Assembly (NCBI RefSeq): GCF_003115775.1
Contig: NZ_QEES01000002.1
Coordinates: forward strand, 124,001-188,000
Direction: 5' to 3'
Source of the DNA: Cellulomonas sp. WB94
GTDB lineage: Bacteria; Actinomycetota; Actinomycetes; Actinomycetales; Cellulomonadaceae
Length of the DNA stretch: 64,000 bases
The notes below the pieces were generated by a model. That model had not been told where the DNA came from and ran no database searches. It saw only the letters and a list, made by a program, of their open reading frames with translations. The translations under genes and the position numbers were made by a program. Within the stretch, counting starts at the first letter, position 1. The number at the start of each line of letters is the position of its first letter. Positions 1 through 64,000 of the stretch are shown here, one piece after another.

Positions 1-2
1 GC

Positions 3-1133
3 ACTCCGGGAGCGGAGCCGGAGCTGCTGCTCGCGAGCTGGCGCCGCCATGCCGTCAGCGAGATCACAGTCCATGACCCGCGGACCGGGGTGCGGCTCGA
101 CGGACCCGCCGGAACGATCAGCCTGCCGGGCCTCGGGTCCATCTCAGGGCTCGTGACACGACCCGACGGCGGCCGTGAGGTCTGGTTCTCCTACACCGAC
201 CACACGACCGTCTCGACGGTGCACCGGTTCGACGCCCTGACCCGCGACGTGCAGGTCTGGGCCGAGCCACCGGGCGCCCTCGCCGACCTCCCGGACGTCC
301 GGGTCCACCGCCTCGAGACCGCGAGCGCGGACGGCACGATCGTGCGCGCCTTCGTGCTCGCACGCACCGACGTGCTCGACGCGGACGGTCGCCCGCTGCG
401 GCCCGTGCCCACGATCCTGTACGGGTACGGCGGCTTCCAGATCTCCCTCGAGCCCGCCTACTCCGCCTCGACGCTCGCCTGGGTCGAGGCGGGTGGCGTG
501 TACGTCGTGGCGAACCTGCGCGGCGGCGGCGAGGAGGGCGAGGACTGGCACCGCGCGGGGATGCGGGCGCGCAAGCAGAACGTGTTCGACGACTTCCATG
601 CGGTCGCCGAGCGCCTCGTCGCCGACGGGTGGACGACCCCGGGTCAGCTCGCGTGCTGGGGTGGTTCCAACGGCGGCCTGCTCGTCGGGGCCGCCCTGAC
701 GCAGCGTCCCGACCTGTTCGCCGCGGTGGTCTGCTCGGCGCCGCTGCTCGACATGGTCCGCTACCAGCGCTTCGGCCTAGGCGTGACCTGGTCGGAGGAG
801 TACGGGGACGCCGACACGCCGCACGAGCTCGCGTGGCTGCTCGGGTACTCGCCGTACCACGTCGCGCTCGACACCCTCGAGCCGACGGCCTACCCCGCGA
901 CGCTGTTCACGGTCTTCGAGGGGGACACGCGGGTCGACCCCCTGCACGCCCGCAAGCTCGCAGCGGCGCTCCAGGCATCCACGAGCGCCGACCGGAACGC
1001 CGCGCCGATCCTCGTGCGCCGCGAGACCGGCGTCGGTCACGGCGGCCGTGCGCTGTCCAGGACGATCGCGTTGACGGTCGAGCAGCTGCAGTTCGTGGCC
1101 GACCGCACGGGCCTCGCGGGCGGCGCTCGATAG
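3..1133 (+). CDS. Prolyl oligopeptidase family serine peptidase (5' end cut off by window)
   Basis: This is the C-terminal part of an S9-family peptidase, which cleaves short peptides after proline or basic residues. The frame is open from base 3, so the start and most of the beta-propeller lie left of the window. The alpha/beta-hydrolase domain is complete. The nucleophile Ser sits in GGSNGG (codon 666-668), the acid Asp is probably in FEGDTRVDPLH, and the His is in GVGHGG near the C terminus. The GYGGF and NLRGGGE stretches are typical of oligopeptidase B/prolyl oligopeptidase. The enzyme is probably cytosolic. Its stop codon TAG is followed one base later by the next gene, so the two may be co-transcribed. 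The exact subfamily (PEP or PtrB) cannot be decided from this part alone. Confidence 0.93.
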   Translation, partial: TPGAEPELLLASWRRHAVSEITVHDPRTGVRLDGPAGTISLPGLGSISGLVTRPDGGREVWFSYTDHTTVSTVHRFDALTRDVQVWAEPPGALADLPDVRVHRLETASADGTIVRAFVLARTDVLDADGRPLRPVPTILYGYGGFQISLEPAYSASTLAWVEAGGVYVVANLRGGGEEGEDWHRAGMRARKQNVFDDFHAVAERLVADGWTTPGQLACWGGSNGGLLVGAALTQRPDLFAAVVCSAPLLDMVRYQRFGLGVTWSEEYGDADTPHELAWLLGYSPYHVALDTLEPTAYPATLFTVFEGDTRVDPLHARKLAAALQASTSADRNAAPILVRRETGVGHGGRALSRTIALTVEQLQFVADRTGLAGGAR

Positions 1134-1134
1134 C

Positions 1135-2193
1135 GTGAGCGCCGTGACCACCCTCCTTCGACTGTCGTCCGCGCCGTCCGCCGCCGATCCGTCTCCGTCC
1201 CCGTCGTCCTCGGGGCTCACGCAGGCGGAGCTCGTCGACCACGCGAACGCCTTCGGGCGCTGGTTCCTCGGCACCGGGGTACGCCTCGCGGTGATCCTGC
1301 TCGTCGGTGCGCTCACGCTCCTCGTCCTGCGCGTGGTCATCCGGTCCGTGACCCAGCACATCGTGGAAGGCGCGGACGACACCGGTTCGTCGCTGCTGCG
1401 CCGTGTCGGCCCGCTCGCGTCGGCCCGGCGGGTGCAGCGCGCGCGCACCGTCGGATCCGTCCTGCGCTCGACCGCGACGATCGTCGTCGGGACCCTCGTC
1501 TTCCTCCTCGTGCTCGACACCGTCGGCATGAACATCGCCCCGTTCATCGCCTCTGCGGGCATCGTGGGGGTGGCGGTCGGCTTCGGCGCGCAGAGCCTCG
1601 TCAAGGACTTCCTGTCGGGGGTCTTCATGCTGCTCGAGGACCAGTACGGCGTCGGTGACGTCGTCGACGTCGGACCTGGCGCTGGCACCGTGGGGACCGT
1701 GGAGGCCGTCGGGCTGCGGGTGACCAAGATCCGCGACTCCGCCGGGACGCTCTGGTACGTCCCCAACGGCACGATGACCCGCGTCGGGAACAAGACCCAG
1801 GGCTGGGCGAAGGCCGTGGTCGAGGTGAGTGTCGACTACTTCGCCGATCTCGACGAGGTCCGCGCTCTGCTGACGGAGGCGGCCGAGCGCGTGGCGGCCG
1901 ACCCAGTCATCGGCACGTACCTGCAGGGTGCGCCCACGGTGACCGGGATCGAGGACGTCACGTTCGACGCCGTCACCCTCCGCCTCAGCGTCACCACGGC
2001 GCCCGCGATGCAGTGGGACGTGGCGCGCGAGCTGCGGGTCGCGGTCCGGGACGCACTGACACGCGCGGGCATCCCGCTCGGCGGGCAGCGCGACCTCCTG
2101 GCGGCCGAGCGGGAGCGGGCCGCGAGCCCGTCCGGCGCGCCCGCGCGCGCTCTCCCGCCGGACGTCCCGGCTGGGCAGAGCGACGAGGACTGA
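1135..2193 (+). CDS. Mechanosensitive ion channel (MscS family)
   Basis: This is a small-conductance mechanosensitive channel that would release solutes on hypo-osmotic shock; it acts in the cytoplasmic membrane. The 352-residue protein has hydrophobic helices near residues 45-65 and 115-160. The classic MscS pore and beta-domain follow, with VGFGAQSLVKDFLSG and then EDQYGVGDVVDV. A soluble C-terminal domain ends in a Pro/Ala-rich tail. GTG at 1135 lies one base after the previous stop. A second GTG at 1144 has a TAGCGT box (1131-1136) 7 nt upstream, matching the leaderless pattern seen elsewhere in the window, so either start is possible. The product assignment is firm and the start is not. 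Confidence 0.92.
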   Translation: MSAVTTLLRLSSAPSAADPSPSPSSSGLTQAELVDHANAFGRWFLGTGVRLAVILLVGALTLLVLRVVIRSVTQHIVEGADDTGSSLLRRVGPLASARRVQRARTVGSVLRSTATIVVGTLVFLLVLDTVGMNIAPFIASAGIVGVAVGFGAQSLVKDFLSGVFMLLEDQYGVGDVVDVGPGAGTVGTVEAVGLRVTKIRDSAGTLWYVPNGTMTRVGNKTQGWAKAVVEVSVDYFADLDEVRALLTEAAERVAADPVIGTYLQGAPTVTGIEDVTFDAVTLRLSVTTAPAMQWDVARELRVAVRDALTRAGIPLGGQRDLLAAERERAASPSGAPARALPPDVPAGQSDED

Positions 2194-2201
2194 CCGCTAC
2201 C

Positions 2202-2432
2202 TCAGCGCAGGGTCTCCAGCTCGGCGGCGAGGTTGTCCGCCTCGGGGCCGACGATCACCTGGACGATGCGGCCCGACCGCACGACGCCGAACGCGCCGGT
2301 CGCCTTGAGGGCTGCCTCGTCGACGAGCAACGGGTCGGTCACCTCGACGCGCAGCCGGGTGATGCACGGTTCGAGGTCCACGATGTTCGCGTCCCCACCC
2401 AGCGCTGCGAGGATCTGCTCTGCCTTGCTCAT
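2202..2432 (-). CDS. PTS glucose/N-acetylglucosamine-type EIIB domain protein
   Basis: This is a stand-alone 76-residue EIIB phosphocarrier of the glucose/GlcNAc phosphotransferase family. It would take phosphate from an EIIA and pass it to a sugar through an EIIC permease. The phospho-accepting Cys23 lies in EPCITRLRVEV, the family signature, and GRIVQVIVGPEA follows as in other EIIB domains. ATG is preceded by GGGGAG on the minus strand, with a TACGCT -10-like box near 2472-2477. No EIIA or EIIC gene lies nearby, so its partners must be encoded elsewhere. It is convergent with the MscS gene, only 8 bp apart. Confidence 0.9.
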   Translation of the reverse strand: MSKAEQILAALGGDANIVDLEPCITRLRVEVTDPLLVDEAALKATGAFGVVRSGRIVQVIVGPEADNLAAELETLR

Positions 2433-2594
2433 CGAACTCCCCAGCTCGTCTATCAGCCGCACGGTCTGACCAGCGTAGTCCGCACACCCGCAACCGGCGC
2501 GTACCGGCGGGCGTGCGGCACGGCGCAGGAGCCGACGGACGCCGAGCCCTGGCGCCCGTGCGGGCGGCCCGGCCGCCGGTGCGAGACTGGCACC

Positions 2595-2981
2595 GTGACC
2601 CGTACCGACTCGTTCTATGCCGTCATCGGCGGTCACGCCACGTTCGTGCGGCTCGTCGACGAGTTCTACCGTGGCGTGGCGTCGGACCCCGCGCTGCGGG
2701 CGATGTACCCCGAGGACGACCTCGGCCCGGCCGCCGAGCGCCTCACGCTGTTCCTCGAGCAGTACTGGGGCGGCCCCACGACCTACTCCGACCAGCGCGG
2801 GCACCCCCGACTGCGCGCGCGCCACGCCCCGTACAAGGTGAACCCCGACGCACGCGACCGCTGGCTCGCGCACATGCGGGTCGCCGTCGACTCGCTCGGG
2901 CTCGCGCCGCTGCACCAGGCCGAGCTGTGGGACTACCTCGAGCGGGCCGCGCACTCGATGATCAACACCTTCGACGACTGA
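2595..2981 (+). CDS. glbO: Group II truncated haemoglobin (GlbO/trHbO type)
   Basis: This 128-residue 2-on-2 globin would bind haem and O2 or handle NO and peroxide in the cytosol. Key group II residues are visible: Tyr25 (B10, in EFYRGV), the proximal His77 in RARHAPYKV, Trp90 (G8) in RDRWLAHM, and the WGGP segment near residue 58. Length matches the family. GTG is chosen because it directly precedes the conserved N terminus. A GAGACT hexamer (2583-2588) lies 6 nt upstream, a weak match to the leaderless -10 pattern. The gene is monocistronic or reads towards tesB, which starts 91 nt further on. Confidence 0.93.
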   Translation: MTRTDSFYAVIGGHATFVRLVDEFYRGVASDPALRAMYPEDDLGPAAERLTLFLEQYWGGPTTYSDQRGHPRLRARHAPYKVNPDARDRWLAHMRVAVDSLGLAPLHQAELWDYLERAAHSMINTFDD

Positions 2982-3072
2982 CGCAGCGGCGCGGCTGGGT
3001 CCATCGCTCGCCCCCGTGAGACGCTGGCCGTATGACTCCCCGTGCCCTCCCGACCTCGCCGGACGTCACCCG

Positions 3073-3954
3073 ATGACCCTCGTCCCGGCCGCCCCCGACC
3101 CGACGACCACACTCCTCGCAGCCCTCGACCTGGTCCCGTACCCGGGCGAGCCGGACACGTATCGCGGCGTCAGCCTGCCGCGGCCCGGTGGACGCGTGTT
3201 CGGCGGCCAGGTCCTCGCCCAGGCACTCATCGCCGCGGGCCGGACCCTCCCGGACACCGACCGGCTCCCCCACTCGCTGCACGGGTACTTCCTGCGGGCC
3301 GGCGACGCGAGCGAGCCGATCGACTTCGCGGTCGAGCGGCTGCGCGACGGCCGCTCGTTCAGCGCCCGGCACACGCACGCGTTCCAGGGGGGTGTGCCGA
3401 TCCTGTCGATGGTGGCGTCGTTCCAGGCGCAGCAGGACGGTCTCGACTACGCCGACCCGATGCCGTCCGCGCCGGACCCCGACGACGTCGGCTCGACGGA
3501 CGAGGTCCTGGCCGGGATCGACCACCCCGTCGCGAAGTTCTGGTCGACGGAGAGCGCCTTCGACGTCCGGCACGTGAACGGCTCGATCTACCTCGGCCCG
3601 CACCCGGACACCTCGGGCCGTCAGCTCGTGTGGGTCCGGTCGCGCAACCCGATCCCCGACGACCAGCTCCTGCACCGCGCCCTGCTCGCGTACGCGTGCG
3701 ACCAGGTGATGCTCGAGCCGGTCCTGCGTCGCAGCGGCAACAGCTGGATGACCCGGGGGCTCTCGATCGCGAGCCTCGACCACGCGATGTGGTGGCACCG
3801 GGACGTCCGCGTCGACGAGTGGCTGCTCTTCGCGCAGTCGAGCCCCAGCGCGCAGGGCGGTCGGGGTCTCGGCGCCACTCAGGTGTTCTCGCGTGACGGC
3901 ACGCTCGTCGCGTCGATCGCCCAGGAGGGCATGGTGCGGGTCCCGTCGAGCTGA
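3073..3954 (+). CDS. tesB: Acyl-CoA thioesterase II
   Basis: This is a TesB-type double-hotdog thioesterase that hydrolyses acyl-CoA to free fatty acid and CoA. The N-terminal hotdog carries GGRVFGGQVLAQALIAAG, and HSLHGYFLRAGD follows. The second hotdog contains the DHAMWWHRD segment with the catalytic Asp region. The 293-residue length is normal. ATG 3073 starts the conserved protein. An out-of-frame mini-ORF of 14 codons (ATG 3032) ends in the overlapping ATGA at 3073-3076 and could act as a coupled leader, although it may be chance. An SDR gene follows 62 nt downstream on the same strand. Confidence 0.93.
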   Translation: MTLVPAAPDPTTTLLAALDLVPYPGEPDTYRGVSLPRPGGRVFGGQVLAQALIAAGRTLPDTDRLPHSLHGYFLRAGDASEPIDFAVERLRDGRSFSARHTHAFQGGVPILSMVASFQAQQDGLDYADPMPSAPDPDDVGSTDEVLAGIDHPVAKFWSTESAFDVRHVNGSIYLGPHPDTSGRQLVWVRSRNPIPDDQLLHRALLAYACDQVMLEPVLRRSGNSWMTRGLSIASLDHAMWWHRDVRVDEWLLFAQSSPSAQGGRGLGATQVFSRDGTLVASIAQEGMVRVPSS

Positions 3955-4016
3955 CGGCCGCGCGTCGCGGCGGCTCCCGGGCGTGCGAGGCGGCCGCGGC
4001 TGGGTGAGACTGCCCC

Positions 4017-5609
4017 ATGCCCGACGACACGGACCGCATCCCTGACCTGCTCCCCGAGCCGGTCGCCGCGACGCTCGCGGGACTCGTCCCCGGGCAGCCG
4101 GGCAGCGCGGGTCGGGCCGAGCCGGCACCGCTCGTGGCCGTCACGGGAGTTACCGGGTACGTCGGTGGCCGGCTGGTGCCCGAGCTCCTCGCCGCGGGCT
4201 ACCGCGTGCGCGCCGTCGCCCGCCACCCGGACCGCCTGCGCGGTCGCTCGTGGTTCGCTGACGTCGAGACCGCCGTGGCCGACGCCGCTGAGCCGGCGCA
4301 GATCCGCGCCGCGCTCGACGGGGTGGACGTCGCGTACTACCTCATCCACTCGCTCGGCACAGGCCACGCCTTCGAGGCGCGCGACCGCCACACCGCGCTC
4401 GTGTTCGCCCAGGCGGCCCGCGAGGCCGGCGTGCGCCGGATCGTCTACCTCGGCGGCCTCCACCCCCACGGCGAGGAGCTCTCCCCGCACCTCGCGTCGC
4501 GCACCGAGGTCGGCGAGATCCTGCTCGCGTCCGGCGTCCCGACGACCGTCCTGCGCGCCGCCGTCATCCTCGGGTCGGGCTCGGCGTCGTTCGAGATGAT
4601 GCGCTACCTCACCGAGCGGCTGCCCGCCATGACCGTCCCCCGGTGGGTCGAGAACCGGATCCAGCCCATCGCCATCCGCGACGTCCTGCGGTACCTCGTC
4701 GGGTCCGCGGCGATGCCTCCGGACGTGAGTCGCGGCTTCGACATCGGCGGGCCCGACGTGCTGACCTACCGGGAGATGATGCAGCGCTACGCGGCGATCG
4801 CGGGGCTCCCGCGCCGGCTGATCGTCGGGGTCGGCGTCCTCACCCCGCGCCTGTCGAGCCTGTGGGTCTCCCTCGTCACACCCGTGCCGGCGGGGCTCGC
4901 CCGACCGCTCGTCGAGTCGCTCGTGCACGAGGTGATCTGCAAGGAGCACGACATCGCGCGCCTCGTCCCGGACCCGCCGGGAGGGCTCATCGGCTTCGAC
5001 CGTGCGGTGCGGCTCGCACTGCGGCGGGTCCAGGACGCCGACGTGACCACGCGCTGGTCGTCGGCATCGGTCCCGGGGGCGCCGAGCGACCCGCTGCCGA
5101 GCGACCCGGACTGGGCGGGCGGCTCGCTGTACGTCGACGAGCGGCGCGTGACGGTCGAGGCCTCCCCCAAGGCGCTGTGGCGCGTCATCGAGGCCGTCGG
5201 CGGGGAGCGGGGCTGGTACTCCTGGGCGCTCGCGTGGCAGGTGCGGGGGCTGCTCGACCGCGTCGTCGGCGGTCCGGGGCTGCGCCGCGGGAGGCGCGTC
5301 CAGGGTCAGCTGCTCGTCGACGACGCCGTCGACTTCTGGCGCGTCGAGGAGGTCGTGCCGGGCCAGGTGCTGCGCCTGCGAGCCGAGATGCGCCTGCCCG
5401 GGCTTGCGTGGCTCGAGCTCCGGGTCGAGCCGGGGGCGGATGACCAGCACACCGTCTTCGCCCAGCGCGCGCTCTTCCACCCGCACGGCCTCGCGGGACA
5501 GCTCTACTGGTGGGCGGTCTACCCGTTCCACGGAGTCGTGTTCGGGGGCATGCAGCGCGGCATCGCGCGGGCCGCCGCGACGGTCGAGAAGTCCCGCACC
5601 GATCGCTGA
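4017..5609 (+). CDS. SDR/NAD(P)-binding protein fused to a DUF2867 domain
   Basis: This is a 530-residue two-domain protein. Residues about 38-280 form an atypical short-chain dehydrogenase Rossmann fold with VTGVTGYVGGRLVPELL near the N terminus. It has an AYYLIHSL stretch instead of a clear Tyr-X3-Lys, as in complex-I-NDUFA9-like and NmrA-like proteins. Residues about 370-525 match DUF2867, an SRPBCC-like domain often fused to such reductases, ending in YWWAVYPFHGVVFGGM. Its substrate is unknown; it is probably a reductase or regulatory NAD(P) sensor. ATG is preceded by a GAGACT hexamer at 4006-4011. The stop lies just before a short tandem repeat shared with the convergent thioesterase gene. 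Confidence 0.85.
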   Translation: MPDDTDRIPDLLPEPVAATLAGLVPGQPGSAGRAEPAPLVAVTGVTGYVGGRLVPELLAAGYRVRAVARHPDRLRGRSWFADVETAVADAAEPAQIRAALDGVDVAYYLIHSLGTGHAFEARDRHTALVFAQAAREAGVRRIVYLGGLHPHGEELSPHLASRTEVGEILLASGVPTTVLRAAVILGSGSASFEMMRYLTERLPAMTVPRWVENRIQPIAIRDVLRYLVGSAAMPPDVSRGFDIGGPDVLTYREMMQRYAAIAGLPRRLIVGVGVLTPRLSSLWVSLVTPVPAGLARPLVESLVHEVICKEHDIARLVPDPPGGLIGFDRAVRLALRRVQDADVTTRWSSASVPGAPSDPLPSDPDWAGGSLYVDERRVTVEASPKALWRVIEAVGGERGWYSWALAWQVRGLLDRVVGGPGLRRGRRVQGQLLVDDAVDFWRVEEVVPGQVLRLRAEMRLPGLAWLELRVEPGADDQHTVFAQRALFHPHGLAGQLYWWAVYPFHGVVFGGMQRGIARAAATVEKSRTDR

Positions 5610-5615
5610 GCGCAG

Positions 5616-5663
5616 CGCGTTAGCGCGTTAGCGCCTCAGCGCCTCAGCGCCTCAGCGCGTCAG
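5616..5663 (+). repeat. Six tandem 8-bp repeats between convergent genes
   Basis: Six head-to-tail 8-mers are present: CGCGTTAG twice, CGCCTCAG three times and CGCGTCAG once. Because 8 is not a multiple of 3 and each unit holds TAG on the plus strand or TTA/TCA (stop on the minus strand), the array puts stop codons in several frames between the two convergent genes. The last unit supplies the TGA stop of the minus-strand thioesterase (5660-5662). The array probably arose by slippage and could vary in copy number. Confidence 0.85.
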
Positions 5664-6148
5664 CGACGACGACGCAGCTCGACCGGAGCCTCGACGTACG
5701 GCTCCCATGCCGCCCGGACGTCTCGCCCGATGCGCGTCGGCGCGCCGGACGCGTCGACGAGCACGAGCGTCGTAATGGCACGCGCGTACACCGTGCCGCC
5801 GTCCGCCGACGGGGCGTCCCGCACCTCGTAGCAGACGTCGAGGCTGGCGGACCCCAGGTGCCCGATCCAGAGCTCGACGACGACGGGCGCTCGGCGGTAC
5901 CCGAGCGGGCGGAGGTACTCGATCTCCTGGCGCGCCACGAGCGTCGACAGCGCGGCCCCGGGCCCGGCGTCGAGCACGGCCGTCGGCCACGCGCTGCCGA
6001 CCGCTGTGCCGTCGGGCGCCGCCGGGTGGCTCCAGAACGCCTCGATCCGGGCCTCCTCCAGGAGGCGAAGCATCTCGACGTTGTTCACGTGCGCGTACGC
6101 GTCCATGTCGGACCACCGCAGCTGCACGTCGACCTCAAGCCTTGCCAT
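5660..6148 (-). CDS. Acyl-CoA thioesterase, 4-hydroxybenzoyl-CoA (4HBT) type
   Basis: This is a single-hotdog thioesterase of 162 residues, FadM/YbgC-like, expected to hydrolyse acyl-CoA. The N terminus has VQLRWSDMDAYAHVNN, where the Asp and the nearby Asn/His belong to the active site of 4HBT enzymes; RQEIEYLRPLGY follows. ATG 6148 is chosen because GGAGA lies 6-7 nt upstream and the conserved domain starts at once. The C terminus ends in a run of arginines encoded just before the stop within the 8-bp tandem repeats. It is a second thioesterase close to tesB, but the two belong to different structural classes. Confidence 0.9.
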   Translation of the reverse strand: MARLEVDVQLRWSDMDAYAHVNNVEMLRLLEEARIEAFWSHPAAPDGTAVGSAWPTAVLDAGPGAALSTLVARQEIEYLRPLGYRRAPVVVELWIGHLGSASLDVCYEVRDAPSADGGTVYARAITTLVLVDASGAPTRIGRDVRAAWEPYVEAPVELRRRR

Positions 6149-6215
6149 GCCGGTGTCTCCTTCGGTCGATCTCGGCGGCGACGCTGCAGCGTCGGCCGGT
6201 GGGGCTACGTAGAGG

Positions 6216-7934
6216 TCAGGCAGCGGCGCGCCGAGCGGCGTCACGGCACTGCGCCAGGGCCAGCAGCTCGGCGGACACGGGGTCGACGACGCGCTCGCCG
6301 ACGACGACCTCGACCGCGAGCCGCAGGTGACGTCGCGCGCGGCTCGCGGCACGACGGGCACCCACCGCGCCGAGCAGCCGGCCTGTCAGCGCTACCAGGA
6401 CGCCCGCGACCACGCCGCCGATCGCCAGCACCGTCGGCGCCGGCAGGCCCCACCAGGTCGGCGTCGTCGGTTCGGGCAGGCGCGCGTAGGTCGACCCCGC
6501 GAGCAGTCCGAGCCAGACGAGACCCACGACCACCACACCGAGCAGCACCCACTGCAGCCAGCCGAGCACCCGCCACCACGCCGGTGGCCGCTCTGCGACG
6601 AGCGCGGTACCTGCCACCGCCTGGTCGAGCGCGTCGCCCAGGCCGACGGCGGTGGCGCGGGCCCGCGCGCTCAGGACCCACGTGTCCGGCGCACCGGCCA
6701 TGGCGGCGTCGCAGTAGGCCCGGACCGCGCTCGACGCGCGCGAGCGGGCCACGGGGCCGAACGGGGGCAGCGAGGTCCGGGAGAGGTCGGGCCGGCCGGG
6801 TGTGCCGCGCCCGGTGCCCAGCCCGAGGCGGCGCAGCGGGTCGGCGCGCATCGAGGCGAGCCACCGCGTGGGTGGCCACCCGGTCGCACCACGCGCCCGG
6901 CGCGCGGCCGATCGGCGCACGGCCTCGACTACCGCCGGGATCCCAGCGGCCACCTGGAGCTCGTCCACGAGCCGCGCTCGCGCGTCCCGCTCGACGACCG
7001 GTGCAGGTGCGGCCCCGCAGGCCGCCAGCACCGCACCGGCGGTCGTGCGCACGTCGGCACGAACACGGTCGGTCGCGGCGGCGCGTCGACGTGCAGCCTC
7101 CACGAGACGCTCGCGCAGCTCCGCGACGCCCACGCCGGTGCGCGTGCTCGTGGCCAGGACCGGCACGGTACCGAGGCCGTCCTGCGCGGCAAGGCGAGCG
7201 AGGTCCGCCAGGCACCGCTCGAGCTCGTCGGGTGTGAGCCGGTCGGCATGGTTGAGCACGAGCACGACGACGTCCGCATGCGCGGCGAGCGGGCGCAGGT
7301 AGCGCACGTGCAGGGCGGCGTCGGCGTACTTCTGCGGGTCGACGACCCACACGAGCAGGTCGACGCGCTCGTAGAGGCGCTCGGCGCGCATCCGGTGTGT
7401 CGTCTCGACGGAGTCGTGGTCGGGGAGGTCGAGCAGCACCAGTCCTGTCGCGACCGTCTCGCCGCCAAGCGGCTCGGCCTCCGGGTTCGCGCGGTCGAGC
7501 ACGTGGCGCTGGTCGACCGCGAGCCAGTCGAGCAGCGCGTGCGCCCCGCCGCTGCGCGCGTCGGCGGCCGGCCGGCCGAACGGTTCCGCCCTGCGTGCTG
7601 CTCCGGCCGGACTGTCCGATGTCGTCGGGGCGGGCCACACGGCGGCCATCGGCTGGCCGGTCGTCGGCCGACGCACCCCCGGCACGGCGAGGTCGGCACC
7701 CGCGAGCGCATTGAAGAGCGACGACTTGCCCGAACCCGTCGACCCCGCCAGGGCCACGACCGTGTACTCGCCGGACAGGGCCATGCGCGCTCGGGCGCGC
7801 TCGACGACGACGGTGGCCGGCTCCAGGACCGCGTCGGGCAACCGGCCGCGGGCGGCCACGACGGCGTCGTCGAGCGCCTCGATGCGCGCGGCAAGATCGA
7901 GCCCGCTGCCCGGCGACCGGCGGCGGGCCGTCAC
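6216..7934 (-). CDS. Membrane-anchored GTPase, second gene of dynamin-like pair A
   Basis: This is a 572-residue GTPase. The P-loop GSTGSGKSS lies at about residues 64-72, the switch motif is DLPDHDS, and the G4-like motif is NHAD. The C-terminal third carries two transmembrane helices (residues about 455-480 and 490-515) and an Arg/Ala-rich end, so the G domain is tethered to the membrane. GTG 7934 is chosen because it overlaps the upstream stop in GTGA, implying coupled translation. The pairing with a larger dynamin-like GTPase resembles the DynA/DynB pair that stabilises FtsZ rings in Streptomyces and the IniA/IniC pair of mycobacteria. A role in membrane remodelling or division is inferred. 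A paralogue lies at 12406-13941. Confidence 0.85.
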   Translation of the reverse strand: MTARRRSPGSGLDLAARIEALDDAVVAARGRLPDAVLEPATVVVERARARMALSGEYTVVALAGSTGSGKSSLFNALAGADLAVPGVRRPTTGQPMAAVWPAPTTSDSPAGAARRAEPFGRPAADARSGGAHALLDWLAVDQRHVLDRANPEAEPLGGETVATGLVLLDLPDHDSVETTHRMRAERLYERVDLLVWVVDPQKYADAALHVRYLRPLAAHADVVVLVLNHADRLTPDELERCLADLARLAAQDGLGTVPVLATSTRTGVGVAELRERLVEAARRRAAATDRVRADVRTTAGAVLAACGAAPAPVVERDARARLVDELQVAAGIPAVVEAVRRSAARRARGATGWPPTRWLASMRADPLRRLGLGTGRGTPGRPDLSRTSLPPFGPVARSRASSAVRAYCDAAMAGAPDTWVLSARARATAVGLGDALDQAVAGTALVAERPPAWWRVLGWLQWVLLGVVVVGLVWLGLLAGSTYARLPEPTTPTWWGLPAPTVLAIGGVVAGVLVALTGRLLGAVGARRAASRARRHLRLAVEVVVGERVVDPVSAELLALAQCRDAARRAAA

Positions 7935-9877
7935 GTGGCCGACTCGTCGCCGCGCACGACCTTGCGCCACCACGCGCGCAGCCGGTTCGTGCCGGTGCCC
8001 TCTGCCTGGGCGGTGCCAGGCGCGGCAGCACGGAGCGTCGCGTCGTCGATCAGCGCGGGACCGAGCCCGGCACCGCGCAGGTGCCCCTGACTGGCGCCGC
8101 TCGATCCGGCGTCGTCTGCCGACGGGGCTGCGCCGTCCGTCGCCCGCGCACTCTCCACGGCGTCCTGGGATGCGGCCACGTCGCGCACCGCGGCGCGCAC
8201 GGCGTCGCCGCTGACCTCGGCCGTCCCGAGCGCGTCGAGCTGCGCGGTGTACCGCGCGGACTGGCCCGCGAGCACGGCCCGGACACGCTCCGCAAGGCGC
8301 TCGTGCGCGCGCCTCGTGAGCTGGCGCACCGCCTCGTCCCCGAACACGGCCTCGAGGAGCCGTTGGGCGAGCAGTGCCGTCCCCCCCGCGATCCCGACCT
8401 CGGCGCCCGTGAGGCCACCGGTCGAGGCGAAGACGGCCACCATGAGCGCGGCACCGATCCCGTTGACCCCGTAGGAGACGGCACGCGCCGTGGAGCGCTT
8501 GCCGGCGCCCTCCTCCTCGACGAGCGCGAGCACGTCGGACTGCCAGGCGCGGATCTGGTCGGCGACCTGCCCGCGCAGCTCGCTCGACGAGCGCGACAGG
8601 TCCAGCCCGTGGAGCAGGCCCGCACCCGACGGGTCGTTGCGCCAGACGGCGTGCGCGCGTTCGGCGGCCTCCTCGGCCGCGTCGAGGACGACCGCCTCGA
8701 GGCCGTGCCCGATGGCCGTCGCGAGCGCGGGCTCGGGAGCACGCCGACCCCGCACGGCCGCGACGAGCCGGTCGCGCGCGCGCGACACCTTCTGCTCGAC
8801 CGCCCGGATGAACTCACCGGTCCCGACGACGTCCTGCCAGCGTGCGAGCACCTCACCGCGCAGCAGCGTGCCGTCGGACGTCGCCCGCAGGACCTGGTCG
8901 GCGGCGTCGGCATATGCGGCGGTCACCGCCGCCCGCAGACGGGCGTCCGCGTGGCGCTGGTCGTCGGCGGCCGCGGCGACGGCACCCGCCCGCACGAGCA
9001 CGTCGCGCGTGACGCCGTCGCGCGTGCCGGCGATGACCGTGGCGCGGGCGGCCGGGTCGCCGCCGAGGGCCGTGAGCCAGTCGGCGACCGCGCCGACCGA
9101 CCGCTCCGGCAGCAGCCCGGCGACCGGGACGCTCTCCGGGACGAGCAGGATCGTCGCGTCATGCAGCCCGTGCGCGTCGAGCATCTGACGCAGGTGGGTC
9201 GCAACCGGGGTCACGGCGCCCGCGTCGACACGGTCGAGGACGAGCGCAAGGTGGACGCGGCGACGCTGGGCCGCCTCGAGCAGCTCCCACGGGACGGCGT
9301 CGGCGTACCGCGCCGCTGTCGTGACGAAGAGCCACAGGTCGGCAGCGCCGAGGAGCTGCGTCGCCAGGGCCCGGTTCTCCTCGACGATCGAGTCGATGTC
9401 CGGCGCGTCGAGGAGCGCGAGCCCGAGCGGCAGCGCATCCGACGCAACGAGCCGCAGCCCGGTTCGGGCGCCCGGCTCGCGGTCGGGGGCGGCGGCACCG
9501 TCGCCCTCCGTCAGGCGTGGGAGGCCGGGGAGGATGCGATCGGTGCTGAACCACCGCTCGTCGAGCGGGTGGTGGACGAGCACCGGCCAGCGCGTCGTCG
9601 GACGCAGGACACCCGCAGGGCTCACCTGGACGCCGACAAGCGAGTTGACGAGCGTCGACTTCCCCGCTCCCGTCGACCCGCCGACGACGACGAGCAGCGG
9701 CGCCGCGTCCGACCGCAGGCGCGGCAGGAGGTAGTCGTCGATCTGGTCGAGCAGCTGGGCACGGTCCACGCGGGCGCGGACCGCTGACGGCAGGTCGAGG
9801 GCCAGACGGACGTCGGCGACACGCGAGCGCAGCACCCCGAGCGTGTCGAGGGTCTCGCCGTGCCGCCGATCGTCCAC
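7931..9877 (-). CDS. Dynamin-like GTPase, first gene of pair A
   Basis: This 648-residue protein has a dynamin-type G domain. The P-loop GGSTGAGKS lies at about residues 66-74, the RPTTR switch at 92-96, the G3-like DAPDID near 158-163, and the G4-like LDRVD. A long helical stalk follows, and a hydrophobic hairpin near residues 480-525 could insert in membrane. GTG 9877 is selected because GGGGAG sits 5-6 nt upstream and the ettA stop is 11 nt away, so ettA and the GTPase pair probably form one transcript. The next gene overlaps by 4 bp. The family is established as bacterial dynamin-like; the specific job is inferred. A paralogue lies at 13938-15656. Confidence 0.85.
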   Translation of the reverse strand: MDDRRHGETLDTLGVLRSRVADVRLALDLPSAVRARVDRAQLLDQIDDYLLPRLRSDAAPLLVVVGGSTGAGKSTLVNSLVGVQVSPAGVLRPTTRWPVLVHHPLDERWFSTDRILPGLPRLTEGDGAAAPDREPGARTGLRLVASDALPLGLALLDAPDIDSIVEENRALATQLLGAADLWLFVTTAARYADAVPWELLEAAQRRRVHLALVLDRVDAGAVTPVATHLRQMLDAHGLHDATILLVPESVPVAGLLPERSVGAVADWLTALGGDPAARATVIAGTRDGVTRDVLVRAGAVAAAADDQRHADARLRAAVTAAYADAADQVLRATSDGTLLRGEVLARWQDVVGTGEFIRAVEQKVSRARDRLVAAVRGRRAPEPALATAIGHGLEAVVLDAAEEAAERAHAVWRNDPSGAGLLHGLDLSRSSSELRGQVADQIRAWQSDVLALVEEEGAGKRSTARAVSYGVNGIGAALMVAVFASTGGLTGAEVGIAGGTALLAQRLLEAVFGDEAVRQLTRRAHERLAERVRAVLAGQSARYTAQLDALGTAEVSGDAVRAAVRDVAASQDAVESARATDGAAPSADDAGSSGASQGHLRGAGLGPALIDDATLRAAAPGTAQAEGTGTNRLRAWWRKVVRGDESAT

Positions 9878-9888
9878 CGTCTCCCCGC

Positions 9889-11571
9889 TCAGTCGCGGGT
9901 CAGCTTGCGGTACGTCACCCGGTGCGGACGGGCGGCATCCGGACCGAGGCGCGCGACCTTGTTCTCCTCGTAGGAGGCAAAGTTGCCCTCGAACCAGTAC
10001 CAGCTGCCCGGGTCCTCCGCGGTGCCCTCGTACGCGAGGATGTGAGTGACCACCCGGTCGAGGAACCACCGGTCGTGAGAGACGACCACCGCACAGCCCG
10101 GGAACTCGAGCAGGGCGTTCTCGAGCGATCCGAGCGTCTCGACGTCGAGGTCGTTGGTGGGCTCGTCGAGAAGCAGCAGGTTGCCGCCCTCCTTGAGCGT
10201 CAGCGCCAGGTTCAGCCGGTTGCGCTCGCCGCCCGAGAGGATGCCGGCAGCCTTCTGCTGGTCCGGGCCCTTGAACCCGAACGCCGCGACATACGCCCGC
10301 GAGGGCATCTCGACGTTGCCGACCTTGATGTAGTCGAGGCCGTCGGAGACGACCTCCCACAGCGACTTTTTCGGGTCGATGCCGCCGCGCGACTGGTCGA
10401 CGTAGGAGATCTTGACCGTCTCACCGATCTTGAGCTCGCCACCGTCGAGCGGCTCGAGGCCGACGATGGTCTTGAACAGCGTCGTCTTGCCGACGCCGTT
10501 CGGACCGATCACGCCGACGATGCCGTTGCGCGGCAGAGTGAAGCTGAGCCCGTCGATGAGCACCCGGTCGTCGAAGCCCTTGCGCAGGTTGCTCGCCTCG
10601 AGGACGAGCCCCCCGAGCCGCGGGCCCGGCGGGATCTGGATGTCCTCGAAATCGAGCTTGCGCGTGCGGTCGGCCTCGGCCGCCATCTCCTCGTAGCGCG
10701 CGAGTCGCGACTTGGACTTGGTCTGGCGTCCCTTGGCGTTCGAGCGCACCCACGCGAGCTCCTCCGCGAGCCGCTTGGCGAGCTTCTGGTCCTTCTTGCC
10801 CTGGACCTCGAGCCGCGCCTGCTTCTTCTCGAGGTACGTCGAGTAGTTGCCCTCGTACGGGTAGAGGCGACCCCGGTCGACCTCACAGATCCACTCCGCG
10901 ACGTGGTCGAGGAAGTACCGGTCGTGGGTGACCGCGAGGATCGCGCCGTGGTAGGCCGCCAGGTGCTGCTCGAGCCACAGCACGCTCTCCGCGTCGAGGT
11001 GGTTGGTGGGCTCGTCAAGAAGCAGCAGGTCGGGCTTCTCCAGGAGAAGCTTGCACAGCGCGACGCGGCGACGCTCACCACCGGACAGGACCGACACGTC
11101 GGCGTCGGGCGGGGGGCAGCGCAGCGCGTCCATGGCCTGCTCGAGCTGCGCGTCGAGGTCCCAGGCCTCGGCTGCGTCGATGGCCTCCTGCAGGACGCCC
11201 ATCTCCTCGAGCAGCGTGTCGAAGTCGGCGTCGGGCTCGGCCATCAGCGCGGAGATCTCGTTGAAGCGGTCGATCTTGCCCTTGATCTCGGCGACGCCCT
11301 CTTCGACGTTGCCGAGGACCGTCTTGTCCTCGTTGAGCGCGGGCTCCTGCATGAGGATGCCGACCGTGTACCCCGGGCTCAGGCGCGCCTCACCGTTCGA
11401 CGGCTGCTCGAGCCCGGCCATGATCTTGAGGATCGTCGACTTGCCGGCACCGTTCGGCCCGACGACGCCGATCTTCGCGCCGGGCAGGAAGTTCAGGGTG
11501 ACGTCATCGAGGATGACCTTGTCGCCGTGCGCCTTGCGCGTCTTGTACATGGTGTAGATGAACTCAGCCAC
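9889..11571 (-). CDS. ettA: Energy-dependent translational throttle protein EttA (ABC-F)
   Basis: This ABC-F ATPase binds the ribosomal E site and gates entry into elongation according to the ATP/ADP ratio. The 560-residue soluble protein has two ABC cassettes: Walker A GPNGAGKST and GPNGVGKTT, signatures LSGGERRRV and LSGGERNRL, and two DEPTNHLD/DEPTNDLD Walker B motifs. The linker between the cassettes is Lys/Arg-rich. GTG 11571 gives the typical N terminus MAEFIYTM. Length and sequence fit EttA closely. It lies downstream of ssb (135 nt gap) and 11 nt upstream of GTPase pair A. Confidence 0.97.
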   Translation of the reverse strand: MAEFIYTMYKTRKAHGDKVILDDVTLNFLPGAKIGVVGPNGAGKSTILKIMAGLEQPSNGEARLSPGYTVGILMQEPALNEDKTVLGNVEEGVAEIKGKIDRFNEISALMAEPDADFDTLLEEMGVLQEAIDAAEAWDLDAQLEQAMDALRCPPPDADVSVLSGGERRRVALCKLLLEKPDLLLLDEPTNHLDAESVLWLEQHLAAYHGAILAVTHDRYFLDHVAEWICEVDRGRLYPYEGNYSTYLEKKQARLEVQGKKDQKLAKRLAEELAWVRSNAKGRQTKSKSRLARYEEMAAEADRTRKLDFEDIQIPPGPRLGGLVLEASNLRKGFDDRVLIDGLSFTLPRNGIVGVIGPNGVGKTTLFKTIVGLEPLDGGELKIGETVKISYVDQSRGGIDPKKSLWEVVSDGLDYIKVGNVEMPSRAYVAAFGFKGPDQQKAAGILSGGERNRLNLALTLKEGGNLLLLDEPTNDLDVETLGSLENALLEFPGCAVVVSHDRWFLDRVVTHILAYEGTAEDPGSWYWFEGNFASYEENKVARLGPDAARPHRVTYRKLTRD

Positions 11572-11706
11572 TGGCTCTTCGTCCGCCTCGGTGCTCGGGG
11601 GTTGGTCGGGGTGACGCCGGCCCGGTCGACCCGGCTGCGCGCGCACATGGCGCAGCGCGAGCCGGGCGACCCGGCACGGCGAAAGTCCTGACCCCACCCT
11701 AGGCGA

Positions 11707-12270
11707 TCACCTCGCGCCGGCGAGCGAGAGCGCCTCCTCGGCCAGACGGTCGAGCGGGTCGGGCTCGGCAGTGTCGTCGCTGACTGCGTCGTCGTCGAGC
11801 GCGAGGTCGTCGAGCTCGTCCGGGGACAGGTCGGCCGGCGCCCGCTCGTCGTCACCCGCCGCGACGTCGCCTTCGGCCCCGTCGGGTCCGGTGCCGCTGC
11901 CGTGGACCGTGCGGGAGTACCGGGCCGAGCCGTAGGCGAGGTCCGGGCCGATCGCGATCGCGTCGAGCACGAGGGTCGTCCGGCTGCCGTCGGGGCCGGT
12001 CCACTCCTCGGTCGAGAGTCGCCCGTGGACGACGACGGGGTCGCCCTTGCGCAGCGACTCGGCGACGTTGCGGGCCGCGCTGCGCCAGCTCTTGACGGTG
12101 AACCACTCGGTCCGGCCGTCCGCCCACACGCCCTTGTCGCGGTCGAACCAGCGGCGCGTGCTCGCCATCCGGAACGTCGTGAACGGCGTCGCGCCGTTGG
12201 TGCCCGGGTAGTGCCGCGGCTCGGTGCCCAGCCACCCGACCAGTGTCAGGGTCAGCTCGTTGGTGCTCAT
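11707..12270 (-). CDS. ssb: Single-stranded DNA-binding protein paralogue without the acidic tip
   Basis: This is an OB-fold SSB of 187 residues. It has LTLVGWLGTEPRHY at the N terminus, FRMASTRRWFD, and EWFTVKSWRSAARNVAESL followed by KGDPVVVHGRLS, all typical of SsbA-like folds. The C-terminal third is a long acidic, disordered-looking region that ends in LAEEALSLAGAR rather than the usual D-D-I-P-F tip that recruits replication and repair proteins. It is probably a secondary SSB rather than the replicative one. ATG is preceded by GAGGAGG. It lies between the two GTPase pairs. Confidence 0.9.
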   Translation of the reverse strand: MSTNELTLTLVGWLGTEPRHYPGTNGATPFTTFRMASTRRWFDRDKGVWADGRTEWFTVKSWRSAARNVAESLRKGDPVVVHGRLSTEEWTGPDGSRTTLVLDAIAIGPDLAYGSARYSRTVHGSGTGPDGAEGDVAAGDDERAPADLSPDELDDLALDDDAVSDDTAEPDPLDRLAEEALSLAGAR

Positions 12271-12405
12271 GCGTCCTCCTCGTCGAGCGCCGGCGAGTGC
12301 CGGCTCAGGGAGGAAGCGTGGATCGCACCGTCGTCGGCGTGTCGACGGCGCCGCGCCACGGTGGAAGAGCCGAGCAGGGTGGAGGGCTGTGGGTGGCGCG
12401 GCAGG

Positions 12406-13941
12406 TCAGCGGGCGGTCACGGCGTCGGCGAGCTCGCGCACGCGACGGTGCTCGGCGAACACCTCGACCGTCGGGTCGGCGAGCAGCCGACGCGCGACGC
12501 CCTCGAGAGCGGCGCGCCCCTCGCGCAGCACACGCTCCGAGCGTCGTCGGGCCGCGGTTCGACGCGCCAGGTGCCCACCGACCGCGAGGAGCACGGCGCC
12601 CACGAGCAGCCCGCCCGCCGCCAGCCAGGCCCACGGACCGTCGTCGGTCGATCCCGACCCGCCACCGATCCGGAGGCCCAGAGCGACCGATGCCGCCGCG
12701 AGCGCGCAGCCGGACAGCACCAGTGCCGAGGCGAACAGTCCCGTGGCGAGGCGAGAACGACGTGTGGCCACCGTGACGTGCGCCAGGACGTCGTCGACCT
12801 CGCGCCGCAGCTGGTCGGCCGACGCGACGCGCCCAGCGACCGCCTCCTGCCACCGCACCGGGACCGCGCGTGTCACCGAGGCGATCCAGCCAGAGCGAGC
12901 GAGCGCAACGGTGTCGGACTGGACCAGGCCGAAAGCGGGCACGGTCCGCGCTCCCCCGCGCACGACCGCTCCGACAGCGTCGGCGATCGCGCGCAGACCG
13001 GCAGCCTCGGTCAGGAGGTCGACCACGTGGGTCACGTCGAGCCGAGCCGAGCCGGGCTCACGTCCCGCGACCTGGCTCCCGAGCAGCGTGGCCGCGTCGT
13101 TGAGCTCCGCGCCCGCCCGCTCGGCTGCCACGCTGCGCCGAGCGACCACGGCTGCGAGCCGGTCGCGGAGCTCGGGGACACCCTCGCCTGTCCGCGCCGA
13201 GGCCGTCCGGATCGCGACACCCTCGAGGCCGTCCTCGACCAGCAAGCGCGCCAGGTCGACGACGAGCTCGTCGCGGACGTCCGGACCGAGCGTGTCCACC
13301 TGGTTGAGCACGACGACCATCGACGCCTCGTGCCCGACGAGGTGACGCAGGTAGCCCGAGTGCAGGGCGTCGTCCGCGTACTTCTGCGGGTCCACGACCC
13401 AGACGAGGAGATCCGCCATCGGCACGAGGCGGTCGACGACGACGCGGTGCGCCGGCGCGATCGAGTCATGGTCCGGCAGGTCGAGCAGCACGAGCCCGCG
13501 CAGCGGCACCTCGGTCTCGCCGTCGAGCAGGCTCTCACGCTCGATGCGCCGGTCCTCAGCGACCCCGAGCCAGTCGAGCAGCGCCTCGCCGCCTTCACCC
13601 CAGACGCAGGCCGAGACCGCAGACGTGGTGGGGCGCTTCACGCCGACGTCGGCGAACTCGAGCCCGCACACCGCGTTGAACAGGCTGGACTTGCCCGATC
13701 CGGTGCCGCCGAGCAGCGCGACGATCGTGTGGTCGACGCCGAGCTCGAGACGCTCCCGCACCTGCTCGACCGATACGGCGACCCGAGCGGCGACCGTCGG
13801 GTCCAGCCGGTCTCCGCCGACAGCGAGTGCCTCCTCGACCTGCTCGACGCGTTCGGTCAGCTCACGCGTCGCCGCCCCGGCGAGATGACCGTGCACGGCC
13901 GCGAAACCCTCGCGCTCGAACGCCCTCGTCGTCTCCGTCAC
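12406..13941 (-). CDS. Membrane-anchored GTPase, second gene of dynamin-like pair B
   Basis: This 511-residue paralogue of the 6216-7934 protein has the P-loop GGTGSGKSS at about residues 78-86. It shares KRPTTSAV, LLDLPDHDS and a WVVDPQKYADDALH stretch, the last nearly identical in the paralogue. Two C-terminal transmembrane helices span roughly residues 395-420 and 435-460. GTG 13941 overlaps the upstream stop as GTGA, the same junction architecture as pair A. The close match of gene order, overlap and motifs shows that the two-gene unit was duplicated or acquired twice. The inferred role is membrane-linked GTPase activity coupled to its upstream partner. Confidence 0.84.
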   Translation of the reverse strand: MTETTRAFEREGFAAVHGHLAGAATRELTERVEQVEEALAVGGDRLDPTVAARVAVSVEQVRERLELGVDHTIVALLGGTGSGKSSLFNAVCGLEFADVGVKRPTTSAVSACVWGEGGEALLDWLGVAEDRRIERESLLDGETEVPLRGLVLLDLPDHDSIAPAHRVVVDRLVPMADLLVWVVDPQKYADDALHSGYLRHLVGHEASMVVVLNQVDTLGPDVRDELVVDLARLLVEDGLEGVAIRTASARTGEGVPELRDRLAAVVARRSVAAERAGAELNDAATLLGSQVAGREPGSARLDVTHVVDLLTEAAGLRAIADAVGAVVRGGARTVPAFGLVQSDTVALARSGWIASVTRAVPVRWQEAVAGRVASADQLRREVDDVLAHVTVATRRSRLATGLFASALVLSGCALAAASVALGLRIGGGSGSTDDGPWAWLAAGGLLVGAVLLAVGGHLARRTAARRRSERVLREGRAALEGVARRLLADPTVEVFAEHRRVRELADAVTAR

Positions 13942-15656
13942 GTCAACCCCTTCAGGACCGCGAGCCGCAGACGCAGCAGCGACGAGGCGTCCGGCGCGAG
14001 GTCGGGGTCGTCGAGCAGCTCCCCGACGGCGGCACGTTCGCGCGCGACCTCCGCGGCGCCGCGGTCCGCCAGGTCGGCGCGCAGCTCGTCGCTCGCCCGT
14101 GTCCCCGCCTCGCCGAGCAGGTCGACGAGGAGGGCTCGCGCCGGCTCCAGACCCGCTGCGGCCGCCAGCGCGACGGCGGCGAGGCCCTGGACCCCGAGAG
14201 CACGTTCCGCACGTTGAGCGCGCTTGGCCGCGCGCTTGGCCGCGCGGACGGCATGGCGACCGCGGCTGCGGACCGCGTCGTGGCTCGGCTCGAGCGCCGC
14301 CTGATGCAGCGCCTCGGTCGCGACGGCAGCCGCGGAGGCCGCCCAGGCCCGCGCCGAGGACTGCGCCGACACCGTGCGCGCCTTGGCGTCCTCCGACTCG
14401 GACCAGGCCGCGTCGAGCGAGGGTCCGCCGTCGGGTGCCCCGACGCCCCGCAGATGGGTGCGCAGCACGAGCTCCGCGCGCGCACCGGCAGCGGTGAGGT
14501 TTGCGGCAGCCGACCGGGTCAGGGCGTCGACGAGCGGGGCGAGCGCCTCGGCGCGACCGCGCCCCGCCCGACGGGACCGGTCGACGCGGCCCGACGAGCG
14601 CACGACCGTCGCGAGCGGACCGCCGGCGGCGGCGAGCTCGGCCCACCGCGCGCGGGCCGGGCCGTCGGACACGACGCCGCCGTGCACGGCGGCACGCGCA
14701 GCCTGCTCCGGGCCTTGCGTGGCGACGTCGAGCTCGGCAGCCAGCGCGACGGCGGCGTCCGCCTGCGCCTGCACCGCCTCGGCGAGCTCGTCGACCCAGG
14801 GGCGCAGCGCGGCGAGCGACCCGCGCAGGGTGCGTCCGATGACCGTCCGCGCGCGGTCGAGCCCGGCGAGCATCTGGAGCCAGCGCGTGATCGGCGCGAG
14901 GACCGCAGGCTCGAGCAGTCCCTGGTGCGGTCCGACGTCGGGCACGACGAAGAGCGGTGCGCCCTGCATGCCGTGCGCCCGCAGGCGCTCCAGCAGGTCG
15001 CCGCGGACGGTCGGGAGCGACGCCGGCGCGACCCGGTTGAGCACCATGGCGATCGATGCGCCTCGCCCCACGGCGCCCTGCAGCACCTGCCAGGGCAGCG
15101 CGTCGCCGTACCGGGCCGCCGTCGTGACGAACAGCCACAGGTCAGCGGCCTCGAGGAGGCGGTGCGCCGTGGCGCGGTTGGAGTCGAGCACCGAGTCGAG
15201 GTCGGGTGCGTCGAGCAGCGCGATCCCGCGCGGCACGCGCGCGTGCTCGACCACCTCGACGGCCTCGAGGACCGGGTGCTGGTCGAGCAGGTCGGCGTCG
15301 TCAGGATGGTGGACGAGGACCGGTCGGCGCGTCGTCGGGCGCAGGACGCCTGCGGCCGTCACCTCGGTCCCGAGCAGCGAGTTCACGATCGTCGACTTCC
15401 CGGCACCCGTGGATCCGGCGACCACGACGATCGCAGGTGCCGAGAGCTCCTCGAGCCGAGGCACGAGGTGGTCGGACAGCTGGTCGAGGAGTCGGGCGCG
15501 CGACACGCGGGCGGCCTCGACCGAGGGGATCTCGAGCGGGAAGCCTGTGCGCTCCACATCGCGACGAAGGTCGCGGACGGCGTCGAGCAAGGACATCGCG
15601 GCGAGGGGACGCGCAAGCACCCCGTCGGCGACTGAGGTCCCTGCCTGCTCGCTCAC
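13938..15656 (-). CDS. Dynamin-like GTPase, first gene of pair B
   Basis: This 572-residue dynamin-like protein has the P-loop GSTGAGKST at about residues 81-89, RPTTRRPV, the G3-like DAPDLDS, and a LLDQLSDHLVPRL segment shared with the pair A protein. The C-terminal half is Ala/Arg-rich and helical, with only a weak hydrophobic patch near residues 500-525. GTG 15656 is chosen because the minus strand carries a TATAGG box at 15661-15666 immediately upstream, consistent with a leaderless or very short-leader mRNA. The downstream partner overlaps by 4 bp. Pair B is the promoter-proximal unit of the minus-strand block. Confidence 0.82.
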   Translation of the reverse strand: MSEQAGTSVADGVLARPLAAMSLLDAVRDLRRDVERTGFPLEIPSVEAARVSRARLLDQLSDHLVPRLEELSAPAIVVVAGSTGAGKSTIVNSLLGTEVTAAGVLRPTTRRPVLVHHPDDADLLDQHPVLEAVEVVEHARVPRGIALLDAPDLDSVLDSNRATAHRLLEAADLWLFVTTAARYGDALPWQVLQGAVGRGASIAMVLNRVAPASLPTVRGDLLERLRAHGMQGAPLFVVPDVGPHQGLLEPAVLAPITRWLQMLAGLDRARTVIGRTLRGSLAALRPWVDELAEAVQAQADAAVALAAELDVATQGPEQAARAAVHGGVVSDGPARARWAELAAAGGPLATVVRSSGRVDRSRRAGRGRAEALAPLVDALTRSAAANLTAAGARAELVLRTHLRGVGAPDGGPSLDAAWSESEDAKARTVSAQSSARAWAASAAAVATEALHQAALEPSHDAVRSRGRHAVRAAKRAAKRAQRAERALGVQGLAAVALAAAAGLEPARALLVDLLGEAGTRASDELRADLADRGAAEVARERAAVGELLDDPDLAPDASSLLRLRLAVLKGLT

Positions 15657-15660
15657 GGTA

Positions 15661-15666
15661 CCTATA
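15661..15666 (-). promoter_or_regulatory. Candidate -10 box (TATAGG) for GTPase pair B
   Basis: On the minus strand TATAGG ends 4 nt before the GTG start of the pair B operon. The spacing is slightly shorter than the other leaderless boxes in this window, so transcription would begin at or close to the start codon. Confidence 0.45.
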
Positions 15667-15763
15667 GTCGCCTGACGAGGTGACCAGGACAAACGAACGC
15701 GCCGCCGGGACGAGCGCGGCCTCGCGCGGCACGGTCGGTCGACGGCTTCGAGCGCCGTCCGCG

Positions 15764-15769
15764 TACGCT
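15764..15769 (+). promoter_or_regulatory. Candidate -10 box (TACGCT) for tRNA-Arg
   Basis: TACGCT lies 17 nt before the mature 5' end of tRNA-Arg, the usual distance for a short 5' leader removed by RNase P. I see no convincing -35 element. Confidence 0.45.
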
Positions 15770-15786
15770 CGTCCATGGCAGTGCCA

Positions 15787-16543
<757 letters not shown>

Positions 16544-16706
16544 GTCGTCCCCCTCGTCCCTGCGCTCGTCCCGACCGGAACGGTTGGCGTCAAGCGGCAC
16601 AAAAAGGTCGTGACCGCACCACGACCACGGTGGTTCCCTGGATCTACCGCGGTGACCTCCCGGGCCCGGCCAGGCCCATCCAGACCGTACGACGGAGACC
16701 ACCACC

Positions 16707-16922
16707 ATGCATCCCACCAGCATCTTCGACCTCGTCCTGCGCGACCACGAGCGTCGCCTCGCCGAGGCTTCGGTCGAGCGCGAGCACTCTCGTACGTCGA
16801 GCCGGTCCGATGAGCTCCGCGCCGCTCGATCACGCGCGGTGCCGAATGCCGGGCGCCCGCCAGATCCCGCCCTGCTGTATGCCAGCCTGCTCCGGTCGAC
16901 CCTGGGCGTCACCGCGCGGTGA
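16707..16922 (+). CDS. Small hypothetical protein (71 aa)
   Basis: I do not recognise this protein as a named family. It begins MHPTSIFDLVLRDHERRLAE, a style seen in small actinobacterial proteins of unknown role, and is charged and probably helical in its first half. GGAGA lies about 8 nt before the ATG. A strong 17-bp stem-loop follows 16 bp after the stop, which supports transcription of a discrete small gene. G+C at third codon positions is high in the first half and weaker later, so the call is moderate. Confidence 0.5.
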   Translation: MHPTSIFDLVLRDHERRLAEASVEREHSRTSSRSDELRAARSRAVPNAGRPPDPALLYASLLRSTLGVTAR

Positions 16923-16938
16923 CGCCGCTTGGCCCGGC

Positions 16939-16982
16939 GGGAGGGGTGCGGGTCGTCCATCAGGGCGACCCGCACCCCTCCC
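16939..16982 (+). terminator. Perfect 17-bp stem-loop terminator
   Basis: The arms at 16939-16955 and 16966-16982 are perfect inverted repeats (GGGAGGGGTGCGGGTCG and its complement) separated by a 10-nt loop. No T-run follows, as is common in actinobacteria. It follows the small gene ending at 16922. Confidence 0.75.
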
Positions 16983-17043
16983 CTGACATCCCGTGGAAGC
17001 ATGACGGGATGTACGCGAACGCGCCCCGGGCACCCCGCCGCTG

Positions 17044-17328
17044 ATGGGGCGCCACGGCACTGCGCCCGCAGCGGGCACACCCGCTCCCCCGCCCGGCCGG
17101 CTGGCGCGCCTGCGTGCCCGGCTCCCCACGGTGATCGAGCGGGTCGCCCTCGCGGCCGGCGCGGCGGCGTCCACGACGCTCGTGCTGGCCTGGGCCGGGG
17201 TCCGGTGGCGGACCGCCGTCGTCGCGGGGGCGGTCGCCGGGCTGCTCGTGCTCGTTGCCGCCGGTGTCGCCGCGACGGTGCCTGCCCCGCACGAGAGTCC
17301 CGCCCGAGAGACCCGCACGGGACCGTAG
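17044..17328 (+). CDS. Small two-helix membrane protein (94 aa), unknown function
   Basis: I do not recognise this protein. A Pro/Ala-rich N terminus is followed by RLARLRARLPTVIERV and two hydrophobic helices (residues about 36-53 and 57-79), then a short polar tail. It is predicted to sit in the cytoplasmic membrane. The coding sequence ends 9 nt before the oligoribonuclease start, and the orn -10 box overlaps its stop. A short out-of-frame reading frame (17009-17044) ends in TGATG at its start codon; whether it is translated is unknown. Confidence 0.55.
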   Translation: MGRHGTAPAAGTPAPPPGRLARLRARLPTVIERVALAAGAAASTTLVLAWAGVRWRTAVVAGAVAGLLVLVAAGVAATVPAPHESPARETRTGP

Positions 17329-17331
17329 GCT
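17326..17331 (+). promoter_or_regulatory. Leaderless-type -10 box (TAGGCT) for orn
   Basis: TAGGCT is followed by 6 nt and then the GTG start of orn, so the mRNA would start at the first codon. The same hexamer and spacing recur upstream of rph and murI. Confidence 0.65.
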
Positions 17332-17337
17332 GGCACC

Positions 17338-18024
17338 GTGACGACGACAGGCAACGGCAGCACCAGCAACGACCGTATCGTGTGGATCGACTGCGAGATG
17401 ACCGGCCTCGACCTCACGGCCGACGCCCTCATCGAGGTCGCCGTCGTCGTGACGGACTCCGAGCTCACGGTGCTCGGCGAGGGCGTCGAGGTCGTCATCG
17501 CACCGCCGCCCGGCGCGCTCGAGCAGATGAACGACTTCGTGCGAGCGATGCACGTGACGTCGGGCCTGCTCGAGGACCTGCCGACCGGCACCACTCTCGC
17601 CGACGCGCAGGCCCAGGTGCTCGAGTACGTGCAGACGTGGGTGCCCGACGCCGGCAAGGCTCCGCTGGCCGGGAACTCCGTCGGCACCGACAAGAACTTC
17701 CTCGACCGCGACATGCCCGAGCTGTCCGCGCACCTGCACTACCGCGTGATCGACGTCTCGTCGATCAAGGAGCTCGCCCGCCGCTGGTACCCGCGCGTGT
17801 ACTTCGCGTCCCCCGAGAAGCACGGCGGTCACCGCGCGCTCGGCGACATCCTCGACAGCATCGACGAGCTGCGGTACTACCGTGCCGCGCTGCTCGTCCC
17901 GCAGCCGGGGCCCGACTCGAAGCAGGCGAAGGCCGTCGCCGCGCAGGTCATCGCGACGTCGGTGCACCTCGCCCAGGGCGCCGAGGGCGCACTGGTCGCT
18001 CCGGAGGGCCCCGCGGCACCCTGA
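17338..18024 (+). CDS. orn: Oligoribonuclease
   Basis: This DEDD-type 3'-5' exoribonuclease degrades 2-5 nt RNAs and linear di-nucleotides (for example pGpG) to mononucleotides. Motif I is IVWIDCEMTGLD near residue 15, and EQMNDFVRAMH is family-typical. The final HRALGDI carries the motif III His/Asp, with NFLDRDMPEL between. The 228-residue length is slightly long owing to an N-terminal T/G/S-rich and a C-terminal extension. GTG 17338 is supported by the TAGGCT box 6 nt upstream. The protein is cytosolic and usually important for growth. Confidence 0.96.
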   Translation: MTTTGNGSTSNDRIVWIDCEMTGLDLTADALIEVAVVVTDSELTVLGEGVEVVIAPPPGALEQMNDFVRAMHVTSGLLEDLPTGTTLADAQAQVLEYVQTWVPDAGKAPLAGNSVGTDKNFLDRDMPELSAHLHYRVIDVSSIKELARRWYPRVYFASPEKHGGHRALGDILDSIDELRYYRAALLVPQPGPDSKQAKAVAAQVIATSVHLAQGAEGALVAPEGPAAP

Positions 18025-18068
18025 CCGCGCAGCGTCCGCCGGACGTGAGAGCACCTCGTCCGAGCCGG

Positions 18069-18074
18069 TACACT
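18069..18074 (+). promoter_or_regulatory. Candidate -10 box (TACACT) upstream of tRNA-His
   Basis: TACACT lies about 88 nt before the tRNA. The leader in between would hold a short hairpin (18081-18097, arms CGCCCC/GGGGCG) and the 16-bp repeats. The TATAGG hexamers inside the repeats are alternative -10 elements nearer the tRNA. Confidence 0.4.
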
Positions 18075-18125
18075 TCTACTCGCCCCTTCCGGGGGCGACG
18101 CGCTCGCCCTCTCGGGGGTAGGCGC

Positions 18126-18173
18126 TCATGGTCGGTATAGGTCATGGTCGGTATAGGTCATGGTGGGTATAGC
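18126..18173 (+). repeat. Three tandem 16-bp repeats running into tRNA-His
   Basis: TCATGGTCGGTATAGG occurs at 18126-18141 and 18142-18157. A third copy with two changes, TCATGGTGGGTATAGC, occupies 18158-18173 and contains the first 11 nt of tRNA-His. The tRNA 5' end and its flank were therefore tandemly copied twice upstream. Each unit contains TATAGG or TATAGC, a possible -10 element. Confidence 0.85.
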
Positions 18174-18238
18174 TCAGCTGGTAGAGCACCTGGTTGTGGT
18201 CCAGGGGGTCGCGGGTTCAAGTCCCGTTACTCACCCCA
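18163..18238 (+). tRNA. tRNA-His (anticodon GTG)
   Basis: The acceptor GTGGGTA pairs with TACTCAC, with one G-T pair. The anticodon loop reads TT-GTG-GT, and the T arm contains GGTTCAAGTCC. Discriminator C 18235 can pair with G 18162 as the extra G-1 typical of tRNA-His. CCA is encoded (18236-18238). A strong terminator follows 6 nt later. Confidence 0.95.
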
Positions 18239-18243
18239 TGGTT

Positions 18244-18281
18244 CGAAGGGCGTCGCACTCTCGCGAGTGTGGCGCCCTTCG
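18244..18281 (+). terminator. Terminator hairpin of tRNA-His
   Basis: A stem of about 17 bp with two G-T pairs and a TCGC tetraloop begins CGAAGGGCG and ends CGCCCTTCG. It starts 6 nt after the tRNA CCA, and the sequence after it starts GTCGT. It probably also protects the convergent ATP-grasp gene. Confidence 0.8.
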
Positions 18282-18369
18282 TCGTAGCAGGACCGCGACG
18301 TCAGGCCGCGCGCGACATCACGGCTGCGCGCGGCGGATCGCTTCGCGTGCGAGCGCCGTGACCGCCAGG

Positions 18370-19290
18370 TCAGAGGCGGGCGACCACGGCGTCGACGAGA
18401 CGGTCGATCGAGCCGGGCGCGAGTGCGAAGAAGAACGACGGCTCGGTGAGCTCGAGCTCGAGCACCACGGGGTTGCCGGCGTCATCGGGGATCAGGTCCA
18501 CCCGCGCATACACGAGCGGTCCGTCGACGCCGGGGACGAGCTCGGGCAACGCGGCCACGACGCGCTCGGCGACCTCGCGCTCGGCGGGGCTCGCATCGCG
18601 CGCCGACATGACCTCCTCCTTGTACAGGACCGAGGTCGTCGTCGGTGCGCGGAACGGTCCGCTGAGCAGGGGGGCCTTGCGCACGGCGTGGCTGAACACA
18701 CCGTCGATGAAGACGATGGCGGTCTCCCCGACGGTGTCCACCTGCCGCAGGTAGCGCTGGAGCATGACGTGCCGACCGGCCTGCAGGAGGCTCTTCGCGT
18801 GCGTGATGGCGAGCGCGCGAGACGACGTCTCTCCCGCCGAGTACCGACCGGTGTCACGTGACCCGGCGCTGATGGTCGGCTTGATGACGAAGTCCCCGAA
18901 CGCCGGGAACCGGGTGTGGATCTGCCGCGAGTCGAAGTTGCGCTCGGGGTCGAGCCAGATGGTGGGCACGATCGGCAGGCCGGCGCTCTCGAGCGTGCGC
19001 TGGTAGGACTTGTCGACGTTCCACTCCACCGCCGAGGCAGGGTTCACCAGGCGCGTGGACTTCTCGACGCGGCGGACCCAGTCGAGGAACTCCCGCGGGC
19101 GGTCGGTGTAGTCCCATGTCGAGCGGATCAGGACGAGGTCGTAGCCCGCCCAGTCCACCGCTGGGTCGTCCCACACGACCGGCTCGGCGACGACGTCGCG
19201 CTGCGCGAAAGCCGGGACGAGAGGGACGTCGTCGTCGTCAAGGGCGGGCAGCGACGAGCAGGTGGCGAGGGCGATGCGGCGGGAGCTCAC
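18370..19290 (-). CDS. ATP-grasp domain protein, unknown substrate
   Basis: This 306-residue protein belongs to the RimK/glutathione-synthetase-like ATP-grasp superfamily, which forms acyl-phosphate intermediates to ligate a carboxylate to an amine or thiol. LIRSTWDYTDRPREFLDWV, then the FVIKPTISAGSRDTGRY lysine/glycine loop, MLQRYLRQVDTVGETAIVF, and the metal-binding YARVDL ... LELELTEPS motif are visible. Substrate and product are not known. GTG 19290 overlaps the stop of the osmoprotectant ATPase gene by GTGA, so the two are co-translated. This hints at a link with small-molecule uptake but does not prove it. Confidence 0.82.
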   Translation of the reverse strand: MSSRRIALATCSSLPALDDDDVPLVPAFAQRDVVAEPVVWDDPAVDWAGYDLVLIRSTWDYTDRPREFLDWVRRVEKSTRLVNPASAVEWNVDKSYQRTLESAGLPIVPTIWLDPERNFDSRQIHTRFPAFGDFVIKPTISAGSRDTGRYSAGETSSRALAITHAKSLLQAGRHVMLQRYLRQVDTVGETAIVFIDGVFSHAVRKAPLLSGPFRAPTTTSVLYKEEVMSARDASPAEREVAERVVAALPELVPGVDGPLVYARVDLIPDDAGNPVVLELELTEPSFFFALAPGSIDRLVDAVVARL

Positions 19291-20336
19291 CCGGGCAGAG
19301 TACCCACCGCGGTGGTCGGGGAGGTTACCGGGGAGTGCTGTGCGTCGAACATCACGCGGCGCAGGGCATCGAGGAGGTGGCCGGCGTCGAGGGTCCCGAC
19401 GACGGCTCCGTGCTCCGTCACCGCGACGGGGCCGCTGCCCGTGCCGGCCAGCGCAGCGAACGCGTCCTCGAGGGAGGACCCCACGACCACCGCCGCGGTG
19501 CCACCCGGTTGTGGCCCGGCGCCGCCGTCCACGAGCGCAGTTCCGGTGACGGGTCCCAGATCGCTGCGGAGCAGCCGGCCGAGCGACAGGAGCCGCACGG
19601 CGGCATCGGTCCCGACGAGGTCCGCCACGGCGGGGCTCGCGGGTGCGGCGAGCACCTGCACGGGGTCCGCCAGCTGTTCGAGGTGCCCGCCCGGGCTGAG
19701 CACGGCGATCCGGTCAGCGAGCCGGACGGCCTCGTCGACGTCGTGCGTCACGAGCATGACGGTCGTCCCGAGCTCACGCTGGATGCGGCGGAACTCCCCC
19801 TGCAGCCGCCGGCGACCGACCGGGTCGACCGCCCCGAACGGCTCGTCCATCAGGAGCACCGGCGGGTCGGCCGCGAGCGCGCGTGCGACCCCGACCCGTT
19901 GGCGCTCGCCCCCGGACAGCTCGTGGGGGTAGCGGCGCCCGTAGACGTCGGGGTCGAGCCCGACGAGCTCGAGCAGCTCGGACACCCTGGCCCGTGACCG
20001 CGCACGATCCCACCGGAGCAGCTGCGGCACTGTCGAGACGTTCTGCGCGACGGTCCGGTGCGGGAACAGACCGACGTGCTGGATCACGTACCCCATGCGA
20101 CGTCGCAGGCCCACGGCGTCGACATGCGTGACGTCCTCACCGCCGAGCAGGATCCGGCCCGACGTGGGCTCGACCAGACGGTTTGCCATGCGCAGCGTCG
20201 TGGACTTGCCGCACCCCGACGGACCGACGAGCGCGAGGAGCTCGTGCTCGTTGACCTCGAGCGTCAGGTCGTCGACGGCGACGGTGCCGTCGGCATAGAC
20301 CTTGCGCACGTGCTCGAACCCGATCGACGTCGCCAC
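19287..20336 (-). CDS. Osmoprotectant/glycine betaine-type ABC transporter ATP-binding protein
   Basis: This is an OpuA/OpuCA/ProV-like ATPase of 349 residues. The ABC domain has Walker A GPSGCGKST, signature LSGGERQRV, Walker B VLLMDEPF and the switch His in THDVDEA. The C-terminal part (residues about 240-330) looks like the CBS-type regulatory region common in OpuCA proteins, with a GTGSGPVAVTEHGAVVGTLD stretch. It would power the two permeases and the binding protein encoded divergently at 20451-22947. GTG 20336 follows a TAGCGT box by 7 nt, suggesting a leaderless mRNA. Confidence 0.93.
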   Translation of the reverse strand: MATSIGFEHVRKVYADGTVAVDDLTLEVNEHELLALVGPSGCGKSTTLRMANRLVEPTSGRILLGGEDVTHVDAVGLRRRMGYVIQHVGLFPHRTVAQNVSTVPQLLRWDRARSRARVSELLELVGLDPDVYGRRYPHELSGGERQRVGVARALAADPPVLLMDEPFGAVDPVGRRRLQGEFRRIQRELGTTVMLVTHDVDEAVRLADRIAVLSPGGHLEQLADPVQVLAAPASPAVADLVGTDAAVRLLSLGRLLRSDLGPVTGTALVDGGAGPQPGGTAAVVVGSSLEDAFAALAGTGSGPVAVTEHGAVVGTLDAGHLLDALRRVMFDAQHSPVTSPTTAVGTLPG

Positions 20337-20343
20337 TCGACGG

Positions 20344-20349
20344 ACGCTA
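20344..20349 (-). promoter_or_regulatory. Leaderless-type -10 box (TAGCGT) for the ABC ATPase
   Basis: On the minus strand TAGCGT precedes the GTG start at 20336 by 7 nt. With the plus-strand box at 20438-20443 it defines a divergent promoter region of about 115 bp. Confidence 0.6.
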
Positions 20350-20437
20350 CCCGGCCTGGCCGACACCTGCGCACGGATTCCCCGCGCCGACGACGCGGCA
20401 CCGAGCGGTCGGCGTCGCGCCGTCCGACGAGTCCGGG

Positions 20438-20443
20438 TACGTT
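20438..20443 (+). promoter_or_regulatory. Leaderless-type -10 box (TACGTT) for the first permease gene
   Basis: TACGTT is followed by 7 nt and the GTG start at 20451. The same hexamer precedes pncB at 33209-33214. Confidence 0.6.
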
Positions 20444-20450
20444 CGCACGC

Positions 20451-21158
20451 GTGATCCCGATGACGTCCGCAGGCCTGGCGTCCGCAGGCGCGGTGCACGC
20501 GGCCGCGAACCCGTGGCTGTCGTGGGACTACGTGGTGCGCAACCGGGGCGACCTGACCCGCGCGCTCGAGCAGCACACGAGCCTGACGATCCAGGCCGTG
20601 CTCATCGCGTTCGTGATCGCGCTGCCGCTCGCGGCGCTCGCGCACACCCGGCCACGCCTGGCCGCGCCGCTCGTGGGCCTCGCCGGGGTGCTGTACACGG
20701 TCCCGTCCGTCGCGCTGTTCGCCGTCCTGGCGCCGTTCACCGGGATCGGCCGCACCACCGTCCTGATCGGTCTGGTCACGTACGCGCTGCTCGTGCTCGT
20801 GCGCAACATCGTCGTCGGGCTCGACGGTGTCGCCGACGAGGTGCGCGACGCGGCGCGCGGCCTCGGGTACGGCCCTGCGCGGTTGCTCCTGAGGGTCGAG
20901 CTGCCGAACGCGCTGCCCGCCATCGTCGCCGGTGTGCGGCTGGCCACCGTCTCGACAGTGGCACTCACCACGGTCGGTGTCGTCGTCGGGTACGGCGGGC
21001 TCGGTCAGCTGATGTTCCGCGGATTCCGCAGCCGGTACCACGCCGAGATCCTCACCGCCACGCTGCTCTGTCTGGCGCTCGCGCTCGCGTGCGACCTGGT
21101 CCTGTACGTCGCGGGCCGGTTGATCACGCCGTGGTCCCGCTCGACGCGGACGACGTGA
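20451..21158 (+). CDS. Osmoprotectant-type ABC transporter permease 1
   Basis: This OpuCB/ProW-like permease of 235 residues has five to six membrane helices. The EAA loop that contacts the ATPase is visible as DEVRDAARGLGYGPARLLLRVELP. TVPSVALFAVLAP and VGYGGLGQLMFRG are typical of this subfamily. GTG 20451 is supported by the TACGTT box. A second permease follows 10 nt later, and the ATPase gene is divergent. Together they form an importer for betaine, choline or related compatible solutes; the exact substrate cannot be read from sequence. Confidence 0.93.
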   Translation: MIPMTSAGLASAGAVHAAANPWLSWDYVVRNRGDLTRALEQHTSLTIQAVLIAFVIALPLAALAHTRPRLAAPLVGLAGVLYTVPSVALFAVLAPFTGIGRTTVLIGLVTYALLVLVRNIVVGLDGVADEVRDAARGLGYGPARLLLRVELPNALPAIVAGVRLATVSTVALTTVGVVVGYGGLGQLMFRGFRSRYHAEILTATLLCLALALACDLVLYVAGRLITPWSRSTRTT

Positions 21159-21168
21159 GGTCCGCGCG

Positions 21169-21852
21169 ATGAATGTCGTCTCCGACGCGCTCGCGTGGCT
21201 CAACGACCCCCTGAACTGGACGGGCACCCACGGCGTGCTGGCGCTGACCCGGCAGCACCTGACGATCTCGGTCGCGGCCGTGCTCCTCGCTGCCGTCGTC
21301 GCGCTGCCGCTCGGCGTGTGGCTCGGGCACCGCCGCAGGGGAGGGTCGCTGACCGTGGTGCTGGCCAACACCTCGCGCGCGCTGCCGACCTTCGCGCTGC
21401 TCACGATCTTCGCGTCGGGCGGCCTGTTCGGCCAGACCGCGACGACGTTGGCCGTCGCGGTGTTCGCGGTCCCGCCGATCCTCACGAACGCGTACACCGG
21501 GGTGCTCGAGGTCGACGCCGACGTGCGGGACGCGGCCCGCGGGATGGGCATGTCGGCCGCGCGCTCGCTCGCGCTGGTCGAGCTGCCGCTCGCGCTCCCC
21601 CTCGTGGCCGCCGGGCTTCGCACCGCCGCCGTGCAGGTCATCGCGACGGTGCCGCTCGCGGCGTTCGTGGGCGGGACGAGCCTGGGCTCGACCATCGTTG
21701 AGGGGCTCGCGCTGCAGCGCTACGGGCAGGTCCTGGCCGGCGGCGTGCTCGTCGCTCTGCTGTGCCTGGTCGCCGAGGGCGTCCTCGCCGGGGTCCAGCG
21801 CGCCCTGACGCCGATGCCCATGCGGCAGCGGTCCACGCCGTCGTCGGTGTGA
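21169..21852 (+). CDS. Osmoprotectant-type ABC transporter permease 2
   Basis: This is the second membrane subunit, 227 residues, OpuCD-like. The EAA motif VRDAARGMGMSAARSLALVELP and the ANTSRALPTFALLTIF helix match the subfamily. It begins WLNDPLNWTGTHGV, an extracytoplasmic lead-in seen in OpuC permeases. ATG 21169 follows the previous stop by 10 nt, so the genes are co-transcribed. It would pair with permease 1 as a heterodimer, with the binding protein encoded 90 nt downstream. Confidence 0.93.
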   Translation: MNVVSDALAWLNDPLNWTGTHGVLALTRQHLTISVAAVLLAAVVALPLGVWLGHRRRGGSLTVVLANTSRALPTFALLTIFASGGLFGQTATTLAVAVFAVPPILTNAYTGVLEVDADVRDAARGMGMSAARSLALVELPLALPLVAAGLRTAAVQVIATVPLAAFVGGTSLGSTIVEGLALQRYGQVLAGGVLVALLCLVAEGVLAGVQRALTPMPMRQRSTPSSV

Positions 21853-21942
21853 GGCGAACGAGGCCGAACCCGCTTGCCAGATGTCCGGATGGCGGGTCGA
21901 ATGGCTGCTGACAACCCGGCACGCCACCGCGAGGAGCCCGTC

Positions 21943-22947
21943 ATGCGCACACCCCCGATCGCCGCCGCAGCTGCCCTGGCCACCGCCGCAGCGCTCCTGC
22001 TCGCCGCGTGCGGCACTCCCGGTTCGGGCGGTGGGGTCGCCGCGACGACCGCCGCGACCGCGTCAGGGGCTGCGGCGTGCGCGCCGGTCAAGGGCGACAA
22101 GCTCGTCGTCCTGACCGACGACAAGGGCCTGCAGAACGCCGACAACGTCATCCCCGCCGTCAATGCGGCTGCCGCGGCTGCCGACCCGGCGCTCGTGCCG
22201 CTCCTCGACACGGTGTCGGCCTCGCTCGACACCACGAAGCTCATCGGCCTGAACAAGTCGGTCGACATCGACCGCAAGACGTCCAGCGAGGTCGCGGCCG
22301 CATACGTGACGGACGCCGGGCTCACCGCGCCCGACGCCTCGGTGGGCGGCGGTCGCCACGTCGTCATCGGCGCCGCGAACTTCTCCGAGAGCGCGACGCT
22401 GTCCGAGGTGTACGCCGCCGTGCTGCGCTCGGCCGGGTACACCGCCGACGTCCAGACGATCGGCAACCGCGAGACCTACCTCCCGGCGCTCGAGAGCGGG
22501 CAGATCACCGCGACGCCCGAGTACGCCGCGACGCTGGCCGAGTTCCTCAACACCAAGGTCAACGGTGCGAGCGCGAGCCCCGTCGCGAGCGGCGACGTCA
22601 AGGCGACCGTCACGGCTCTGACGACGCTCGGCGAGGGCGTGGGCCTGACGTTCGGGGCGGCGTCGGCGGCGCAGGACCAGAACGCGTTCGCTGTGACGAG
22701 AGAGTTCGCCCAGGAGCACGGCGTGACGACGCTGAGCGAGCTCGCGGCGGCCTGCGGGTCTCTCGTCCTGGCCGGACCGGCGGAGTGCCCTGAGCGGCCC
22801 TTCTGCCAGCCCGGCCTGGAGTCGAAGTACGGCCTGGCGTTCTCCGACTTCAAGTCCTACGACTTCGGCCTCATCGGCGACGCTGTGCGTCACGGCGAGG
22901 CCGCGATCGGCCTGGTCCTGTCGAGCGACGGCTCGCTCGCGAGCTGA
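21943..22947 (+). CDS. Osmoprotectant-type substrate-binding lipoprotein, circularly permuted
   Basis: This 334-residue lipoprotein has a signal peptide with lipobox LLAAC (Cys23). After the linker, residues about 46-128 (LVVLTDDKGLQNADNVIP ... LDTTKLIGLNKSVDIDRKT) match what is normally the C-terminal end of OpuCC/ProX-type proteins. The normal N-terminal half (VVIGAANFSESATLSEVYAA ...) begins only near residue 139. The protein stops at GLVLSSDGSLAS, just where that C-terminal segment usually begins. The order is therefore a circular permutation. ATG 21943 is chosen for its GAGGAG site and signal peptide. It delivers solute to the two upstream permeases. Confidence 0.92.
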   Translation: MRTPPIAAAAALATAAALLLAACGTPGSGGGVAATTAATASGAAACAPVKGDKLVVLTDDKGLQNADNVIPAVNAAAAAADPALVPLLDTVSASLDTTKLIGLNKSVDIDRKTSSEVAAAYVTDAGLTAPDASVGGGRHVVIGAANFSESATLSEVYAAVLRSAGYTADVQTIGNRETYLPALESGQITATPEYAATLAEFLNTKVNGASASPVASGDVKATVTALTTLGEGVGLTFGAASAAQDQNAFAVTREFAQEHGVTTLSELAAACGSLVLAGPAECPERPFCQPGLESKYGLAFSDFKSYDFGLIGDAVRHGEAAIGLVLSSDGSLAS

Positions 22948-22966
22948 GTGACTCGCGGGACGACGT

Positions 22967-24433
22967 TCAGAGCCCCGCGGTCTCGAGCAGCCGCAGCCAC
23001 ACCTCGCTGACCGTCGGGTAGGCGGGGACGGCGTGCCACAGCCGGTCGAGCGGGACCTGGCCGACGACGGCGACCGTGGCGGCGTGCACGAGCTCCGCGG
23101 CGTCGGGACCCGTGAACGTCGCACCCACGACGAGCCCGTGCGCGTGGTCCAGCACGAGCTGCGCGGTGCCCGCGTACCCGTCGGCGGCGACGGACGCCCC
23201 CGACACGGCCGACACGTCGTACTGCACGACGCGGACGTCCAGCCCGGCGTCGCGGGCCGCCTGCTCGGTCAGCCCGACCCAGGCGACCTCGGGCCGGGAG
23301 AAGACGACCTGCGGCGCCCCGACCCCGTCGGCGCTGGCCCGGTAGCGGGTCCACGGTCCCGCTGACGCCTCGGCCTGGCGATCTGCCTCGGACGTCCCGA
23401 ACCGGGCCGCCACGACGTCGCCTGCGACCCGCCCGTCGTACTTGCCCTGGTGGGTCGTCGCCGTGCGCCCGGTGACGTCTCCGGCCGCGAACAGCCAGCC
23501 GCCCTCGACGGCCGCCACGGTCATCGCCTCGTCCACCTCGAGCCGCGCGCCCGGCCGCAGCCCGAGGACCTCGAGCCCCAGATCGGCGGTCCGGGGCGCA
23601 CGACCCGTCGCGACGAGGAGCTGCTCCGAGACGACCTCCCCGCCGTCTGCCAGTGCGACGTGGACGCCGTCGGGCGCGCGCTCCACCGAGGTCACCGCCG
23701 ACCCGGTCCGCAGGTCGACCCCGAGCGCGACGAGCGCCTCGGCGACCTCACGAGCCGCGAACGGCTCGGCTCGCGCGAGCAGCCGGTCGCCGCGCACGAG
23801 CACCGTGACGGCTGCACCCAGGTCGGTGTAGGCGACGGCCATCTCGACCGCCACGACGCCGCCTCCGAGGATCGTGAGCGACGCGGGGACCTCCTGGGCC
23901 GACGTGGCCTCGCGGCTCGTCCAGGGCGCCGCACCGGCGAGCCCGTCGACGTCGGGCAGGGCAGGCTCGCTCCCCGTCGCCACGACGACGGCGTGACGCG
24001 CGCGCAGGACCGTCTCGACACCCATGTCGTCCTCGACGAGGACGGTGCGCGGACCCGCGAAACGCGCACGCCCCCGCACGAGCGCGATCCCCGCGCCGTC
24101 GAGCCACTCGACCTGGCCGTGGTCGTCCCAGTGGGACGCGAACGAGTTGCGGCGTGCCAGGGCGCCGGCCACGTCGAGCCGGCCGGTGACGGCGCCGGCT
24201 GCTCCGGGCACGGCACGGGCCGCGGCGAGGACCGCCCCCGGACGCAGCAGCGCCTTGGACGGCATGCAGGCCCAGTAGGAGCACTCGCCGCCGACGAGCT
24301 CGTCCTCGACGACGACGACGCTCAGTCCCCCCTGCCGGGCCCGGTCCGCGACGTTCTCCCCGGTCGATCCCCCTCCGAGCACGACGACGTCGTACTCACG
24401 AACCCCGGGTGGCTGCTGCTCGGACTCGCTCAT
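22967..24433 (-). CDS. FAD-dependent pyridine nucleotide-disulfide oxidoreductase lacking the catalytic His
   Basis: This 488-residue flavoprotein belongs to the lipoamide dehydrogenase/mercuric reductase fold. It has an FAD-binding GGGSTGENVADRA, a redox-active CSYWAC (Cys51-Cys56), an NAD(P)-binding GGGVVAVEMA and the second FAD motif LFAAGDVTG. The C-terminal active-site segment, usually AHPTLSE, reads AYPTVSE. The His that activates the disulfide is therefore Tyr472, while Glu477 is kept. It is unlikely to be a true lipoamide or glutathione reductase; a quinone or small-molecule reductase is more plausible. ATG 24433 has GGAG about 9 nt upstream. It is convergent with the transporter operon. 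Confidence 0.88.
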   Translation of the reverse strand: MSESEQQPPGVREYDVVVLGGGSTGENVADRARQGGLSVVVVEDELVGGECSYWACMPSKALLRPGAVLAAARAVPGAAGAVTGRLDVAGALARRNSFASHWDDHGQVEWLDGAGIALVRGRARFAGPRTVLVEDDMGVETVLRARHAVVVATGSEPALPDVDGLAGAAPWTSREATSAQEVPASLTILGGGVVAVEMAVAYTDLGAAVTVLVRGDRLLARAEPFAAREVAEALVALGVDLRTGSAVTSVERAPDGVHVALADGGEVVSEQLLVATGRAPRTADLGLEVLGLRPGARLEVDEAMTVAAVEGGWLFAAGDVTGRTATTHQGKYDGRVAGDVVAARFGTSEADRQAEASAGPWTRYRASADGVGAPQVVFSRPEVAWVGLTEQAARDAGLDVRVVQYDVSAVSGASVAADGYAGTAQLVLDHAHGLVVGATFTGPDAAELVHAATVAVVGQVPLDRLWHAVPAYPTVSEVWLRLLETAGL

Positions 24434-24537
24434 GCCGTGCTCCGTCCCGCCGTGGATGGTCGGTCCCATCGTGGCCCCCGGCCCCGGATCCGGCCATACC
24501 GGGACGAGCGAGCACCTCGGCGACGCCTGGCATGACG

Positions 24538-24568
24538 AAGGCCCCCGACCGAACCGGTCAGGGGCCTT
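24538..24568 (-). terminator. Terminator of tRNA-Lys
   Basis: The arms AAGGCCCCCGACCG and CGGTCAGGGGCCTT pair over 14 bp with one C-A mismatch and a 3-nt loop (AAC). It lies 5 nt beyond the tRNA-Lys 3' end and can work on both strands. Confidence 0.75.
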
Positions 24569-24573
24569 TGCAG

Positions 24574-24646
<73 letters not shown>

Positions 24647-24656
24647 GCGGGGCGAA

Positions 24657-24662
24657 ACGTTA
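24657..24662 (-). promoter_or_regulatory. Candidate -10 box (TAACGT) for tRNA-Lys
   Basis: TAACGT on the minus strand ends 10 nt before the mature tRNA 5' end, which would give a very short 5' leader. Confidence 0.45.
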
Positions 24663-24701
24663 CCACCGGTCAGCCGCAGAGACGAACTCGCCTCCTCGAC
24701 C

Positions 24702-24715
24702 GTGACGCGCGTCAC
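24702..24715. promoter_or_regulatory. CRP/GlxR-like palindrome (GTGA-N6-TCAC)
   Basis: GTGACGCGCGTCAC is a perfect 14-bp palindrome with the half-site spacing of CRP-family regulators. It overlaps the stop codon of the 24712-25020 gene and lies about 40 bp upstream of the tRNA-Lys -10 box. A regulatory role is only a suggestion. Confidence 0.3.
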
Positions 24716-25020
24716 TCGTGGGCGGCCTCAGGATCGACAGGGAGCTCGTCGGAGGCCTCGTCGGAGGCCGCTTCGACGTCGGAGTCCGTCTCCCACCAGG
24801 CGTCGTCAGGCAGGCCCTCGGTCTCCAGGATCACCTGGGACGCCGGGCCGTCCGGCGCGGCGAGATCAGCGAGCAGCGTCAGCGGAACACCCTCGGCGAG
24901 CAGCTGCATCACCGCGCCGGCAGGATCTGCCCGACGGGGCGTCGGCGTCGAGGCGTCCGACCCGGTCCGGTCGTCGGATGCGTCGACGTCCACCGTGACG
25001 TCGTGGTCGTTCTGAGCCAC
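24712..25020 (-). CDS. Small acidic hypothetical protein (102 aa)
   Basis: I do not recognise this as a named family. Asp/Thr-rich N-terminal and Glu/Asp-rich C-terminal regions flank a short hydrophobic core (AVMQLLAEGVPLTLLADLA), so it is a soluble acidic protein with one likely helix pair. GTG 25020 is chosen because AAAGGGG lies about 9 nt upstream. It sits between tRNA-Lys and the GroES-like gene on the same strand and may be co-transcribed with the latter (94 nt gap). Function unknown. Confidence 0.7.
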   Translation of the reverse strand: MAQNDHDVTVDVDASDDRTGSDASTPTPRRADPAGAVMQLLAEGVPLTLLADLAAPDGPASQVILETEGLPDDAWWETDSDVEAASDEASDELPVDPEAAHE

Positions 25021-25114
25021 GTGCGGGTCCCCTTTGCTCGCCGATCCACCATCGGAACACCGGCGCGACCGTGGCGCAAGCGCGCGACCCCGATCTCGGG
25101 CCGGCACTCGCCCG

Positions 25115-25456
25115 TCAGAGGTACAGGCCTGTTCCTTCGCCGCCGGCCCCCGGCTGCGCGACCGCATGCACGTCCTTCTCCCGCAGCAGCAGGTAGGTAC
25201 GGGCGTCGAGCTCGACCTCGCCACGCTCGTCGGGGTCGAACAGCACGCGGTTGCCCACCTCGACCTGCCGGACCTGCTGGCCCGCCGCGACGACGGTCCC
25301 CCACGCGAGCCGCTTGCCGACCGCAGCCGTCGCGGGGATCACGATCCCGCCCGACGAGCGGCGCTCGGCGGCATCGGCGTCCAGCTCGACCAGCAGCCTG
25401 TCGTTGAGCATGCGGATCGGCAGGGTGGGCCGTTCGGACGGCCGGGGTGCGCTCAC
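25115..25456 (-). CDS. GroES/Cpn10-family protein
   Basis: This 113-residue protein has the GroES fold: MLNDRLLVELDADAAERRSSGGIVIP matches the GroES N-terminal strand and mobile-loop region, and GNRVLFDPDERGEVELDARTYLLLREKDV matches the C-terminal half. The mobile loop is close to standard, but the protein has a 15-residue N-terminal extension and no groEL next to it. It is probably a divergent stand-alone co-chaperonin-like protein rather than the main GroES. GTG 25456 is preceded by TAGCGT with an 8-nt spacer. It is divergent from bcp. Confidence 0.83.
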   Translation of the reverse strand: MSAPRPSERPTLPIRMLNDRLLVELDADAAERRSSGGIVIPATAAVGKRLAWGTVVAAGQQVRQVEVGNRVLFDPDERGEVELDARTYLLLREKDVHAVAQPGAGGEGTGLYL

Positions 25457-25464
25457 GTTGACCG

Positions 25465-25485
25465 ACGCTACCGCGACCGTAGGCT
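25465..25485. promoter_or_regulatory. Back-to-back -10 boxes between the GroES-like gene and bcp
   Basis: A minus-strand TAGCGT (25465-25470) and a plus-strand TAGGCT (25480-25485) are only 9 bp apart. RNA polymerase could occupy only one promoter at a time, so the two genes may be expressed in a mutually exclusive or coordinated way. Confidence 0.5.
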
Positions 25486-25537
25486 GGCATGGCCGCGCAG
25501 CAGCCCGACGCCGCACCGATCACGACCAAGGAGCGCC

Positions 25538-26005
25538 ATGCCTCGCCTGTCCGCCGGAGACCTCGCCCCCGACTTCACGCTCCCGACCGCCGACGGCGGT
25601 TCCGTGACGCTCTCCGACCTGCGTGGGCAGCACGTCGTCGTGTACTTCTACCCCGCCGCGATGACCCCGGGCTGCACCACGCAGGCGTGCGACTTCCGCG
25701 ACTCCCTGTCGTCGCTCGCGGCCGCCGGCTATGCCGTGATCGGCATCTCCCCGGACCCGGTCGACAAGCTCGCCCGGTTCGCTGCGGAGGACAGCCTGAC
25801 GTTCCCGCTCGCGTCCGACGCCGACCGGTCGGTGCTCGAGACCTGGGGGGCGTTCGGCGAGAAGAAGCTCTACGGCAAGACCGTCACGGGCGTCATCCGG
25901 TCGACCGTCGTCGTCGACCCGGACGGCACGGTCGAGCTCGCGCAGTACAACGTGAAGGCCACCGGGCACGTCGCGAAGCTCCGGCGCGACCTGAAGATCG
26001 ACTGA
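25538..26005 (+). CDS. bcp: Thioredoxin-dependent peroxiredoxin (Bcp/PrxQ)
   Basis: This thiol peroxidase reduces H2O2 and organic hydroperoxides using thioredoxin. The peroxidatic Cys46 is in TPGCTTQAC, with resolving Cys51 five residues later, the PrxQ arrangement. The 155-residue length is typical. ATG 25538 is chosen for its AAGGAG site 4 nt upstream. The TAGGCT box at 25480-25485 would give a leader of about 45 nt. The trxA gene 220 bp downstream could supply its reductant, although it lies on the other strand. Confidence 0.95.
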   Translation: MPRLSAGDLAPDFTLPTADGGSVTLSDLRGQHVVVYFYPAAMTPGCTTQACDFRDSLSSLAAAGYAVIGISPDPVDKLARFAAEDSLTFPLASDADRSVLETWGAFGEKKLYGKTVTGVIRSTVVVDPDGTVELAQYNVKATGHVAKLRRDLKID

Positions 26006-26064
26006 CGCCCGGACGTCGTCGGACGGTCTCGGGGCCCGCGGGCCCTGTGGAATCATCGGAGCGC

Positions 26065-26150
26065 GCGGGAGTGGTGAAACGGCAGCCACGCCAGGTTTAG
26101 GTCCTGGTGCCCTCACGGGCGTGCGGGTTCGAGTCCCGTCTCCCGCACCA
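26065..26150 (+). tRNA. tRNA-Leu (anticodon TAG)
   Basis: This 86-nt class II tRNA has acceptor GCGGGAG paired with CTCCCGC, discriminator A and encoded CCA. The anticodon loop is TT-TAG-GT in CAGG...CCTG. A long variable arm (TGCCCTCACGGGCG) and a T arm with GGTTCGAGTCC are present. Confidence 0.95.
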
Positions 26151-26156
26151 GGTCAG

Positions 26157-26184
26157 ACGCGCGCGACGGGCCCGTCGCGCGCGT
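26157..26184. terminator. 28-bp perfect palindrome after tRNA-Leu
   Basis: Two 14-bp arms (ACGCGCGCGACGGG and its complement) meet with no spacer. It lies 6 nt after tRNA-Leu and in front of the trxA stop, so it probably ends transcription from both sides. No T-run is seen. Confidence 0.6.
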
Positions 26185-26222
26185 GCGCGGCGGGCCCGTC
26201 GAGGTCGTGCGGTGCGGTGGTC

Positions 26223-26597
26223 TCAGCTCGGCGTGGCGGTGCGCGCCGCGGCGATCTGCTTGCGCACGTCGTCCATGTCGAGCTCCTTGACGCCCTGGAG
26301 CACCTGCTCGAGAGCCGGACCGGGCAGAGCACCGGCCTGGCTGAAGACGAGGACGCCCTCGCGGAACGCCATGAGCGTCGGGATCGAGGAGATGTTCAGC
26401 TCGGCGGCGAGCTCCTGCTCGGCGTCCGTGTCGACCTTGGCGTGCACGACGTCGGGGTGCTGCTCGGACGACGTCTCGAACACCGGGCCGAAGCGCTTGC
26501 ACGGGCCGCACCACTCCGCCCAGAAGTCGACGAGGACGATGTCGTTGTCGTTGATCGTCTGCTGGATCGTGGCACCGGTCAGCGTGGTCGTGGCCAT
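26223..26597 (-). CDS. trxA: Thioredoxin
   Basis: This 124-residue thioredoxin has the redox motif WCGPC at Cys30-Cys33, then KRFGPVFE. SSIPTLMAFREG carries the conserved cis-Pro. It is a cytosolic disulfide reductase serving peroxiredoxins, ribonucleotide reductase and others. ATG 26597 is supported by AGGAGGA about 6 nt upstream. It is divergent from the DUF4916 gene, with a 120-bp intergenic region. Confidence 0.96.
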   Translation of the reverse strand: MATTTLTGATIQQTINDNDIVLVDFWAEWCGPCKRFGPVFETSSEQHPDVVHAKVDTDAEQELAAELNISSIPTLMAFREGVLVFSQAGALPGPALEQVLQGVKELDMDDVRKQIAAARTATPS

Positions 26598-26717
26598 GGG
26601 GGTCCTCCTCAGGTTCGTGGCTTGCGGCCGGTAGAGCGCTCTGGGAGGCCCGGGTATTCCCGGTGCCGGTGCGCGTCGGTGCGACCCGGAGGCCTCGTCC
26701 GGGGTAGAAAAGGCATC

Positions 26718-27272
26718 GTGACCGATACCGCCGAGTACCCTCGCGAGCCCGAACGTCCCTCCGGCTGGCTCAGCAACGACGCGATGGCGACAGCGCGCCG
26801 CACGCTTCCCCTGCTGTACGTCGATGCCGTGCCGGTGCGCGTCGACGACTCGGGCGACGTCGTGGCCGTCGGGCTCCTGCTGCGGGTCAACCAGGAGGGT
26901 GAGATGTCCCGCGCGCTGATCTCCGGTCGGGTCATGTACCACGAGCGCGTCCGCGACGCGCTGCTGCGGCACCTCGAGAAGGACCTCGGGCCGGTCGCAC
27001 TCCCCCAGATCCCACCGTCCCCGCAGCCCTTCACCGTCGCGGAGTACTTCCCCACGCCGGGCATCACCGCGTACCACGACCCGCGTCAGCACGCCGTCTC
27101 GCTCGCGTACGTGGTCCCCGTCGCGGGCGACTGCCGGCCCCAGCAGGACGCGCTCGACCTCGCGTGGCTCACGCCGGAGGAGGCCCTGGCCGACCGCATC
27201 CAGCTCGAGATGACCGGCGGGCACGGGGCACTGCTGCGCCAGGCGATGGCCCACGTCGGGCGCATCGCGTAG
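26718..27272 (+). CDS. DUF4916 (NUDIX-like) family protein with degenerate Nudix box
   Basis: This 184-residue protein of the actinobacterial DUF4916 family has a NUDIX-like fold. The segment aligned to the Nudix box, beginning GRVMYHERVRDALLRHLE, keeps the Gly and the first Glu. The catalytic REUXEE core reads RHLEKD, so metal-dependent hydrolysis is doubtful. EYFPTPGITAYHDPRQHAV is family-typical. GTG 26718 follows TAGAAA by 7 nt, a possible leaderless start. The function is unproven. Confidence 0.83.
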   Translation: MTDTAEYPREPERPSGWLSNDAMATARRTLPLLYVDAVPVRVDDSGDVVAVGLLLRVNQEGEMSRALISGRVMYHERVRDALLRHLEKDLGPVALPQIPPSPQPFTVAEYFPTPGITAYHDPRQHAVSLAYVVPVAGDCRPQQDALDLAWLTPEEALADRIQLEMTGGHGALLRQAMAHVGRIA

Positions 27273-27300
27273 GGCTCATCACGGCGGGCTCATCGCGGCG

Positions 27301-27330
27301 GGCGCAGCGCGGACCGGCGCAGCGCGGACC
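27301..27330. repeat. Two tandem 15-bp repeats
   Basis: GGCGCAGCGCGGACC is repeated twice in direct tandem between the convergent DUF4916 and ABC-F genes. It is a short slippage-type repeat, and I see no coding role. Confidence 0.7.
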
Positions 27331-27336
27331 GGCGGA

Positions 27337-29037
27337 TCAGCCGAGCTCGAGCTGGGGCCAGTCCGCGAGGTCGGCACGCATGCGTCTGTCGTGGGTCGCG
27401 ACGACGACCGCCGCCGACGTGGCACGCAGCGCCGCGGTCAGCTCGTCGACCAGACCGATCGACAGGTGGTTGGTCGGTTCGTCGAGCAGGAGGACGTGCG
27501 GTGCGGCCAGGACGGCGCACGCGAGGTCGAACCGGCGGCGCTGACCGACCGACAGCTCGGCGAGCGGCCGCTCCAGGTCCTCCTCGGTCAGCAGCGCGAG
27601 GTGGGCGACCGGCACGAGCTGGTCGGGGTCGAGCGCTCCCGCGGCGAGCAGGTCGAGAGCACGGCGTGCGTAGGCGTCGAAGCCGCTCGTCGAGGCCGGC
27701 TCGACGGGACCGGCCGACCCCGGCGGTCCCTCCTGACCGAGGATCCCGAGCCGCACCCCCGCCGCGAGCGTGCGCGTGCCGCGGCTCATCGGGACGGCAC
27801 CGGCCAGGGCAGCCAGGAGCGTCGACTTGCCTGACCCGTTGGGGCCGGTGACCAGGAGCCTGCCGCACGGCGGCAGGTCGACGCGGGTCCCCGGCAGGTC
27901 GAGGCGGACGCGGTCGGCGACGCCCTCGACCCGCGGCGCCCGCAGCTCGAGCAGCGGGCCGCTCACGTACCGCTGCGGCAGCGACGGCAGGTCGGGGAAC
28001 GCGAGCTCGAGCGGGGGGACCGGGACCTCGACCGCCGCGGCCTCGAGCCGTTGGATGAGCCGGTCGGCAGCCTTGACGTGACCGCGGGCGTGCGTGGCCC
28101 GGCGGTTCGGCCTCGAGCCCTTGGCCGGCCGCCACGCGTCGGACAGCCCCTCGTAGGACGCGTCGAGGTGCGCGGCCACCATCTCGGCGCGCTTGCGCTC
28201 CGCCGCGTGCCGGGCACGCCATCGCCGCAGCGCCTGGTCCTTCATGAACCGGTAGGTCGCGTACCGCGTCGCGCCGTACAGCACCGGGCCACCGTCCATC
28301 GACGGGTCGAGGTCGAGGATCGCCGTCATGACGTCGTCGAGCAGCTGACGGTCGTGCGTCACGATGACGACGACGCCCGGCCACCCCCGCAGCTGGGCGG
28401 TCAGGTACTCGATACCGACCACGTCGAGGTGGTTGGTCGGCTCGTCGAGCAGGAGGACGTCGGCGCGCTCCGCGATGCGGCACGCGAGCCTGACGCGGTA
28501 GCGCTCGCCGACGCTGAGCTCGTCGAGCCTGCGCTGCGGGTCGCGCGGCGCGCCGAACCGCGTGAGCGCCTCGTCGACGCGGCGGTCGACGTCCCATGCT
28601 GCGAGCTGCTCGGCGCGCGCCATGACGACCCCGAGCGCACCCAGGTCGCCCGAGTCGTGGTCGAACGAGGCGATCGCGGCGTCGAGCTGCGCAGCCACGG
28701 CACGCAACCCCGACAGCGCCTCACCGGTGAGTGTCCCGACGGTCGCATCGGGCAGCACGTCGAGCTCCTGGGCGACGACCGCGATGCGGCCGACGACCCG
28801 CACCGCGCCGGACTGCGGGTCGAGCTCCCCGGCCAGCACACGCAGCAGCGTCGTCTTGCCGGCGCCGTTCTCGCCCACGACCCCGATGCGTGCGCCGTCC
28901 GAGGCCACGAGGTCCACGCGTTCGAGCACGGCGCGGCCCGGATAGGCGTACGTGACCGCGTCGGCCACGAGGTGCACCGGCCCGAGAGCCGGGCTAGCCG
29001 TGTCGGAAGCTCCGAGGCCGCGCTCAGCCACGTCCAC
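27337..29037 (-). CDS. ABC-F family ATP-binding protein (ribosome protection/translation factor type)
   Basis: This 566-residue soluble protein has two ABC cassettes and no membrane domain. It has Walker A GENGAGKTT and GPNGSGKST, Walker B LLLDEPTNHLD and LLLDEPTNHLS, and variant signatures LSVGERYRV and LSVGQRRRF, in which the second Gly of LSGG is Val. The linker is rich in Arg/Lys. ABC-F proteins act on ribosomes, and some actinobacterial members confer macrolide/lincosamide-type resistance; which applies here is not decidable. GTG 29037 directly abuts the rdgB stop, so it is the last gene of the rph-rdgB transcript. Confidence 0.88.
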   Translation of the reverse strand: MDVAERGLGASDTASPALGPVHLVADAVTYAYPGRAVLERVDLVASDGARIGVVGENGAGKTTLLRVLAGELDPQSGAVRVVGRIAVVAQELDVLPDATVGTLTGEALSGLRAVAAQLDAAIASFDHDSGDLGALGVVMARAEQLAAWDVDRRVDEALTRFGAPRDPQRRLDELSVGERYRVRLACRIAERADVLLLDEPTNHLDVVGIEYLTAQLRGWPGVVVIVTHDRQLLDDVMTAILDLDPSMDGGPVLYGATRYATYRFMKDQALRRWRARHAAERKRAEMVAAHLDASYEGLSDAWRPAKGSRPNRRATHARGHVKAADRLIQRLEAAAVEVPVPPLELAFPDLPSLPQRYVSGPLLELRAPRVEGVADRVRLDLPGTRVDLPPCGRLLVTGPNGSGKSTLLAALAGAVPMSRGTRTLAAGVRLGILGQEGPPGSAGPVEPASTSGFDAYARRALDLLAAGALDPDQLVPVAHLALLTEEDLERPLAELSVGQRRRFDLACAVLAAPHVLLLDEPTNHLSIGLVDELTAALRATSAAVVVATHDRRMRADLADWPQLELG

Positions 29038-29661
29038 TCACCCGCCGAGCGCCACCGCGATGGCCGGTGCCAGTGCGCGGAACGCCTGACCGCGGTGGCT
29101 GATCGCGTTCTTCTCGGCCGGGGTGAGCTCCGCGCACGTGCGCGTCTCGCCCTCCGGGATCAGCACCGGGTCGTAGCCGAACCCGCCGGTGCCGCGTGCC
29201 GCGAGCGCGAGACGGCCCACGAGGTGACCGATCTCGACGTGCTCGGTGCCGTCCGGCGTGACGAGGGCCGCGGCGCAGGTGAACCGGGCTCCGCGGTGCT
29301 CAGGGGCGATGTCCTCGAGCTGCGCGAGCAGCAGGTCGAGGTTCGCGACGTCGTCGCCGTGCCGGCCGGCCCAGCGTGCCGAGAAGATGCCGGGCGCGCC
29401 GCCCAGCACGTCGACGCAGAGGCCCGAGTCGTCAGCGAGTGCAGGCAGGCCGGTGAACGCCGCGAGGGCACGCGCCTTGAGCAGCGCGTTCGCGGCGAAC
29501 GTCAGCCCGTCCTCGACGGGTTCCGGTGCGCCCAGGTCGCGCGCGCCCACGAGGTCCACGGGGTCGAGGCCGGGCAGCAGGGGGGCGAGGATCGCCCGCA
29601 GCTCGCCGACCTTGTGCGGGTTGTGCGTGGCGAGGACGAGCCGAGGAGCGCTCGCGCTCAC
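29038..29661 (-). CDS. rdgB: RdgB/HAM1 family non-canonical purine NTP pyrophosphatase
   Basis: This enzyme hydrolyses dITP, XTP and ITP to monophosphates and keeps deaminated purines out of nucleic acids. The 207-residue protein has [14 protein letters not shown] at the N terminus, [36 protein letters not shown] and [11 protein letters not shown], all family hallmarks. GTG 29661 overlaps the rph stop in GTGA, so translation is coupled. The rph-rdgB order is common in actinobacteria. Confidence 0.97.
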
Positions 29662-30467
29662 GCGCCGGTCCCGGACGCACCGACCGGGAGCGTCAGGCCG
29701 CGGGTCGCGCTGCCGTCCGACGCCGGTGCCGCGAGCGCCGCGAGCTGGATGCGGTTGAGCTCTGCGGTGCCCGCGACCGCCAGGTCGAGCAGGACGTCGA
29801 GCTCGCGCCGGTCGAACGGGGCGTGCTCCGCGGTGCCCTGGACCTCGACGAACGTGCCCGCGCCGGTGACGACGACGTTCATGTCGGTCTGGGCGCGGAC
29901 GTCCTCGACGTACGGCAGGTCGAGCATCGGGACGCCGTCGATGATGCCGACGCTCACGGCGGCGACCGAGTCACGCAGCACGGTGCGCCGGGCGTTGATG
30001 GCGCCCTTCTCGACGCCCCACGCGACGGCGTCCGCGAGCGCGACGTAGGCGCCCGTGATTGCCGCGGTACGGGTCCCGCCGTCGGCCTGCAGGACGTCGC
30101 AGTCGAGCACGATCGTGTTCTCACCGAGCGCCGAGACGTCGATGATCGCGCGCAGCGAGCGGCCGATGAGCCGGGAGATCTCGTGGGTGCGGCCGCCGAC
30201 CTTCCCGCGCACCGACTCGCGGTCCGAGCGGGTCGAGGTCGCCCGCGGGAGCATCGCGTACTCGGCGGTCACCCATCCCTCACCGGAGCCCTTGCGCCAG
30301 CGCGGCACACCCTCGGTGAAGGAGGCGACGCACAGCACCTTCGTGCCGCCGAACTCGACGAGGACGCTGCCCTCGCCGGCGTCGAGGAAGCGGCGGGTGA
30401 TGGTGACCGGGCGCAGCTCGTCGGGGCGGCGGCCGTCGGCCCGCAGGGCCGTGGTGGAAGACGTCAT
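29658..30467 (-). CDS. rph: Ribonuclease PH
   Basis: This phosphorolytic 3'-5' exoribonuclease trims tRNA 3' ends. It has 269 residues, with [30 protein letters not shown], the phosphate-binding [20 protein letters not shown], and [22 protein letters not shown] 30467 is chosen because a TAGGCT box precedes it by 7 nt, which would make the mRNA leaderless and exclude the longer upstream reading frame. It starts the rph-rdgB-ABC-F operon. Confidence 0.97.
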
Positions 30468-30474
30468 GCGGACG

Positions 30475-30480
30475 AGCCTA
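30475..30480 (-). promoter_or_regulatory. Leaderless-type -10 box (TAGGCT) for rph
   Basis: On the minus strand TAGGCT precedes the ATG of rph by 7 nt. It is identical to the boxes before orn and murI. Confidence 0.65.
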
Positions 30481-30509
30481 ACCGTGGGCTCCCCCACGGC
30501 CTGCCATCG

Positions 30510-31310
30510 TCAGAGCGTGTACACGGCGCCCGGGGCGGCCAGGTCGATCGGTCCGGCGTAGACGTTGCGCGCCTCGGCGAGCGTCACCTGCGGGTCGTTC
30601 CAGTCGACCAGGTGCGTCAGGACGAGGCGCCCGACGCCGCCGTCGGCCGCGACCAGACCCGCGCGCCGGCCCGTGAGGTGCACGCCGCGCGACGCGTCAT
30701 CCCGACCCTCGACGTACGCGGCCTCTGCGAGAAGCAGGTCCGCGCCCGCAGCGAGGGCCGCGACGCCGTCGCACAGGTCGGTGTCCCCCGTGTAGGCGAT
30801 CGTCACGGAGCGTCCGGGCTCGAGGGACGACGGACCGGTCACCCGGATGCCGAACGCCGGGATCGGGTGGGCGACCTCGACCGGCTCGAGCGTGAACGGG
30901 CCGACGTTGATCGAGACGCCCGGCGCCCACTCGCGCACGTCGAACTGCTCGGAGACCGTGGTCGCCGGGTCCTTGCCCGCCATCACGGCCAACCGTTCGG
31001 CCGTCCCCGCCGGGCCGTACAGCGGCACCTGGTCGCACGCACCCTGCGGCCGGTAGCGCCGCAGGACGTTGAGCACGATGAGGTCCGCGACGTGGTCGGA
31101 GTGCAGGTGGGATACGGCGATGACGTCGAGCGCCGTCGGGTCGCCGTAGCGCTGCAGCGGACCGAGAGCGCCGTTGCCGAGGTCGAGCAGAACGGTCCAC
31201 GTCCGGTCTGCGCCGTCGACGTCGGGCGCCTCGGCCTGCACCAGGTAGCCGGAGGCCGCCGCGTCTGCGCTCGGGAACGACCCGGCGCAGCCGAGGACGA
31301 CGAGCCTCAC
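30510..31310 (-). CDS. MBL-fold metallo-hydrolase (RNase Z-like)
   Basis: This 266-residue metallo-beta-lactamase-fold hydrolase has the metal motif [11 protein letters not shown], a later [14 protein letters not shown] and [10 protein letters not shown], as in the RNase Z/ElaC-like cyclic-nucleotide phosphodiesterase group. It lacks the long exosite arm of true tRNase Z, so the substrate is open. GTG 31310 overlaps the murI stop in GTGA, and rph follows 43 nt later. This murI-MBL-rph-rdgB order is conserved in actinobacteria. Confidence 0.9.
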
Positions 31311-32122
31311 CGCAGCGCACCGAGCGGTTCGACCGCACCGACCTCAGGTCCGAGGAACCTGCGCGCGAGCGCCTGGAACGAGACCGGGTCGCCCGTCGCG
31401 ATGAACCGGTGCTCGGCCGGGCCGGAGGCCGACTCACGCTCGAGGTCGTGCGCGACGAGTGTCCGGTAGACGTCCTTCGCGGTCTCCTCGGCGCTCGACA
31501 CGAGCGTGACGTCCTCGCCCATCACGTAGGAGATGACGCCGGTCAGCAACGGGTAGTGGGTACACCCGAGCACGAGGGTGTCGACGCCGGCCGCACGGAC
31601 GGGGTCGAGGTACTCGTGGGCGACCGCCATGAGCTCGGGGCCCGACGTGATGCCGGCCTCGACGAACTCGACGAACCTCGGGCACGCCTGGGAGGTGAGG
31701 TGGACGCCCGGTGCGACCGCGAACGCGTCGTCGTAGGCACGCGACTGGATCGTCGAGTGGGTCCCGATCACGCCGATCCGGCCGGTGCGGGTCGCGAGGA
31801 CGGCACGGCGCGCGGCCGGGAGGATGACCTCCACGACCGGCAGCCCGTGGCGCAGCTCGTACCGTTCGCGGGCGTCGCGCAGCACGGCCGACGACGCGGT
31901 GTTGCAGGCGATGACGAGCATCTTCACGCCGGCGTCCGCCAGGTCGTCCATGACCGCGAGCGCGTGCGCACGGACAGCGGCGAGCGGCTTGGAACCGTAC
32001 GGGGTGTTGAGCGTGTCGCCGATGTACAGCGTCGACTCCTGGGGCAGCTGGTCCAGGATCGACCGCGCGACGGTCAGGCCGCCGACACCGGAGTCGAAGA
32101 TGCCGATCGGGGCCTCGTTCAC
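31307..32122 (-). CDS. murI: Glutamate racemase
   Basis: This enzyme converts L-glutamate to D-glutamate for peptidoglycan. Both catalytic cysteines are present: Cys73 in IACNTASSA and Cys187 in [22 protein letters not shown] lies at the N terminus, and the 271-residue length is normal. GTG 32122 is chosen because TAGGCT lies 7 nt upstream, indicating a leaderless transcript. The MBL hydrolase gene is translationally coupled downstream. Confidence 0.97.
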
Positions 32123-32129
32123 GCCGACG

Positions 32130-32135
32130 AGCCTA
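32130..32135 (-). promoter_or_regulatory. Leaderless-type -10 box (TAGGCT) for murI
   Basis: On the minus strand TAGGCT ends 7 nt before the GTG start of murI. Confidence 0.65.
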
Positions 32136-32178
32136 TCGGAGCGCGCGCCCGGTCTCGTCGGCGACGAGTCCGGGCGGG

Positions 32179-32850
32179 TCAGCGCGGCCGGTCGAGCTCG
32201 TCCAGCAGGACGTCGAGCAGCGACTCCTGCAGCCAGCTCAGCGCGGCGTAGATCGAGCCGAGGTACCGCCGGACGTCGGCCGGCGGGTCGGGCTGCCCGT
32301 CGTCGTCGTCGGGCAGCTCGCGCTCGAGGTCCGCGTACAGCGCCTCGGACGCCTCGTCGTCGTCCAGTCCCAGGCGGTCGGCCAGCACGAGACGCAGGTC
32401 GGTGATCGTCGCGGCGAGGTCCGCGCCGGCGTCCGGGTGCACGACGAGCGCTCCGCGCGGCCAGCCGTCCGCCGGACCGGTCGTCAGCGCATCCCACAGC
32501 GCCGTGAGCCGTGCCGTCTTGACGCGGCGCAGGTCGTCCTCGGTGAGCCGTCGAAACTCGGCCGACACGCTCGGCTCGTTCCGGGACGCGTCCGGCAGAA
32601 GCCTGCGCACCGCGGCGTCGTCGGGCGCTGCTATGTCGTCGATCCGCAGGCTGAGCCCGGCCAGGTGCTCGGTGGGCGGTGCCGTCTGCCGGGTGTCGTC
32701 GTCCCCGGGTCCACCCGTCGTCCGGCCGTCCTCGAGCCGCCCGGCGCCCAGAAGCTGCGCGACGTCGGCCACCACGGCGGCCACCGCGGCGCGTTCGTCC
32801 GCATCGAGCTCGGCGACGAACATCCCGCGCTCTCGGCGGAAGGCGCGCAT
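32179..32850 (-). CDS. DUF2017 family protein
   Basis: This 223-residue protein of the actinobacterial DUF2017 family is almost always encoded next to clpS. It begins [19 protein letters not shown] and contains a long acidic low-complexity insert (residues about 50-70), then [17 protein letters not shown] and a C-terminal Asp/Glu-rich helix that ends [20 protein letters not shown] 32850 overlaps the clpS stop by one base (TGATG). Its function is unknown; the conserved pairing suggests a link with ClpS/ClpCP proteolysis. Confidence 0.88.
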
Positions 32851-33143
32851 CAGTCGCCCGACCGCTGAAGCGTCGCCCACAGGCCGTAGGAGTGCATCGC
32901 CTGCACGTCGACCTCCATCCGCTCACGGTTCCCGGCCGAGACCACGGCACGCCCCTGCTCGTGGACCTGGCGCATGAGCATCTCGGCCTTCGCGTGGGGG
33001 TGGCCGAAGTACGACCGGAAGACGTACGTCACGTAGCTCATGAGGTTGACCGGGTCGTTCCAGACGATGGTGACCCAGGCGTCGACCGTCGAGATGCTCT
33101 GCTCGGCAGCGGCGAGCCCCTCGGGCGCGGTCTGCAGTGTCAC
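32850..33143 (-). CDS. clpS: ATP-dependent Clp protease adaptor ClpS
   Basis: This N-degron recognition adaptor delivers proteins with destabilising N termini to ClpC/ClpA. The 97-residue protein has the core [19 protein letters not shown] (N-D-P substrate pocket), then [14 protein letters not shown] and [19 protein letters not shown] 33143 follows a TAGAGT box with a 6-nt spacer. It shares a short divergent promoter region (77 bp) with pncB. Confidence 0.96.
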
Positions 33144-33149
33144 CCGTCC

Positions 33150-33155
33150 ACTCTA
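33150..33155 (-). promoter_or_regulatory. Leaderless-type -10 box (TAGAGT) for clpS
   Basis: On the minus strand TAGAGT precedes the clpS GTG start by 6 nt. Confidence 0.6.
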
Positions 33156-33208
33156 GGTGCGGGACCGGGAGCGCGGACCCGTGGGTGCGGGCCACTCGCC
33201 CCGAGTCG

Positions 33209-33214
33209 TACGTT
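33209..33214 (+). promoter_or_regulatory. Leaderless-type -10 box (TACGTT) for pncB
   Basis: TACGTT precedes the ATG of pncB by 6 nt. It is the same hexamer as at 20438-20443. Confidence 0.6.
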
Positions 33215-33220
33215 GGCGCC

Positions 33221-34576
33221 ATGAACTCGTCGCCCGCCGCCCCGCACGGGGTCAGCACCGCCCTCCTGACCGACCGGTACGAGCTGACGATGCTGCAGGC
33301 GGCGCTCGCGGACTCGACGGCCGGCCGGCGCTGCGTCTTCGAGGTCTACACCCGACGGCTGCCGCCGGGTCGTCGGTACGGGGTCCTGGCGGGGACGGGA
33401 CGCGTGCTGGAGGCGCTCGCCGACTTCCGGTTCACCGCGACCGAGCTGGACTGGCTCTCCGACGAGCACGTCGTGGACGACACGACGCTCGAGTTCCTCG
33501 CCGGATACCGCTTCGAAGGGTCGATCCGGGGCTACGCCGAGGGCGAGGTGTTCTTCCCGTTGTCCCCCGTGATGGTCGTGGAGGGGACGTTCGCCGAGGC
33601 CGTCCTGCTCGAGACCCTCGTGCTGTCGATCCTCAACTACGACTCGGCGATCGCCTCGGCGGCGTCCCGCATGACAAGTGCGGCCGCTGGGCGCCCGTGT
33701 CTCGAGATGGGTGCTCGGCGTGCTCACGAGGATGCCGCGGTCGCTGCTGCGCGCGCGGCGGTCATCGCCGGGTTCGTCGGGACGTCGAACCTCGAGGCGG
33801 GTCGCCGCTACGGCCTGACGACGATCGGCACGGCCGCGCACGCGTTCACGCTGCTGCACGACGACGAGGAGACGGCGTTCGCCTCGCAGGTCGCCTCGCA
33901 GGGCGTCGGGACCACGCTGCTCGTCGACACCTATGACGTCCGCCGCGGCGTCGAGCGGGCGGTTGCGGCCGCGGGGACCTCGCTCGGTGCCGTTCGCCTC
34001 GACTCGGGCGACCTGGGGGTGCTCGCGCACGAGGTCCGGGCCCAGCTCGACGGGCTCGGGGCGCACGGCACCCGGATCACCGTCACCTCGGACCTCGACG
34101 AGTACGCGATCGCGTCGCTCGCGGCCGCGCCCGTGGACTCCTACGGGGTCGGCACCTCGGTCGTGACCGGCTCGGGAGCCCCGACGTGCGGCATGGTCTA
34201 CAAGCTCGTCGCCCGCGAGGGTCGCGACGGGTCTCTCGAGCCCGTCGAGAAGATCGCGCGGGGCAAGACGAGTGTCGGCGGCCGCAAGGCCGCGGCCCGA
34301 CGACTGGGCCGGGACGGACGTGCCGTCGAAGAGGTGCTGGTCACCGGGGCGGACTCGGCGGTGGCCGCCTGGTCGTCCGACGACCGCTCGCTGCGAGCGC
34401 TCCAGGTCCCCCTCGTCACGGGCGGCACGGTCGAGGCCCGGTGGACCGGTGGGTCGGGTGTCCGGCTGGCGACAGAACGACACCGGGCCGCCCGCGACGA
34501 GCTGCCGCGGGCGGCCCGGCGTCTGTCCGCGGACGAGGCCGCGGTGCCGACCGTGACGCTGCGGCTCGAGGGCTGA
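33221..34576 (+). CDS. pncB: Nicotinate phosphoribosyltransferase
   Basis: This enzyme makes nicotinate mononucleotide from nicotinate, PRPP and ATP in NAD salvage. The 451-residue protein has LLTDRYELTMLQAAL at the N terminus, FVGTSNLEAGRRYG, GTAAHAFTLLHDDE, the active-site LLVDTYDV and VRLDSGDLG, and VGTSVVTGSGAP. ATG 33221 is supported by the TACGTT box. The C-terminal third carries the usual GRKAAARRL and a variable tail. It is divergent from clpS. Confidence 0.96.
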   Translation: MNSSPAAPHGVSTALLTDRYELTMLQAALADSTAGRRCVFEVYTRRLPPGRRYGVLAGTGRVLEALADFRFTATELDWLSDEHVVDDTTLEFLAGYRFEGSIRGYAEGEVFFPLSPVMVVEGTFAEAVLLETLVLSILNYDSAIASAASRMTSAAAGRPCLEMGARRAHEDAAVAAARAAVIAGFVGTSNLEAGRRYGLTTIGTAAHAFTLLHDDEETAFASQVASQGVGTTLLVDTYDVRRGVERAVAAAGTSLGAVRLDSGDLGVLAHEVRAQLDGLGAHGTRITVTSDLDEYAIASLAAAPVDSYGVGTSVVTGSGAPTCGMVYKLVAREGRDGSLEPVEKIARGKTSVGGRKAAARRLGRDGRAVEEVLVTGADSAVAAWSSDDRSLRALQVPLVTGGTVEARWTGGSGVRLATERHRAARDELPRAARRLSADEAAVPTVTLRLEG

Positions 34577-34605
34577 GCCCGCCGCGGCGTCGGTGAGCGA
34601 GGTCG

Positions 34606-34761
34606 CTACACGCGTGCCCGGCCACGGCCCACAAGGCCGAGGATCAAGCTCACGACGAGGACGATCACGCCGATCCAGATCAGGAATTGCCCGATGTTGG
34701 TCGCGACGCCGAGGATGACCAGAACGACGCCGACAAGGATGAGCAGGAGCCAGGACGGCAT
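34606..34761 (-). CDS. Small hydrophobic membrane protein (51 aa)
   Basis: This tiny protein consists almost entirely of two transmembrane helices (residues about 4-22 and 26-45) followed by a basic GRGRARV tail. I do not recognise a named family, but similar short hydrophobic proteins are common in actinobacteria and often stress-induced. AAGGAGG 6 nt before the ATG makes translation convincing. The upstream 233 bp (34762-34994) are locally AT-richer near 34886-34912 and contain no gene; a promoter there is likely but no clear box pair can be named. Confidence 0.7.
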   Translation of the reverse strand: MPSWLLLILVGVVLVILGVATNIGQFLIWIGVIVLVVSLILGLVGRGRARV

Positions 34762-34994
34762 GGTGCCTCCTTCAGTTCCGACAGCCTGGGCTGTCACGAT
34801 CGATCGATGACCGGGGGTGCCCGGTACCGGGTCTGACCTCTCGAGCGTGACACCGGCAGCTGCCGTCCGCACCCGCTGCGAGGGGTTGCGAATTTCGTCG
34901 CGAGTGTTATGTAGGCGCCAGTCCAGGTCGCTGACCTGCGGGTTCACGACGATCCTGCTGTCCACCATGTGAGACGGGCACGGCGAGCTGCCGG

Positions 34995-36824
34995 TCAGCG
35001 CTTCCCGACGAACCAGCCACGCAGCAGCTCGAGCCGTGCCGTGAGCTGGTCCGGGTCGGCGAGGGCGACCTCCGGGCCGCCGCACCGCCGACGCAGCTCG
35101 GAGTGCACGGTGCCGTGCGGCTGGCCGCTGCGCCGGGCCCACGCGCCGACGAGCTGCGCGAGCTCCTTGCGCAGCGCCGCCTGCTTGCGATGGTCCATCT
35201 CGGCGAGCTGGGCGGCCTGAGCCTCCTTCGACGCCCTGGCCCCGCGCCGGCCGCTGAGCTGGTCGGCCTGGCGCTGCTTGAGGAGCGTCGTGACCTGGTC
35301 GGCGTCGAGCAGGCCGGGCAGCCCGAGGAAGTCCTGCTCCTCGTCCGAGCCGAGGTCGCCGCCCGTGCCGAACTCCCCGCCGTCGAACAGGACGCGGTCG
35401 AACGAGGCCAGCGACTCGAGCGCCTCGAATGCGCCCTGGAGGCCGTCGGGACCGACGGCGTCGGGTCCGCCCCGCTCCGAGTTCGCCGCCGCGAGCAGCG
35501 CATCCTCCGGCGAGAAGCCCTCGCCGGCCTCCTCGGCCGTGAGCGGCCGGTCGAGCGCGTGGTCCCGCTCGGCCTCGAGCGCGTTCGCGAGCGCGAGCAG
35601 CTGCGGGACGCTCGGCAGGAACACCGACGCGGTCTCTCCGCGGCGACGGGCGCGCACGAACCGTCCCACCGCCTGGGCGAAGAAGAGCGGCGTCGAGGTG
35701 CTCGTGGCGTAGACGCCGACGGCCAGGCGCGGGATGTCCACGCCCTCGGAGACCATCCGGACCGCGACGAGCCAGCGGGAGTCGGAGGCGGAGAACGCGT
35801 CGATCCGGTCGCTCGCCCCGTCGTCGTCCGAGAGCACGACCGTGGGTGACGTCCCCGTGATCCGCGCCAGGTGACCGGCATAGGCCCGTGCGTCGGTCTG
35901 GTCGGTCGCGATGACCATCGCCCCGGCGTCGGGAACCGACCGGCGGACCTCGCTCAGCCGGCGGTCGGCTGCCGCGAGGACTGCGGGGACCCATTCGCCG
36001 TTGGGGTCGAGCGCGGTGCGCCAGGCCTGCGCGGTCATGTCCTTCGTGAGTGCCTCGCCGAGACGCGCGCTGACCTCATCCCCAGCCTTGGTACGCCAGC
36101 GCATGGCGCCGCTGTACGACAGGAAGATGACCGGACGCACGACATGGTCGCGCAGCGCCTCGCCGTACCCGTAGGAGTAGTCCGACGTGCTGCGCCGGAT
36201 GCCGTCGATCCCCCGCTCGTACGTGACGAACGGGATCGCCGCGGTGTCCGACCGGAACGGTGTCCCGGTGAGCGCGAGTCGACGAGTCGCACCCTGGAAC
36301 GCCTCACGGACCGCGTCGCCCCACGAGAGGGCGTCGCCACCGTGGTGGATCTCGTCGAGGATCACGAGCGTGGGAGCCGCCTCGGTCCGCGCGGCGTGCA
36401 GCGCCGGCTTGCTCGCGACCTGGGCGTACGTGAGCGCCACACCGTCGAACCCGTGGCCGTGACGCCCCTGCGCGTTGGTGAAGCTCGGATCGATCGTGAT
36501 GCCCACGCGGGCAGCGGCGTCAGCCCACTGCCTCTTGAGGTGCTCGGTGGGAGCCACCACGGTGACCCGGCGCACGACGCGCGCCGCCAGCAGCTCGGTC
36601 GCGATGCGCAACGCGAACGTCGTCTTCCCGGCACCCGGTGTCGCGACCGCGAGGAAGTCTCGCGGCTGACGCGCCCGGTAGGTGTCGAGAGCCTCGGCCT
36701 GCCATGCCCGCAGCTTCTCGGCAGTGCCCCACGGCGCACGCGACGGGAACGCCGGCGGCAGCTGGGAGGCTGCCGCGGTCGATGCGTGGCTCGTGGGGAG
36801 GGGCAGGCGGTGCGGCGCGCTCAC
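34995..36824 (-). CDS. DEAD/DEAH-box (superfamily 2) helicase
   Basis: This 609-residue SF2 helicase has Walker A ATPGAGKTT near residue 55, the DEIHHGGD Walker B (DEIH variant), LTGTPFRS (motif III), and motif VI within FAQAVGRFVRARR. The C-terminal third is an Arg/Gln/Ala-rich helical extension. Such proteins unwind or translocate on nucleic acid; the substrate is unknown. GTG 36824 overlaps the DUF3039 stop in GTGA, so the two are co-translated, an arrangement conserved in actinobacteria. Confidence 0.92.
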   Translation of the reverse strand: MSAPHRLPLPTSHASTAAASQLPPAFPSRAPWGTAEKLRAWQAEALDTYRARQPRDFLAVATPGAGKTTFALRIATELLAARVVRRVTVVAPTEHLKRQWADAAARVGITIDPSFTNAQGRHGHGFDGVALTYAQVASKPALHAARTEAAPTLVILDEIHHGGDALSWGDAVREAFQGATRRLALTGTPFRSDTAAIPFVTYERGIDGIRRSTSDYSYGYGEALRDHVVRPVIFLSYSGAMRWRTKAGDEVSARLGEALTKDMTAQAWRTALDPNGEWVPAVLAAADRRLSEVRRSVPDAGAMVIATDQTDARAYAGHLARITGTSPTVVLSDDDGASDRIDAFSASDSRWLVAVRMVSEGVDIPRLAVGVYATSTSTPLFFAQAVGRFVRARRRGETASVFLPSVPQLLALANALEAERDHALDRPLTAEEAGEGFSPEDALLAAANSERGGPDAVGPDGLQGAFEALESLASFDRVLFDGGEFGTGGDLGSDEEQDFLGLPGLLDADQVTTLLKQRQADQLSGRRGARASKEAQAAQLAEMDHRKQAALRKELAQLVGAWARRSGQPHGTVHSELRRRCGGPEVALADPDQLTARLELLRGWFVGKR

Positions 36825-37162
36825 TTCCCGCCGGACGACGAGCCGTCGCCGGGGCCGCTGCTCCCGGGTCCGCCGTCCTTCGGGGCACGCAGCCCCTCGT
36901 AGATCTCCTTGCACACCGGGCACACCGGGAACTTGTTCGGGTCGCGGCCCGGCACCCAGACCTTGCCGCAGAGCGCGACGACGGGCGTTCCGCTCAGCGC
37001 CGAGCCGAGGATCTTCTCCTTGCGCACGTAGTGCGCGAACCGTTCGTGGTCGCCCGGCTCGACCTCTTCGCGTGTCTCCTGGCGTTCGAGGACGCTCGTG
37101 GAGGTCCCGGCCCCGGGATCCATCGGGTCTGGCTGGGGGCTGGGGGGAAGGGGCTCGCTCAT
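36821..37162 (-). CDS. DUF3039 family zinc-ribbon-like protein
   Basis: This 113-residue actinobacterial DUF3039 protein has a core HYVRKEKILGSALSGTPVVALCGKVWVPGRDPNKFPVC... region that ends in VCPVCKEIYE. Three cysteines (C-X13-C-X2-C) suggest a metal site. Both ends are Pro/Ser/Gly-rich and disordered. It is always near the SF2 helicase here and in related genomes, suggesting an accessory role. The stop overlaps the helicase start by 4 bp. Confidence 0.88.
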   Translation of the reverse strand: MSEPLPPSPQPDPMDPGAGTSTSVLERQETREEVEPGDHERFAHYVRKEKILGSALSGTPVVALCGKVWVPGRDPNKFPVCPVCKEIYEGLRAPKDGGPGSSGPGDGSSSGGK

Positions 37163-37172
37163 GGGCCCGAGT

Positions 37173-38156
37173 CTACGGCGCGACCCCGACAGACCCCAGG
37201 TCCGGATCGCCAGGTGAGCGGTTCGTCACACGCTCGCGCCCGGAGGCTGCTGAGGGTGTGAGCTGCGACCAGGACCGTGCGCCGCGGTGCCGCACCGACG
37301 CCGTCGCGGTCTGCACCGCACGCTCGAGGGCCCCGACCGGCGACCCGCCGCGCACCAGCTCCGCGCAGTAGGCGCCGTGCAGCACGTCGCCCGCGCCGAG
37401 CGTGTCGACGACCTCGTCGACCGGGACAGGCGGCGGCACGACCGCACCGCGGGTGCCGTCCGCCAGCAGGTACGGCACCGGGCCGGAACCGGCCGAACGA
37501 GCGACGAGCTGCGGGCCGAGCGCGGCGACGGCACCGAGGTCGTCGACGCCGTCCGGCACGAGGGCGGACGGGAGCAGGAAGTCGCCCGAGAGGACCGCGT
37601 GGTCCACCAGTGCGAGAAGCTCGTCCAGCCCCGGCTTCCAGCTGCCACCGTCGAGCACGACGGTCACCCCGGCGGACCGGGCCCGATCGGCGAGCGCGAC
37701 CGCCGCGCCGAGGTGGTGGCCGTCGAGGAGCAGCACGCTCGCCCCCGCCAGCGTGGCGTCGGCCAGCGCGCGCACCCGTCCGGCCAGGTCACCGACCCCG
37801 GTCGCATTGACCGACACGACCGCGCGCTCCCCCGTGGCCCGCGTGACCAGGACTGTCGAGACGGCAGGCGTCCCGGGCGCACCCTCGAGCAGGTCGACGA
37901 GCTCGACCCCCGCGTCGCGCAGCCCCGACCGGACGAGGTCGGCGACCGGCCCCGAGCCGAGCGCGGTGACGAGGCGGGCGCGTACCCCGAGGGCGACGGC
38001 CGTCGCGGCCGCGTTGGCGGCCGGTCCGCCGAACCCCACCTCGAGGTCGGTCGCGACGACCTTCTCGTCGGGGGCCGGCAGCCGCTCGACGACCTGCAGC
38101 ACATCGAGGGTCACAAGCCCGCAGCAGACGAACAGCGGCGCGGCGACAGCGGTCAC
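37173..38156 (-). CDS. PfkB-family carbohydrate/nucleoside kinase
   Basis: This ribokinase-like sugar kinase of about 327 residues has [36 protein letters not shown] (substrate loop) and the C-terminal [17 protein letters not shown] with catalytic Asp. The anion hole GAGD is intact. Substrate is uncertain. GTG 38156 has a CAGGAT site upstream; an in-frame GTG at 38183 would add nine residues and nearly touch the upstream gene. It follows the membrane protein gene on the same strand. Confidence 0.88.
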
Positions 38157-38184
38157 CGGGTCATCCTGCCCGCCCGACGGCACG

Positions 38185-38718
38185 TCAGTGGCTCGTGCCG
38201 TCGCGCTCGACCAGGTACACGTGGCCGTCGGGGCCGACGACGCGCTCCAGATCGCTCTGCAGCCGCTGCTCTCGCTCCTGCTCGTCAGCGCTCGGGGGCC
38301 GGCGCGGCGAGGTCTGGTCGCCGATCTGCGGCGGTCCGAGGATCGTCAGGAGCTTCTCGGTGAGCACGAACCCGGCCGTGGGCGCGCCGTCGCCGACGAC
38401 GCCGCGAGAGCCGCGATCGACGAGCCCGTAGGTGGCGGCAGCGAGCAGCGGCCCGGCGAGCAGCACCGCCGGCCAGGCGCCGATCACCCGACCGAGCGGG
38501 TGCGACGCGACGAACAGCCCCAGCGCGAGCAGCACGACGACCACCAGGCGCCACCAGCCCGCAGCCCGGGAGCGGACGACGCACCAGAGCCCGCCCGCGA
38601 CGAGCACGAGCCCGCCGAGCGGCCGGACACCCGTCAGGTCGGCGGCGGCGAACGCCACGACGAGGCTGAGCCCGGCGACGGCGGCGGTGGGCATACGGGA
38701 GATCGAAGAGCGCAGCAC
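38185..38718 (-). CDS. Four-helix membrane protein, unknown function (177 aa)
   Basis: I do not recognise this protein. Four hydrophobic helices (residues about 10-27, 32-46, 52-70 and 77-97) are followed by a soluble tail with [29 protein letters not shown], probably a cytoplasmic coiled segment. GTG 38718 follows TACAGT by 6 nt, consistent with a leaderless start. It is probably co-transcribed with the PfkB kinase and divergent from pgi. Confidence 0.72.
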
Positions 38719-38724
38719 GGCGCC

Positions 38725-38730
38725 ACTGTA
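38725..38730 (-). promoter_or_regulatory. Leaderless-type -10 box (TACAGT)
   Basis: On the minus strand TACAGT precedes the GTG at 38718 by 6 nt. Confidence 0.55.
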
Positions 38731-38795
38731 GGCGCCGTCGCCGGCGGTCTCACAGCGCGATCCGACCGTCCTACACCGCACACCCCCCAGGGCAA

Positions 38796-38801
38796 TACGG
38801 T
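38796..38801 (+). promoter_or_regulatory. Candidate -10 box (TACGGT) for pgi
   Basis: TACGGT lies 31 nt before the pgi start and would give a leader of about 25 nt containing the GAGGGA ribosome-binding site. Confidence 0.45.
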
Positions 38802-38832
38802 GGTGCCACCGAGCTCGCGAGAGGGAAAACCT

Positions 38833-40515
38833 GTGACCACCACACCGATCGATGTCACCGCGACGAGCGCCTGGACGGACCTGACGGCCCACCGTTTCGC
38901 GTTCGAGCCCGACCTGCGCGGCTGGTTCGCAGCCGACGGCGGACGCACCGCACGCCTCACCCGAACGGTCGGCGACCTCCACGTCGACCTGTCGAAGAAC
39001 CTCCTCACCGACGAGACGCTCGACCTGCTCGTCCGCCTGGCCGACGAGGTCGGTCTGGCCGGTCGCATCACGGCCATGTTCGCGGGCGAGCACATCAACG
39101 TCACCGAGAACCGCGCGGTGCTCCACACCGCACTCCGTCGCCCCCCGTCGTCCGCCACGCCGCTCGTCGTCGACGGCCAGGACATCGACGCGGACGTGCA
39201 GGCCGTCCTCGCGAAGGTGTTCGCGTTCGCAGACTCGGTCCGCAGCGGTGCGTGGACCGGTGTGACCGGCGCCCGCGTCGCGACCGTCGTCAACATCGGC
39301 ATCGGCGGTTCCGACCTCGGCCCGGTCATGGCCTACGAGGCGCTCAAGCCGTACGTCCAGGACGGCCTCGAGCTGCGCTTCGTCTCGAACATCGACCCGA
39401 CGGACCTCGCGGAGACCGTCAAGGGCCTCGACCCGACCACGACCCTCTTCATCGTCGCATCCAAGACCTTCGGCACCCTCGAGACGCTCACGAACGCCCG
39501 TCTGGCCCGCGCGTGGCTGTGGGAGCAGCTCGTCGCGGCCGGCGCGATGGAGGACACCGACGCAGCGCGCCAGCAGGCCGTGGCCCGCCACTTCGTCGCC
39601 GTGTCGACGGCGCTCGACAAGGTCGCGGCGTTCGGCATCGACCCGGCGAACGCGTTCGGCTTCTGGGACTGGGTCGGCGGCCGGTACTCGGTCGAGTCAG
39701 CCATCGGCACGTCGCTCGCGATCGCGATCGGGCCCAACGGGTTCCGCGACTTCCTCGCGGGCTTCCACGCGGTCGACGAGCACTTCAGGACCACGCCGTT
39801 CGCGCAGAACGTGCCGGTCCTGATGGGCCTGCTCAACGTCTGGTACGTCAACTTCCTCGACGCCCACACGCACGCCGTGCTGCCGTACGCGCAGTACCTG
39901 CACCGGTTCGCCGCCTACCTCCAGCAGCTCACGATGGAGTCGAACGGGAAGTCGGTCCGGTGGGACGGCACCCCGGTCACGACGGCGACGGGCGAGGTGT
40001 TCTGGGGCGAGCCCGGGACCAACGGGCAGCACGCGTTCTACCAGCTCATCCACCAGGGCACGCGGCTCATCCCGGCCGACTTCATCGCGGTCGCGACACC
40101 GGCACACCCGCTGCGCGACGGCGACGCCGACGTCCACGAGCTGTTCCTCGCCAACTTCTTCGCACAGACCAAGGCGCTCGCGTTCGGCAAGACGGCCGAC
40201 GAGGTGCGGGCCGAGGGCACGGCCGAGGAGATCGTCGCGGCGCGGGTGTTCAGCGGCAACCGTCCGACGACGTCGATCATGGCGCCCGCGCTGACCCCGT
40301 CGGTGCTCGGTCAGCTGATCGCGCTCTACGAGCACATCACGTTCGTGCAGGGGATCGTCTGGGGCATCGACAGCTTCGACCAGTGGGGCGTCGAGCTCGG
40401 CAAGAAGCTGGCCATGGAGATCGCGCCGGCCGTCGCCGGGGACACTGCGACGCTCGAGCAGCAGGACGCGTCGACCCGCGGACTGATCGAGTACTACCTG
40501 GCGAACCGCCGGTAA
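38833..40515 (+). CDS. pgi: Glucose-6-phosphate isomerase
   Basis: This enzyme interconverts glucose-6-phosphate and fructose-6-phosphate in glycolysis and gluconeogenesis. The 560-residue protein carries the family signatures [62 protein letters not shown] and a catalytic-region [13 protein letters not shown] 38833 is chosen for its GAGGGA site and the [14 protein letters not shown] start. It is monocistronic; a short GGCGG/CCGCC hairpin lies just after the stop. Confidence 0.98.
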
Positions 40516-40552
40516 GGGCGGCGTCCGCCGGGTCTTGGATGAGCCGGGAGGC

Positions 40553-40795
40553 TCAGATCGTCTCGAGCTTCGAGCTCGCGAGCGAGACCCGGCGGAGGTC
40601 ACCGTTACCGAAGTCGACGATGACTGCCTGCTCACCTGCCAGCGCGACGACGCGGCCGAGACCGTGACGCTCGTGCGACACACGGACGCCGACCGGGATC
40701 GGAACGATCACGGCCGCCGCCGCAGCCGCGTCGCGGGCGGCCTTGAAGGGACTGTTCGGCAGATTCCGGCGAGCGCCGGTCGGTTTGTAAGGCAT
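40553..40795 (-). CDS. Small DUF3553/UvrD-C-terminal-like protein
   Basis: This protein of about 80 residues has a C-terminal half (VGVRVSHERHGLGRVVALAGEQAVIVDFGNGDLRRV) that resembles the Tudor-like/DUF3553 domain found at the C terminus of UvrD/PcrA helicases, where it contacts RNA polymerase. The N-terminal half is basic. Several ATGs are possible: 40795 gives MPYKPTGARR, while ATG at 40804 or 40807 lies closer to a GGGAGG site. The function is inferred only by similarity; it may bind RNA polymerase or nucleic acid. Confidence 0.62.
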   Translation of the reverse strand: MPYKPTGARRNLPNSPFKAARDAAAAAAVIVPIPVGVRVSHERHGLGRVVALAGEQAVIVDFGNGDLRRVSLASSKLETI

Positions 40796-40882
40796 CAGGA
40801 CCATCATCCTCCCGTTTCGCCCAGAGTGGAACCGCTCCCTCGGTGAGAAAGACTTCACGGGCGATCGAGCGGCGGCCCGCGG

Positions 40883-41080
40883 TCAGGCCAGCACGTCGAG
40901 CGAACCCGACCTCGCCTGGGCGATCGCCAGCTCGTCGGTCTGGACGGCAACCTGGTCGGCGGCGATCGTCGAAGCGTCCGCGCTGGCCTTGACGTGCTCG
41001 GCGAGCGTGCGCTGGTCGACGAGCAGCTGGCGCTGCAGCGCGGTGAGATCGGTCGTGGTCGATGCTGCGGACACCTGCAT
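40883..41080 (-). CDS. Small helical hypothetical protein (65 aa)
   Basis: I do not recognise this protein. It is predicted to be helical with repeated Ala/Asp/Gln (LTALQRQLLVDQRTLAEHV, then AADQVAVQTDELAIAQ), lacks hydrophobic segments, and could form a coiled-coil dimer. GGAGG lies about 9 nt before the ATG. It may be co-transcribed with the small gene at 40553-40795. Confidence 0.55.
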   Translation of the reverse strand: MQVSAASTTTDLTALQRQLLVDQRTLAEHVKASADASTIAADQVAVQTDELAIAQARSGSLDVLA

Positions 41081-41200
41081 GGGCTCGTGCCTCCGTTCGT
41101 GGACGCGCCGGTCGCGTCGCGGTGCCCATCGACGCCGCGGAGGCGTGCTGAGGGATCGGTCGCTGTGCAGACGCTGTGCGTCGTGACGGGTCGACGGGTC

Positions 41201-41248
41201 TTGACAGCGGCGCCGAGGGAGCAATACTTAAGTCTGTGCTTAACAAAC
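41201..41248 (+). promoter_or_regulatory. Promoter with palindromic ArsR-type operator
   Basis: TTGACA (41201-41206) and TACTTA (41225-41230) are 18 bp apart, and the GTG start follows 5 nt later, so the mRNA is probably leaderless. ACTTAAGT (41226-41233) is a perfect 8-bp palindrome overlapping the -10 box, with a second CTTAA about 13 bp downstream inside the first codons. This suits autorepression by the ArsR protein encoded here. Confidence 0.6.
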
Positions 41249-41598
41249 CCGACGCTCTCGATCGCATGTTCCAGGCGCTCGCCGACCCGAGCCGCCGGAA
41301 CATGGTGGAGCGCCTGAGCCGCGGGCCGGCCTCGGTGAGCGAGCTCGCCCGCCCGCTCGCCATGTCCCTGCCCGCTGTCGTCCAGCATCTACAGGTGCTG
41401 GAGGCGAGCGGTCTCGTCCGCACCGAGAAGATCGGCCGCGTGCGCACCTGCCGGCTTGAGCCGGCGTCGCTGGACGCGGCCGAGCACTGGATCACGGAGC
41501 GACGCACCGCCTGGGAGCGTCGCCTCGACCGCCTCGGCGACTACCTCGCGCAGGCCACCGAGGCACCCGAGCACCACGATGAGAGGACAGAGCCATGA
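41236..41598 (+). CDS. ArsR-family HTH regulator
   Basis: This 120-residue winged-helix repressor has ALADPSRRNMVERLSRGPASVSELA and SLPAVVQHLQVLEASGLV (recognition helix), followed by the wing KIGRVRTCRLEP. No metal-binding Cys pair is seen, so it belongs to the SRPBCC-associated subgroup rather than the metal sensors. GTG 41236 is set by the promoter. The last codons overlap the SRPBCC gene in ATGA. It probably represses its own operon. Confidence 0.9.
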   Translation: MLNKPDALDRMFQALADPSRRNMVERLSRGPASVSELARPLAMSLPAVVQHLQVLEASGLVRTEKIGRVRTCRLEPASLDAAEHWITERRTAWERRLDRLGDYLAQATEAPEHHDERTEP

Positions 41599-42071
41599 CC
41601 ACGCGATCCGTCACCCACGCCACGTTCACCCTCGAGCGCAGCTACGCGGCCCCGCCCGCGCGCGTCTTCGCAGCCTTCGCCGACCCCGACATCAAGGCTG
41701 TCTGGTTCGGCGGCGAGCACGACGGCTTCACGACCACGAGGAGCGAGTTCGACTTCCGCCCGGGCGGTGTCGAGTCGAGCGAGTCGCATCACCCGGGCGG
41801 CTTCACGACGACCTTCGACGCGACCTACCACAACATCGTGCCCGACGAGCGGATCGTCTACTCGTACGCGATGACGCTCGACGGCAACCCGATCTCCGCG
41901 TCCCTGACGACGATCGAGCTCGCGGCTGAGGGGTCCGGCACGCGTCTGACCCTGACCGAGCACGGCGCCTTCCTCGACAGCTTCGACAACCCCGCGCAGC
42001 GCGAGGAGGGAACGAACGAGCTGCTCGGCGCCCTGGGTGCTGCCCTCGAGACGTCCGCCACGGTGGACTGA
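41595..42071 (+). CDS. SRPBCC/AHSA1-domain protein
   Basis: This 158-residue START/Bet v1-like fold protein begins FTLERSYAAPPARVFAAFADPDIKAVWFGG, the AHSA1 signature. ALTEHG-type ends are replaced by LTLTEHGAFLDSFDNPAQREEG, typical of these proteins. It would bind a small hydrophobic ligand. ATG 41595 overlaps the ArsR gene by 4 bp; such ArsR-SRPBCC pairs are frequent and the SRPBCC protein may bind the inducing compound. A strong terminator follows. Confidence 0.9.
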   Translation: MTTRSVTHATFTLERSYAAPPARVFAAFADPDIKAVWFGGEHDGFTTTRSEFDFRPGGVESSESHHPGGFTTTFDATYHNIVPDERIVYSYAMTLDGNPISASLTTIELAAEGSGTRLTLTEHGAFLDSFDNPAQREEGTNELLGALGAALETSATVD

Positions 42072-42085
42072 GCGCGCCTGCCGTT

Positions 42086-42119
42086 CGCGACGAGTCTCGG
42101 CCGCCCGAGACTCGTCGCG
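42086..42119 (+). terminator. Terminator of the ArsR-SRPBCC operon
   Basis: Fifteen perfect base pairs (arms start CGCGACGAGTCTCGG) enclose a CCGC loop, 15 nt after the SRPBCC stop. No T-run is seen. Confidence 0.8.
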
Positions 42120-42130
42120 CCGTGCACTGG

Positions 42131-42295
42131 TTGACTCGGCCCGATCCCGCTATGCTTGCTTCTGGAGTTGCAGTGTGGAGTTACGCCACGGGTTCTGCCC
42201 GGGCACCGCGTTCCCTGAGGGAGCGGACGACGAATCACCGTAATAACTGGCCCCGAGAGTCGGGGTCGTCCGTATGCCCGTAAGGGAGCAGAACA
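42131..42295 (+). promoter_or_regulatory. Promoter and long 5' leader of the cold-shock gene
   Basis: TTGACT (42131-42136) and TATGCT (42151-42156) form a candidate promoter, though the 14-bp spacer is short. A leader of about 135 nt with several short hairpins (for example CCCCGA...TCGGGG near 42253-42267) and an AAGGGAG site precedes the ATG. Long structured leaders in csp mRNAs commonly act as temperature-dependent switches. Confidence 0.55.
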
Positions 42296-42499
42296 ATGGC
42301 AACAGGTACCGTGAAGTGGTTCAACGGCGAAAAGGGCTTCGGCTTCATTGCCCCCGACGACGGTGGCCCCGACGTCTTCGCCCACTACTCGGCGATCCAG
42401 AGCAGCGGCTACCGCTCGCTCGACGAGAACCAGAAGGTGCAGTTCGACGTCACGCAGGGCCCGAAGGGCCCGCAGGCCGAGAACATCACCCCGCTCTGA
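42296..42499 (+). CDS. cspA: Cold-shock protein (CspA family)
   Basis: This single cold-shock domain protein of 67 residues has both RNA-binding motifs: [18 protein letters not shown] (RNP1 KGFGFI) and DVFAHYSAI (RNP2). It acts as an RNA chaperone in the cytosol. ATG 42296 has AAGGGAGCAG upstream. The long leader and the strong downstream terminator indicate a monocistronic, abundant mRNA. Confidence 0.97.
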
Positions 42500-42520
42500 T
42501 CACCATCTGAGCGTACGAGC

Positions 42521-42548
42521 AGCGTCCCAGCCTCACGGCTGGGGCGCT
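42521..42548 (+). terminator. Terminator of the cold-shock gene
   Basis: Arms AGCGTCCCAGCC and GGCTGGGGCGCT pair over 12 bp (one G-T) around a TCAC loop, followed by GTTCGTCTGTCT. The rest of the region up to 42754 holds no gene I can support. Confidence 0.8.
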
Positions 42549-42754
42549 GTTCGTCTGTCTGGGGCCGGTCGTCTGTCTGCCCCGATCGGTCTGTCGGGTG
42601 CGGATCGTCCGGCGCACGAGCCCGCGGCTAGGCTCGGTGAAGCCGCCGGTGTCCAGCCGGCCATCACGACGAGGCAGGCGAGGACGACGCGGATGGGGCA
42701 GGACGACATCGCCGGCCGGACGGTCCGGGCGCGCGTGACCGCGCGGACGTCCTC

Positions 42755-43135
42755 ATGACCGCAGCACCAGCCGGGACCTCGACGCGCGTGGACCGCTGGG
42801 TCTGGGCCGCCCGCCTGACCCGCACGCGCGCGCTCGCGGCAGCCGCGTGCCGGGCGGGTCACGTGAAGGTCAACGGCGACCGGGCCAAGCCCGCGACGTC
42901 GGTCAAGGTCGGCGACGAGGTGCGCGTGCGCGGCGAGGGTCCGGAACGCATCGTCGTGGTCGCCCGGGTGATCGAGAAGCGCGTCGGCGCGGCCGTCGCG
43001 GCCGAGGTCTTCGTCGACCACACGCCTCCCCCGCCGCCACGCGAGGAGGTGGCGTCCGTGCCGCAGCGCGACCGTGGTGCCGGCCGCCCGACCAAGCGCG
43101 AGCGGCGACTGATCGACCAGTTCCGCGGTCGCTGA
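42755..43135 (+). CDS. S4-domain RNA-binding protein (Hsp15-like)
   Basis: This 126-residue protein has an N-terminal S4 domain: RVDRWVWAARLTRTRALAAAACRAGHVKVNGDRAKP, then VKVGDEVRVRG. The C-terminal part is basic (GRPTKRERRLIDQFRGR) as in Hsp15/HslR, which rescues stalled 50S-peptidyl-tRNA complexes after heat shock. ATG 42755 overlaps the stop of an upstream out-of-frame mini-ORF (42693-42758) in ATGA; whether that is translated is unknown. No strong ribosome-binding site is seen. Confidence 0.88.
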   Translation: MTAAPAGTSTRVDRWVWAARLTRTRALAAAACRAGHVKVNGDRAKPATSVKVGDEVRVRGEGPERIVVVARVIEKRVGAAVAAEVFVDHTPPPPPREEVASVPQRDRGAGRPTKRERRLIDQFRGR

Positions 43136-43200
43136 ACCCGCTCGCGGGCCAGGGCACGCGCGTCCAGCAACTTTCCAGCCGACCGGTCCAGACTGCTCCG

Positions 43201-43932
43201 ATGCCTCCCGCCCGCGATGTCGTCGTCCCCCACGCCCGGCGCACCGTCGCGGGCCTCGCAGCGATCGTCGTCGGCCTCCTCGCGTTCGCGGCCGTGCTCG
43301 ACGGCGTCGACGAGCACGGTGACCTCAGCGTCTGGGACTCGCCCGTGCTCACCTGGCTGCTGTCGCACCGATCGGCCGGCGCCACGAGCGCCCTCCAGGC
43401 GGTCTCGTTCCTCGCCGACCCGGCCGTGCTCGCGCCGTTCGTCATCGTCCTCGCGCTCGGGATCGCGTGGCGGACGCGACGGGTTCGGCCCGCGCTGCTG
43501 CTCGGGGGCGCGATGGCCCTGGCCGTGGTCACGTCGTCGGGCATCAAGGTTCTCGTCGGGCGCGCCCGGCCCCCGCTCGCGGTCATGATCGCCCCACCGG
43601 AGACCAACCCCGGCTTCCCGTCGGGTCACACGCTGGGGGCCGCGACGTTCCTGCTCGTCGCGAGCTACCTGCTGTGGACCTGGCGACCGACGACCCGCAC
43701 GGCCGTCGTCAGCCTCTCCGTCAGCGCCATGGGGACGATCGCGGTCGCTGCGAGCAGGCTCTACCTCGGCTACCACTGGCTCACCGACGTCACCGCGTCG
43801 ATGGCCCTCGCGGTGACGATCGTGGGCGTCGTGATCGCCGTGGACCCCCTGCTTCCCGCCCTCGTGCGGTGGAGCACAATGGTCGCTGTCCGACGGCGGA
43901 ACAGCACACCGTCGGTCCCCGTTGTGTCGTGA
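43201..43932 (+). CDS. PAP2-family membrane phosphatase
   Basis: This 243-residue polytopic phosphatase has all catalytic motifs: KVLVGRARPP, GFPSGHTLG and SRLYLGYHWLTD. About six transmembrane helices are visible. It is a close paralogue of the 15821-16543 protein (same spacing and SRLYLGYH motif), which suggests an internal duplication. Its substrate is probably a lipid phosphate or undecaprenyl pyrophosphate. It lies between the S4-domain gene and luxS. Confidence 0.9.
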   Translation: MPPARDVVVPHARRTVAGLAAIVVGLLAFAAVLDGVDEHGDLSVWDSPVLTWLLSHRSAGATSALQAVSFLADPAVLAPFVIVLALGIAWRTRRVRPALLLGGAMALAVVTSSGIKVLVGRARPPLAVMIAPPETNPGFPSGHTLGAATFLLVASYLLWTWRPTTRTAVVSLSVSAMGTIAVAASRLYLGYHWLTDVTASMALAVTIVGVVIAVDPLLPALVRWSTMVAVRRRNSTPSVPVVS

Positions 43933-43968
43933 CCTCCCGGCACTGCCCACCGACAGGGAAGACCGCAC

Positions 43969-44436
43969 GTGAACCAGCCCCGTATGAACGTCGAGTCGTT
44001 CAACCTCGACCACCGCACCGTCGTCGCACCGTACGTGCGCCTCGCGGACACCAAGGTCCTGCCCGCCGGGGACGTCATCCAGAAGTACGACGTCCGGTTC
44101 ACGCAGCCCAACAAGGCCCACCTCGAGATGCCCGTCGTGCACTCGCTCGAGCACCTGTTCGCCGAGCACTCGCGCAACCACTCGGCCCGGGTCATCGACT
44201 TCTCGCCGATGGGCTGCCAGACGGGCTTCTACCTCATCCTCCAGGGTGAGTGGGAGCTCGAGGAGGTCCTCGACCTGGTGCAGGCGACCCTCGAGGACGT
44301 CCTGGTCGCCACCGAGGTCCCCGCCGCGAACGAGGTCCAGTGCGGCTGGGGTGCGAACCACACCCTCGAGGGTGCGCAGGCCGCAGCCCGCACGTTCCTC
44401 GCGGCCCGCGACGAGTGGAGCACGGTGACCGCATGA
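43969..44436 (+). CDS. luxS: S-ribosylhomocysteine lyase (LuxS)
   Basis: This enzyme cleaves S-ribosylhomocysteine to homocysteine and DPD, the precursor of autoinducer AI-2. The 155-residue protein has the metal ligands His58 and His62 (HSLEH) and Cys125 (NEVQCGWG), plus catalytic Cys83 in MGCQTGF. GTG 43969 follows a GGGAAG site. The next gene, mtnN, overlaps by ATGA and provides the preceding reaction, so the two genes form a complete SAH-detoxification unit. Confidence 0.98.
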
Positions 44437-45140
44437 TCGCCGTCGACGCCGTCATCGTGACCGCGATGGCGGACGAGTCCGCGCCGTTCGTCGACCGCGC
44501 CGACTTCGTGGGCGAGGTCTCCCAGGTGGGTCACGCGCTGCAGCGGCTGCTCTCGTTCGACGGCCGCGGCGTGCTCCTCGTCCAGTGCGGGATCGGCCTC
44601 GTCAACGCGGCCACGGCGACGTCCGTCGCGATGAGTGCGACGCGGCCCCGCGTCGTGATCAGCGCCGGGAGCGCCGGGGGGGTCGGCGAGGACGTCCGTG
44701 TCGGTGACGTCGTCGTCGGCTCCACCTACCTGTACTCCGGGGCGGACGCGCGGGCGTTCGGGTACTCGCTCGGGCAGGTTCCGGGCATGCCCGAGTCGTA
44801 CCAGGGCGATCACGACCTCCTCGAGGCCGCGCTCGGCGCCGACGTCCCCGACCTCCGCGTGCGCGCGGGCACGATGATCTCGGGTGACGCGTTCATCGAC
44901 GCCTCGTCCGTCGACGCGATCAGGGCCGCGTTCCCCGAGGCGCTGTCCACCGACATGGAGTCGACCGCGCTGGCCCAGACCGGCCACCTGTACGGCGTGC
45001 CGTTCCTGTCCGTTCGGGGGATCTCCGACCTCTGCGGTCCCGCCGCGGGTGCAGACTTCCTCACCCATGTCGACGATGCCGCCGAGCGGTCGGCCCGGGT
45101 CGTCATCGGCGCATTGCACCAGATCGCGACGCGGTACTGA
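44433..45140 (+). CDS. mtnN: 5'-methylthioadenosine/S-adenosylhomocysteine nucleosidase
   Basis: This nucleosidase removes adenine from SAH and MTA. The 235-residue protein has [13 protein letters not shown] at the N terminus, [30 protein letters not shown], the [11 protein letters not shown] specificity segment and VRGISD with the catalytic Asp. ATG 44433 overlaps the luxS stop. With luxS it converts SAH to S-ribosylhomocysteine and then to homocysteine plus DPD. A hairpin terminator lies 11 nt downstream. Confidence 0.96.
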
Positions 45141-45150
45141 GGGGTGCTCA

Positions 45151-45170
45151 CCACCGGCTGCGGCCGGTGG
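45151..45170 (+). terminator. Terminator of luxS-mtnN
   Basis: A perfect 8-bp stem (CCACCGGC/GCCGGTGG) with loop TGCG sits 11 nt after the mtnN stop. Confidence 0.65.
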
Positions 45171-45174
45171 CCGC

Positions 45175-45471
45175 GAGACGGAGCCCCTGCCGTTCGACCC
45201 GGACGACGAGGACGCCGACCTCCGCGTCCGTCCGGACGAGTCGACGTCGGACATCCTGGCCTTCTACGCACGCGCTCGGACGGCAGCCGACCGCGTCATC
45301 GACGAGGTCGGGCTCGACGAGACCGGGAGGGCCTGGACCGGCGAACCCGTCTCGATGCGCTGCACGCTCATCCACCTGATCGAGGAGACCGCGCGGCACG
45401 CCGGCCACATGGACATCCTCCGCGAGCTGATCGACGGAGCAACCGGGGACCACCGGACCGACGCGGCCTGA
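45175..45471 (+). pseudogene. Remnant of a DinB/DUF664 gene (C-terminal half only)
   Basis: The frame encodes DADLRVRPDES, then DILAFYARARTAADRVIDEV and a C-terminal IHLIEETARHAGHMDILRELIDG, the conserved second half of DUF664 DinB-like proteins, including the ETARHAGH metal-binding His segment. The N-terminal half (about 85 residues) is absent. No ATG, GTG or TTG occurs in this frame before the conserved part, and the mtnN terminator lies directly upstream. The gene therefore appears truncated by a deletion and untranslated. Confidence 0.7.
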
Positions 45472-45499
45472 TCGGACCGCGCGACGATCCAGCCGCCGG

Positions 45500-46045
45500 T
45501 CAGCCTGCCTTCGGGCCCCCCTTGCCGGAACCGTGGCCCGACGACTTGGACTTCGCCTTGGCCTTCGCGCCTGCGGACAACTTGCCCTTGTGCTTGCCGC
45601 CATCAGCAGCCTTCGGCTTCGCGGCCTCGACGTGCGTCGGCTTGGCGACCGCGGCGGCCTTCGGCTTCGAGGCAGCCGCCGTCGCCGACCGGGCAGGCTC
45701 GGACTGCACCGCGTGCAGCTCGTCGCCTCCGACGTCGCGGCCGGGCTGGAGGTCCTGAGCGCGGTGGGCGATGAGGCGTCGCAGGTCGGCGACCGTCACG
45801 ACCCGCGCGTCGTCCACCCGCTCGGCGACCCGCTGGTCGATCCACTCGCGCAGCATCGCCGTCACCTTGACGCCCTCGTCGTTCGCGATCTGTCGCGCAG
45901 CGTCGAGCGTGGCGACCGGGAGCCGGATCGCGATGCCCACCATCGGACCGCCGCCGCCGAGGCCATCCGCGGCCAGGTCGAGCTCGGCGGACACGGGCGG
46001 CACCTCGCCGAGCGGCTCGTCGGAACCCAGGTCGTCCACGGTCAT
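45500..46045 (-). CDS. Ribbon-helix-helix protein with Lys/Ala-rich histone-like tail
   Basis: This is a 181-residue two-part protein. Residues about 36-75 (VGIAIRLPVATLDAARQIANDEG, then VKVTAMLREWIDQRV) look like a CopG/MetJ ribbon-helix-helix DNA-binding domain. Residues about 118-181 are a low-complexity tail of Lys, Ala, Ser and Gly with KPKAAAVAKP and AGAKAKAKSKSSG motifs, like histone H1/Hup tails. The combination suggests a nucleoid-associated or DNA-compacting regulator. ATG 46045 has GGAAGGAC upstream. The function is inferred only. Confidence 0.72.
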   Translation of the reverse strand: MTVDDLGSDEPLGEVPPVSAELDLAADGLGGGGPMVGIAIRLPVATLDAARQIANDEGVKVTAMLREWIDQRVAERVDDARVVTVADLRRLIAHRAQDLQPGRDVGGDELHAVQSEPARSATAAASKPKAAAVAKPTHVEAAKPKAADGGKHKGKLSAGAKAKAKSKSSGHGSGKGGPKAG

Positions 46046-46145
46046 GTCAGCGTCCTTCCGGTCGGGCGGTGCGCCGACACCGACGCCAGCCCATCGTGCA
46101 CCCGACCGAGGCCGCGGCGGGCCAGATCGCGTCCGCGTCCGGTCG

Positions 46146-47072
46146 CTATCGGGCCGACGAGAGCCAGTGGGCCGGCCGGGTCAACGGCGGATCGACCTGG
46201 GTGCGCGCGTCACCCTTCGCTGCGGCCAGCTGGAACTGCGTGAGGAACAGGCTCCCGGTGAGGTCGGCGCCCGAGAGGTCCGCGCCTCGCAGGTCGGCTC
46301 CGATGAGATCGGCAAGACGCAGGTCCGCGCCGCGCAGATCGGCGCCGATGAGGTAGGCGCCGCGCAGGTCTGCGCCGCGCAGGTCCGCTCCACGCAGCAT
46401 GGCCCCCATGAGATCAGCGCCCCGGTGCTGCGCCGCGGCGCGACCGGCCTCGGTGCGGACGATCTCGCTGACCGCCAGCAGAACGGTGTTCACCGTCGCC
46501 CGGTGCGCTGCCACATCCAGGCGATCGAGGTCCTGCGGCGACAGCCGGGTGAGGCGTTCGGTCTCGTCGAGCGCCTGCTGCGCTGCGGCCGCGAGTGGGG
46601 CAGCGGCCGGTCGCGCGAGCGCGTCGGTGAGGTACCACAGCAGCTCGTGGAGCTGCCGGACGACCGGGAACACCGCGAACATCGACGACGCAGTCTGCGG
46701 AGCCGCCCGCCAGTCGTGACCGCCGAAGGTCACCTGGGAGACCTTCTGCCCGGCGCCGAAGCAGTCGTAGGCCGTGCAGCCCGGGAACCCGCGCTCCCGC
46801 AGCCGGTCGTGGATCCCGCAGCGGAAGGCGGTCTGCAGGTGGGTGCACGGCTCCCCCGCAGGCTTCGTGATCGCGAAGTCGGCCGAGGCCGCGAACGGGA
46901 GCGCCACGCAGCACAGCGCGAAACAGTGTGCGCAGTCGGCGCGCAGCTCGGACGGGCCGACGGCCGGCACACGATGTGGCACGTCGCCTCCTGGTTTGAT
47001 CTCGCGGTGCTCGCGGTGCTCGCGGTGCTCGCGGCCCTGGTCCGACGCGACGTCGGACCGCGGCTCGGACAC
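46146..47072 (-). CDS. Pentapeptide-repeat protein with Cys-rich N-terminal region
   Basis: This 308-residue protein has a Cys-rich N-terminal region: CAHCFALCC, then CTHLQTAFRCGIHDRLRERG and GCTAYDCFG, eight or more Cys in all, which may bind metal or form disulfides. A helical middle follows. The C-terminal pentapeptide repeats (about residues 219-277, A-D/N-L-x-G units such as RGADLRGADLRGAYLIGADL) build a right-handed quadrilateral helix. Such repeats can mimic DNA (Qnr, MfpA) or act as scaffolds. GTG 47072 has GAGG upstream. The function is unknown. Confidence 0.85.
   Translation of the reverse strand: MSEPRSDVASDQGREHREHREHREIKPGGDVPHRVPAVGPSELRADCAHCFALCCVALPFAASADFAITKPAGEPCTHLQTAFRCGIHDRLRERGFPGCTAYDCFGAGQKVSQVTFGGHDWRAAPQTASSMFAVFPVVRQLHELLWYLTDALARPAAAPLAAAAQQALDETERLTRLSPQDLDRLDVAAHRATVNTVLLAVSEIVRTEAGRAAAQHRGADLMGAMLRGADLRGADLRGAYLIGADLRGADLRLADLIGADLRGADLSGADLTGSLFLTQFQLAAAKGDARTQVDPPLTRPAHWLSSAR
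47001..47034 (-). repeat. 9-bp tandem repeat in the pentapeptide gene
   Basis: CTCGCGGTG is repeated three times head to tail with a partial fourth copy, encoding H-R-E units near the N terminus. It is in-frame and copy number could vary without breaking the gene. Confidence 0.75.
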
Positions 47073-47103
47073 CCATGATGCCTCGCCGCGCGATCGGGTG
47101 CCG

Positions 47104-48597
47104 CTACAGGTCGTTGCCGGCGTACGAGAGGTTGAAGCTCTTGTTCGCCACGGGGAAGTCCGGGACGATCGTTCCGGTCAGCGCGACCGGCAGAGCGGGC
47201 CACGTCATGAACGACGGGTCGACGATCTTGAGCCGCGCCAGCGTGCCGTCCGCGGCGATCTCAACTCGGTGCGCGATCGTGCCGCGCCAGCCCTCGACGA
47301 GCCCGACCCCCGAGACCTGACCACCAGGGACGACCGACGCCCGGTCGCGGTGCGCAGTCCCGGTCCGCGCGTCGTGCAGCAGGAGGTCGAGCAGCGCGAT
47401 GCTGGCCCGCACCTCGCCCGCACGCACCAGGAACCGGGCCAGCACGTCGCCCTCGCTCCGCGTGACCGGCGTGACCTGCGTGGTAGCGACGTGGAACGGG
47501 TGGTCGCGACGGGCGTCGACGTCGACACCGCTGGCCCGGGCGACGTATCCCAAGGCACCGATCTGGCGGACCTGGTCCCCGCGGAGCACCGCGGTGCCAG
47601 TGAACCGGTCCCGGACGACGCTGTTGGCCAGCGCGAGGTCGACGATCTCCGCGACCTCGGCCGCGACCTCCGCCAGCTGGCCCGAGGTGGGCAGCTCGGC
47701 GACGCGTGCGCCGCCGGGCATGACCGCGCCCCGCAGCAGCCGGTGACCGGTGACGTCGGCGTTCAGTCGGAGCAGCCGCTCCCGGACCCGCAGCGCGTGC
47801 GCGTTGAGGATGCCGAAGCCGACGTCGTTGCACAGCGCACCGAGGTCGGCGACGTGGTTGTACAGCCGCTCGAGCTCGAGCAGGACCGCGCGCAGGAGTC
47901 CCGCCTCGGTGGGCACGTCCCAGCCGTAGGCATCCTCCACCGCGAGGCAGTAGGCCAGCGCGTGGCCGACGCTCGTATCTCCCGAGACCCGCTCAGCCAG
48001 CAGGAGCGCGTCCGACGGCGTGCGGCCCTCGGCGAGCTTCTCGATGCCCTTGTGCGTGAACCAGAGGCGGGCCTTGAGCTTGAGGATGGTCTCGCCGACG
48101 ACGGAGAACCTGAAGTGCCCGGGCTCGATGAGACCGGCGTGGATCGGGCCGACCGGGATCTCGTAGACCCCGGGACCCTGCACCGTCACGAACGGGTAGG
48201 CCTCGTCGACCGCGCCGAACTCGGGTGCGGGCCCCGCGTCGGACCGCATGGCGTACCACCCGACGGGCCAGTGCTGGTGACGCACGAGCCGGCGCGGCAG
48301 GGGGTGGCCGAGCGGCACGATGCCGTAGAGGTCACGCATCTCACGCTCGAACCGACCGGCAGGGAACGACAGCGCCGCGAGGGACGGCACCTCGGGTACC
48401 TCCCGATCCGTGCGCAGCACGAGCTCGACCCGGCGGTCCGGGTTGCCGGCCGTGAACAGGTACACGACGCGGAAGGCGTCCGGGTCCTCGTGGGCAGCCA
48501 CGAGCGCGAGCCGGTAGCCGTCGTCGAGCAGCGCGCCGACCTGGACGGCGAGCTCAGCGGCGCCGACCTCCTGGCGCCTGGACGTCGGGGCGTTCAC
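47104..48597 (-). CDS. Ehr complex large subunit, NuoC/NuoD-like (HycE/HyfG-like) without NiFe ligands
   Basis: This 497-residue fused NuoC-NuoD protein has an N-terminal 30-kDa domain with GRFEREMRDLYGIVPLGHP and a NuoD/[NiFe]-hydrogenase large-subunit core (GHFRFSVVGETILKLKARL, THKGIEKLAEG). At the positions that hold the CxxC of active hydrogenases it has Ser205-x-x-Thr208 (RVSGDTS). At the C-terminal DPCxxC position it has DPS-x-x-T (Ser462, Thr465). No hydrogenase activity is expected. It is the last gene of the operon; GTG 48597 overlaps the upstream stop. It is similar in place to Rv0087 (hycE). Confidence 0.9.
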   Translation of the reverse strand: MNAPTSRRQEVGAAELAVQVGALLDDGYRLALVAAHEDPDAFRVVYLFTAGNPDRRVELVLRTDREVPEVPSLAALSFPAGRFEREMRDLYGIVPLGHPLPRRLVRHQHWPVGWYAMRSDAGPAPEFGAVDEAYPFVTVQGPGVYEIPVGPIHAGLIEPGHFRFSVVGETILKLKARLWFTHKGIEKLAEGRTPSDALLLAERVSGDTSVGHALAYCLAVEDAYGWDVPTEAGLLRAVLLELERLYNHVADLGALCNDVGFGILNAHALRVRERLLRLNADVTGHRLLRGAVMPGGARVAELPTSGQLAEVAAEVAEIVDLALANSVVRDRFTGTAVLRGDQVRQIGALGYVARASGVDVDARRDHPFHVATTQVTPVTRSEGDVLARFLVRAGEVRASIALLDLLLHDARTGTAHRDRASVVPGGQVSGVGLVEGWRGTIAHRVEIAADGTLARLKIVDPSFMTWPALPVALTGTIVPDFPVANKSFNLSYAGNDL

Positions 48598-50180
48598 GGG
48601 GTCCCCGCGATCAGCGCGGCCGCGCGTAGCAGCTGGTCCAACGGCCACGCGACGACCCCGAGCGCGGCGAGCACCGCGAGCCCTGTCACGAGCGGAGCAA
48701 CCCCGCCGGCCGAGCGCACGGGCTGCATCGTCTGCGGGCGCACCGGCGTCATCGTCAGCACCGCGGAGACAGCCGCCGCGGTCGGCAGCGGCGCTGTGGC
48801 CGGCGGCGGCGCAGCACTCGGGGACGCCGCGAGGGCGGGAGGCCGTCCGAACAGCATCCCCGCACCGTGCGAGGCGATCGCCACGAAGACCACCAGGAGC
48901 AGCACGAGCGCCACGGCGACGGCCCAGCCCAGACCGGCGTCGGCCGCCGCCCGAGCCAGGGCGAGCTCGCTCACGAACAGGCTGAACGGCGGGAGCCCGA
49001 GCAGTGCCGCGAGCCCGAGCGCGAAGGTGCCGGCCAGGACCGGGCGGCGAGCCAGCAGGCCGCGCACGCCCGAGATCTGCGTCGTGCCCTCGAGGGCAAG
49101 GATCTGGCCGGAACCGCAGAACAGCACCGACTTGGCCAGGCCGTGGCCCAGGATGTGGAGCAGCAGAGCCGCGACGGCGAGCCGGGTGCCGACCGCCGCG
49201 CCGAGCACGACGAGCCCCATGTGCTCGATGCTCGAGTAGGCGAGCAGCCGCTTGTAGTCGCGCTGGGCGATGAGCATCGATGCGGCGAGCGCCAGCGAGG
49301 TGAGCGCCGCGACGAGCAGCAGGCCGCGCACGAAGCCAGGGTCGAGCGCCGCGACCGCGATCACGCGGTACCGCAGCAGCGCGTAGACAGCGACCGACAG
49401 CAGCACGCCGGACATGAGCGCGGACACCGGCGCGGGCGCCTGGCTGTGGGCGTCGGGCAGCCAGCTGTGCATCGGCACGAGCCCGGCCTTGGTGCCGAAG
49501 CCGAGCACGAGGAGCGCGAACGCGACCCGCATCACACCGGGGTCCAGCCGGTCCGCGTGCTCGAGGAGCACCGTCCAGTCGAGCGAGCCCTCCGACCCCA
49601 TGCCGGAGTGCTGCGAGGCGAAGTAGACGAGCACGGTCCCCAGGTAGGCCAGCGCGATGCCGACCGAGCAGATGATCACGTACTTCCAGGTGGCCTCGAC
49701 CGCCTTGCGACCGCCGCGGTGCCCGACGAGGAACGCCGTCACGATCGTCGTCGCCTCGATCGACGCCCACAGCACGCCGAGGTTGCCGGCGAGCACCGCG
49801 AGCACCATCGCCGCGAGGAACATCGGCACGAGGAGCCCGTAGCGCCCCGCGCCGCGCGCATCGGTGTGCCCGGCGGCGAGCTCCTGGTCGATGTAGCCGA
49901 CGCTCGACCAGGTGGCGATCACCGCGACGGCGCCGATGACGAGCAGCATGACCGCCGTGAGCGCGTCCGCCCGCAGCAGGTCGCCAGCGACGAGCACCGA
50001 GCCGTCCGCCGTCGCCACGGCTGCCAGCACGCCGCTCGCCAGGATGACCGCGGAGGCGGCGACGGCGGACCAGGCGACTGCCCGCCGCCAGCCGAGCAGC
50101 GCCGCGGCGCCTCCCGCGAGCAGCGGTGCGACCAGCGGCGCGAGCAGCACGGCGGTGCCGAGGCCGCCGATCGCGGTCAC
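48594..50180 (-). CDS. Ehr complex antiporter-like membrane subunit (HyfF/HycQ-like)
   Basis: This 528-residue polytopic NuoL/M/N-type proton-channel subunit has about 14 helices. FGTKAGLVPMHSWLPDAHSQAPAPVSALMSGVLLSVAVY and LLAYSSIEHMGLVVLG are the family hallmarks. It would translocate H+ or Na+ coupled to the redox module. GTG 50180 is chosen as the first start before LLAPLVAPLL; a weak AGGG precedes it. It sits between the HyfE-like gene (34 nt gap) and the large subunit (4-bp overlap). Confidence 0.9.
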   Translation of the reverse strand: MTAIGGLGTAVLLAPLVAPLLAGGAAALLGWRRAVAWSAVAASAVILASGVLAAVATADGSVLVAGDLLRADALTAVMLLVIGAVAVIATWSSVGYIDQELAAGHTDARGAGRYGLLVPMFLAAMVLAVLAGNLGVLWASIEATTIVTAFLVGHRGGRKAVEATWKYVIICSVGIALAYLGTVLVYFASQHSGMGSEGSLDWTVLLEHADRLDPGVMRVAFALLVLGFGTKAGLVPMHSWLPDAHSQAPAPVSALMSGVLLSVAVYALLRYRVIAVAALDPGFVRGLLLVAALTSLALAASMLIAQRDYKRLLAYSSIEHMGLVVLGAAVGTRLAVAALLLHILGHGLAKSVLFCGSGQILALEGTTQISGVRGLLARRPVLAGTFALGLAALLGLPPFSLFVSELALARAAADAGLGWAVAVALVLLLVVFVAIASHGAGMLFGRPPALAASPSAAPPPATAPLPTAAAVSAVLTMTPVRPQTMQPVRSAGGVAPLVTGLAVLAALGVVAWPLDQLLRAAALIAGTP

Positions 50181-50214
50181 AGTGACCCTGCTGATGCGTG
50201 CATGGGTGTCCTCA

Positions 50215-50874
50215 TCAGTCGCGGAGCTCGGAGAGCTCGTCCATGTCGGTCCGCCCGAAGGTCAGCCGCATCCGGGCGGCGAGCACCTGGAGCACGAGCA
50301 CCAGGAGCAGCAGGTCGAGCGAGCCCCCGAGCTCGACCACGAGCGGGACGCCTGACGTCGCGAGGAAGGCGGTGGCGGCGATGCCGTTGTCGAGCAGCAG
50401 GAAGCCGACGACCTGCGACAGCGCGTGGCGGCGGGTCACCAGGACGAAGAAGCCGAGGAACACCACGGCGAGCCCGACGGGCAGCGCGCGTGTCGTCGCG
50501 GACGGCGCGAGCGCCACGAGCGGCCGACTCACGGCGTACGCGACCAGCGTGAGCAGTGCGGCGGCGAGCAGCGACGACGTCACGTTCACGAGCGGCTCGG
50601 CCTCCCGGACGTCCCCGCTGTCGCGCAGGACCCGGTGCAGCACGCCCGGCAGCACGACGGCCTTGAGGACGAGCACCCCGACCGCGACGAGGTAGAGCTC
50701 GACGCTGTGCTCGCGCACCCCGAGGAGCACGGCGAGCGCGGCGAGCAGCACTCCCTGCACGACCAGCAGCCGCACGATCGCGGCGAGTTCTCGGCGCCAC
50801 AGCATCAGGACCCCGGAGAGCAGCAGGCCGCCGCACACCAGGTCGAGGATCTGCACGAACATGACGTCACTCAT
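50215..50874 (-). CDS. Ehr complex small membrane subunit (HyfE/HycP-like)
   Basis: This 219-residue NuoK/HyfE-like protein has about six to seven helices, for example ILDLVCGGLLLSGVLML at the N terminus, LYLVAVGVLVLKAVVLPGVL and VVGFLLLDNGIAATAFL. ATG 50874 is 16 nt from the HycD-like stop. It is a hydrophobic scaffold subunit that joins the antiporter module to the rest of the complex, as in Mtb Rv0085. Confidence 0.88.
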   Translation of the reverse strand: MSDVMFVQILDLVCGGLLLSGVLMLWRRELAAIVRLLVVQGVLLAALAVLLGVREHSVELYLVAVGVLVLKAVVLPGVLHRVLRDSGDVREAEPLVNVTSSLLAAALLTLVAYAVSRPLVALAPSATTRALPVGLAVVFLGFFVLVTRRHALSQVVGFLLLDNGIAATAFLATSGVPLVVELGGSLDLLLLVLVLQVLAARMRLTFGRTDMDELSELRD

Positions 50875-50890
50875 CTCGGCCCACCGCCTC

Positions 50891-51838
50891 TCATGCCAGG
50901 AAGAAGGACGCGGAGACGGCGAGCAGCCCGAACAGGAACGACCCGGCGAGCAGCTCGGGCACCCGGAAGAGGCGCCACTTGGCGATGAAGACCTCGAAGG
51001 TCGCCAGCACCGCGCCGAGCACGCCGACCTTGAGCGCGAAGACGGCCGTCGCCCCCAGCAGCGCGAGCGGCGCCGACGACGTCGCGACCCCCCACGGCAC
51101 GAAGAGGTTGACGCTCAGGCCGAGGAGCACGGTCAGGCGCATCGCCGACGCGAGCTCGACGACGGCCAGGTCGCGCCCGGCGTACTCGAGGATCATCGCC
51201 TCGTGGATCATCGTCAGCTCGAGGTGGGTCGCCGGGTTGTCGACCGGGAGCCGTCCGGCCTCGGCGATGACCACGACCGCGAACGCCACCGCCGCCAGCA
51301 ACGTGGCCGGTGACAGGACCTGTGCGGGCGCGGCCAGGGTCCCCGCCACGATGTCCGCCAGGTTCGACGACCCGACCCGGGCCGACAGGGCGAAGCCCGC
51401 GAGCAGGATCGTGGGCTCGGCCAGCGCCGCGATCGTCACCTCGCGGCTCGCCCCCATGCCGCCGAACGCGGTCCCGGTGTCGAGACCGGCGAGCGTGAGT
51501 GCGACGGTGCCGAGCAGCAGGAGCGAGACCACCGCGAACAGGTCCGCGACGCCGTCGAGCGGGGACGCGGTCGAGACGAACGGCGCGACGGCGGCGATGA
51601 CCAGGGTCGAGGCGAACACCACGAGCGGCCCGGACGTGTAGATCCAGCTGGTGCCCTCGGGCCGGACCGCCTCCTTCTTCAGGAGCTTGCGCAGGTCGCG
51701 CCACGGCTGGCCGATGCCGGCGCCCGCGCGACCCTCGAGCACCGCCCGCACCTGCCGCATGAGCCCGACCAGCAGCGGTGCCCCGCCCACGACGACGACG
51801 ACCTGGACGAGCACGCCCACCACGCCGACGGCGGTCAT
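50891..51838 (-). CDS. Ehr complex quinone/ion-channel subunit (HycD/NuoH-like)
   Basis: This 315-residue NuoH-like membrane protein has about eight helices. GIGQPWRDLRKLLKKEAVRPEG, FVSTASPL and the charged loop VIAEAGRLPVDNPATHLELTMIHEAMILEYAGRDLA are hallmark HycD/NuoH motifs. The ETMIHEA-type Glu residues are intact. ATG 51838 overlaps the HyfB-like stop in ATGA. It links the soluble redox module to the membrane arm. Confidence 0.93.
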   Translation of the reverse strand: MTAVGVVGVLVQVVVVVGGAPLLVGLMRQVRAVLEGRAGAGIGQPWRDLRKLLKKEAVRPEGTSWIYTSGPLVVFASTLVIAAVAPFVSTASPLDGVADLFAVVSLLLLGTVALTLAGLDTGTAFGGMGASREVTIAALAEPTILLAGFALSARVGSSNLADIVAGTLAAPAQVLSPATLLAAVAFAVVVIAEAGRLPVDNPATHLELTMIHEAMILEYAGRDLAVVELASAMRLTVLLGLSVNLFVPWGVATSSAPLALLGATAVFALKVGVLGAVLATFEVFIAKWRLFRVPELLAGSFLFGLLAVSASFFLA

Positions 51839-53979
51839 GACGTGATCCCGACGACGACGAGGACCACGAGCAGCCCGATGAACCCGTACGCCAGGTAGCG
51901 GTGCACGCTGCCGTTGGCGATCCCCCGCGACCACTGGCCCCATCGGCGGACCGCGGCGAGGAGCGGCGGGTACAGCCGAGCCTCGACCCGGTCGGGGACG
52001 CGTTGGCGGTAGCTGATGCTCGCGATGAGGAGCTCCGACTCGGCGAAGGGCGTGATGTCGACGTCTTTCTCCGGCCTGAGCACGTCCTCGAACACCCGGG
52101 TCAGCGGCTCGGCGAAGGACGTCGCCGTGTACTCCATCCGCGGGCCGAGGCGCGTGCTGCCGCCGCCCCAGACAGGCGTCGCCCGACGCGGCGCTCGCTG
52201 GGTCACGCGGCGCACGAGCGCCGCCGCGCCGAGGCCCGCGACGAGCAGCCCGACGATGATCAGCAGCGGCGACATGGAGCCGGCGATGCCCGCCAGGCGC
52301 AGCGACACGTCACTGCCGGCGAGCGGCGCACCGTCCCGCACCGACGGCAGGACGTCCAGCAGCCGGCCGAGCGGCGCCGCGGCGACGGCCGGAGCCACGG
52401 CGAGCGCCGTGCACGCCACCGCGGCGAGGCCCATGCCGACCCGCATGCTCAGCGGTCCCTCGGTCGCACCGGTCGCCGCGGCGGACCGTGGCCGGGCCAG
52501 GAAGCCGACACCGAACGCCTTGACGAACGTCGCCACACCGAGTCCGAACGTCAGGGCGACCACCGCCACCGCGAGCGGCATGCTGATCGCGACCACGACC
52601 GAGGGTCCCGTCGCGCCGGTCATGCTGTGGATGAGTCCCTGGAGCAGCAGCCACTCCGAGACGAAGCCGTTCCCCGCCGGCAACCCGGCCGCACCCAGCG
52701 CGCCGACGGCGAACAGCGCCGTCGTGACCGGCATCCGCGACACGAGCCCGCCGAGGCGGTCGAGGTCCCGCAGCCCGGTCGAGCGCAGCACGGACCCGGC
52801 GCCGAAGAACAGCAGCGCCTTGAACGCCGCGTGGTTGACCGCGTGCAGCACCGCGGCGGCCAGGAGCAGCCCCGCGAGGACCCGGTTCCCCTCGACCGCG
52901 AACACGCCGGCGGCGCCGATGCCCACGAGCATCAGGCCGACGTTCTCGGTCGTCGAGTACGCGAGGAGCCGCTTGAGGTCAGCGGCGACGCTGGCCTGCA
53001 GCACGCCGTACAGCGCGGAGACGGCGCCGACCGCGAGGACCATGAGCCACCACCAGCCGGCTCCCCCGCCGAGCAGGTCGAACCCGACGCGGATGATCCC
53101 GTACAACCCGAGGGTGACCATGGCCGCGGACATCAGCGCCGACACGTGACTGGGTGCCTCGGGGTGCGCGCGCGGCAGCCAGACGTGCAGCGGCACCATG
53201 CCCGCCTTGGAGCCGAATCCCAGGAAGACCAGCACGAAGACGCAGGAGGCGGTGGCTGGGGACAGCCCGGCCGAGCCGGCGCGCATCGCGGCGAAGGACT
53301 CGCCCCCGGCGCCGGCGGCCAGCACGACGAGACCGAGCATGATCGCGACGAGCCCGGCGTGCGTCATGCCCGCGTACCAGAGGCCGGCGTCGCGCACCGA
53401 TCGGCGCAGCCGGTGCTCGGCGAGGACGAGAACCAGCGAGGTGAGCGCCATGAGCTCCCACAGGACCAGCAACGTGCTGACGCTCGCCGCCGCCGGGACG
53501 AGCAGCATGGCGGCGGCGAACAGCGGGAGCACCGCCTGGACCGTCCTGGAGGCGGCCGCGGTGGCCGGACCCGACGGGTCGTCGTGCGCCTCGTCGTGCG
53601 CCTCGGTGCCGTCGTGCGCGGCCGCCGGGTCGTGGACCTGTGCGGCGTCGTCGGTCGCGTGCGCGCCGCCGGGGCTCGTGTAGCCGACGGCGTAGATGCC
53701 GGCCGCGATCGCCACGGCGCCGATGAGCAGAAGGAAGGCTCCGGACAGCGCGTCGACGGCGAACGTCGTCTCGGCCAGCGGGAGCAGGTGCGCGGCCGTC
53801 AACGACCAGGTCTGACCGCCGAGCGCGCCGACCCCCGCGAGAACCCCGCCGATGCCGACGACCGTGGTCGCCGCGCCCGCGGCGACCGGCCGGGTGCGCG
53901 CGGGCGCCGAGCCGCCGGCCACGGCGCCCACGAGCGCTGCGGCGGCGACCACGGCGAGCCCGACGCTGATGAGGTTCAT
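51835..53979 (-). CDS. Ehr complex antiporter-like subunit (HyfB/MrpA-like) with a His/Asp-rich insertion
   Basis: This 714-residue NuoL-like subunit has about 15 helices. The core motifs are present: LLVLWELMALTSL (membrane Glu), FGSKAGMVPLHVWLPRAHPEAPSHVSALMSAAMV and FKALLFFGAG. Residues about 104-140 form a low-complexity loop rich in His, Asp and Ala (AHATDDAAQVHDPAAAHDG ...) that lies between the second and third helix groups and is not part of the family core. ATG 53979 overlaps the FeS-subunit stop in ATGA. Confidence 0.92.
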   Translation of the reverse strand: MNLISVGLAVVAAAALVGAVAGGSAPARTRPVAAGAATTVVGIGGVLAGVGALGGQTWSLTAAHLLPLAETTFAVDALSGAFLLLIGAVAIAAGIYAVGYTSPGGAHATDDAAQVHDPAAAHDGTEAHDEAHDDPSGPATAAASRTVQAVLPLFAAAMLLVPAAASVSTLLVLWELMALTSLVLVLAEHRLRRSVRDAGLWYAGMTHAGLVAIMLGLVVLAAGAGGESFAAMRAGSAGLSPATASCVFVLVFLGFGSKAGMVPLHVWLPRAHPEAPSHVSALMSAAMVTLGLYGIIRVGFDLLGGGAGWWWLMVLAVGAVSALYGVLQASVAADLKRLLAYSTTENVGLMLVGIGAAGVFAVEGNRVLAGLLLAAAVLHAVNHAAFKALLFFGAGSVLRSTGLRDLDRLGGLVSRMPVTTALFAVGALGAAGLPAGNGFVSEWLLLQGLIHSMTGATGPSVVVAISMPLAVAVVALTFGLGVATFVKAFGVGFLARPRSAAATGATEGPLSMRVGMGLAAVACTALAVAPAVAAAPLGRLLDVLPSVRDGAPLAGSDVSLRLAGIAGSMSPLLIIVGLLVAGLGAAALVRRVTQRAPRRATPVWGGGSTRLGPRMEYTATSFAEPLTRVFEDVLRPEKDVDITPFAESELLIASISYRQRVPDRVEARLYPPLLAAVRRWGQWSRGIANGSVHRYLAYGFIGLLVVLVVVGITS

Positions 53980-54473
53980 CGGCCGGTCAGCCCCCGCAGC
54001 GCCGCGATGAGCGCCTCGGGCGTGGGCGGGCAGCCGGGCACCTCGACGTCGACGGGCACGATGTCGCCGACGGCGCCCTCGACGCCATGGCCCCCCGCGA
54101 ACACACCGCAGTTCATGGCGCAGTCACCGACCGCGACGACACGCTTCGGGTTCGGGGTCGCGTCGAACACCGCGCGCAGCGGGTCGGCCATGTTGCGCGT
54201 CACCGGGCCGGTCACCAGGAGCGCGTCGGCGTGGCGAGGGGACGCGACGAGCCGCAGGCCGTAGCGCTCCGCGTCGTACACCGGACCGAACGCTGAGCCG
54301 ATCTCCAGCTCGCACCCGTTGCACGAGCCCGCGTCGATGTGACGCAGCTGGACGGAGCCCGCGAGAGGTCCGGCCGCAGCGGACGCGGCACCGGCTGCGT
54401 CCTCGACCGCAGGACGCGGCAGCTCTGGCTCGGCGACGCGCCCGGTGCGGAGGATCTTGCGCAGCACGCTCAT
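53976..54473 (-). CDS. Ehr complex FeS small subunit (NuoB/HyfI-like)
   Basis: This 165-residue NuoB-like protein has four cysteines placed to hold a [4Fe-4S] cluster: Cys51 and Cys54 (GSCNGCELE), Cys118 (VGDCAMN) and Cys148 (EVPGCPP). Only the catalytic NiFe side is lost in the large subunit; this cluster is intact, so electron transfer through it is possible. An N-terminal extension (residues 1-40) is Pro/Ala-rich. ATG 54473 overlaps the ArsR stop by one base (TGATG). Confidence 0.93.
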   Translation of the reverse strand: MSVLRKILRTGRVAEPELPRPAVEDAAGAASAAAGPLAGSVQLRHIDAGSCNGCELEIGSAFGPVYDAERYGLRLVASPRHADALLVTGPVTRNMADPLRAVFDATPNPKRVVAVGDCAMNCGVFAGGHGVEGAVGDIVPVDVEVPGCPPTPEALIAALRGLTGR

Positions 54474-54829
54474 CAGGAGGACGCGCCCGTCGGCTGACCG
54501 GACGTCTCGACGACCTCGTCGCTGAGCAGCTCGAGCTGGTCGGACAACAGCTTGGTCCGGATGCGGCGGGCCACGGCCAGCAGCTCGGCGATCTCGGGGT
54601 CGGTCACGGCGTACAGGACGGCGGACCCGTCCCGTCGCGTGGCCACCAGGCCGGAAGCGCGCAGCACACCGAGCTGCTGCGACAGGTTGGACGCCTCGAC
54701 GTCGAGCTCGGCCAACAGCTCGCCGACCGAGTGCTCGCGGAGGCAGAGCTTCTCGAGGATGCGGATCCGCAAGGGGTGACCGAGGGTCTTGAAGAGCTCG
54801 GCCTTCAGCTGATGGACGGGAGTCGTCAT
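54473..54829 (-). CDS. ArsR-family regulator of the Ehr operon (Rv0081-like)
   Basis: This 118-residue winged-helix protein has LFKTLGHPLRIRILEKLCLREHSVGELLAELDVEASNLSQQLGVLRASGLV with a recognition helix in ASNLSQQL and a wing ATRRDGSAVLYAV. One Cys (Cys29) is visible, but no metal-site pair. It is the first gene of the operon. A perfect palindrome (54884-54899) overlies its promoter, consistent with autoregulation. Position and type match Rv0081 in Mtb, a hypoxia-linked regulator. Confidence 0.9.
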   Translation of the reverse strand: MTTPVHQLKAELFKTLGHPLRIRILEKLCLREHSVGELLAELDVEASNLSQQLGVLRASGLVATRRDGSAVLYAVTDPEIAELLAVARRIRTKLLSDQLELLSDEVVETSGQPTGASS

Positions 54830-54862
54830 CGTGGCCCCTCTCGTGTCGTCGGCGCTCAGGCG

Positions 54863-54899
54863 ATCATGCCACAGCGTGACGAGTTGCAGAACTCTGCAA
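54863..54899 (-). promoter_or_regulatory. Ehr operon promoter with 7-2-7 palindromic operator
   Basis: TTGCAGA-AC-TCTGCAA (54884-54899) is a perfect inverted repeat. On the minus strand CATGAT (54863-54868) is a candidate -10, and TTCTGC (54886-54891) inside the palindrome is at the right distance (17 bp) to be the -35. A bound repressor would block polymerase. Confidence 0.65.
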
Positions 54900-54929
54900 G
54901 TGCGCGAGCCGTGGAGGGTCTGGCGGATC

Positions 54930-54935
54930 TAGGGT
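54930..54935 (+). promoter_or_regulatory. Leaderless-type -10 box (TAGGGT) for the DUF4921 gene
   Basis: TAGGGT is followed by 6 nt and the GTG at 54942. It lies only 31 bp from the Ehr operator palindrome, so the same regulator could touch both genes. Confidence 0.55.
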
Positions 54936-54941
54936 GCTGGT

Positions 54942-56258
54942 GTGCTCGATCCCCTCGTCCGGTTGCCCGACGGCACCGTGAAGCAGGTCTCGCCCCTCAC
55001 GGGCACCGTCGTCTGGACGGTCCCCGGCCGCGCGCACCGACCCCTCACCGGGCCGCCCGAGAGCCGCCGGCACGTCGATGCCCGCGACGCCGAGCGGCTC
55101 TGCGCGTTCTGTGCGGACCGCCGCCTCGAGACCCCGCCGGAGAAGTCCCGCCTCGTCCTTGCTCCCGACGGGACGTCGTCAGTGCTGCACGACCTCCCCG
55201 TCGAGCACCTCGGCGACACGGTGCCCGAGCTGCGACGGATCCCCAACCTCTTCGAGATCCTGCCGCCCGCCTACTGGCGAACCAACCACGGCTACGTTCC
55301 GCCGGTCGCGGTGCTCGACCGGTTCCGCGCCTACACCGCGACGCCGCAGGGACGCGCCCACACGCTCGCGATCGTGCACGGACGCCTGACTGCGGGCGGC
55401 ATGACCGACGACGAGTGGGCCCGGACCGACGACGACACGTGGCTCGAGCGCGGTGTCGACCTGTTCGCCGGGTCCCACGACGTCATCGTCGCGCGACGTC
55501 ACCTCGTCGACGGCGCCCTGTTCGACGACGAGCTCGCCGGCTCGGGAACACTCACCCCCGACGAGCACCACCGCTACGTGGCGTTCACGATCGGAGCCCT
55601 GCGCGATCTGTACGCCGCGCAGCCGCACGCCCGGTACGTCGCCGTGTTCCAGAACTGGCTCCGGCCCGCGGGGGCGTCGTTCGACCACCTGCACAAGCAG
55701 CTGGTCGCGATCGACGAGCACGGTCCCGAGATCGAACGGGAGCTCGGACTGCTGCGCGACGACCCCGGCCTGTTCACGACCGCCGTCGTCGACCACGCCG
55801 CGACGCACCGCCTCGTCATCGCGGAGAACGACCACGCGATCGCCGTGGCCGGCGTCGGGCACCGCTACCCGGCGATCGAGGTCTACTCGACCAGCGAGAA
55901 CCAGCGGCCGTGGGAGCACACCGACGACGAGGTGCGCGGCGTGTCCGACCTGCTGCACGCCGCGCACGCCGCGACCGGCACGCGCGTGCCGACGAACGAG
56001 GAGTGGCACCACCGCCCGCCCGACGTCGCCCAGCCGATGCCGTGGCGCATCGTGCTCAAGTGGCGGGTGTCGACCCTCGCGGGCTTCGAGGGCGGGACCC
56101 GGATCAACGTCAACACGATCGACCCGGTCACGGTGCGCGACCGGGTCGTCACCGAGCTGCACCGGCTGCGCGCGGCAGGAACCATCGGGTCGATGCGCCT
56201 CGGGGACGAGTGCACGCACCGCCTCGGGGCGCTCGGGTACGCCCGCGGCGGTCGCTGA
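54942..56258 (+). CDS. DUF4921 family protein (galactose-1-phosphate uridylyltransferase-like)
   Basis: This 438-residue protein of the HIT superfamily begins LDPLVRLPDGTVKQVSPLTGTVVWTVPGRAHRPL. A CAFC motif follows, like the zinc site of GalT; then VFQNWLRPAGASFDHLHKQL (HIT-type His) and a C-terminal MPWRIVLKWRVSTLAGFEGGTRINVN. It probably transfers a nucleotidyl group or binds a sugar phosphate, but the substrate is unknown. GTG 54942 is supported by the TAGGGT box. It is divergent from the Ehr operon. Confidence 0.8.
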   Translation: MLDPLVRLPDGTVKQVSPLTGTVVWTVPGRAHRPLTGPPESRRHVDARDAERLCAFCADRRLETPPEKSRLVLAPDGTSSVLHDLPVEHLGDTVPELRRIPNLFEILPPAYWRTNHGYVPPVAVLDRFRAYTATPQGRAHTLAIVHGRLTAGGMTDDEWARTDDDTWLERGVDLFAGSHDVIVARRHLVDGALFDDELAGSGTLTPDEHHRYVAFTIGALRDLYAAQPHARYVAVFQNWLRPAGASFDHLHKQLVAIDEHGPEIERELGLLRDDPGLFTTAVVDHAATHRLVIAENDHAIAVAGVGHRYPAIEVYSTSENQRPWEHTDDEVRGVSDLLHAAHAATGTRVPTNEEWHHRPPDVAQPMPWRIVLKWRVSTLAGFEGGTRINVNTIDPVTVRDRVVTELHRLRAAGTIGSMRLGDECTHRLGALGYARGGR

Positions 56259-56309
56259 CCCGACGCTCGATGGCCGGCGACCGCTGCGGGCCCGAACCGC
56301 CCCGCGGTG

Positions 56310-56942
56310 CTACTGGGGACCGACGGGAAGCACGGTCCGCTGGTGCGTGGAGTTGATGACCACGGCAGACGACGCGTACCAGGCCAGCAGCGCGGTGACG
56401 ATCCCCAGCACGCCACCGACACGCGTGAACGCGACCGTCCCGGTGTAGTCACCGGCGGCGAGGGCGAAGAACGTCACCGTGAGGAAGACGAAGACGAGGA
56501 ACACCGCGACGCTCGTCCGGCGTGCCGCGATCGTCATGTAGAGCGTGAAGATCCCCCAGGCGAGCAGGAAGACGCCCACGCCCTTGCCCTTGTCCGAGCC
56601 GGCGCCGGACAGGTCGGTGAACCGGGCGAGGAACCAGAAGGACAGCCAGAAAGCCCCGTAGGAGCAGAACGCCGTGGCGCCGAACGTGTTGCGGTTCGCG
56701 AACTCCCAGATCCCCGCGGCGAACTGCGCGAGGCCGCCGTAGAACAGCGCCAGGCCGAAGACGACCGGCTCGACCGTCACCGGAAGCAGACCGGCATTGA
56801 CGAAGCTGAGGACGAACGTCGTCAGCGCGAAGGCGGCGAGGCCGAGAGCACCGGGATCTGCGGGTGGAGCGGTCGGTCGGACGACGGCGTGCTTCGCAGC
56901 GGGCGAGATGGCATCGACGTCCTGAACGGTGCTGTTCATCAT
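56310..56942 (-). CDS. Acetate uptake transporter (GPR1/FUN34/YaaH/SatP family)
   Basis: This 210-residue protein has six hydrophobic helices. DPGALGLAAFALTTFVLSFVNAG replaces the canonical NPAPLGL signature, in which D-P-G-A-L-G-L is recognisable. GGLAQFAAGIWEFANRNTFGATAFCSYGAFWLSF is the typical core. The protein imports acetate/succinate or exports acids with H+. ATG 56942 has a GGGGGTT site upstream. A palindromic operator lies about 45 bp further upstream (56986-57003). Confidence 0.93.
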   Translation of the reverse strand: MMNSTVQDVDAISPAAKHAVVRPTAPPADPGALGLAAFALTTFVLSFVNAGLLPVTVEPVVFGLALFYGGLAQFAAGIWEFANRNTFGATAFCSYGAFWLSFWFLARFTDLSGAGSDKGKGVGVFLLAWGIFTLYMTIAARRTSVAVFLVFVFLTVTFFALAAGDYTGTVAFTRVGGVLGIVTALLAWYASSAVVINSTHQRTVLPVGPQ

Positions 56943-56985
56943 TGAACCCCCGGTTCACCGCCGGCCCCGGCTGAGCGCGGCGCAC

Positions 56986-57003
56986 TGTCTTGACATCAAG
57001 ACA
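56986..57003. promoter_or_regulatory. 8-2-8 palindrome (MarR-like operator) upstream of the acetate transporter
   Basis: TGTCTTGA-CA-TCAAGACA is a perfect inverted repeat of the TCTTGA...TCAAGA type common for MarR-family regulators. On the minus strand TAATGT (57001-57006) is a candidate -10 box, so the palindrome covers the -10 edge and start site. Confidence 0.55.
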
Positions 57004-57065
57004 TTAGCGGCTGCTCGCTGCCAGGGCGAGCGCTCGAAGGAGGCGACGTGCGTCGGCTCGGCTCG

Positions 57066-57713
57066 TCAGCGCACGAGCGGCTGGACCTCGGCGGCGACGA
57101 ACCGCACGAATCCCTCAGGGTCCGGCTCGTCGGAGGTCGGCTGCAGGACGACCGTGTCGGCACCGGCGTCGGCCCAGCGCCGGACGGCGTCGGCCACCGT
57201 CGCAGCGTCGCCGGCCACCCCGACGTCGTGCGCCGGGTCGAACCCCCACGCGCGCCGCTCGGCGTCGAGCCGCTGCGCCGCATGCACTCCGGTCGCCGCG
57301 AGCACGTTCACGATGAGGGGGTGCGGGCCGCTGCGACCGGCCGCGAGACGACCCGCGTCGATGTGCCGGCGCGCCTGCCGCAGCCCCTCGGGCGTCGTCC
57401 CGCACGTGATGAGCGTCGCGTCGGCCAGCTCGCCGGACAGCTGCAGGGAGCGCGGCCCGCCCGCACCGACGACCACGGCGGGAGCCGCCGCCGGCGGCCA
57501 GTCCAGGCGGACGTCGTCGAGGTGCACGTACCGGCCGGACGTCGTGACGCTCTCGCCTCCGAGCAGCGCCGACAGCGCGGTCGCGTACTCCCGCAGGAGC
57601 GTCATCGGAGACTCGACCCGGGCGCCCACCTGGCCCATCCAGTCCTGGACCCCGTGCCCGATGCCGACCGTGATGCGGCCCGGGAACAGGCGGTGCAGCG
57701 TCGCGGTCGCCAT
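57066..57713 (-). pseudogene. N-terminally truncated F420/LLM-class flavin-dependent oxidoreductase
   Basis: The 215-codon frame encodes the C-terminal two thirds of a luciferase-like monooxygenase: ATLHRLFPGRITVGIGHGVQDWMGQVG, then VVGAGGPRSLQLSGELADATLI and WADAGADTVVLQPTSDE. Complete family members have about 280-330 residues and an N-terminal strand with the coenzyme F420/FMN site, which is missing here. The sequence upstream in this frame hits a TGA within about 23 codons. A short similar stretch continues only in another frame. It is probably a deletion/frameshift remnant, although translation from ATG 57713 is possible. Confidence 0.65.
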
Positions 57714-57821
57714 CGCTGCGACGCGGGTGCAGGTCGGCGGAGAGGCGGGCGAGCTCGGTCAGTGAGTCCTGTCGGCCGAACACCTCGGACTGATTCCGGG
57801 CCGACCGTCGACGCCGTCCCG

Positions 57822-60113
57822 TCAGTGGGCGGGTACGAGGCTGAACGCGCCCTCTTCTTCTTGGGCGTTGTGCAGGCGCAGGACCGCGTAGAGCCCGTAC
57901 AGCAGGCGCCTGAGCTCGACGACGTCCTCCGGCTGGACCGTGTCGTTGTCGACGTCGCGGAGCAGCCGACGCAGCCGGTTGACCTGGTGCTCGATCTCCG
58001 CGTGGGTCCGGCTCAGCGACGCGGTCGCGTCCGAGCCGCCGAGCGCGCGGGCGACGAGCGGAACGAGCAACGCCTCATCGGCACGCTCGTGCGGGATGAG
58101 CTCCCGCTCGAGCCGGTCGAGCAGCGCGTGCGCCGGGACGAGGTCGCTGTCCCGGGTCGAGAGCGCGTCGGCCACGCCGCGGATCTGCTCGACGACGGCA
58201 TGCATCGCATCGTGCTCGGTTCGCAGGACGTGCGCGGTGGCGATGTCGGACGGCGTCATCGCGATCGTGTGGACCGCGCCCGGGAGCACCGCGCGCAGGG
58301 CGATCCCCATCGCCAGCACGTCGATGGCCTCCTGCAGGACCGCGCCGGCCGCGGGCGGCAGCAGCCCGACTGCGGCCGCGACCATGGCTGCGAGCGACAG
58401 TCCCATGCCGACGACGACCGCCTGCATCGCGATCCGCCTGGACCGGCGGGCGATCAGGATCGCGTCGGCGAGGGCGTCGATGCGGTCGACGGTCAGGACC
58501 ACGTCGGCCGCCTCCGACGACGCCGTCGCACCGCGCGCGGCCAGAGCCACCCCGACCCCGGCAGCGGCAAGCGCCGGGGCGTCGTTCACGCCGTCGCCGA
58601 CCATGATCGTCGCGGCGTGCGCACCCTCGGTCCGGATGGCGGCGAGCTTGTCGGCCGGGTCGCAGTCGGCCAGCACGGTGTCGACCCCGACGATCCGACC
58701 CACGGTGTCCGCGATGTCGGCCCGGTCGCCCGTGACCAGGACCACGCGGCTGACACCGACCTCGCGCAGGGCACGGACCGTCCGCGGCGCGTCGGGCCGG
58801 ATCGGGTCCTCGAGCAGGAAGGCGCCCACTGGCGCACCGTCGACCGCGATGAACACGGTGAGCGAGCCGTCGAGGTCCGCGCGCCGGCGCACCTGGCGCA
58901 CCCACGCGGCGGGAGCGTCGCCGACGATCCACACAGCCTTGCCGAGCCGCACCTCATGACCGCCGACCCGGCCCCGCAGGCCGTATCCGTGCTCTTCCTG
59001 GACGTCCTGGGGCATCTCGAGGGCGAGCTCGCGGCGGGTTGCTGCGGTCACGATCGAGCTGGCCAGGACGTGCGGCGAGACCTGGTCGAGCGAGGCGGCC
59101 AGGCGCAGCAGCTCGTCGGCGTCCACGTGGTCGCTCGCGGTGACCACGTCGGCGAGCGCGGGTTGGCCCTGGGTCAGCGTGCCCGTCTTGTCGAACAGCA
59201 TCACGCGACCCGCGGCCAGGCGCTCGAGCGCGCCACCGCCCTTGATGACCACCCCGATGTGAGCCGCGCGGGACAGCCCCGACATGATGGCGATGGGCGC
59301 CGCGAGCAGCAACGGGCAGGGCGTCGCCACCACCAGCACAGCGACCGCGCGCACCGGGTCCGCACTCAGCGCCCACGCGGCGCCGGCCAGCAGCAGGGTG
59401 AGCGGGACGAACACGACAGCGATGCGGTCGGCCGCGCGCACGAACGGCGCCGAGGACGCCTGAGCCTGCTCCACGAGCCGCACCACGCCCGCGTAGGTGG
59501 ACTCCGCCGCGACCGCAGTCGCCATGAGGTCGAGCGGGGGGCCTGCGTTGACGACACCGCTGCGCACCACGTCGCCCGCGGGCCGCTCGACCGGCAGCGA
59601 CTCGCCCGTCAGCACCGCCTCGTCCAGGACGGCGCCCGACATGAGCCGGCCGTCGACCGGGACGACCTCCCCCGTGCCCACCAGGAGCAGGTCGCCCCGG
59701 GCGACCTCATCCACCGGCACGTCGACGACGCAACCGGCGACACGACGACGGGCCGTCCGAGGGGCCCGCTCGACCAGCAGGCTCAGCTCGCGGCGGGCCC
59801 GCGCCGACGCGTGCGCGTCGAGCAGCTGACCCGTGCCCAGCATGACCGTGATCATGGCGCCCGCGAACGACTCGTTGACCCAGAGGGCACCGGCCAGCGC
59901 GAGCAGCGCGATGACGTCGACGCTCGGTTGACGGCGGCGCACGGCGCTGACGGTCCACGCGACCGAGAACACCAGTCCGAGCACGGTGCCGCCGACCCAC
60001 GCAGCGTCCGCCACGGTGGTCACGTGCGCCAGCCAGGCAGCCCCACCGCCCGCGAGCAGCACGGTCGACGCGACGAACAGCAGCAGCTCGACCCGATCAC
60101 GCCACCACGTCAT
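57822..60113 (-). CDS. P1B-5-type heavy-metal ATPase fused to a C-terminal hemerythrin domain
   Basis: This 763-residue P-type ATPase has the membrane-metal motif TPCP (264-267), the phosphorylation DKTGTLT (Asp308), TGES at 169-172 and the hinge GDGVNDAP (507-514). The TM6 signature QEAID (594-598) with TPCP defines the P1B-5 group, whose known members transport Ni2+ and Fe2+. Residues about 628-763 form a hemerythrin-like four-helix domain, with His634, His675, His704/His709 and His748 followed by acidic residues, which can bind a di-iron centre and sense oxygen or iron. ATG 60113 begins MTWWRDR. No N-terminal HMA domain is present. Confidence 0.93.
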   Translation of the reverse strand: MTWWRDRVELLLFVASTVLLAGGGAAWLAHVTTVADAAWVGGTVLGLVFSVAWTVSAVRRRQPSVDVIALLALAGALWVNESFAGAMITVMLGTGQLLDAHASARARRELSLLVERAPRTARRRVAGCVVDVPVDEVARGDLLLVGTGEVVPVDGRLMSGAVLDEAVLTGESLPVERPAGDVVRSGVVNAGPPLDLMATAVAAESTYAGVVRLVEQAQASSAPFVRAADRIAVVFVPLTLLLAGAAWALSADPVRAVAVLVVATPCPLLLAAPIAIMSGLSRAAHIGVVIKGGGALERLAAGRVMLFDKTGTLTQGQPALADVVTASDHVDADELLRLAASLDQVSPHVLASSIVTAATRRELALEMPQDVQEEHGYGLRGRVGGHEVRLGKAVWIVGDAPAAWVRQVRRRADLDGSLTVFIAVDGAPVGAFLLEDPIRPDAPRTVRALREVGVSRVVLVTGDRADIADTVGRIVGVDTVLADCDPADKLAAIRTEGAHAATIMVGDGVNDAPALAAAGVGVALAARGATASSEAADVVLTVDRIDALADAILIARRSRRIAMQAVVVGMGLSLAAMVAAAVGLLPPAAGAVLQEAIDVLAMGIALRAVLPGAVHTIAMTPSDIATAHVLRTEHDAMHAVVEQIRGVADALSTRDSDLVPAHALLDRLERELIPHERADEALLVPLVARALGGSDATASLSRTHAEIEHQVNRLRRLLRDVDNDTVQPEDVVELRRLLYGLYAVLRLHNAQEEEGAFSLVPAH

Positions 60114-60203
60114 ACGACCATCCTCCGGACGCCCGACACCGGCCGGAACGGACCGAACGTCCCGAGATCGCCCCGCCGCGCCCGGCGGCGCCGACGCCCG
60201 TCC

Positions 60204-62144
60204 TCACCGGTAGGTGCGACGCACGTTCGCCTTGGTGGACGGGCCGGTCGGCGCGGGCGAGATCCACGGACCGGTGCCCTCGGACGGGTCGAGCACCCCG
60301 CGCTCGAGCCACTGCACCTTCCCGTCCAGCACGGCGAGGGCCAAGGCGCGGTCTCCCGCGTCGGTGCTGCGACGCAGCTGCCGGAAGAGCTCGTCGACCC
60401 GCACTCTCGACTGCGCGCAGAATGCGTCCGCCAGCCCGTACGCGCTCGCGCCGACCGTCGCGTCCTGCGCGCGCAGAGACTCGGCGCGCGTGCAGACCGC
60501 AGCCATCGCGAAGAGCTCGGCGCCGATGTCGACGATGCGTCCGAGCAGCGCCTGCTTCTGCTCGAGGCCGGTCTGCCACCGCGCCATCGCGGCGAACGTC
60601 CGCCGAGCCAGCGCGCGCGACGAGCGTTCGACGTAGCGCAGGTGCCGCGCGAGTCGCCCGAACTCCGGGTAGGCGCCGGGCAACGACCCCGTGCCCACGA
60701 CCAGCTGCGGCAGCCAGCGCGCGTAGAACCCGCTCGCGTGCACGGCCGCCCTCGCCTTGGCGCCGAGGCTCGAGTCTGCCGACGCCAGGTCACCCGCCGC
60801 AGCGAGGTGCGCGTCGACGGCCTCGCGCGCGATCAGGAGCCGCATGATCTCCGAGGACCCCTCGAAGATCCGGTTGATGCGCATGTCGCGCAGGAGGCGC
60901 TCGACCGGGACGGCCCGCTCACCGCGGGCAGCGAGCGAGTCGGCCGTCTCGTAGCCACGCCCGCCGCGGATCTGCACGAGCTCGTCCGCCACGACGTAAC
61001 CCATCTCGCTCGCCCACAGCTTGGCCAGCGCCGCCTCGATCCGGATGTCCTTGAGGCCGGCGTCGGCCATGGCCGCAGAGAGCTCGAACACCGACTCGAT
61101 CGCGAACGTCGTCGCGGCGATGAAGGCGACCTTCTTGCCGACCGCCTCGTGCCGGCCGATCGCCTTGCCCCACTGGACACGCTCGGTCGACCACTCGCGC
61201 GCGATCTTCAGCGACCACTTGGCGGCTCCCGCACAGATCGCCGGGATGGACAGCCGACCGCTGTTCAGCGTCGTCAGCGCGATCTTGAGCCCCTGGCCCT
61301 CCGCGCCGAGCCGGTTCGCGACCGGGACCCGCACGTGGTCGAACCGCGTGACACCGTTCTCCATCCCCCGCAGGCCCATGAACGCGTTGCGGTTCTCCAC
61401 GGTGATGCCGGGCGACCCCGCCTCCACGACGAACGCGGTGATGCCTCCGCGATGCCCGTCGCTCCGCGGCACGGTGGCCATGACGACGAGCAGCTCGGCG
61501 ATCGGGCCGTTGGTCGTCCACAGCTTCACGCCGTCCAGGAGGTAGGCCGAGCCGTCGTCGGTCGGCCTCGCCGTCGAGCCCATGCGCGCCGGGTCGGAAC
61601 CGACGTCGGGCTCGGTGAGCAGGAACGCCGAGATGGCACCCGCTGCGCACCGCGGCAGGAACTCCCGCTTCTGCTCCTCGGAGCCGAACTGCCGCACCGG
61701 CTCGGGAACCCCGATGGACTGGTGCGCGGAGATCAGCGCGCCGATGCTCGGGTGCACCGTGCTGAGGACCATGAGCGCCCGGCCGTAGTACACGAGCGGC
61801 AGCCCGAGCCCGCCGTACTCACGGGGGATCTTGATCCCGAACGCGCCGAGCGTCGTCAGACCCTTGATGTACTCGTCGGGGATCCGGTCGTCGCGCTCGA
61901 TCCTGGCGCCGTCGAGCGTCGCGCAGTACGCGGTCAGGTCGGCGAGGAACGCCTCGCCGCGTGCCGCGTCCTGCGGGTTCGCCCCGGGGTACGGATGGAT
62001 GAGCGAGAGGTCGAACGCGCCGAGGTACAGCCCCTTGGCGAAGCTGGGCCGAACCCACTCGGTCTCGCGTGCCGCCTCCGCGACCGCGCGTGCGGTGCGC
62101 TCGCTCACGTCGTGCGTCGTGGTCTGTACGGGCTGTGCGCTCAT
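60204..62144 (-). CDS. Acyl-CoA dehydrogenase with C-terminal extension
   Basis: This 646-residue flavoenzyme oxidises acyl-CoA to trans-2-enoyl-CoA. The N-terminal domain has LTTLGAFGIKIPREYGGLGL, then SIGALISAHQSIGVPEP and AFLLTEPDVGSDPARM. The FAD-binding core has NRIFEGSSEIMRLLIAREAV. A further domain of about 175 residues (after residue 470) resembles the extra C-terminal region of VLCAD-type and ACAD9-like enzymes. ATG 62144 has AAGGGG upstream. The gene follows the P-type ATPase by 90 bp on the same strand but is probably independent. Confidence 0.93.
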   Translation of the reverse strand: MSAQPVQTTTHDVSERTARAVAEAARETEWVRPSFAKGLYLGAFDLSLIHPYPGANPQDAARGEAFLADLTAYCATLDGARIERDDRIPDEYIKGLTTLGAFGIKIPREYGGLGLPLVYYGRALMVLSTVHPSIGALISAHQSIGVPEPVRQFGSEEQKREFLPRCAAGAISAFLLTEPDVGSDPARMGSTARPTDDGSAYLLDGVKLWTTNGPIAELLVVMATVPRSDGHRGGITAFVVEAGSPGITVENRNAFMGLRGMENGVTRFDHVRVPVANRLGAEGQGLKIALTTLNSGRLSIPAICAGAAKWSLKIAREWSTERVQWGKAIGRHEAVGKKVAFIAATTFAIESVFELSAAMADAGLKDIRIEAALAKLWASEMGYVVADELVQIRGGRGYETADSLAARGERAVPVERLLRDMRINRIFEGSSEIMRLLIAREAVDAHLAAAGDLASADSSLGAKARAAVHASGFYARWLPQLVVGTGSLPGAYPEFGRLARHLRYVERSSRALARRTFAAMARWQTGLEQKQALLGRIVDIGAELFAMAAVCTRAESLRAQDATVGASAYGLADAFCAQSRVRVDELFRQLRRSTDAGDRALALAVLDGKVQWLERGVLDPSEGTGPWISPAPTGPSTKANVRRTYR

Positions 62145-62226
62145 CGGGACCCCTTGGCGCGGCCCGCCGGTCACAGGCCCGTCGCGTGCTGCCGATGCTA
62201 CGCGCGGGCCGCTGCGGCGGCCTGCG

Positions 62227-63102
62227 CTAGGCCGTGGGCACGGCCGTGCGGACCGGGTCGACCGGGTCCAGCGCCCAGCGGATCGTCGCCGTGACGGCCT
62301 TGCCCCCGGCGCGCAGCACCGGGTCGAGCGCGGGGACCGCCGGCAGCGCGAGCTCACGCCTGGCCCACACGGGCAGCAGGCCGACCCCGGCCGCGGCGAT
62401 CAGGGCGTACCCCGGCCGGGCCGGCCACGGCAGCGGCGGGGTGAGCAGCAGGAACCGTGCCACGTCGCGCGCAGGCCCGGTGCTCGCAAGCTCGGGACGG
62501 AACCCCGCGAGGCTCGCACGCAGCTCCGCGAGCGTGGTGGGCACGTCCTGCGCACCCAGGGCGCGCGCGACGACGGCCGCCTGTGCCACGTACTCGTCGC
62601 ACCCGTCGCGGTCGAGCGGTCGGCGGCCGAAGATCTGGTGCGCGAGCAGGAAGCTCTCCGCCTCGACGACGTGCACCCAGGTCAGCAGGTGGGCGTCGGA
62701 CGCCGCGTACGCCACGCCGCTGGGCGTCTCGCCGACGACCCGCTTGTGCCTCGCGCGCACGATGCGCACTGCGCGCTCGGCAGCCTCGACGGTGCCGAAG
62801 GTCGTGGTCGCGATGAACGTCGCGGTGTTCTGCAGCCGACCCCACGGGTTCGACCGGTACCCGGAGTGGTCGGCGACGGCCTGCATCACCTGCGGGTGCA
62901 GCGACTGCAGGAGCAGCGCCCGCACACCGCCGACGAACATCGACGCGTCGCCGTGCACGCGCCCGATCGGGCTCTCGGGGTCGAACCAGCGCGGCCCGGG
63001 CGTCCGGTGGATCTCGTTGCGCGCAGCGTCGGCCTCGGGGCCCGCGACCCGGCTCAGGAGGGCATGGGCGAGGGCGGCACGGGGCTGCGCGAGGAGACTC
63101 AC
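62227..63102 (-). CDS. Oxygenase MpaB/DUF2236 family protein
   Basis: This 291-residue protein of the latex-clearing protein/MpaB (DUF2236) family, which holds a b-type haem, contains VHGDASMFVGGVRALLLQSLHPQVMQAVADHSGYRSNPWGRLQNTATFI, its N-terminal hallmark, and DAHLLTWVHVVEAESFLLAH later. No signal peptide is seen, so it is probably cytosolic or membrane-associated. GTG 63102 overlaps the GtrA-containing gene stop in GTGA. The function in this organism is unknown. Confidence 0.88.
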   Translation of the reverse strand: MSLLAQPRAALAHALLSRVAGPEADAARNEIHRTPGPRWFDPESPIGRVHGDASMFVGGVRALLLQSLHPQVMQAVADHSGYRSNPWGRLQNTATFIATTTFGTVEAAERAVRIVRARHKRVVGETPSGVAYAASDAHLLTWVHVVEAESFLLAHQIFGRRPLDRDGCDEYVAQAAVVARALGAQDVPTTLAELRASLAGFRPELASTGPARDVARFLLLTPPLPWPARPGYALIAAAGVGLLPVWARRELALPAVPALDPVLRAGGKAVTATIRWALDPVDPVRTAVPTA

Positions 63103-64000
63103 CCCCTGATCGTCACACGGGCGGCTGGGACGGACCCGCGGGCGAACACGAGGCGTCGCTGCACCTGGTAGCTGACGACGAACAGCGTCGCCTCCGTGAG
63201 GACCTTCGCAGCCAGCAGCGGCAGCCCGGTGCGCGTCAGGAACGAGAGCAGGCCGTAGCTCGCGGCGAGCAGGGCGACCGCCAGCACCCAGTACTGGAGC
63301 GCCGCTGCGCCGAGGCGCTTGTCCTGACCGTGGGCGAAGACGAGCCGCCGGTTCGCCGCGAAGTTGGCGGTCGAGCTGATCACCCGCGCACCCACCACGG
63401 ACGCGAGCAGGTTCCCGGTGACGGCGTGCAGCGCGAGCAGCGCCACCGTGTCCAGGGCGAACGCCGCCAAGGAGGACAACGAGAACCGCAGGAGCGGCGC
63501 ACAGACCCGGACCGAGTCCACCACCGGGCGGAAGTGCGAGGACAGGTTGCCGTCGAGGTAGATCGTCTCGATCCCGACCCCCTCGACGTCGTAGCCGGCG
63601 CCGCCCGCACGCAGCAGCAGGTTCAGCTCGTACTCGAACCGGTCGCCGTCGACGGTCTGCAGCCAGTCGAGCATCGACGCGGGATAGCCGCGCAGACCGG
63701 TCTGGGTGTCCTGGACGGGCAGGTGCGTCGCCATCCGGACCAGCACGCCCGTGGCGGCGTTGCCGAACCGGCTGCGCGCCGGCACCGCACCCGTGAAGCG
63801 GCGCTCCCCCAGGACCATCGCGTCGCAGGCGCCGTGCAGCCGGTCGGCGACACGGAGGATGTCGACGACGGTGTGCTGGCCGTCGCAGTCGGCGCAGACG
63901 ACGTCCTCGCCGGGGTGGTGGAGCGCGACGTGGCGGAACCCCTCCTTGAGCGCGTGGCCCTTCCCGCGGTTGGTGGCGTACCCGATCACGGTGCACCCCA
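63099..64000 (-). CDS. Glycosyltransferase family 2 fused to a GtrA-like membrane domain (start lies beyond the window)
   Basis: The visible part begins within a GT-A domain: GCTVIGYATNRGKGHALKEGF, then VCADCDGQHTV (the DxD-like site), ERRFTGAVPARSRFGN and DTQTGLRGYP, all typical of dolichol-phosphate mannosyltransferase-like enzymes. The C-terminal 140 residues form a GtrA domain of four helices (LLRFSLSSLAAFALDTVALLAL ...). It would build or flip lipid-linked sugars. The frame is open to base 64000, so the N terminus is missing. It is translationally coupled to the downstream MpaB gene. Confidence 0.9.
   Translation of the reverse strand, partial: GCTVIGYATNRGKGHALKEGFRHVALHHPGEDVVCADCDGQHTVVDILRVADRLHGACDAMVLGERRFTGAVPARSRFGNAATGVLVRMATHLPVQDTQTGLRGYPASMLDWLQTVDGDRFEYELNLLLRAGGAGYDVEGVGIETIYLDGNLSSHFRPVVDSVRVCAPLLRFSLSSLAAFALDTVALLALHAVTGNLLASVVGARVISSTANFAANRRLVFAHGQDKRLGAAALQYWVLAVALLAASYGLLSFLTRTGLPLLAAKVLTEATLFVVSYQVQRRLVFARGSVPAARVTIRG

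What the first reader, a model, noticed from the sequence alone, without database searches (positions are those of the whole stretch)
47104..54829. Seven-gene energy-converting-hydrogenase-related (Ehr) operon with the Rv0081-Rv0087 gene order
Seen: minus-strand genes ArsR, NuoB-like, HyfB-like, HycD-like, HyfE-like, HyfF-like and NuoC/D-like, joined by 1-4 bp overlaps or gaps up to 34 nt. Known: Ehr complexes (described as relatives of Ech/Hyf hydrogenases without the NiFe site) and the M. tuberculosis hycE/hycQ/hycP/hycD locus Rv0081-Rv0087, as I recall it. Inference: the locus encodes a membrane redox-ion pump whose electron donor and acceptor are unknown, with its own ArsR switch.
Basis: partly seen in the sequence, partly recalled or inferred. 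Interest (0 to 1): 0.75.

Follow-up and report, generated by a model that had tools for sequence, protein, structure and literature searches.

The report
Hydrogenase-like ion pump lacking hydrogenase site
An actinobacterium carries a mobile set of genes for a membrane machine related to hydrogenases and respiratory complex I that cannot handle hydrogen, and some relatives of this machine have lost their only known electron-carrying site while keeping the rest, which raises the question whether these widespread machines use electrons at all.

Summary
Observation confirmed. Window 47104-54829 (minus strand) is a tight seven-gene operon: ArsR, NuoB/HycG-like, HyfB, HycD, HyfE, HyfF, NuoC/D-HycE-like. 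The order equals Rv0081-Rv0087, and the ArsR's best solved match is Rv0081 itself. It is an Ehr complex (known family, function unknown): all four NiFe cysteines of the large subunit are replaced, by a pocket conserved in nearly all relatives read (SGD ... NKSFNxSYxGNDL). It is not a hydrogenase, and the quinone residues of complex I are missing.

New here: (1) The module travels alone; its closest relative found is on a mobilisable Rhodococcus plasmid, and no electron-donor gene accompanies it. (2) A palindrome, TTGCN8GCAA, centred 63 nt upstream of arsR, recurs before arsR in relatives. (3) In 17 relatives, 10 from the phylum of a Patescibacteria locus, 3 or 4 of the 4 cysteines for the only iron-sulfur cluster are gone, while pocket and pump residues stay and the small subunit is under purifying selection. 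The window copy keeps all four. So I doubt the standard redox-pump reading; the core function may be a non-redox, ion-gradient-coupled reaction. Mechanism unproven.

The parts
54473..54829 (-). arsR, Rv0081-type ArsR/SmtB regulator, 118 aa
   Evidence: best PDB match 6jmi (Rv0081), E 3.7e-34; NF033788 over cut-off
53976..54473 (-). NuoB/HycG-like small subunit, 165 aa, C51 C54 C118 C148 for one [4Fe-4S] cluster
   Evidence: PF01058; best PDB matches MbhJ and HycG, hydrogenase-like CxxC spacing
54321..54323 (-). codon of NuoB C51 (replaced in Cys-poor relatives)
54120..54122 (-). codon of NuoB C118 (replaced in Cys-poor relatives)
54030..54032 (-). codon of NuoB C148 (replaced in Cys-poor relatives)
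51835..53979 (-). HyfB-like antiporter subunit, 714 aa
   Evidence: PF00361, PRK06521 below cut-off; E175 K258 H383 K387 E442 kept in 99-100% of the rows not known to be Cys-poor
50891..51838 (-). HycD/NuoH-like subunit, 315 aa
   Evidence: PF00146; E141 R196 E207 E213 E218 E282 kept in all 77 rows not known to be Cys-poor
50215..50874 (-). HyfE-like subunit, 219 aa (alternative start 50862)
   Evidence: PRK11492, below cut-off; no Pfam match
48594..50180 (-). HyfF-like antiporter subunit, 528 aa, GTG start
   Evidence: PF00361, PRK06458 below cut-off; E142 K166 K231 H346 K350 kept in 98-100%
47104..48597 (-). NuoC/D-HycE-like large subunit, 497 aa, GTG start
   Evidence: PF00329, PF00346, PF00374; closest solved sequence and fold HycE 7z0s_E
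47971..47994 (-). former NiFe motif L1: E202-S209 ERVSGDTS
47107..47139 (-). former NiFe motif L2 and C-terminus: S487-L497 SFNLSYAGNDL
54884..54899 (.). candidate ArsR operator TTGCAGAACTCTGCAA (TTGCN8GCAA)
   Evidence: only match in the window, but 13 of 100 shuffles also have one; 14 of 32 matches in the records scanned lie within 200 nt upstream of an arsR start

Best explanation
Shown from sequence: this is a complete Ehr operon (six structural subunits plus an Rv0081-type ArsR) with no NiFe site, acquired horizontally by the evidence of the tree. Inferred: the six proteins form a complex-I-like machine in which the large subunit (HycE-like), NuoB and HycD enclose a pocket at the old NiFe position, and movements there are passed through HycD to the two antiporter-like subunits HyfF and HyfB, which carry H+ or Na+. 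Inferred and less sure: the driving event in that pocket is not electron transfer. It is a non-redox event (binding, protonation or conversion of a small molecule or ion at the SGD/SYxGND pocket), coupled to the ion gradient, most likely run by the gradient or exchanging one ion for another. In the window complex the single [4Fe-4S] cluster of NuoB would be structural, regulatory (for instance an O2 or redox gate) or a left-over. The ArsR probably controls the operon through the palindrome at 54884-54899.
For: Identity. NiFe ligands 0 of 4. Pocket conserved: window and 10 homologues all keep S205 G206 D207, N485-N489, S491, Y492, G494-L497. The only redox site can be lost: of 88 NuoB places read, 73 keep four Cys and 8 keep one; of 11 regions fetched from the phylum of L123, all 9 Ehr loci keep none or one (5 keep none), while the 2 true hydrogenases keep four. 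In 15 Cys-poor complexes pocket and pump residues stay: S205 14/15, G206 15/15, D207 15/15, S491 15/15, Y492 15/15, G494 14/15, D496 15/15, and nearly all pump charges. Cys-poor NuoB has dN/dS 0.05-0.13 in four pairs, the lowest of the six subunits in each, and the loops round the lost cysteines are kept. Complex-I NuoB copies of the same order keep CC..C..C in 15 of 16. Two changes by parsimony on the first tree, three on the second. No electron-input subunit or steady neighbour seen; plasmid copies beside transposases or integrases lack one. Operator.
Against: The window NuoB keeps all four cysteines, as do 73 of 88 places, so the cluster is under selection there. The Cys-poor complexes may have changed function: 15 of the 17 lie in one clade, one is a long branch of unsure place (L230), one a single metagenome contig (L092). 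T/C/D/D could bind another metal. The pocket signature is not universal: five rows of the Ehr clade (L058-L062) lack it. No ligand, substrate or ion is known, nothing biochemical was tested, and the pocket segments of the structure model are of low confidence (130-181, 491-497).
Confidence: 0.45

Rival explanations
1. Redox-driven ion pump, the usual Ehr reading: a soluble donor (ferredoxin, or a formate dehydrogenase as proposed for other Ehr) reduces the NuoB cluster, an unknown acceptor is reduced in the pocket, and the energy pumps ions.
For: Four cluster cysteines in the window NuoB and in 73 of 88 NuoB places; relation to FHL, MBH and complex I; FDH-Ehr proposed in PMC6349859 (passages).
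Against: No ferredoxin-like or dehydrogenase subunit in the module, and no steady neighbour seen; 17 relatives with at most one cluster cysteine keep pocket and pump residues.
Confidence: 0.32
2. MBS-like enzyme: the NuoB cluster itself reduces a small substrate such as polysulfide in the emptied NiFe pocket.
For: Precedent MBS, which lost the NiFe site (PMC7684303, passages); the ArsR matches the sulfur sensor BigR below cut-off.
Against: MBS keeps two of the NiFe cysteines and has a shortened cluster loop, neither true here; the ArsR has a single cysteine, found in no other of the 36 aligned rows; cluster lost in relatives.
Confidence: 0.08
3. Quinone-linked complex like complex I, the pocket being a quinone site.
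For: Fold and subunits shared with complex I.
Against: Residues at the Nqo4 H38 and Y87 positions are I157 and G206, and E158 stands at the MbhL E21 position (roles of these residues from PMC7684303); tandem cysteines of complex-I NuoB absent.
Confidence: 0.1
4. A working hydrogenase or formate hydrogenlyase, as the mycobacterial locus is annotated.
For: Sequence similarity to HycE and HyfB-F.
Against: 0 of 4 NiFe cysteines; no C-terminal extension; no FDH or HycB/HycF in the operon.
Confidence: 0.01

Closest known systems
Mycobacterial hyc locus Rv0081-Rv0087
   Same: same seven genes in the same order (gene table in PMC6901956; mycobacterial loci L072, L073); ArsR 6jmi is the best solved match
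   Different: the window copy sits in another subclade, next to a Rhodococcus plasmid copy, apart from most mycobacterial copies (the Ca. M. methanotrophicum copy L063 does fall near it); Rv0082-Rv0087 sequences themselves were not aligned
Ehr complexes of Nitrospira, Geobacter, CPR and others (passages of PMC6349859, PMC10284858, PMC12342949, PMC8691401, PMC7304191)
   Same: group-4-like large subunit without NiFe ligands, antiporter-like subunits, function unknown or guessed
   Different: NuoB stands first with ArsR before it; in the Nitrospira loci NuoB stands last
E. coli formate hydrogenlyase (7z0s)
   Same: closest fold (TM 0.86) and sequence of the large subunit; HycG-like NuoB
   Different: no NiFe site, no FDH, no HycB/HycF, two antiporter-like subunits
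MBS, Pyrococcus furiosus
   Same: NiFe site lost, ion-pumping arm kept
   Different: MBS keeps two NiFe cysteines and has an altered cluster loop
DAB2 (DabA/DabB) of Halothiobacillus
   Same: precedent for a NuoL-like (PF00361) subunit serving a PMF-coupled, non-redox enzyme (PMC13144422, passages)
   Different: no DabA in the operon; different soluble arm

Membership tests
[quoted passage not shown]
   0 of 4 Cys
[quoted passage not shown]
   PF00361 twice, PF00146, HyfE-like
[quoted passage not shown]
   94-row clade, SH-aLRT 99, rows with NiFe cysteines outside (quick search, no bootstrap)
[quoted passage not shown]
   only single chains could be folded
group 4 [NiFe] hydrogenase | four Cys ligands in L1 and L2 | tested here: not met
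group 4 [NiFe] hydrogenase | C-terminal extension after L2, cleaved in maturation | tested here: not met
   ORF ends at the residue aligned to the last one of DPCYSCTDR in L040, which goes on; the cleavage point is recalled
formate hydrogenlyase | FDH and ferredoxin-like HycB/HycF subunits | tested here: not met
   none among the seven genes or six neighbours tested; the four PF00384 matches of the genome lie over 240 kb away
respiratory complex I | quinone residues Nqo4 H38 and Y87; tandem Cys in NuoB | tested here: not met
   I157, G206; CNGC spacing
MBS | two residual NiFe Cys; NuoB cluster loop three residues shorter | tested here: not met
   no Cys left; gap-free alignment to MbhJ; MBS features
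Rv0081-Rv0087 type locus | gene order ArsR-NuoB-HyfB-HycD-HyfE-HyfF-HycE with an Rv0081-like ArsR | tested here: met
Rv0081-Rv0087 type locus | hypoxia (DosR) control | not tested
   no DosR box was searched for
DAB CO2-hydration complex | DabA subunit beside the PF00361 subunit | tested here: not met
   no such family among the seven genes

The most novel reading that the evidence does not exclude
Ehr complexes are not respiratory redox enzymes at all but a separate, non-redox branch of the complex I superfamily: the old hydrogen-making pocket was rebuilt into a conserved polar site that couples a non-redox reaction or ion binding to transport through two antiporter-like subunits, and the iron-sulfur cluster is dispensable. 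If so, the hyc locus of mycobacteria is such a machine too.
Probability: 0.35. Interest if true: 0.85.

Novelty: new member of a known kind. Interest (0 to 1): 0.55.

Why it matters
Papers seen here in passages call the function of Ehr complexes unknown in Nitrospira and treat the mycobacterial hyc locus as a putative hydrogenase. Relatives that keep the machine but not its only known redox site turn 'which donor, which acceptor?' into a yes/no test: is redox needed? A yes would restore the pump model; a no would give complex I a non-redox cousin found in many phyla and on plasmids.

Tried and rejected
First gene caller trained itself on shadow ORFs of the high-G+C strand and was replaced; the second still fails on low-G+C loci, where plain ORF lists were used.

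Hydrogenase and formate hydrogenlyase readings: rejected on the ligands. Sensing by cysteines in the ArsR: it has one, found in no other of the 36 aligned rows; its match to BigR is below cut-off. The ten Rv0081 site sequences listed in PMC4757040 (passages) do not show TTGCN8GCAA, and the listings showed no report of that palindrome for Rv0081. Genome-wide a stricter form (TTGCNNANNTNNGCAA) has three places against two for the reversed control, so it defines no regulon beyond this operon.

Conserved neighbour as electron partner: none steady in the actinobacterial loci; the flanks shared by L044, L047 and L048 are those of close kin from the window's own family. Carbonic-anhydrase idea for genes beside two Cys-poor modules: no Pfam match to E 10; the one of the two sent to the PDB search (L224) had no believable match; left as a lead.

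Literature on Ehr small subunits without cluster cysteines: not seen in the listings nor in the passages of PMC7304191; the library holds open-licence papers only. He et al. 2011 on the mycobacterial locus is not held.

Second structure job not used: single chains say little about a pocket formed at an interface.
Full report
WHAT IS THERE. Seven minus-strand genes fill 47104-54829: arsR 54473-54829, NuoB-like 53976-54473, HyfB-like 51835-53979, HycD-like 50891-51838, HyfE-like 50215-50874, HyfF-like 48594-50180 and a NuoC/D-HycE-like large subunit 47104-48597. Junctions are overlaps of 1 or 4 nt and gaps of 16 and 34 nt. Families: (Pfam over its cut-offs, NCBIfam mostly below). The genome (3.87 Mb, 7 contigs) has a separate complex I large subunit about 0.65 Mb away.

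THE LARGE SUBUNIT IS NOT A HYDROGENASE. Against E. coli HycE (7z0s) the L1 motif RVCGIC is RVSGDT; against the 4-Cys relative L040 the L2 motif DPCYSCTDR is NLSYAGNDL, where the protein ends. 0 of 4 NiFe cysteines remain. The pocket is not decaying: in the window and 10 homologues of 41-67% identity, S205-G206-D207 and N485-N489, S491, Y492, G494-L497 are invariant; over 87 aligned rows, some with NiFe cysteines among them, S205 is kept in 92%, G206 99%, D207 93%, S491 98%, Y492 95%, G494 94%, D496 99%. It is not universal: five rows inside the Ehr clade (L058-L062) lack the signature, and L223 ends SYSAFDR. E158 aligns with MbhL E21, which PMC7684303 names as the key proton-reduction residue; positions of the complex I quinone residues H38 and Y87 are I157 and G206. 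The AlphaFold model (36 sequences, mean pLDDT 84.5, pTM 0.88) has HycE as nearest solved fold (TM 0.86), but 130-181 and 491-497 are of low confidence, so the pocket geometry is not settled.

THE SMALL SUBUNIT keeps C51, C54, C118, C148 with hydrogenase-like CxxC spacing; closest solved chains are MbhJ and HycG. No second FeS protein is in the module.

ARSR AND OPERATOR. The ArsR's best solved match is Rv0081 (6jmi, E 3.7e-34). A palindrome TTGCN8GCAA lies at 54884-54899, centre 63 nt before the arsR start; it is the only match in 64 kb, but 13 of 100 shuffles have one too, so alone it means little. In 1.72 Mb of window plus fetched records there are 32 matches, 14 of them within 200 nt upstream of an arsR start; some of those loci are close kin, and some of the ArsR are not the one beside the module. 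In the whole genome a stricter form has three places against two for the reversed control.

DISTRIBUTION AND MOBILITY. In 61 genomes of the family (the window's own and a sample), 6 carry it, one as a fragment; none of the 3 other genomes of the genus does. In 396 genomes of the phylum 21 match at E 1e-60, some with NiFe cysteines. The order ArsR-NuoB-HyfB-HycD-HyfE-HyfF-HycE stands in 24 of 101 printed records; HyfB...HycE-NuoB in Nitrospira, Acidobacteria and others. On the trees the window copy pairs with a copy on a mobilisable Rhodococcus plasmid (L201, SH-aLRT 100), while copies of its own family (G013, G047, G053) sit nearer to mycobacterial ones: horizontal transfer. The Rhodococcus copy has no ArsR by tblastn and is followed by IS110 and integrases; a Methylocalor plasmid copy lies between transposases; a Paraburkholderia plasmid copy has ordinary neighbours. 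70 of 72,556 plasmid records match at E 1e-40 (not all need be Ehr). No gene family outside the module is a steady neighbour in the actinobacterial loci; two-component genes are common near it in other phyla, at varying places.

THE CLUSTER CAN BE LOST. Of 104 records given, 88 showed a NuoB (16 did not, cause not checked; L075 repeats L044): CCCC 73, TCDD 6, CCPS 3, CCCS 2, DCDD 1, ACAS 1, PCCC 1, cut off 1. In 19 genomes of one order, 6 carry the Cys-poor version (S-T-N-A-C / GDD / GDPP, 75-99% identical to L057); three further Ehr-like copies of the order have four (L161) or three (L162, L172) cysteines; the 16 complex-I-type copies keep CC..C..C in 15, the 16th lacking its N-terminal part. 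In the phylum of L123 (Candidatus Daviesbacteria, Patescibacteria group) 13 of 379 genomes match; of the 13, 11 regions were fetched, one is L123 itself and one is a contig-end fragment. Of the 11, 9 are Ehr, all with none or one cysteine of four (five with none), and 2 are true hydrogenases (ERICGIC, DPCISC) with all four. That makes 17 Cys-poor loci: 10 of that phylum, 5 of the order above, L137 of unnamed phylum, and L092; a sixth genome of the order (G463) shows only the start of its operon. Operons: four complete from the order; all six subunits found in eight of the nine fetched Ehr loci, HyfE being undetected in L230, where an ORF of fitting size and place is present.

In 15 Cys-poor complexes, 32-40% identical to the window large subunit, these stay: S205 14, G206 15, D207 15, E158 15, S491 15, Y492 15, G494 14, D496 15 of 15; HyfB E175, K258, H383, K387, E442 and HyfF E142, E162, K166, K231, H346, K350 15 of 15, H238 14; HycD R132, E141, R196, E207, E213, E282 15 of 15, with changes at K51 (3), K270 (2), E218 (1). 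NuoB keeps the residues between which the cysteines stood (G49 S50 N52 E55 E57, G116 A119 G123, P146 G147 P149 P150, each in at least 14 of 15). dN/dS of Cys-poor NuoB in four pairs is 0.048-0.129, the lowest of the six subunits in each pair; dS of about 1 or more makes these rough. Parsimony gives 2 changes on the first tree and 3 on the second; the better supported are the 16-row clade (SH-aLRT 90; one row unread) and L092 inside the actinobacteria. L230 is a long branch and L092 a single metagenome contig; its Cryobacterium kin keep three cysteines.

HOW IT PROBABLY WORKS. The conserved parts are the pocket and the ion path; the variable part is the redox site. So the likeliest single reading (0.45) is that the core event is not electron transfer and the module is a gradient-coupled, non-redox machine, with DAB2 (a NuoL-like subunit in a PMF-driven CO2-hydrating complex, PMC13144422, passages) as precedent for the principle. 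What binds in the pocket is unknown. SulP-type transporter genes stand directly before HyfB on the same strand in four Methylococcales loci and one Terriglobia locus (gaps -4 to 342 nt), on the other strand in one gammaproteobacterial locus, but not in the Methylocalor plasmid copy; ATP synthase genes lie 1.6 to 9.2 kb from the module in two Cys-poor loci. These are weak hints at anion or ion-gradient physiology. Against: in the window and most relatives the cluster ligands are kept, so the redox pump stays a serious rival (0.32).

SECOND HYDROGENASE. In G047 an operon whose proteins begin alike lies next to the Ehr module, on the other strand. HypD (PF01924) was not found in the genome, which I cannot explain.

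LITERATURE. Ehr as complexes without NiFe ligands and with unknown or guessed function: PMC6349859, PMC10284858, PMC12342949, PMC7304191 (passages). Mycobacterial hyc locus: PMC2799521, PMC6901956, PMC3087520 (passages); the last already lists Rv0082-Rv0087 as horizontally transferred. I saw no report of Ehr small subunits without cluster cysteines in the listings, which cover open-licence papers only.

VERDICT. A real, complete, horizontally acquired Ehr operon: a new member of a known kind. Its interest comes from the family-wide result that the redox site is dispensable in some lineages.

Noticed in passing
L107, L108, L115, L140, L135, L133: SulP-type anion transporter gene (PF00916) beside the module: before HyfB on the same strand in four Methylococcales loci and one Terriglobia locus (4-nt overlap in L107), on the other strand in L133; one also lies some kb from the module in L126.
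   Followed up: partly
L224:9837-10427 (-), L228:9978-10613 (-): Proteins of 196 and 211 aa just upstream of Cys-poor NuoB carry Cys/Asp and HxxC motifs reminiscent of beta-carbonic anhydrases (motif recalled); neither has a Pfam match, and L224, the only one sent to the PDB search, has no believable match there.
   Followed up: partly
L123:16241-20690, L228:11279-15209: ATP synthase alpha and beta genes (PF00006) lie 1.6 to 9.2 kb from the Cys-poor Ehr module.
   Followed up: no
G000:C2 about 452.8-457.8 kb (L152): Sulfhydrogenase-like NiFe hydrogenase operon with intact ligands in the same genome, although a HypD search of the genome found nothing.
   Followed up: partly
L084, L090, L180, L181: Ehr NuoB of two titled Cryobacterium loci and two near-identical unnamed ones has three cluster cysteines and a Ser at the fourth, a possible intermediate or altered cluster.
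   Followed up: partly
L058-L062: Five rows of the Ehr clade lack both the NiFe cysteines and the SGD/SYxGND signature, so further pocket types exist.
   Followed up: no
window 57822-60113: Heavy-metal P-type ATPase with a C-terminal hemerythrin domain, 3 kb from the operon.
   Followed up: no
window 46146-47072: Pentapeptide-repeat protein with a cysteine-rich N-terminal half begins 31 nt after the operon on the same strand and may be co-transcribed.
   Followed up: no
window 56310-56942: Acetate uptake transporter family gene near the operon.
   Followed up: no
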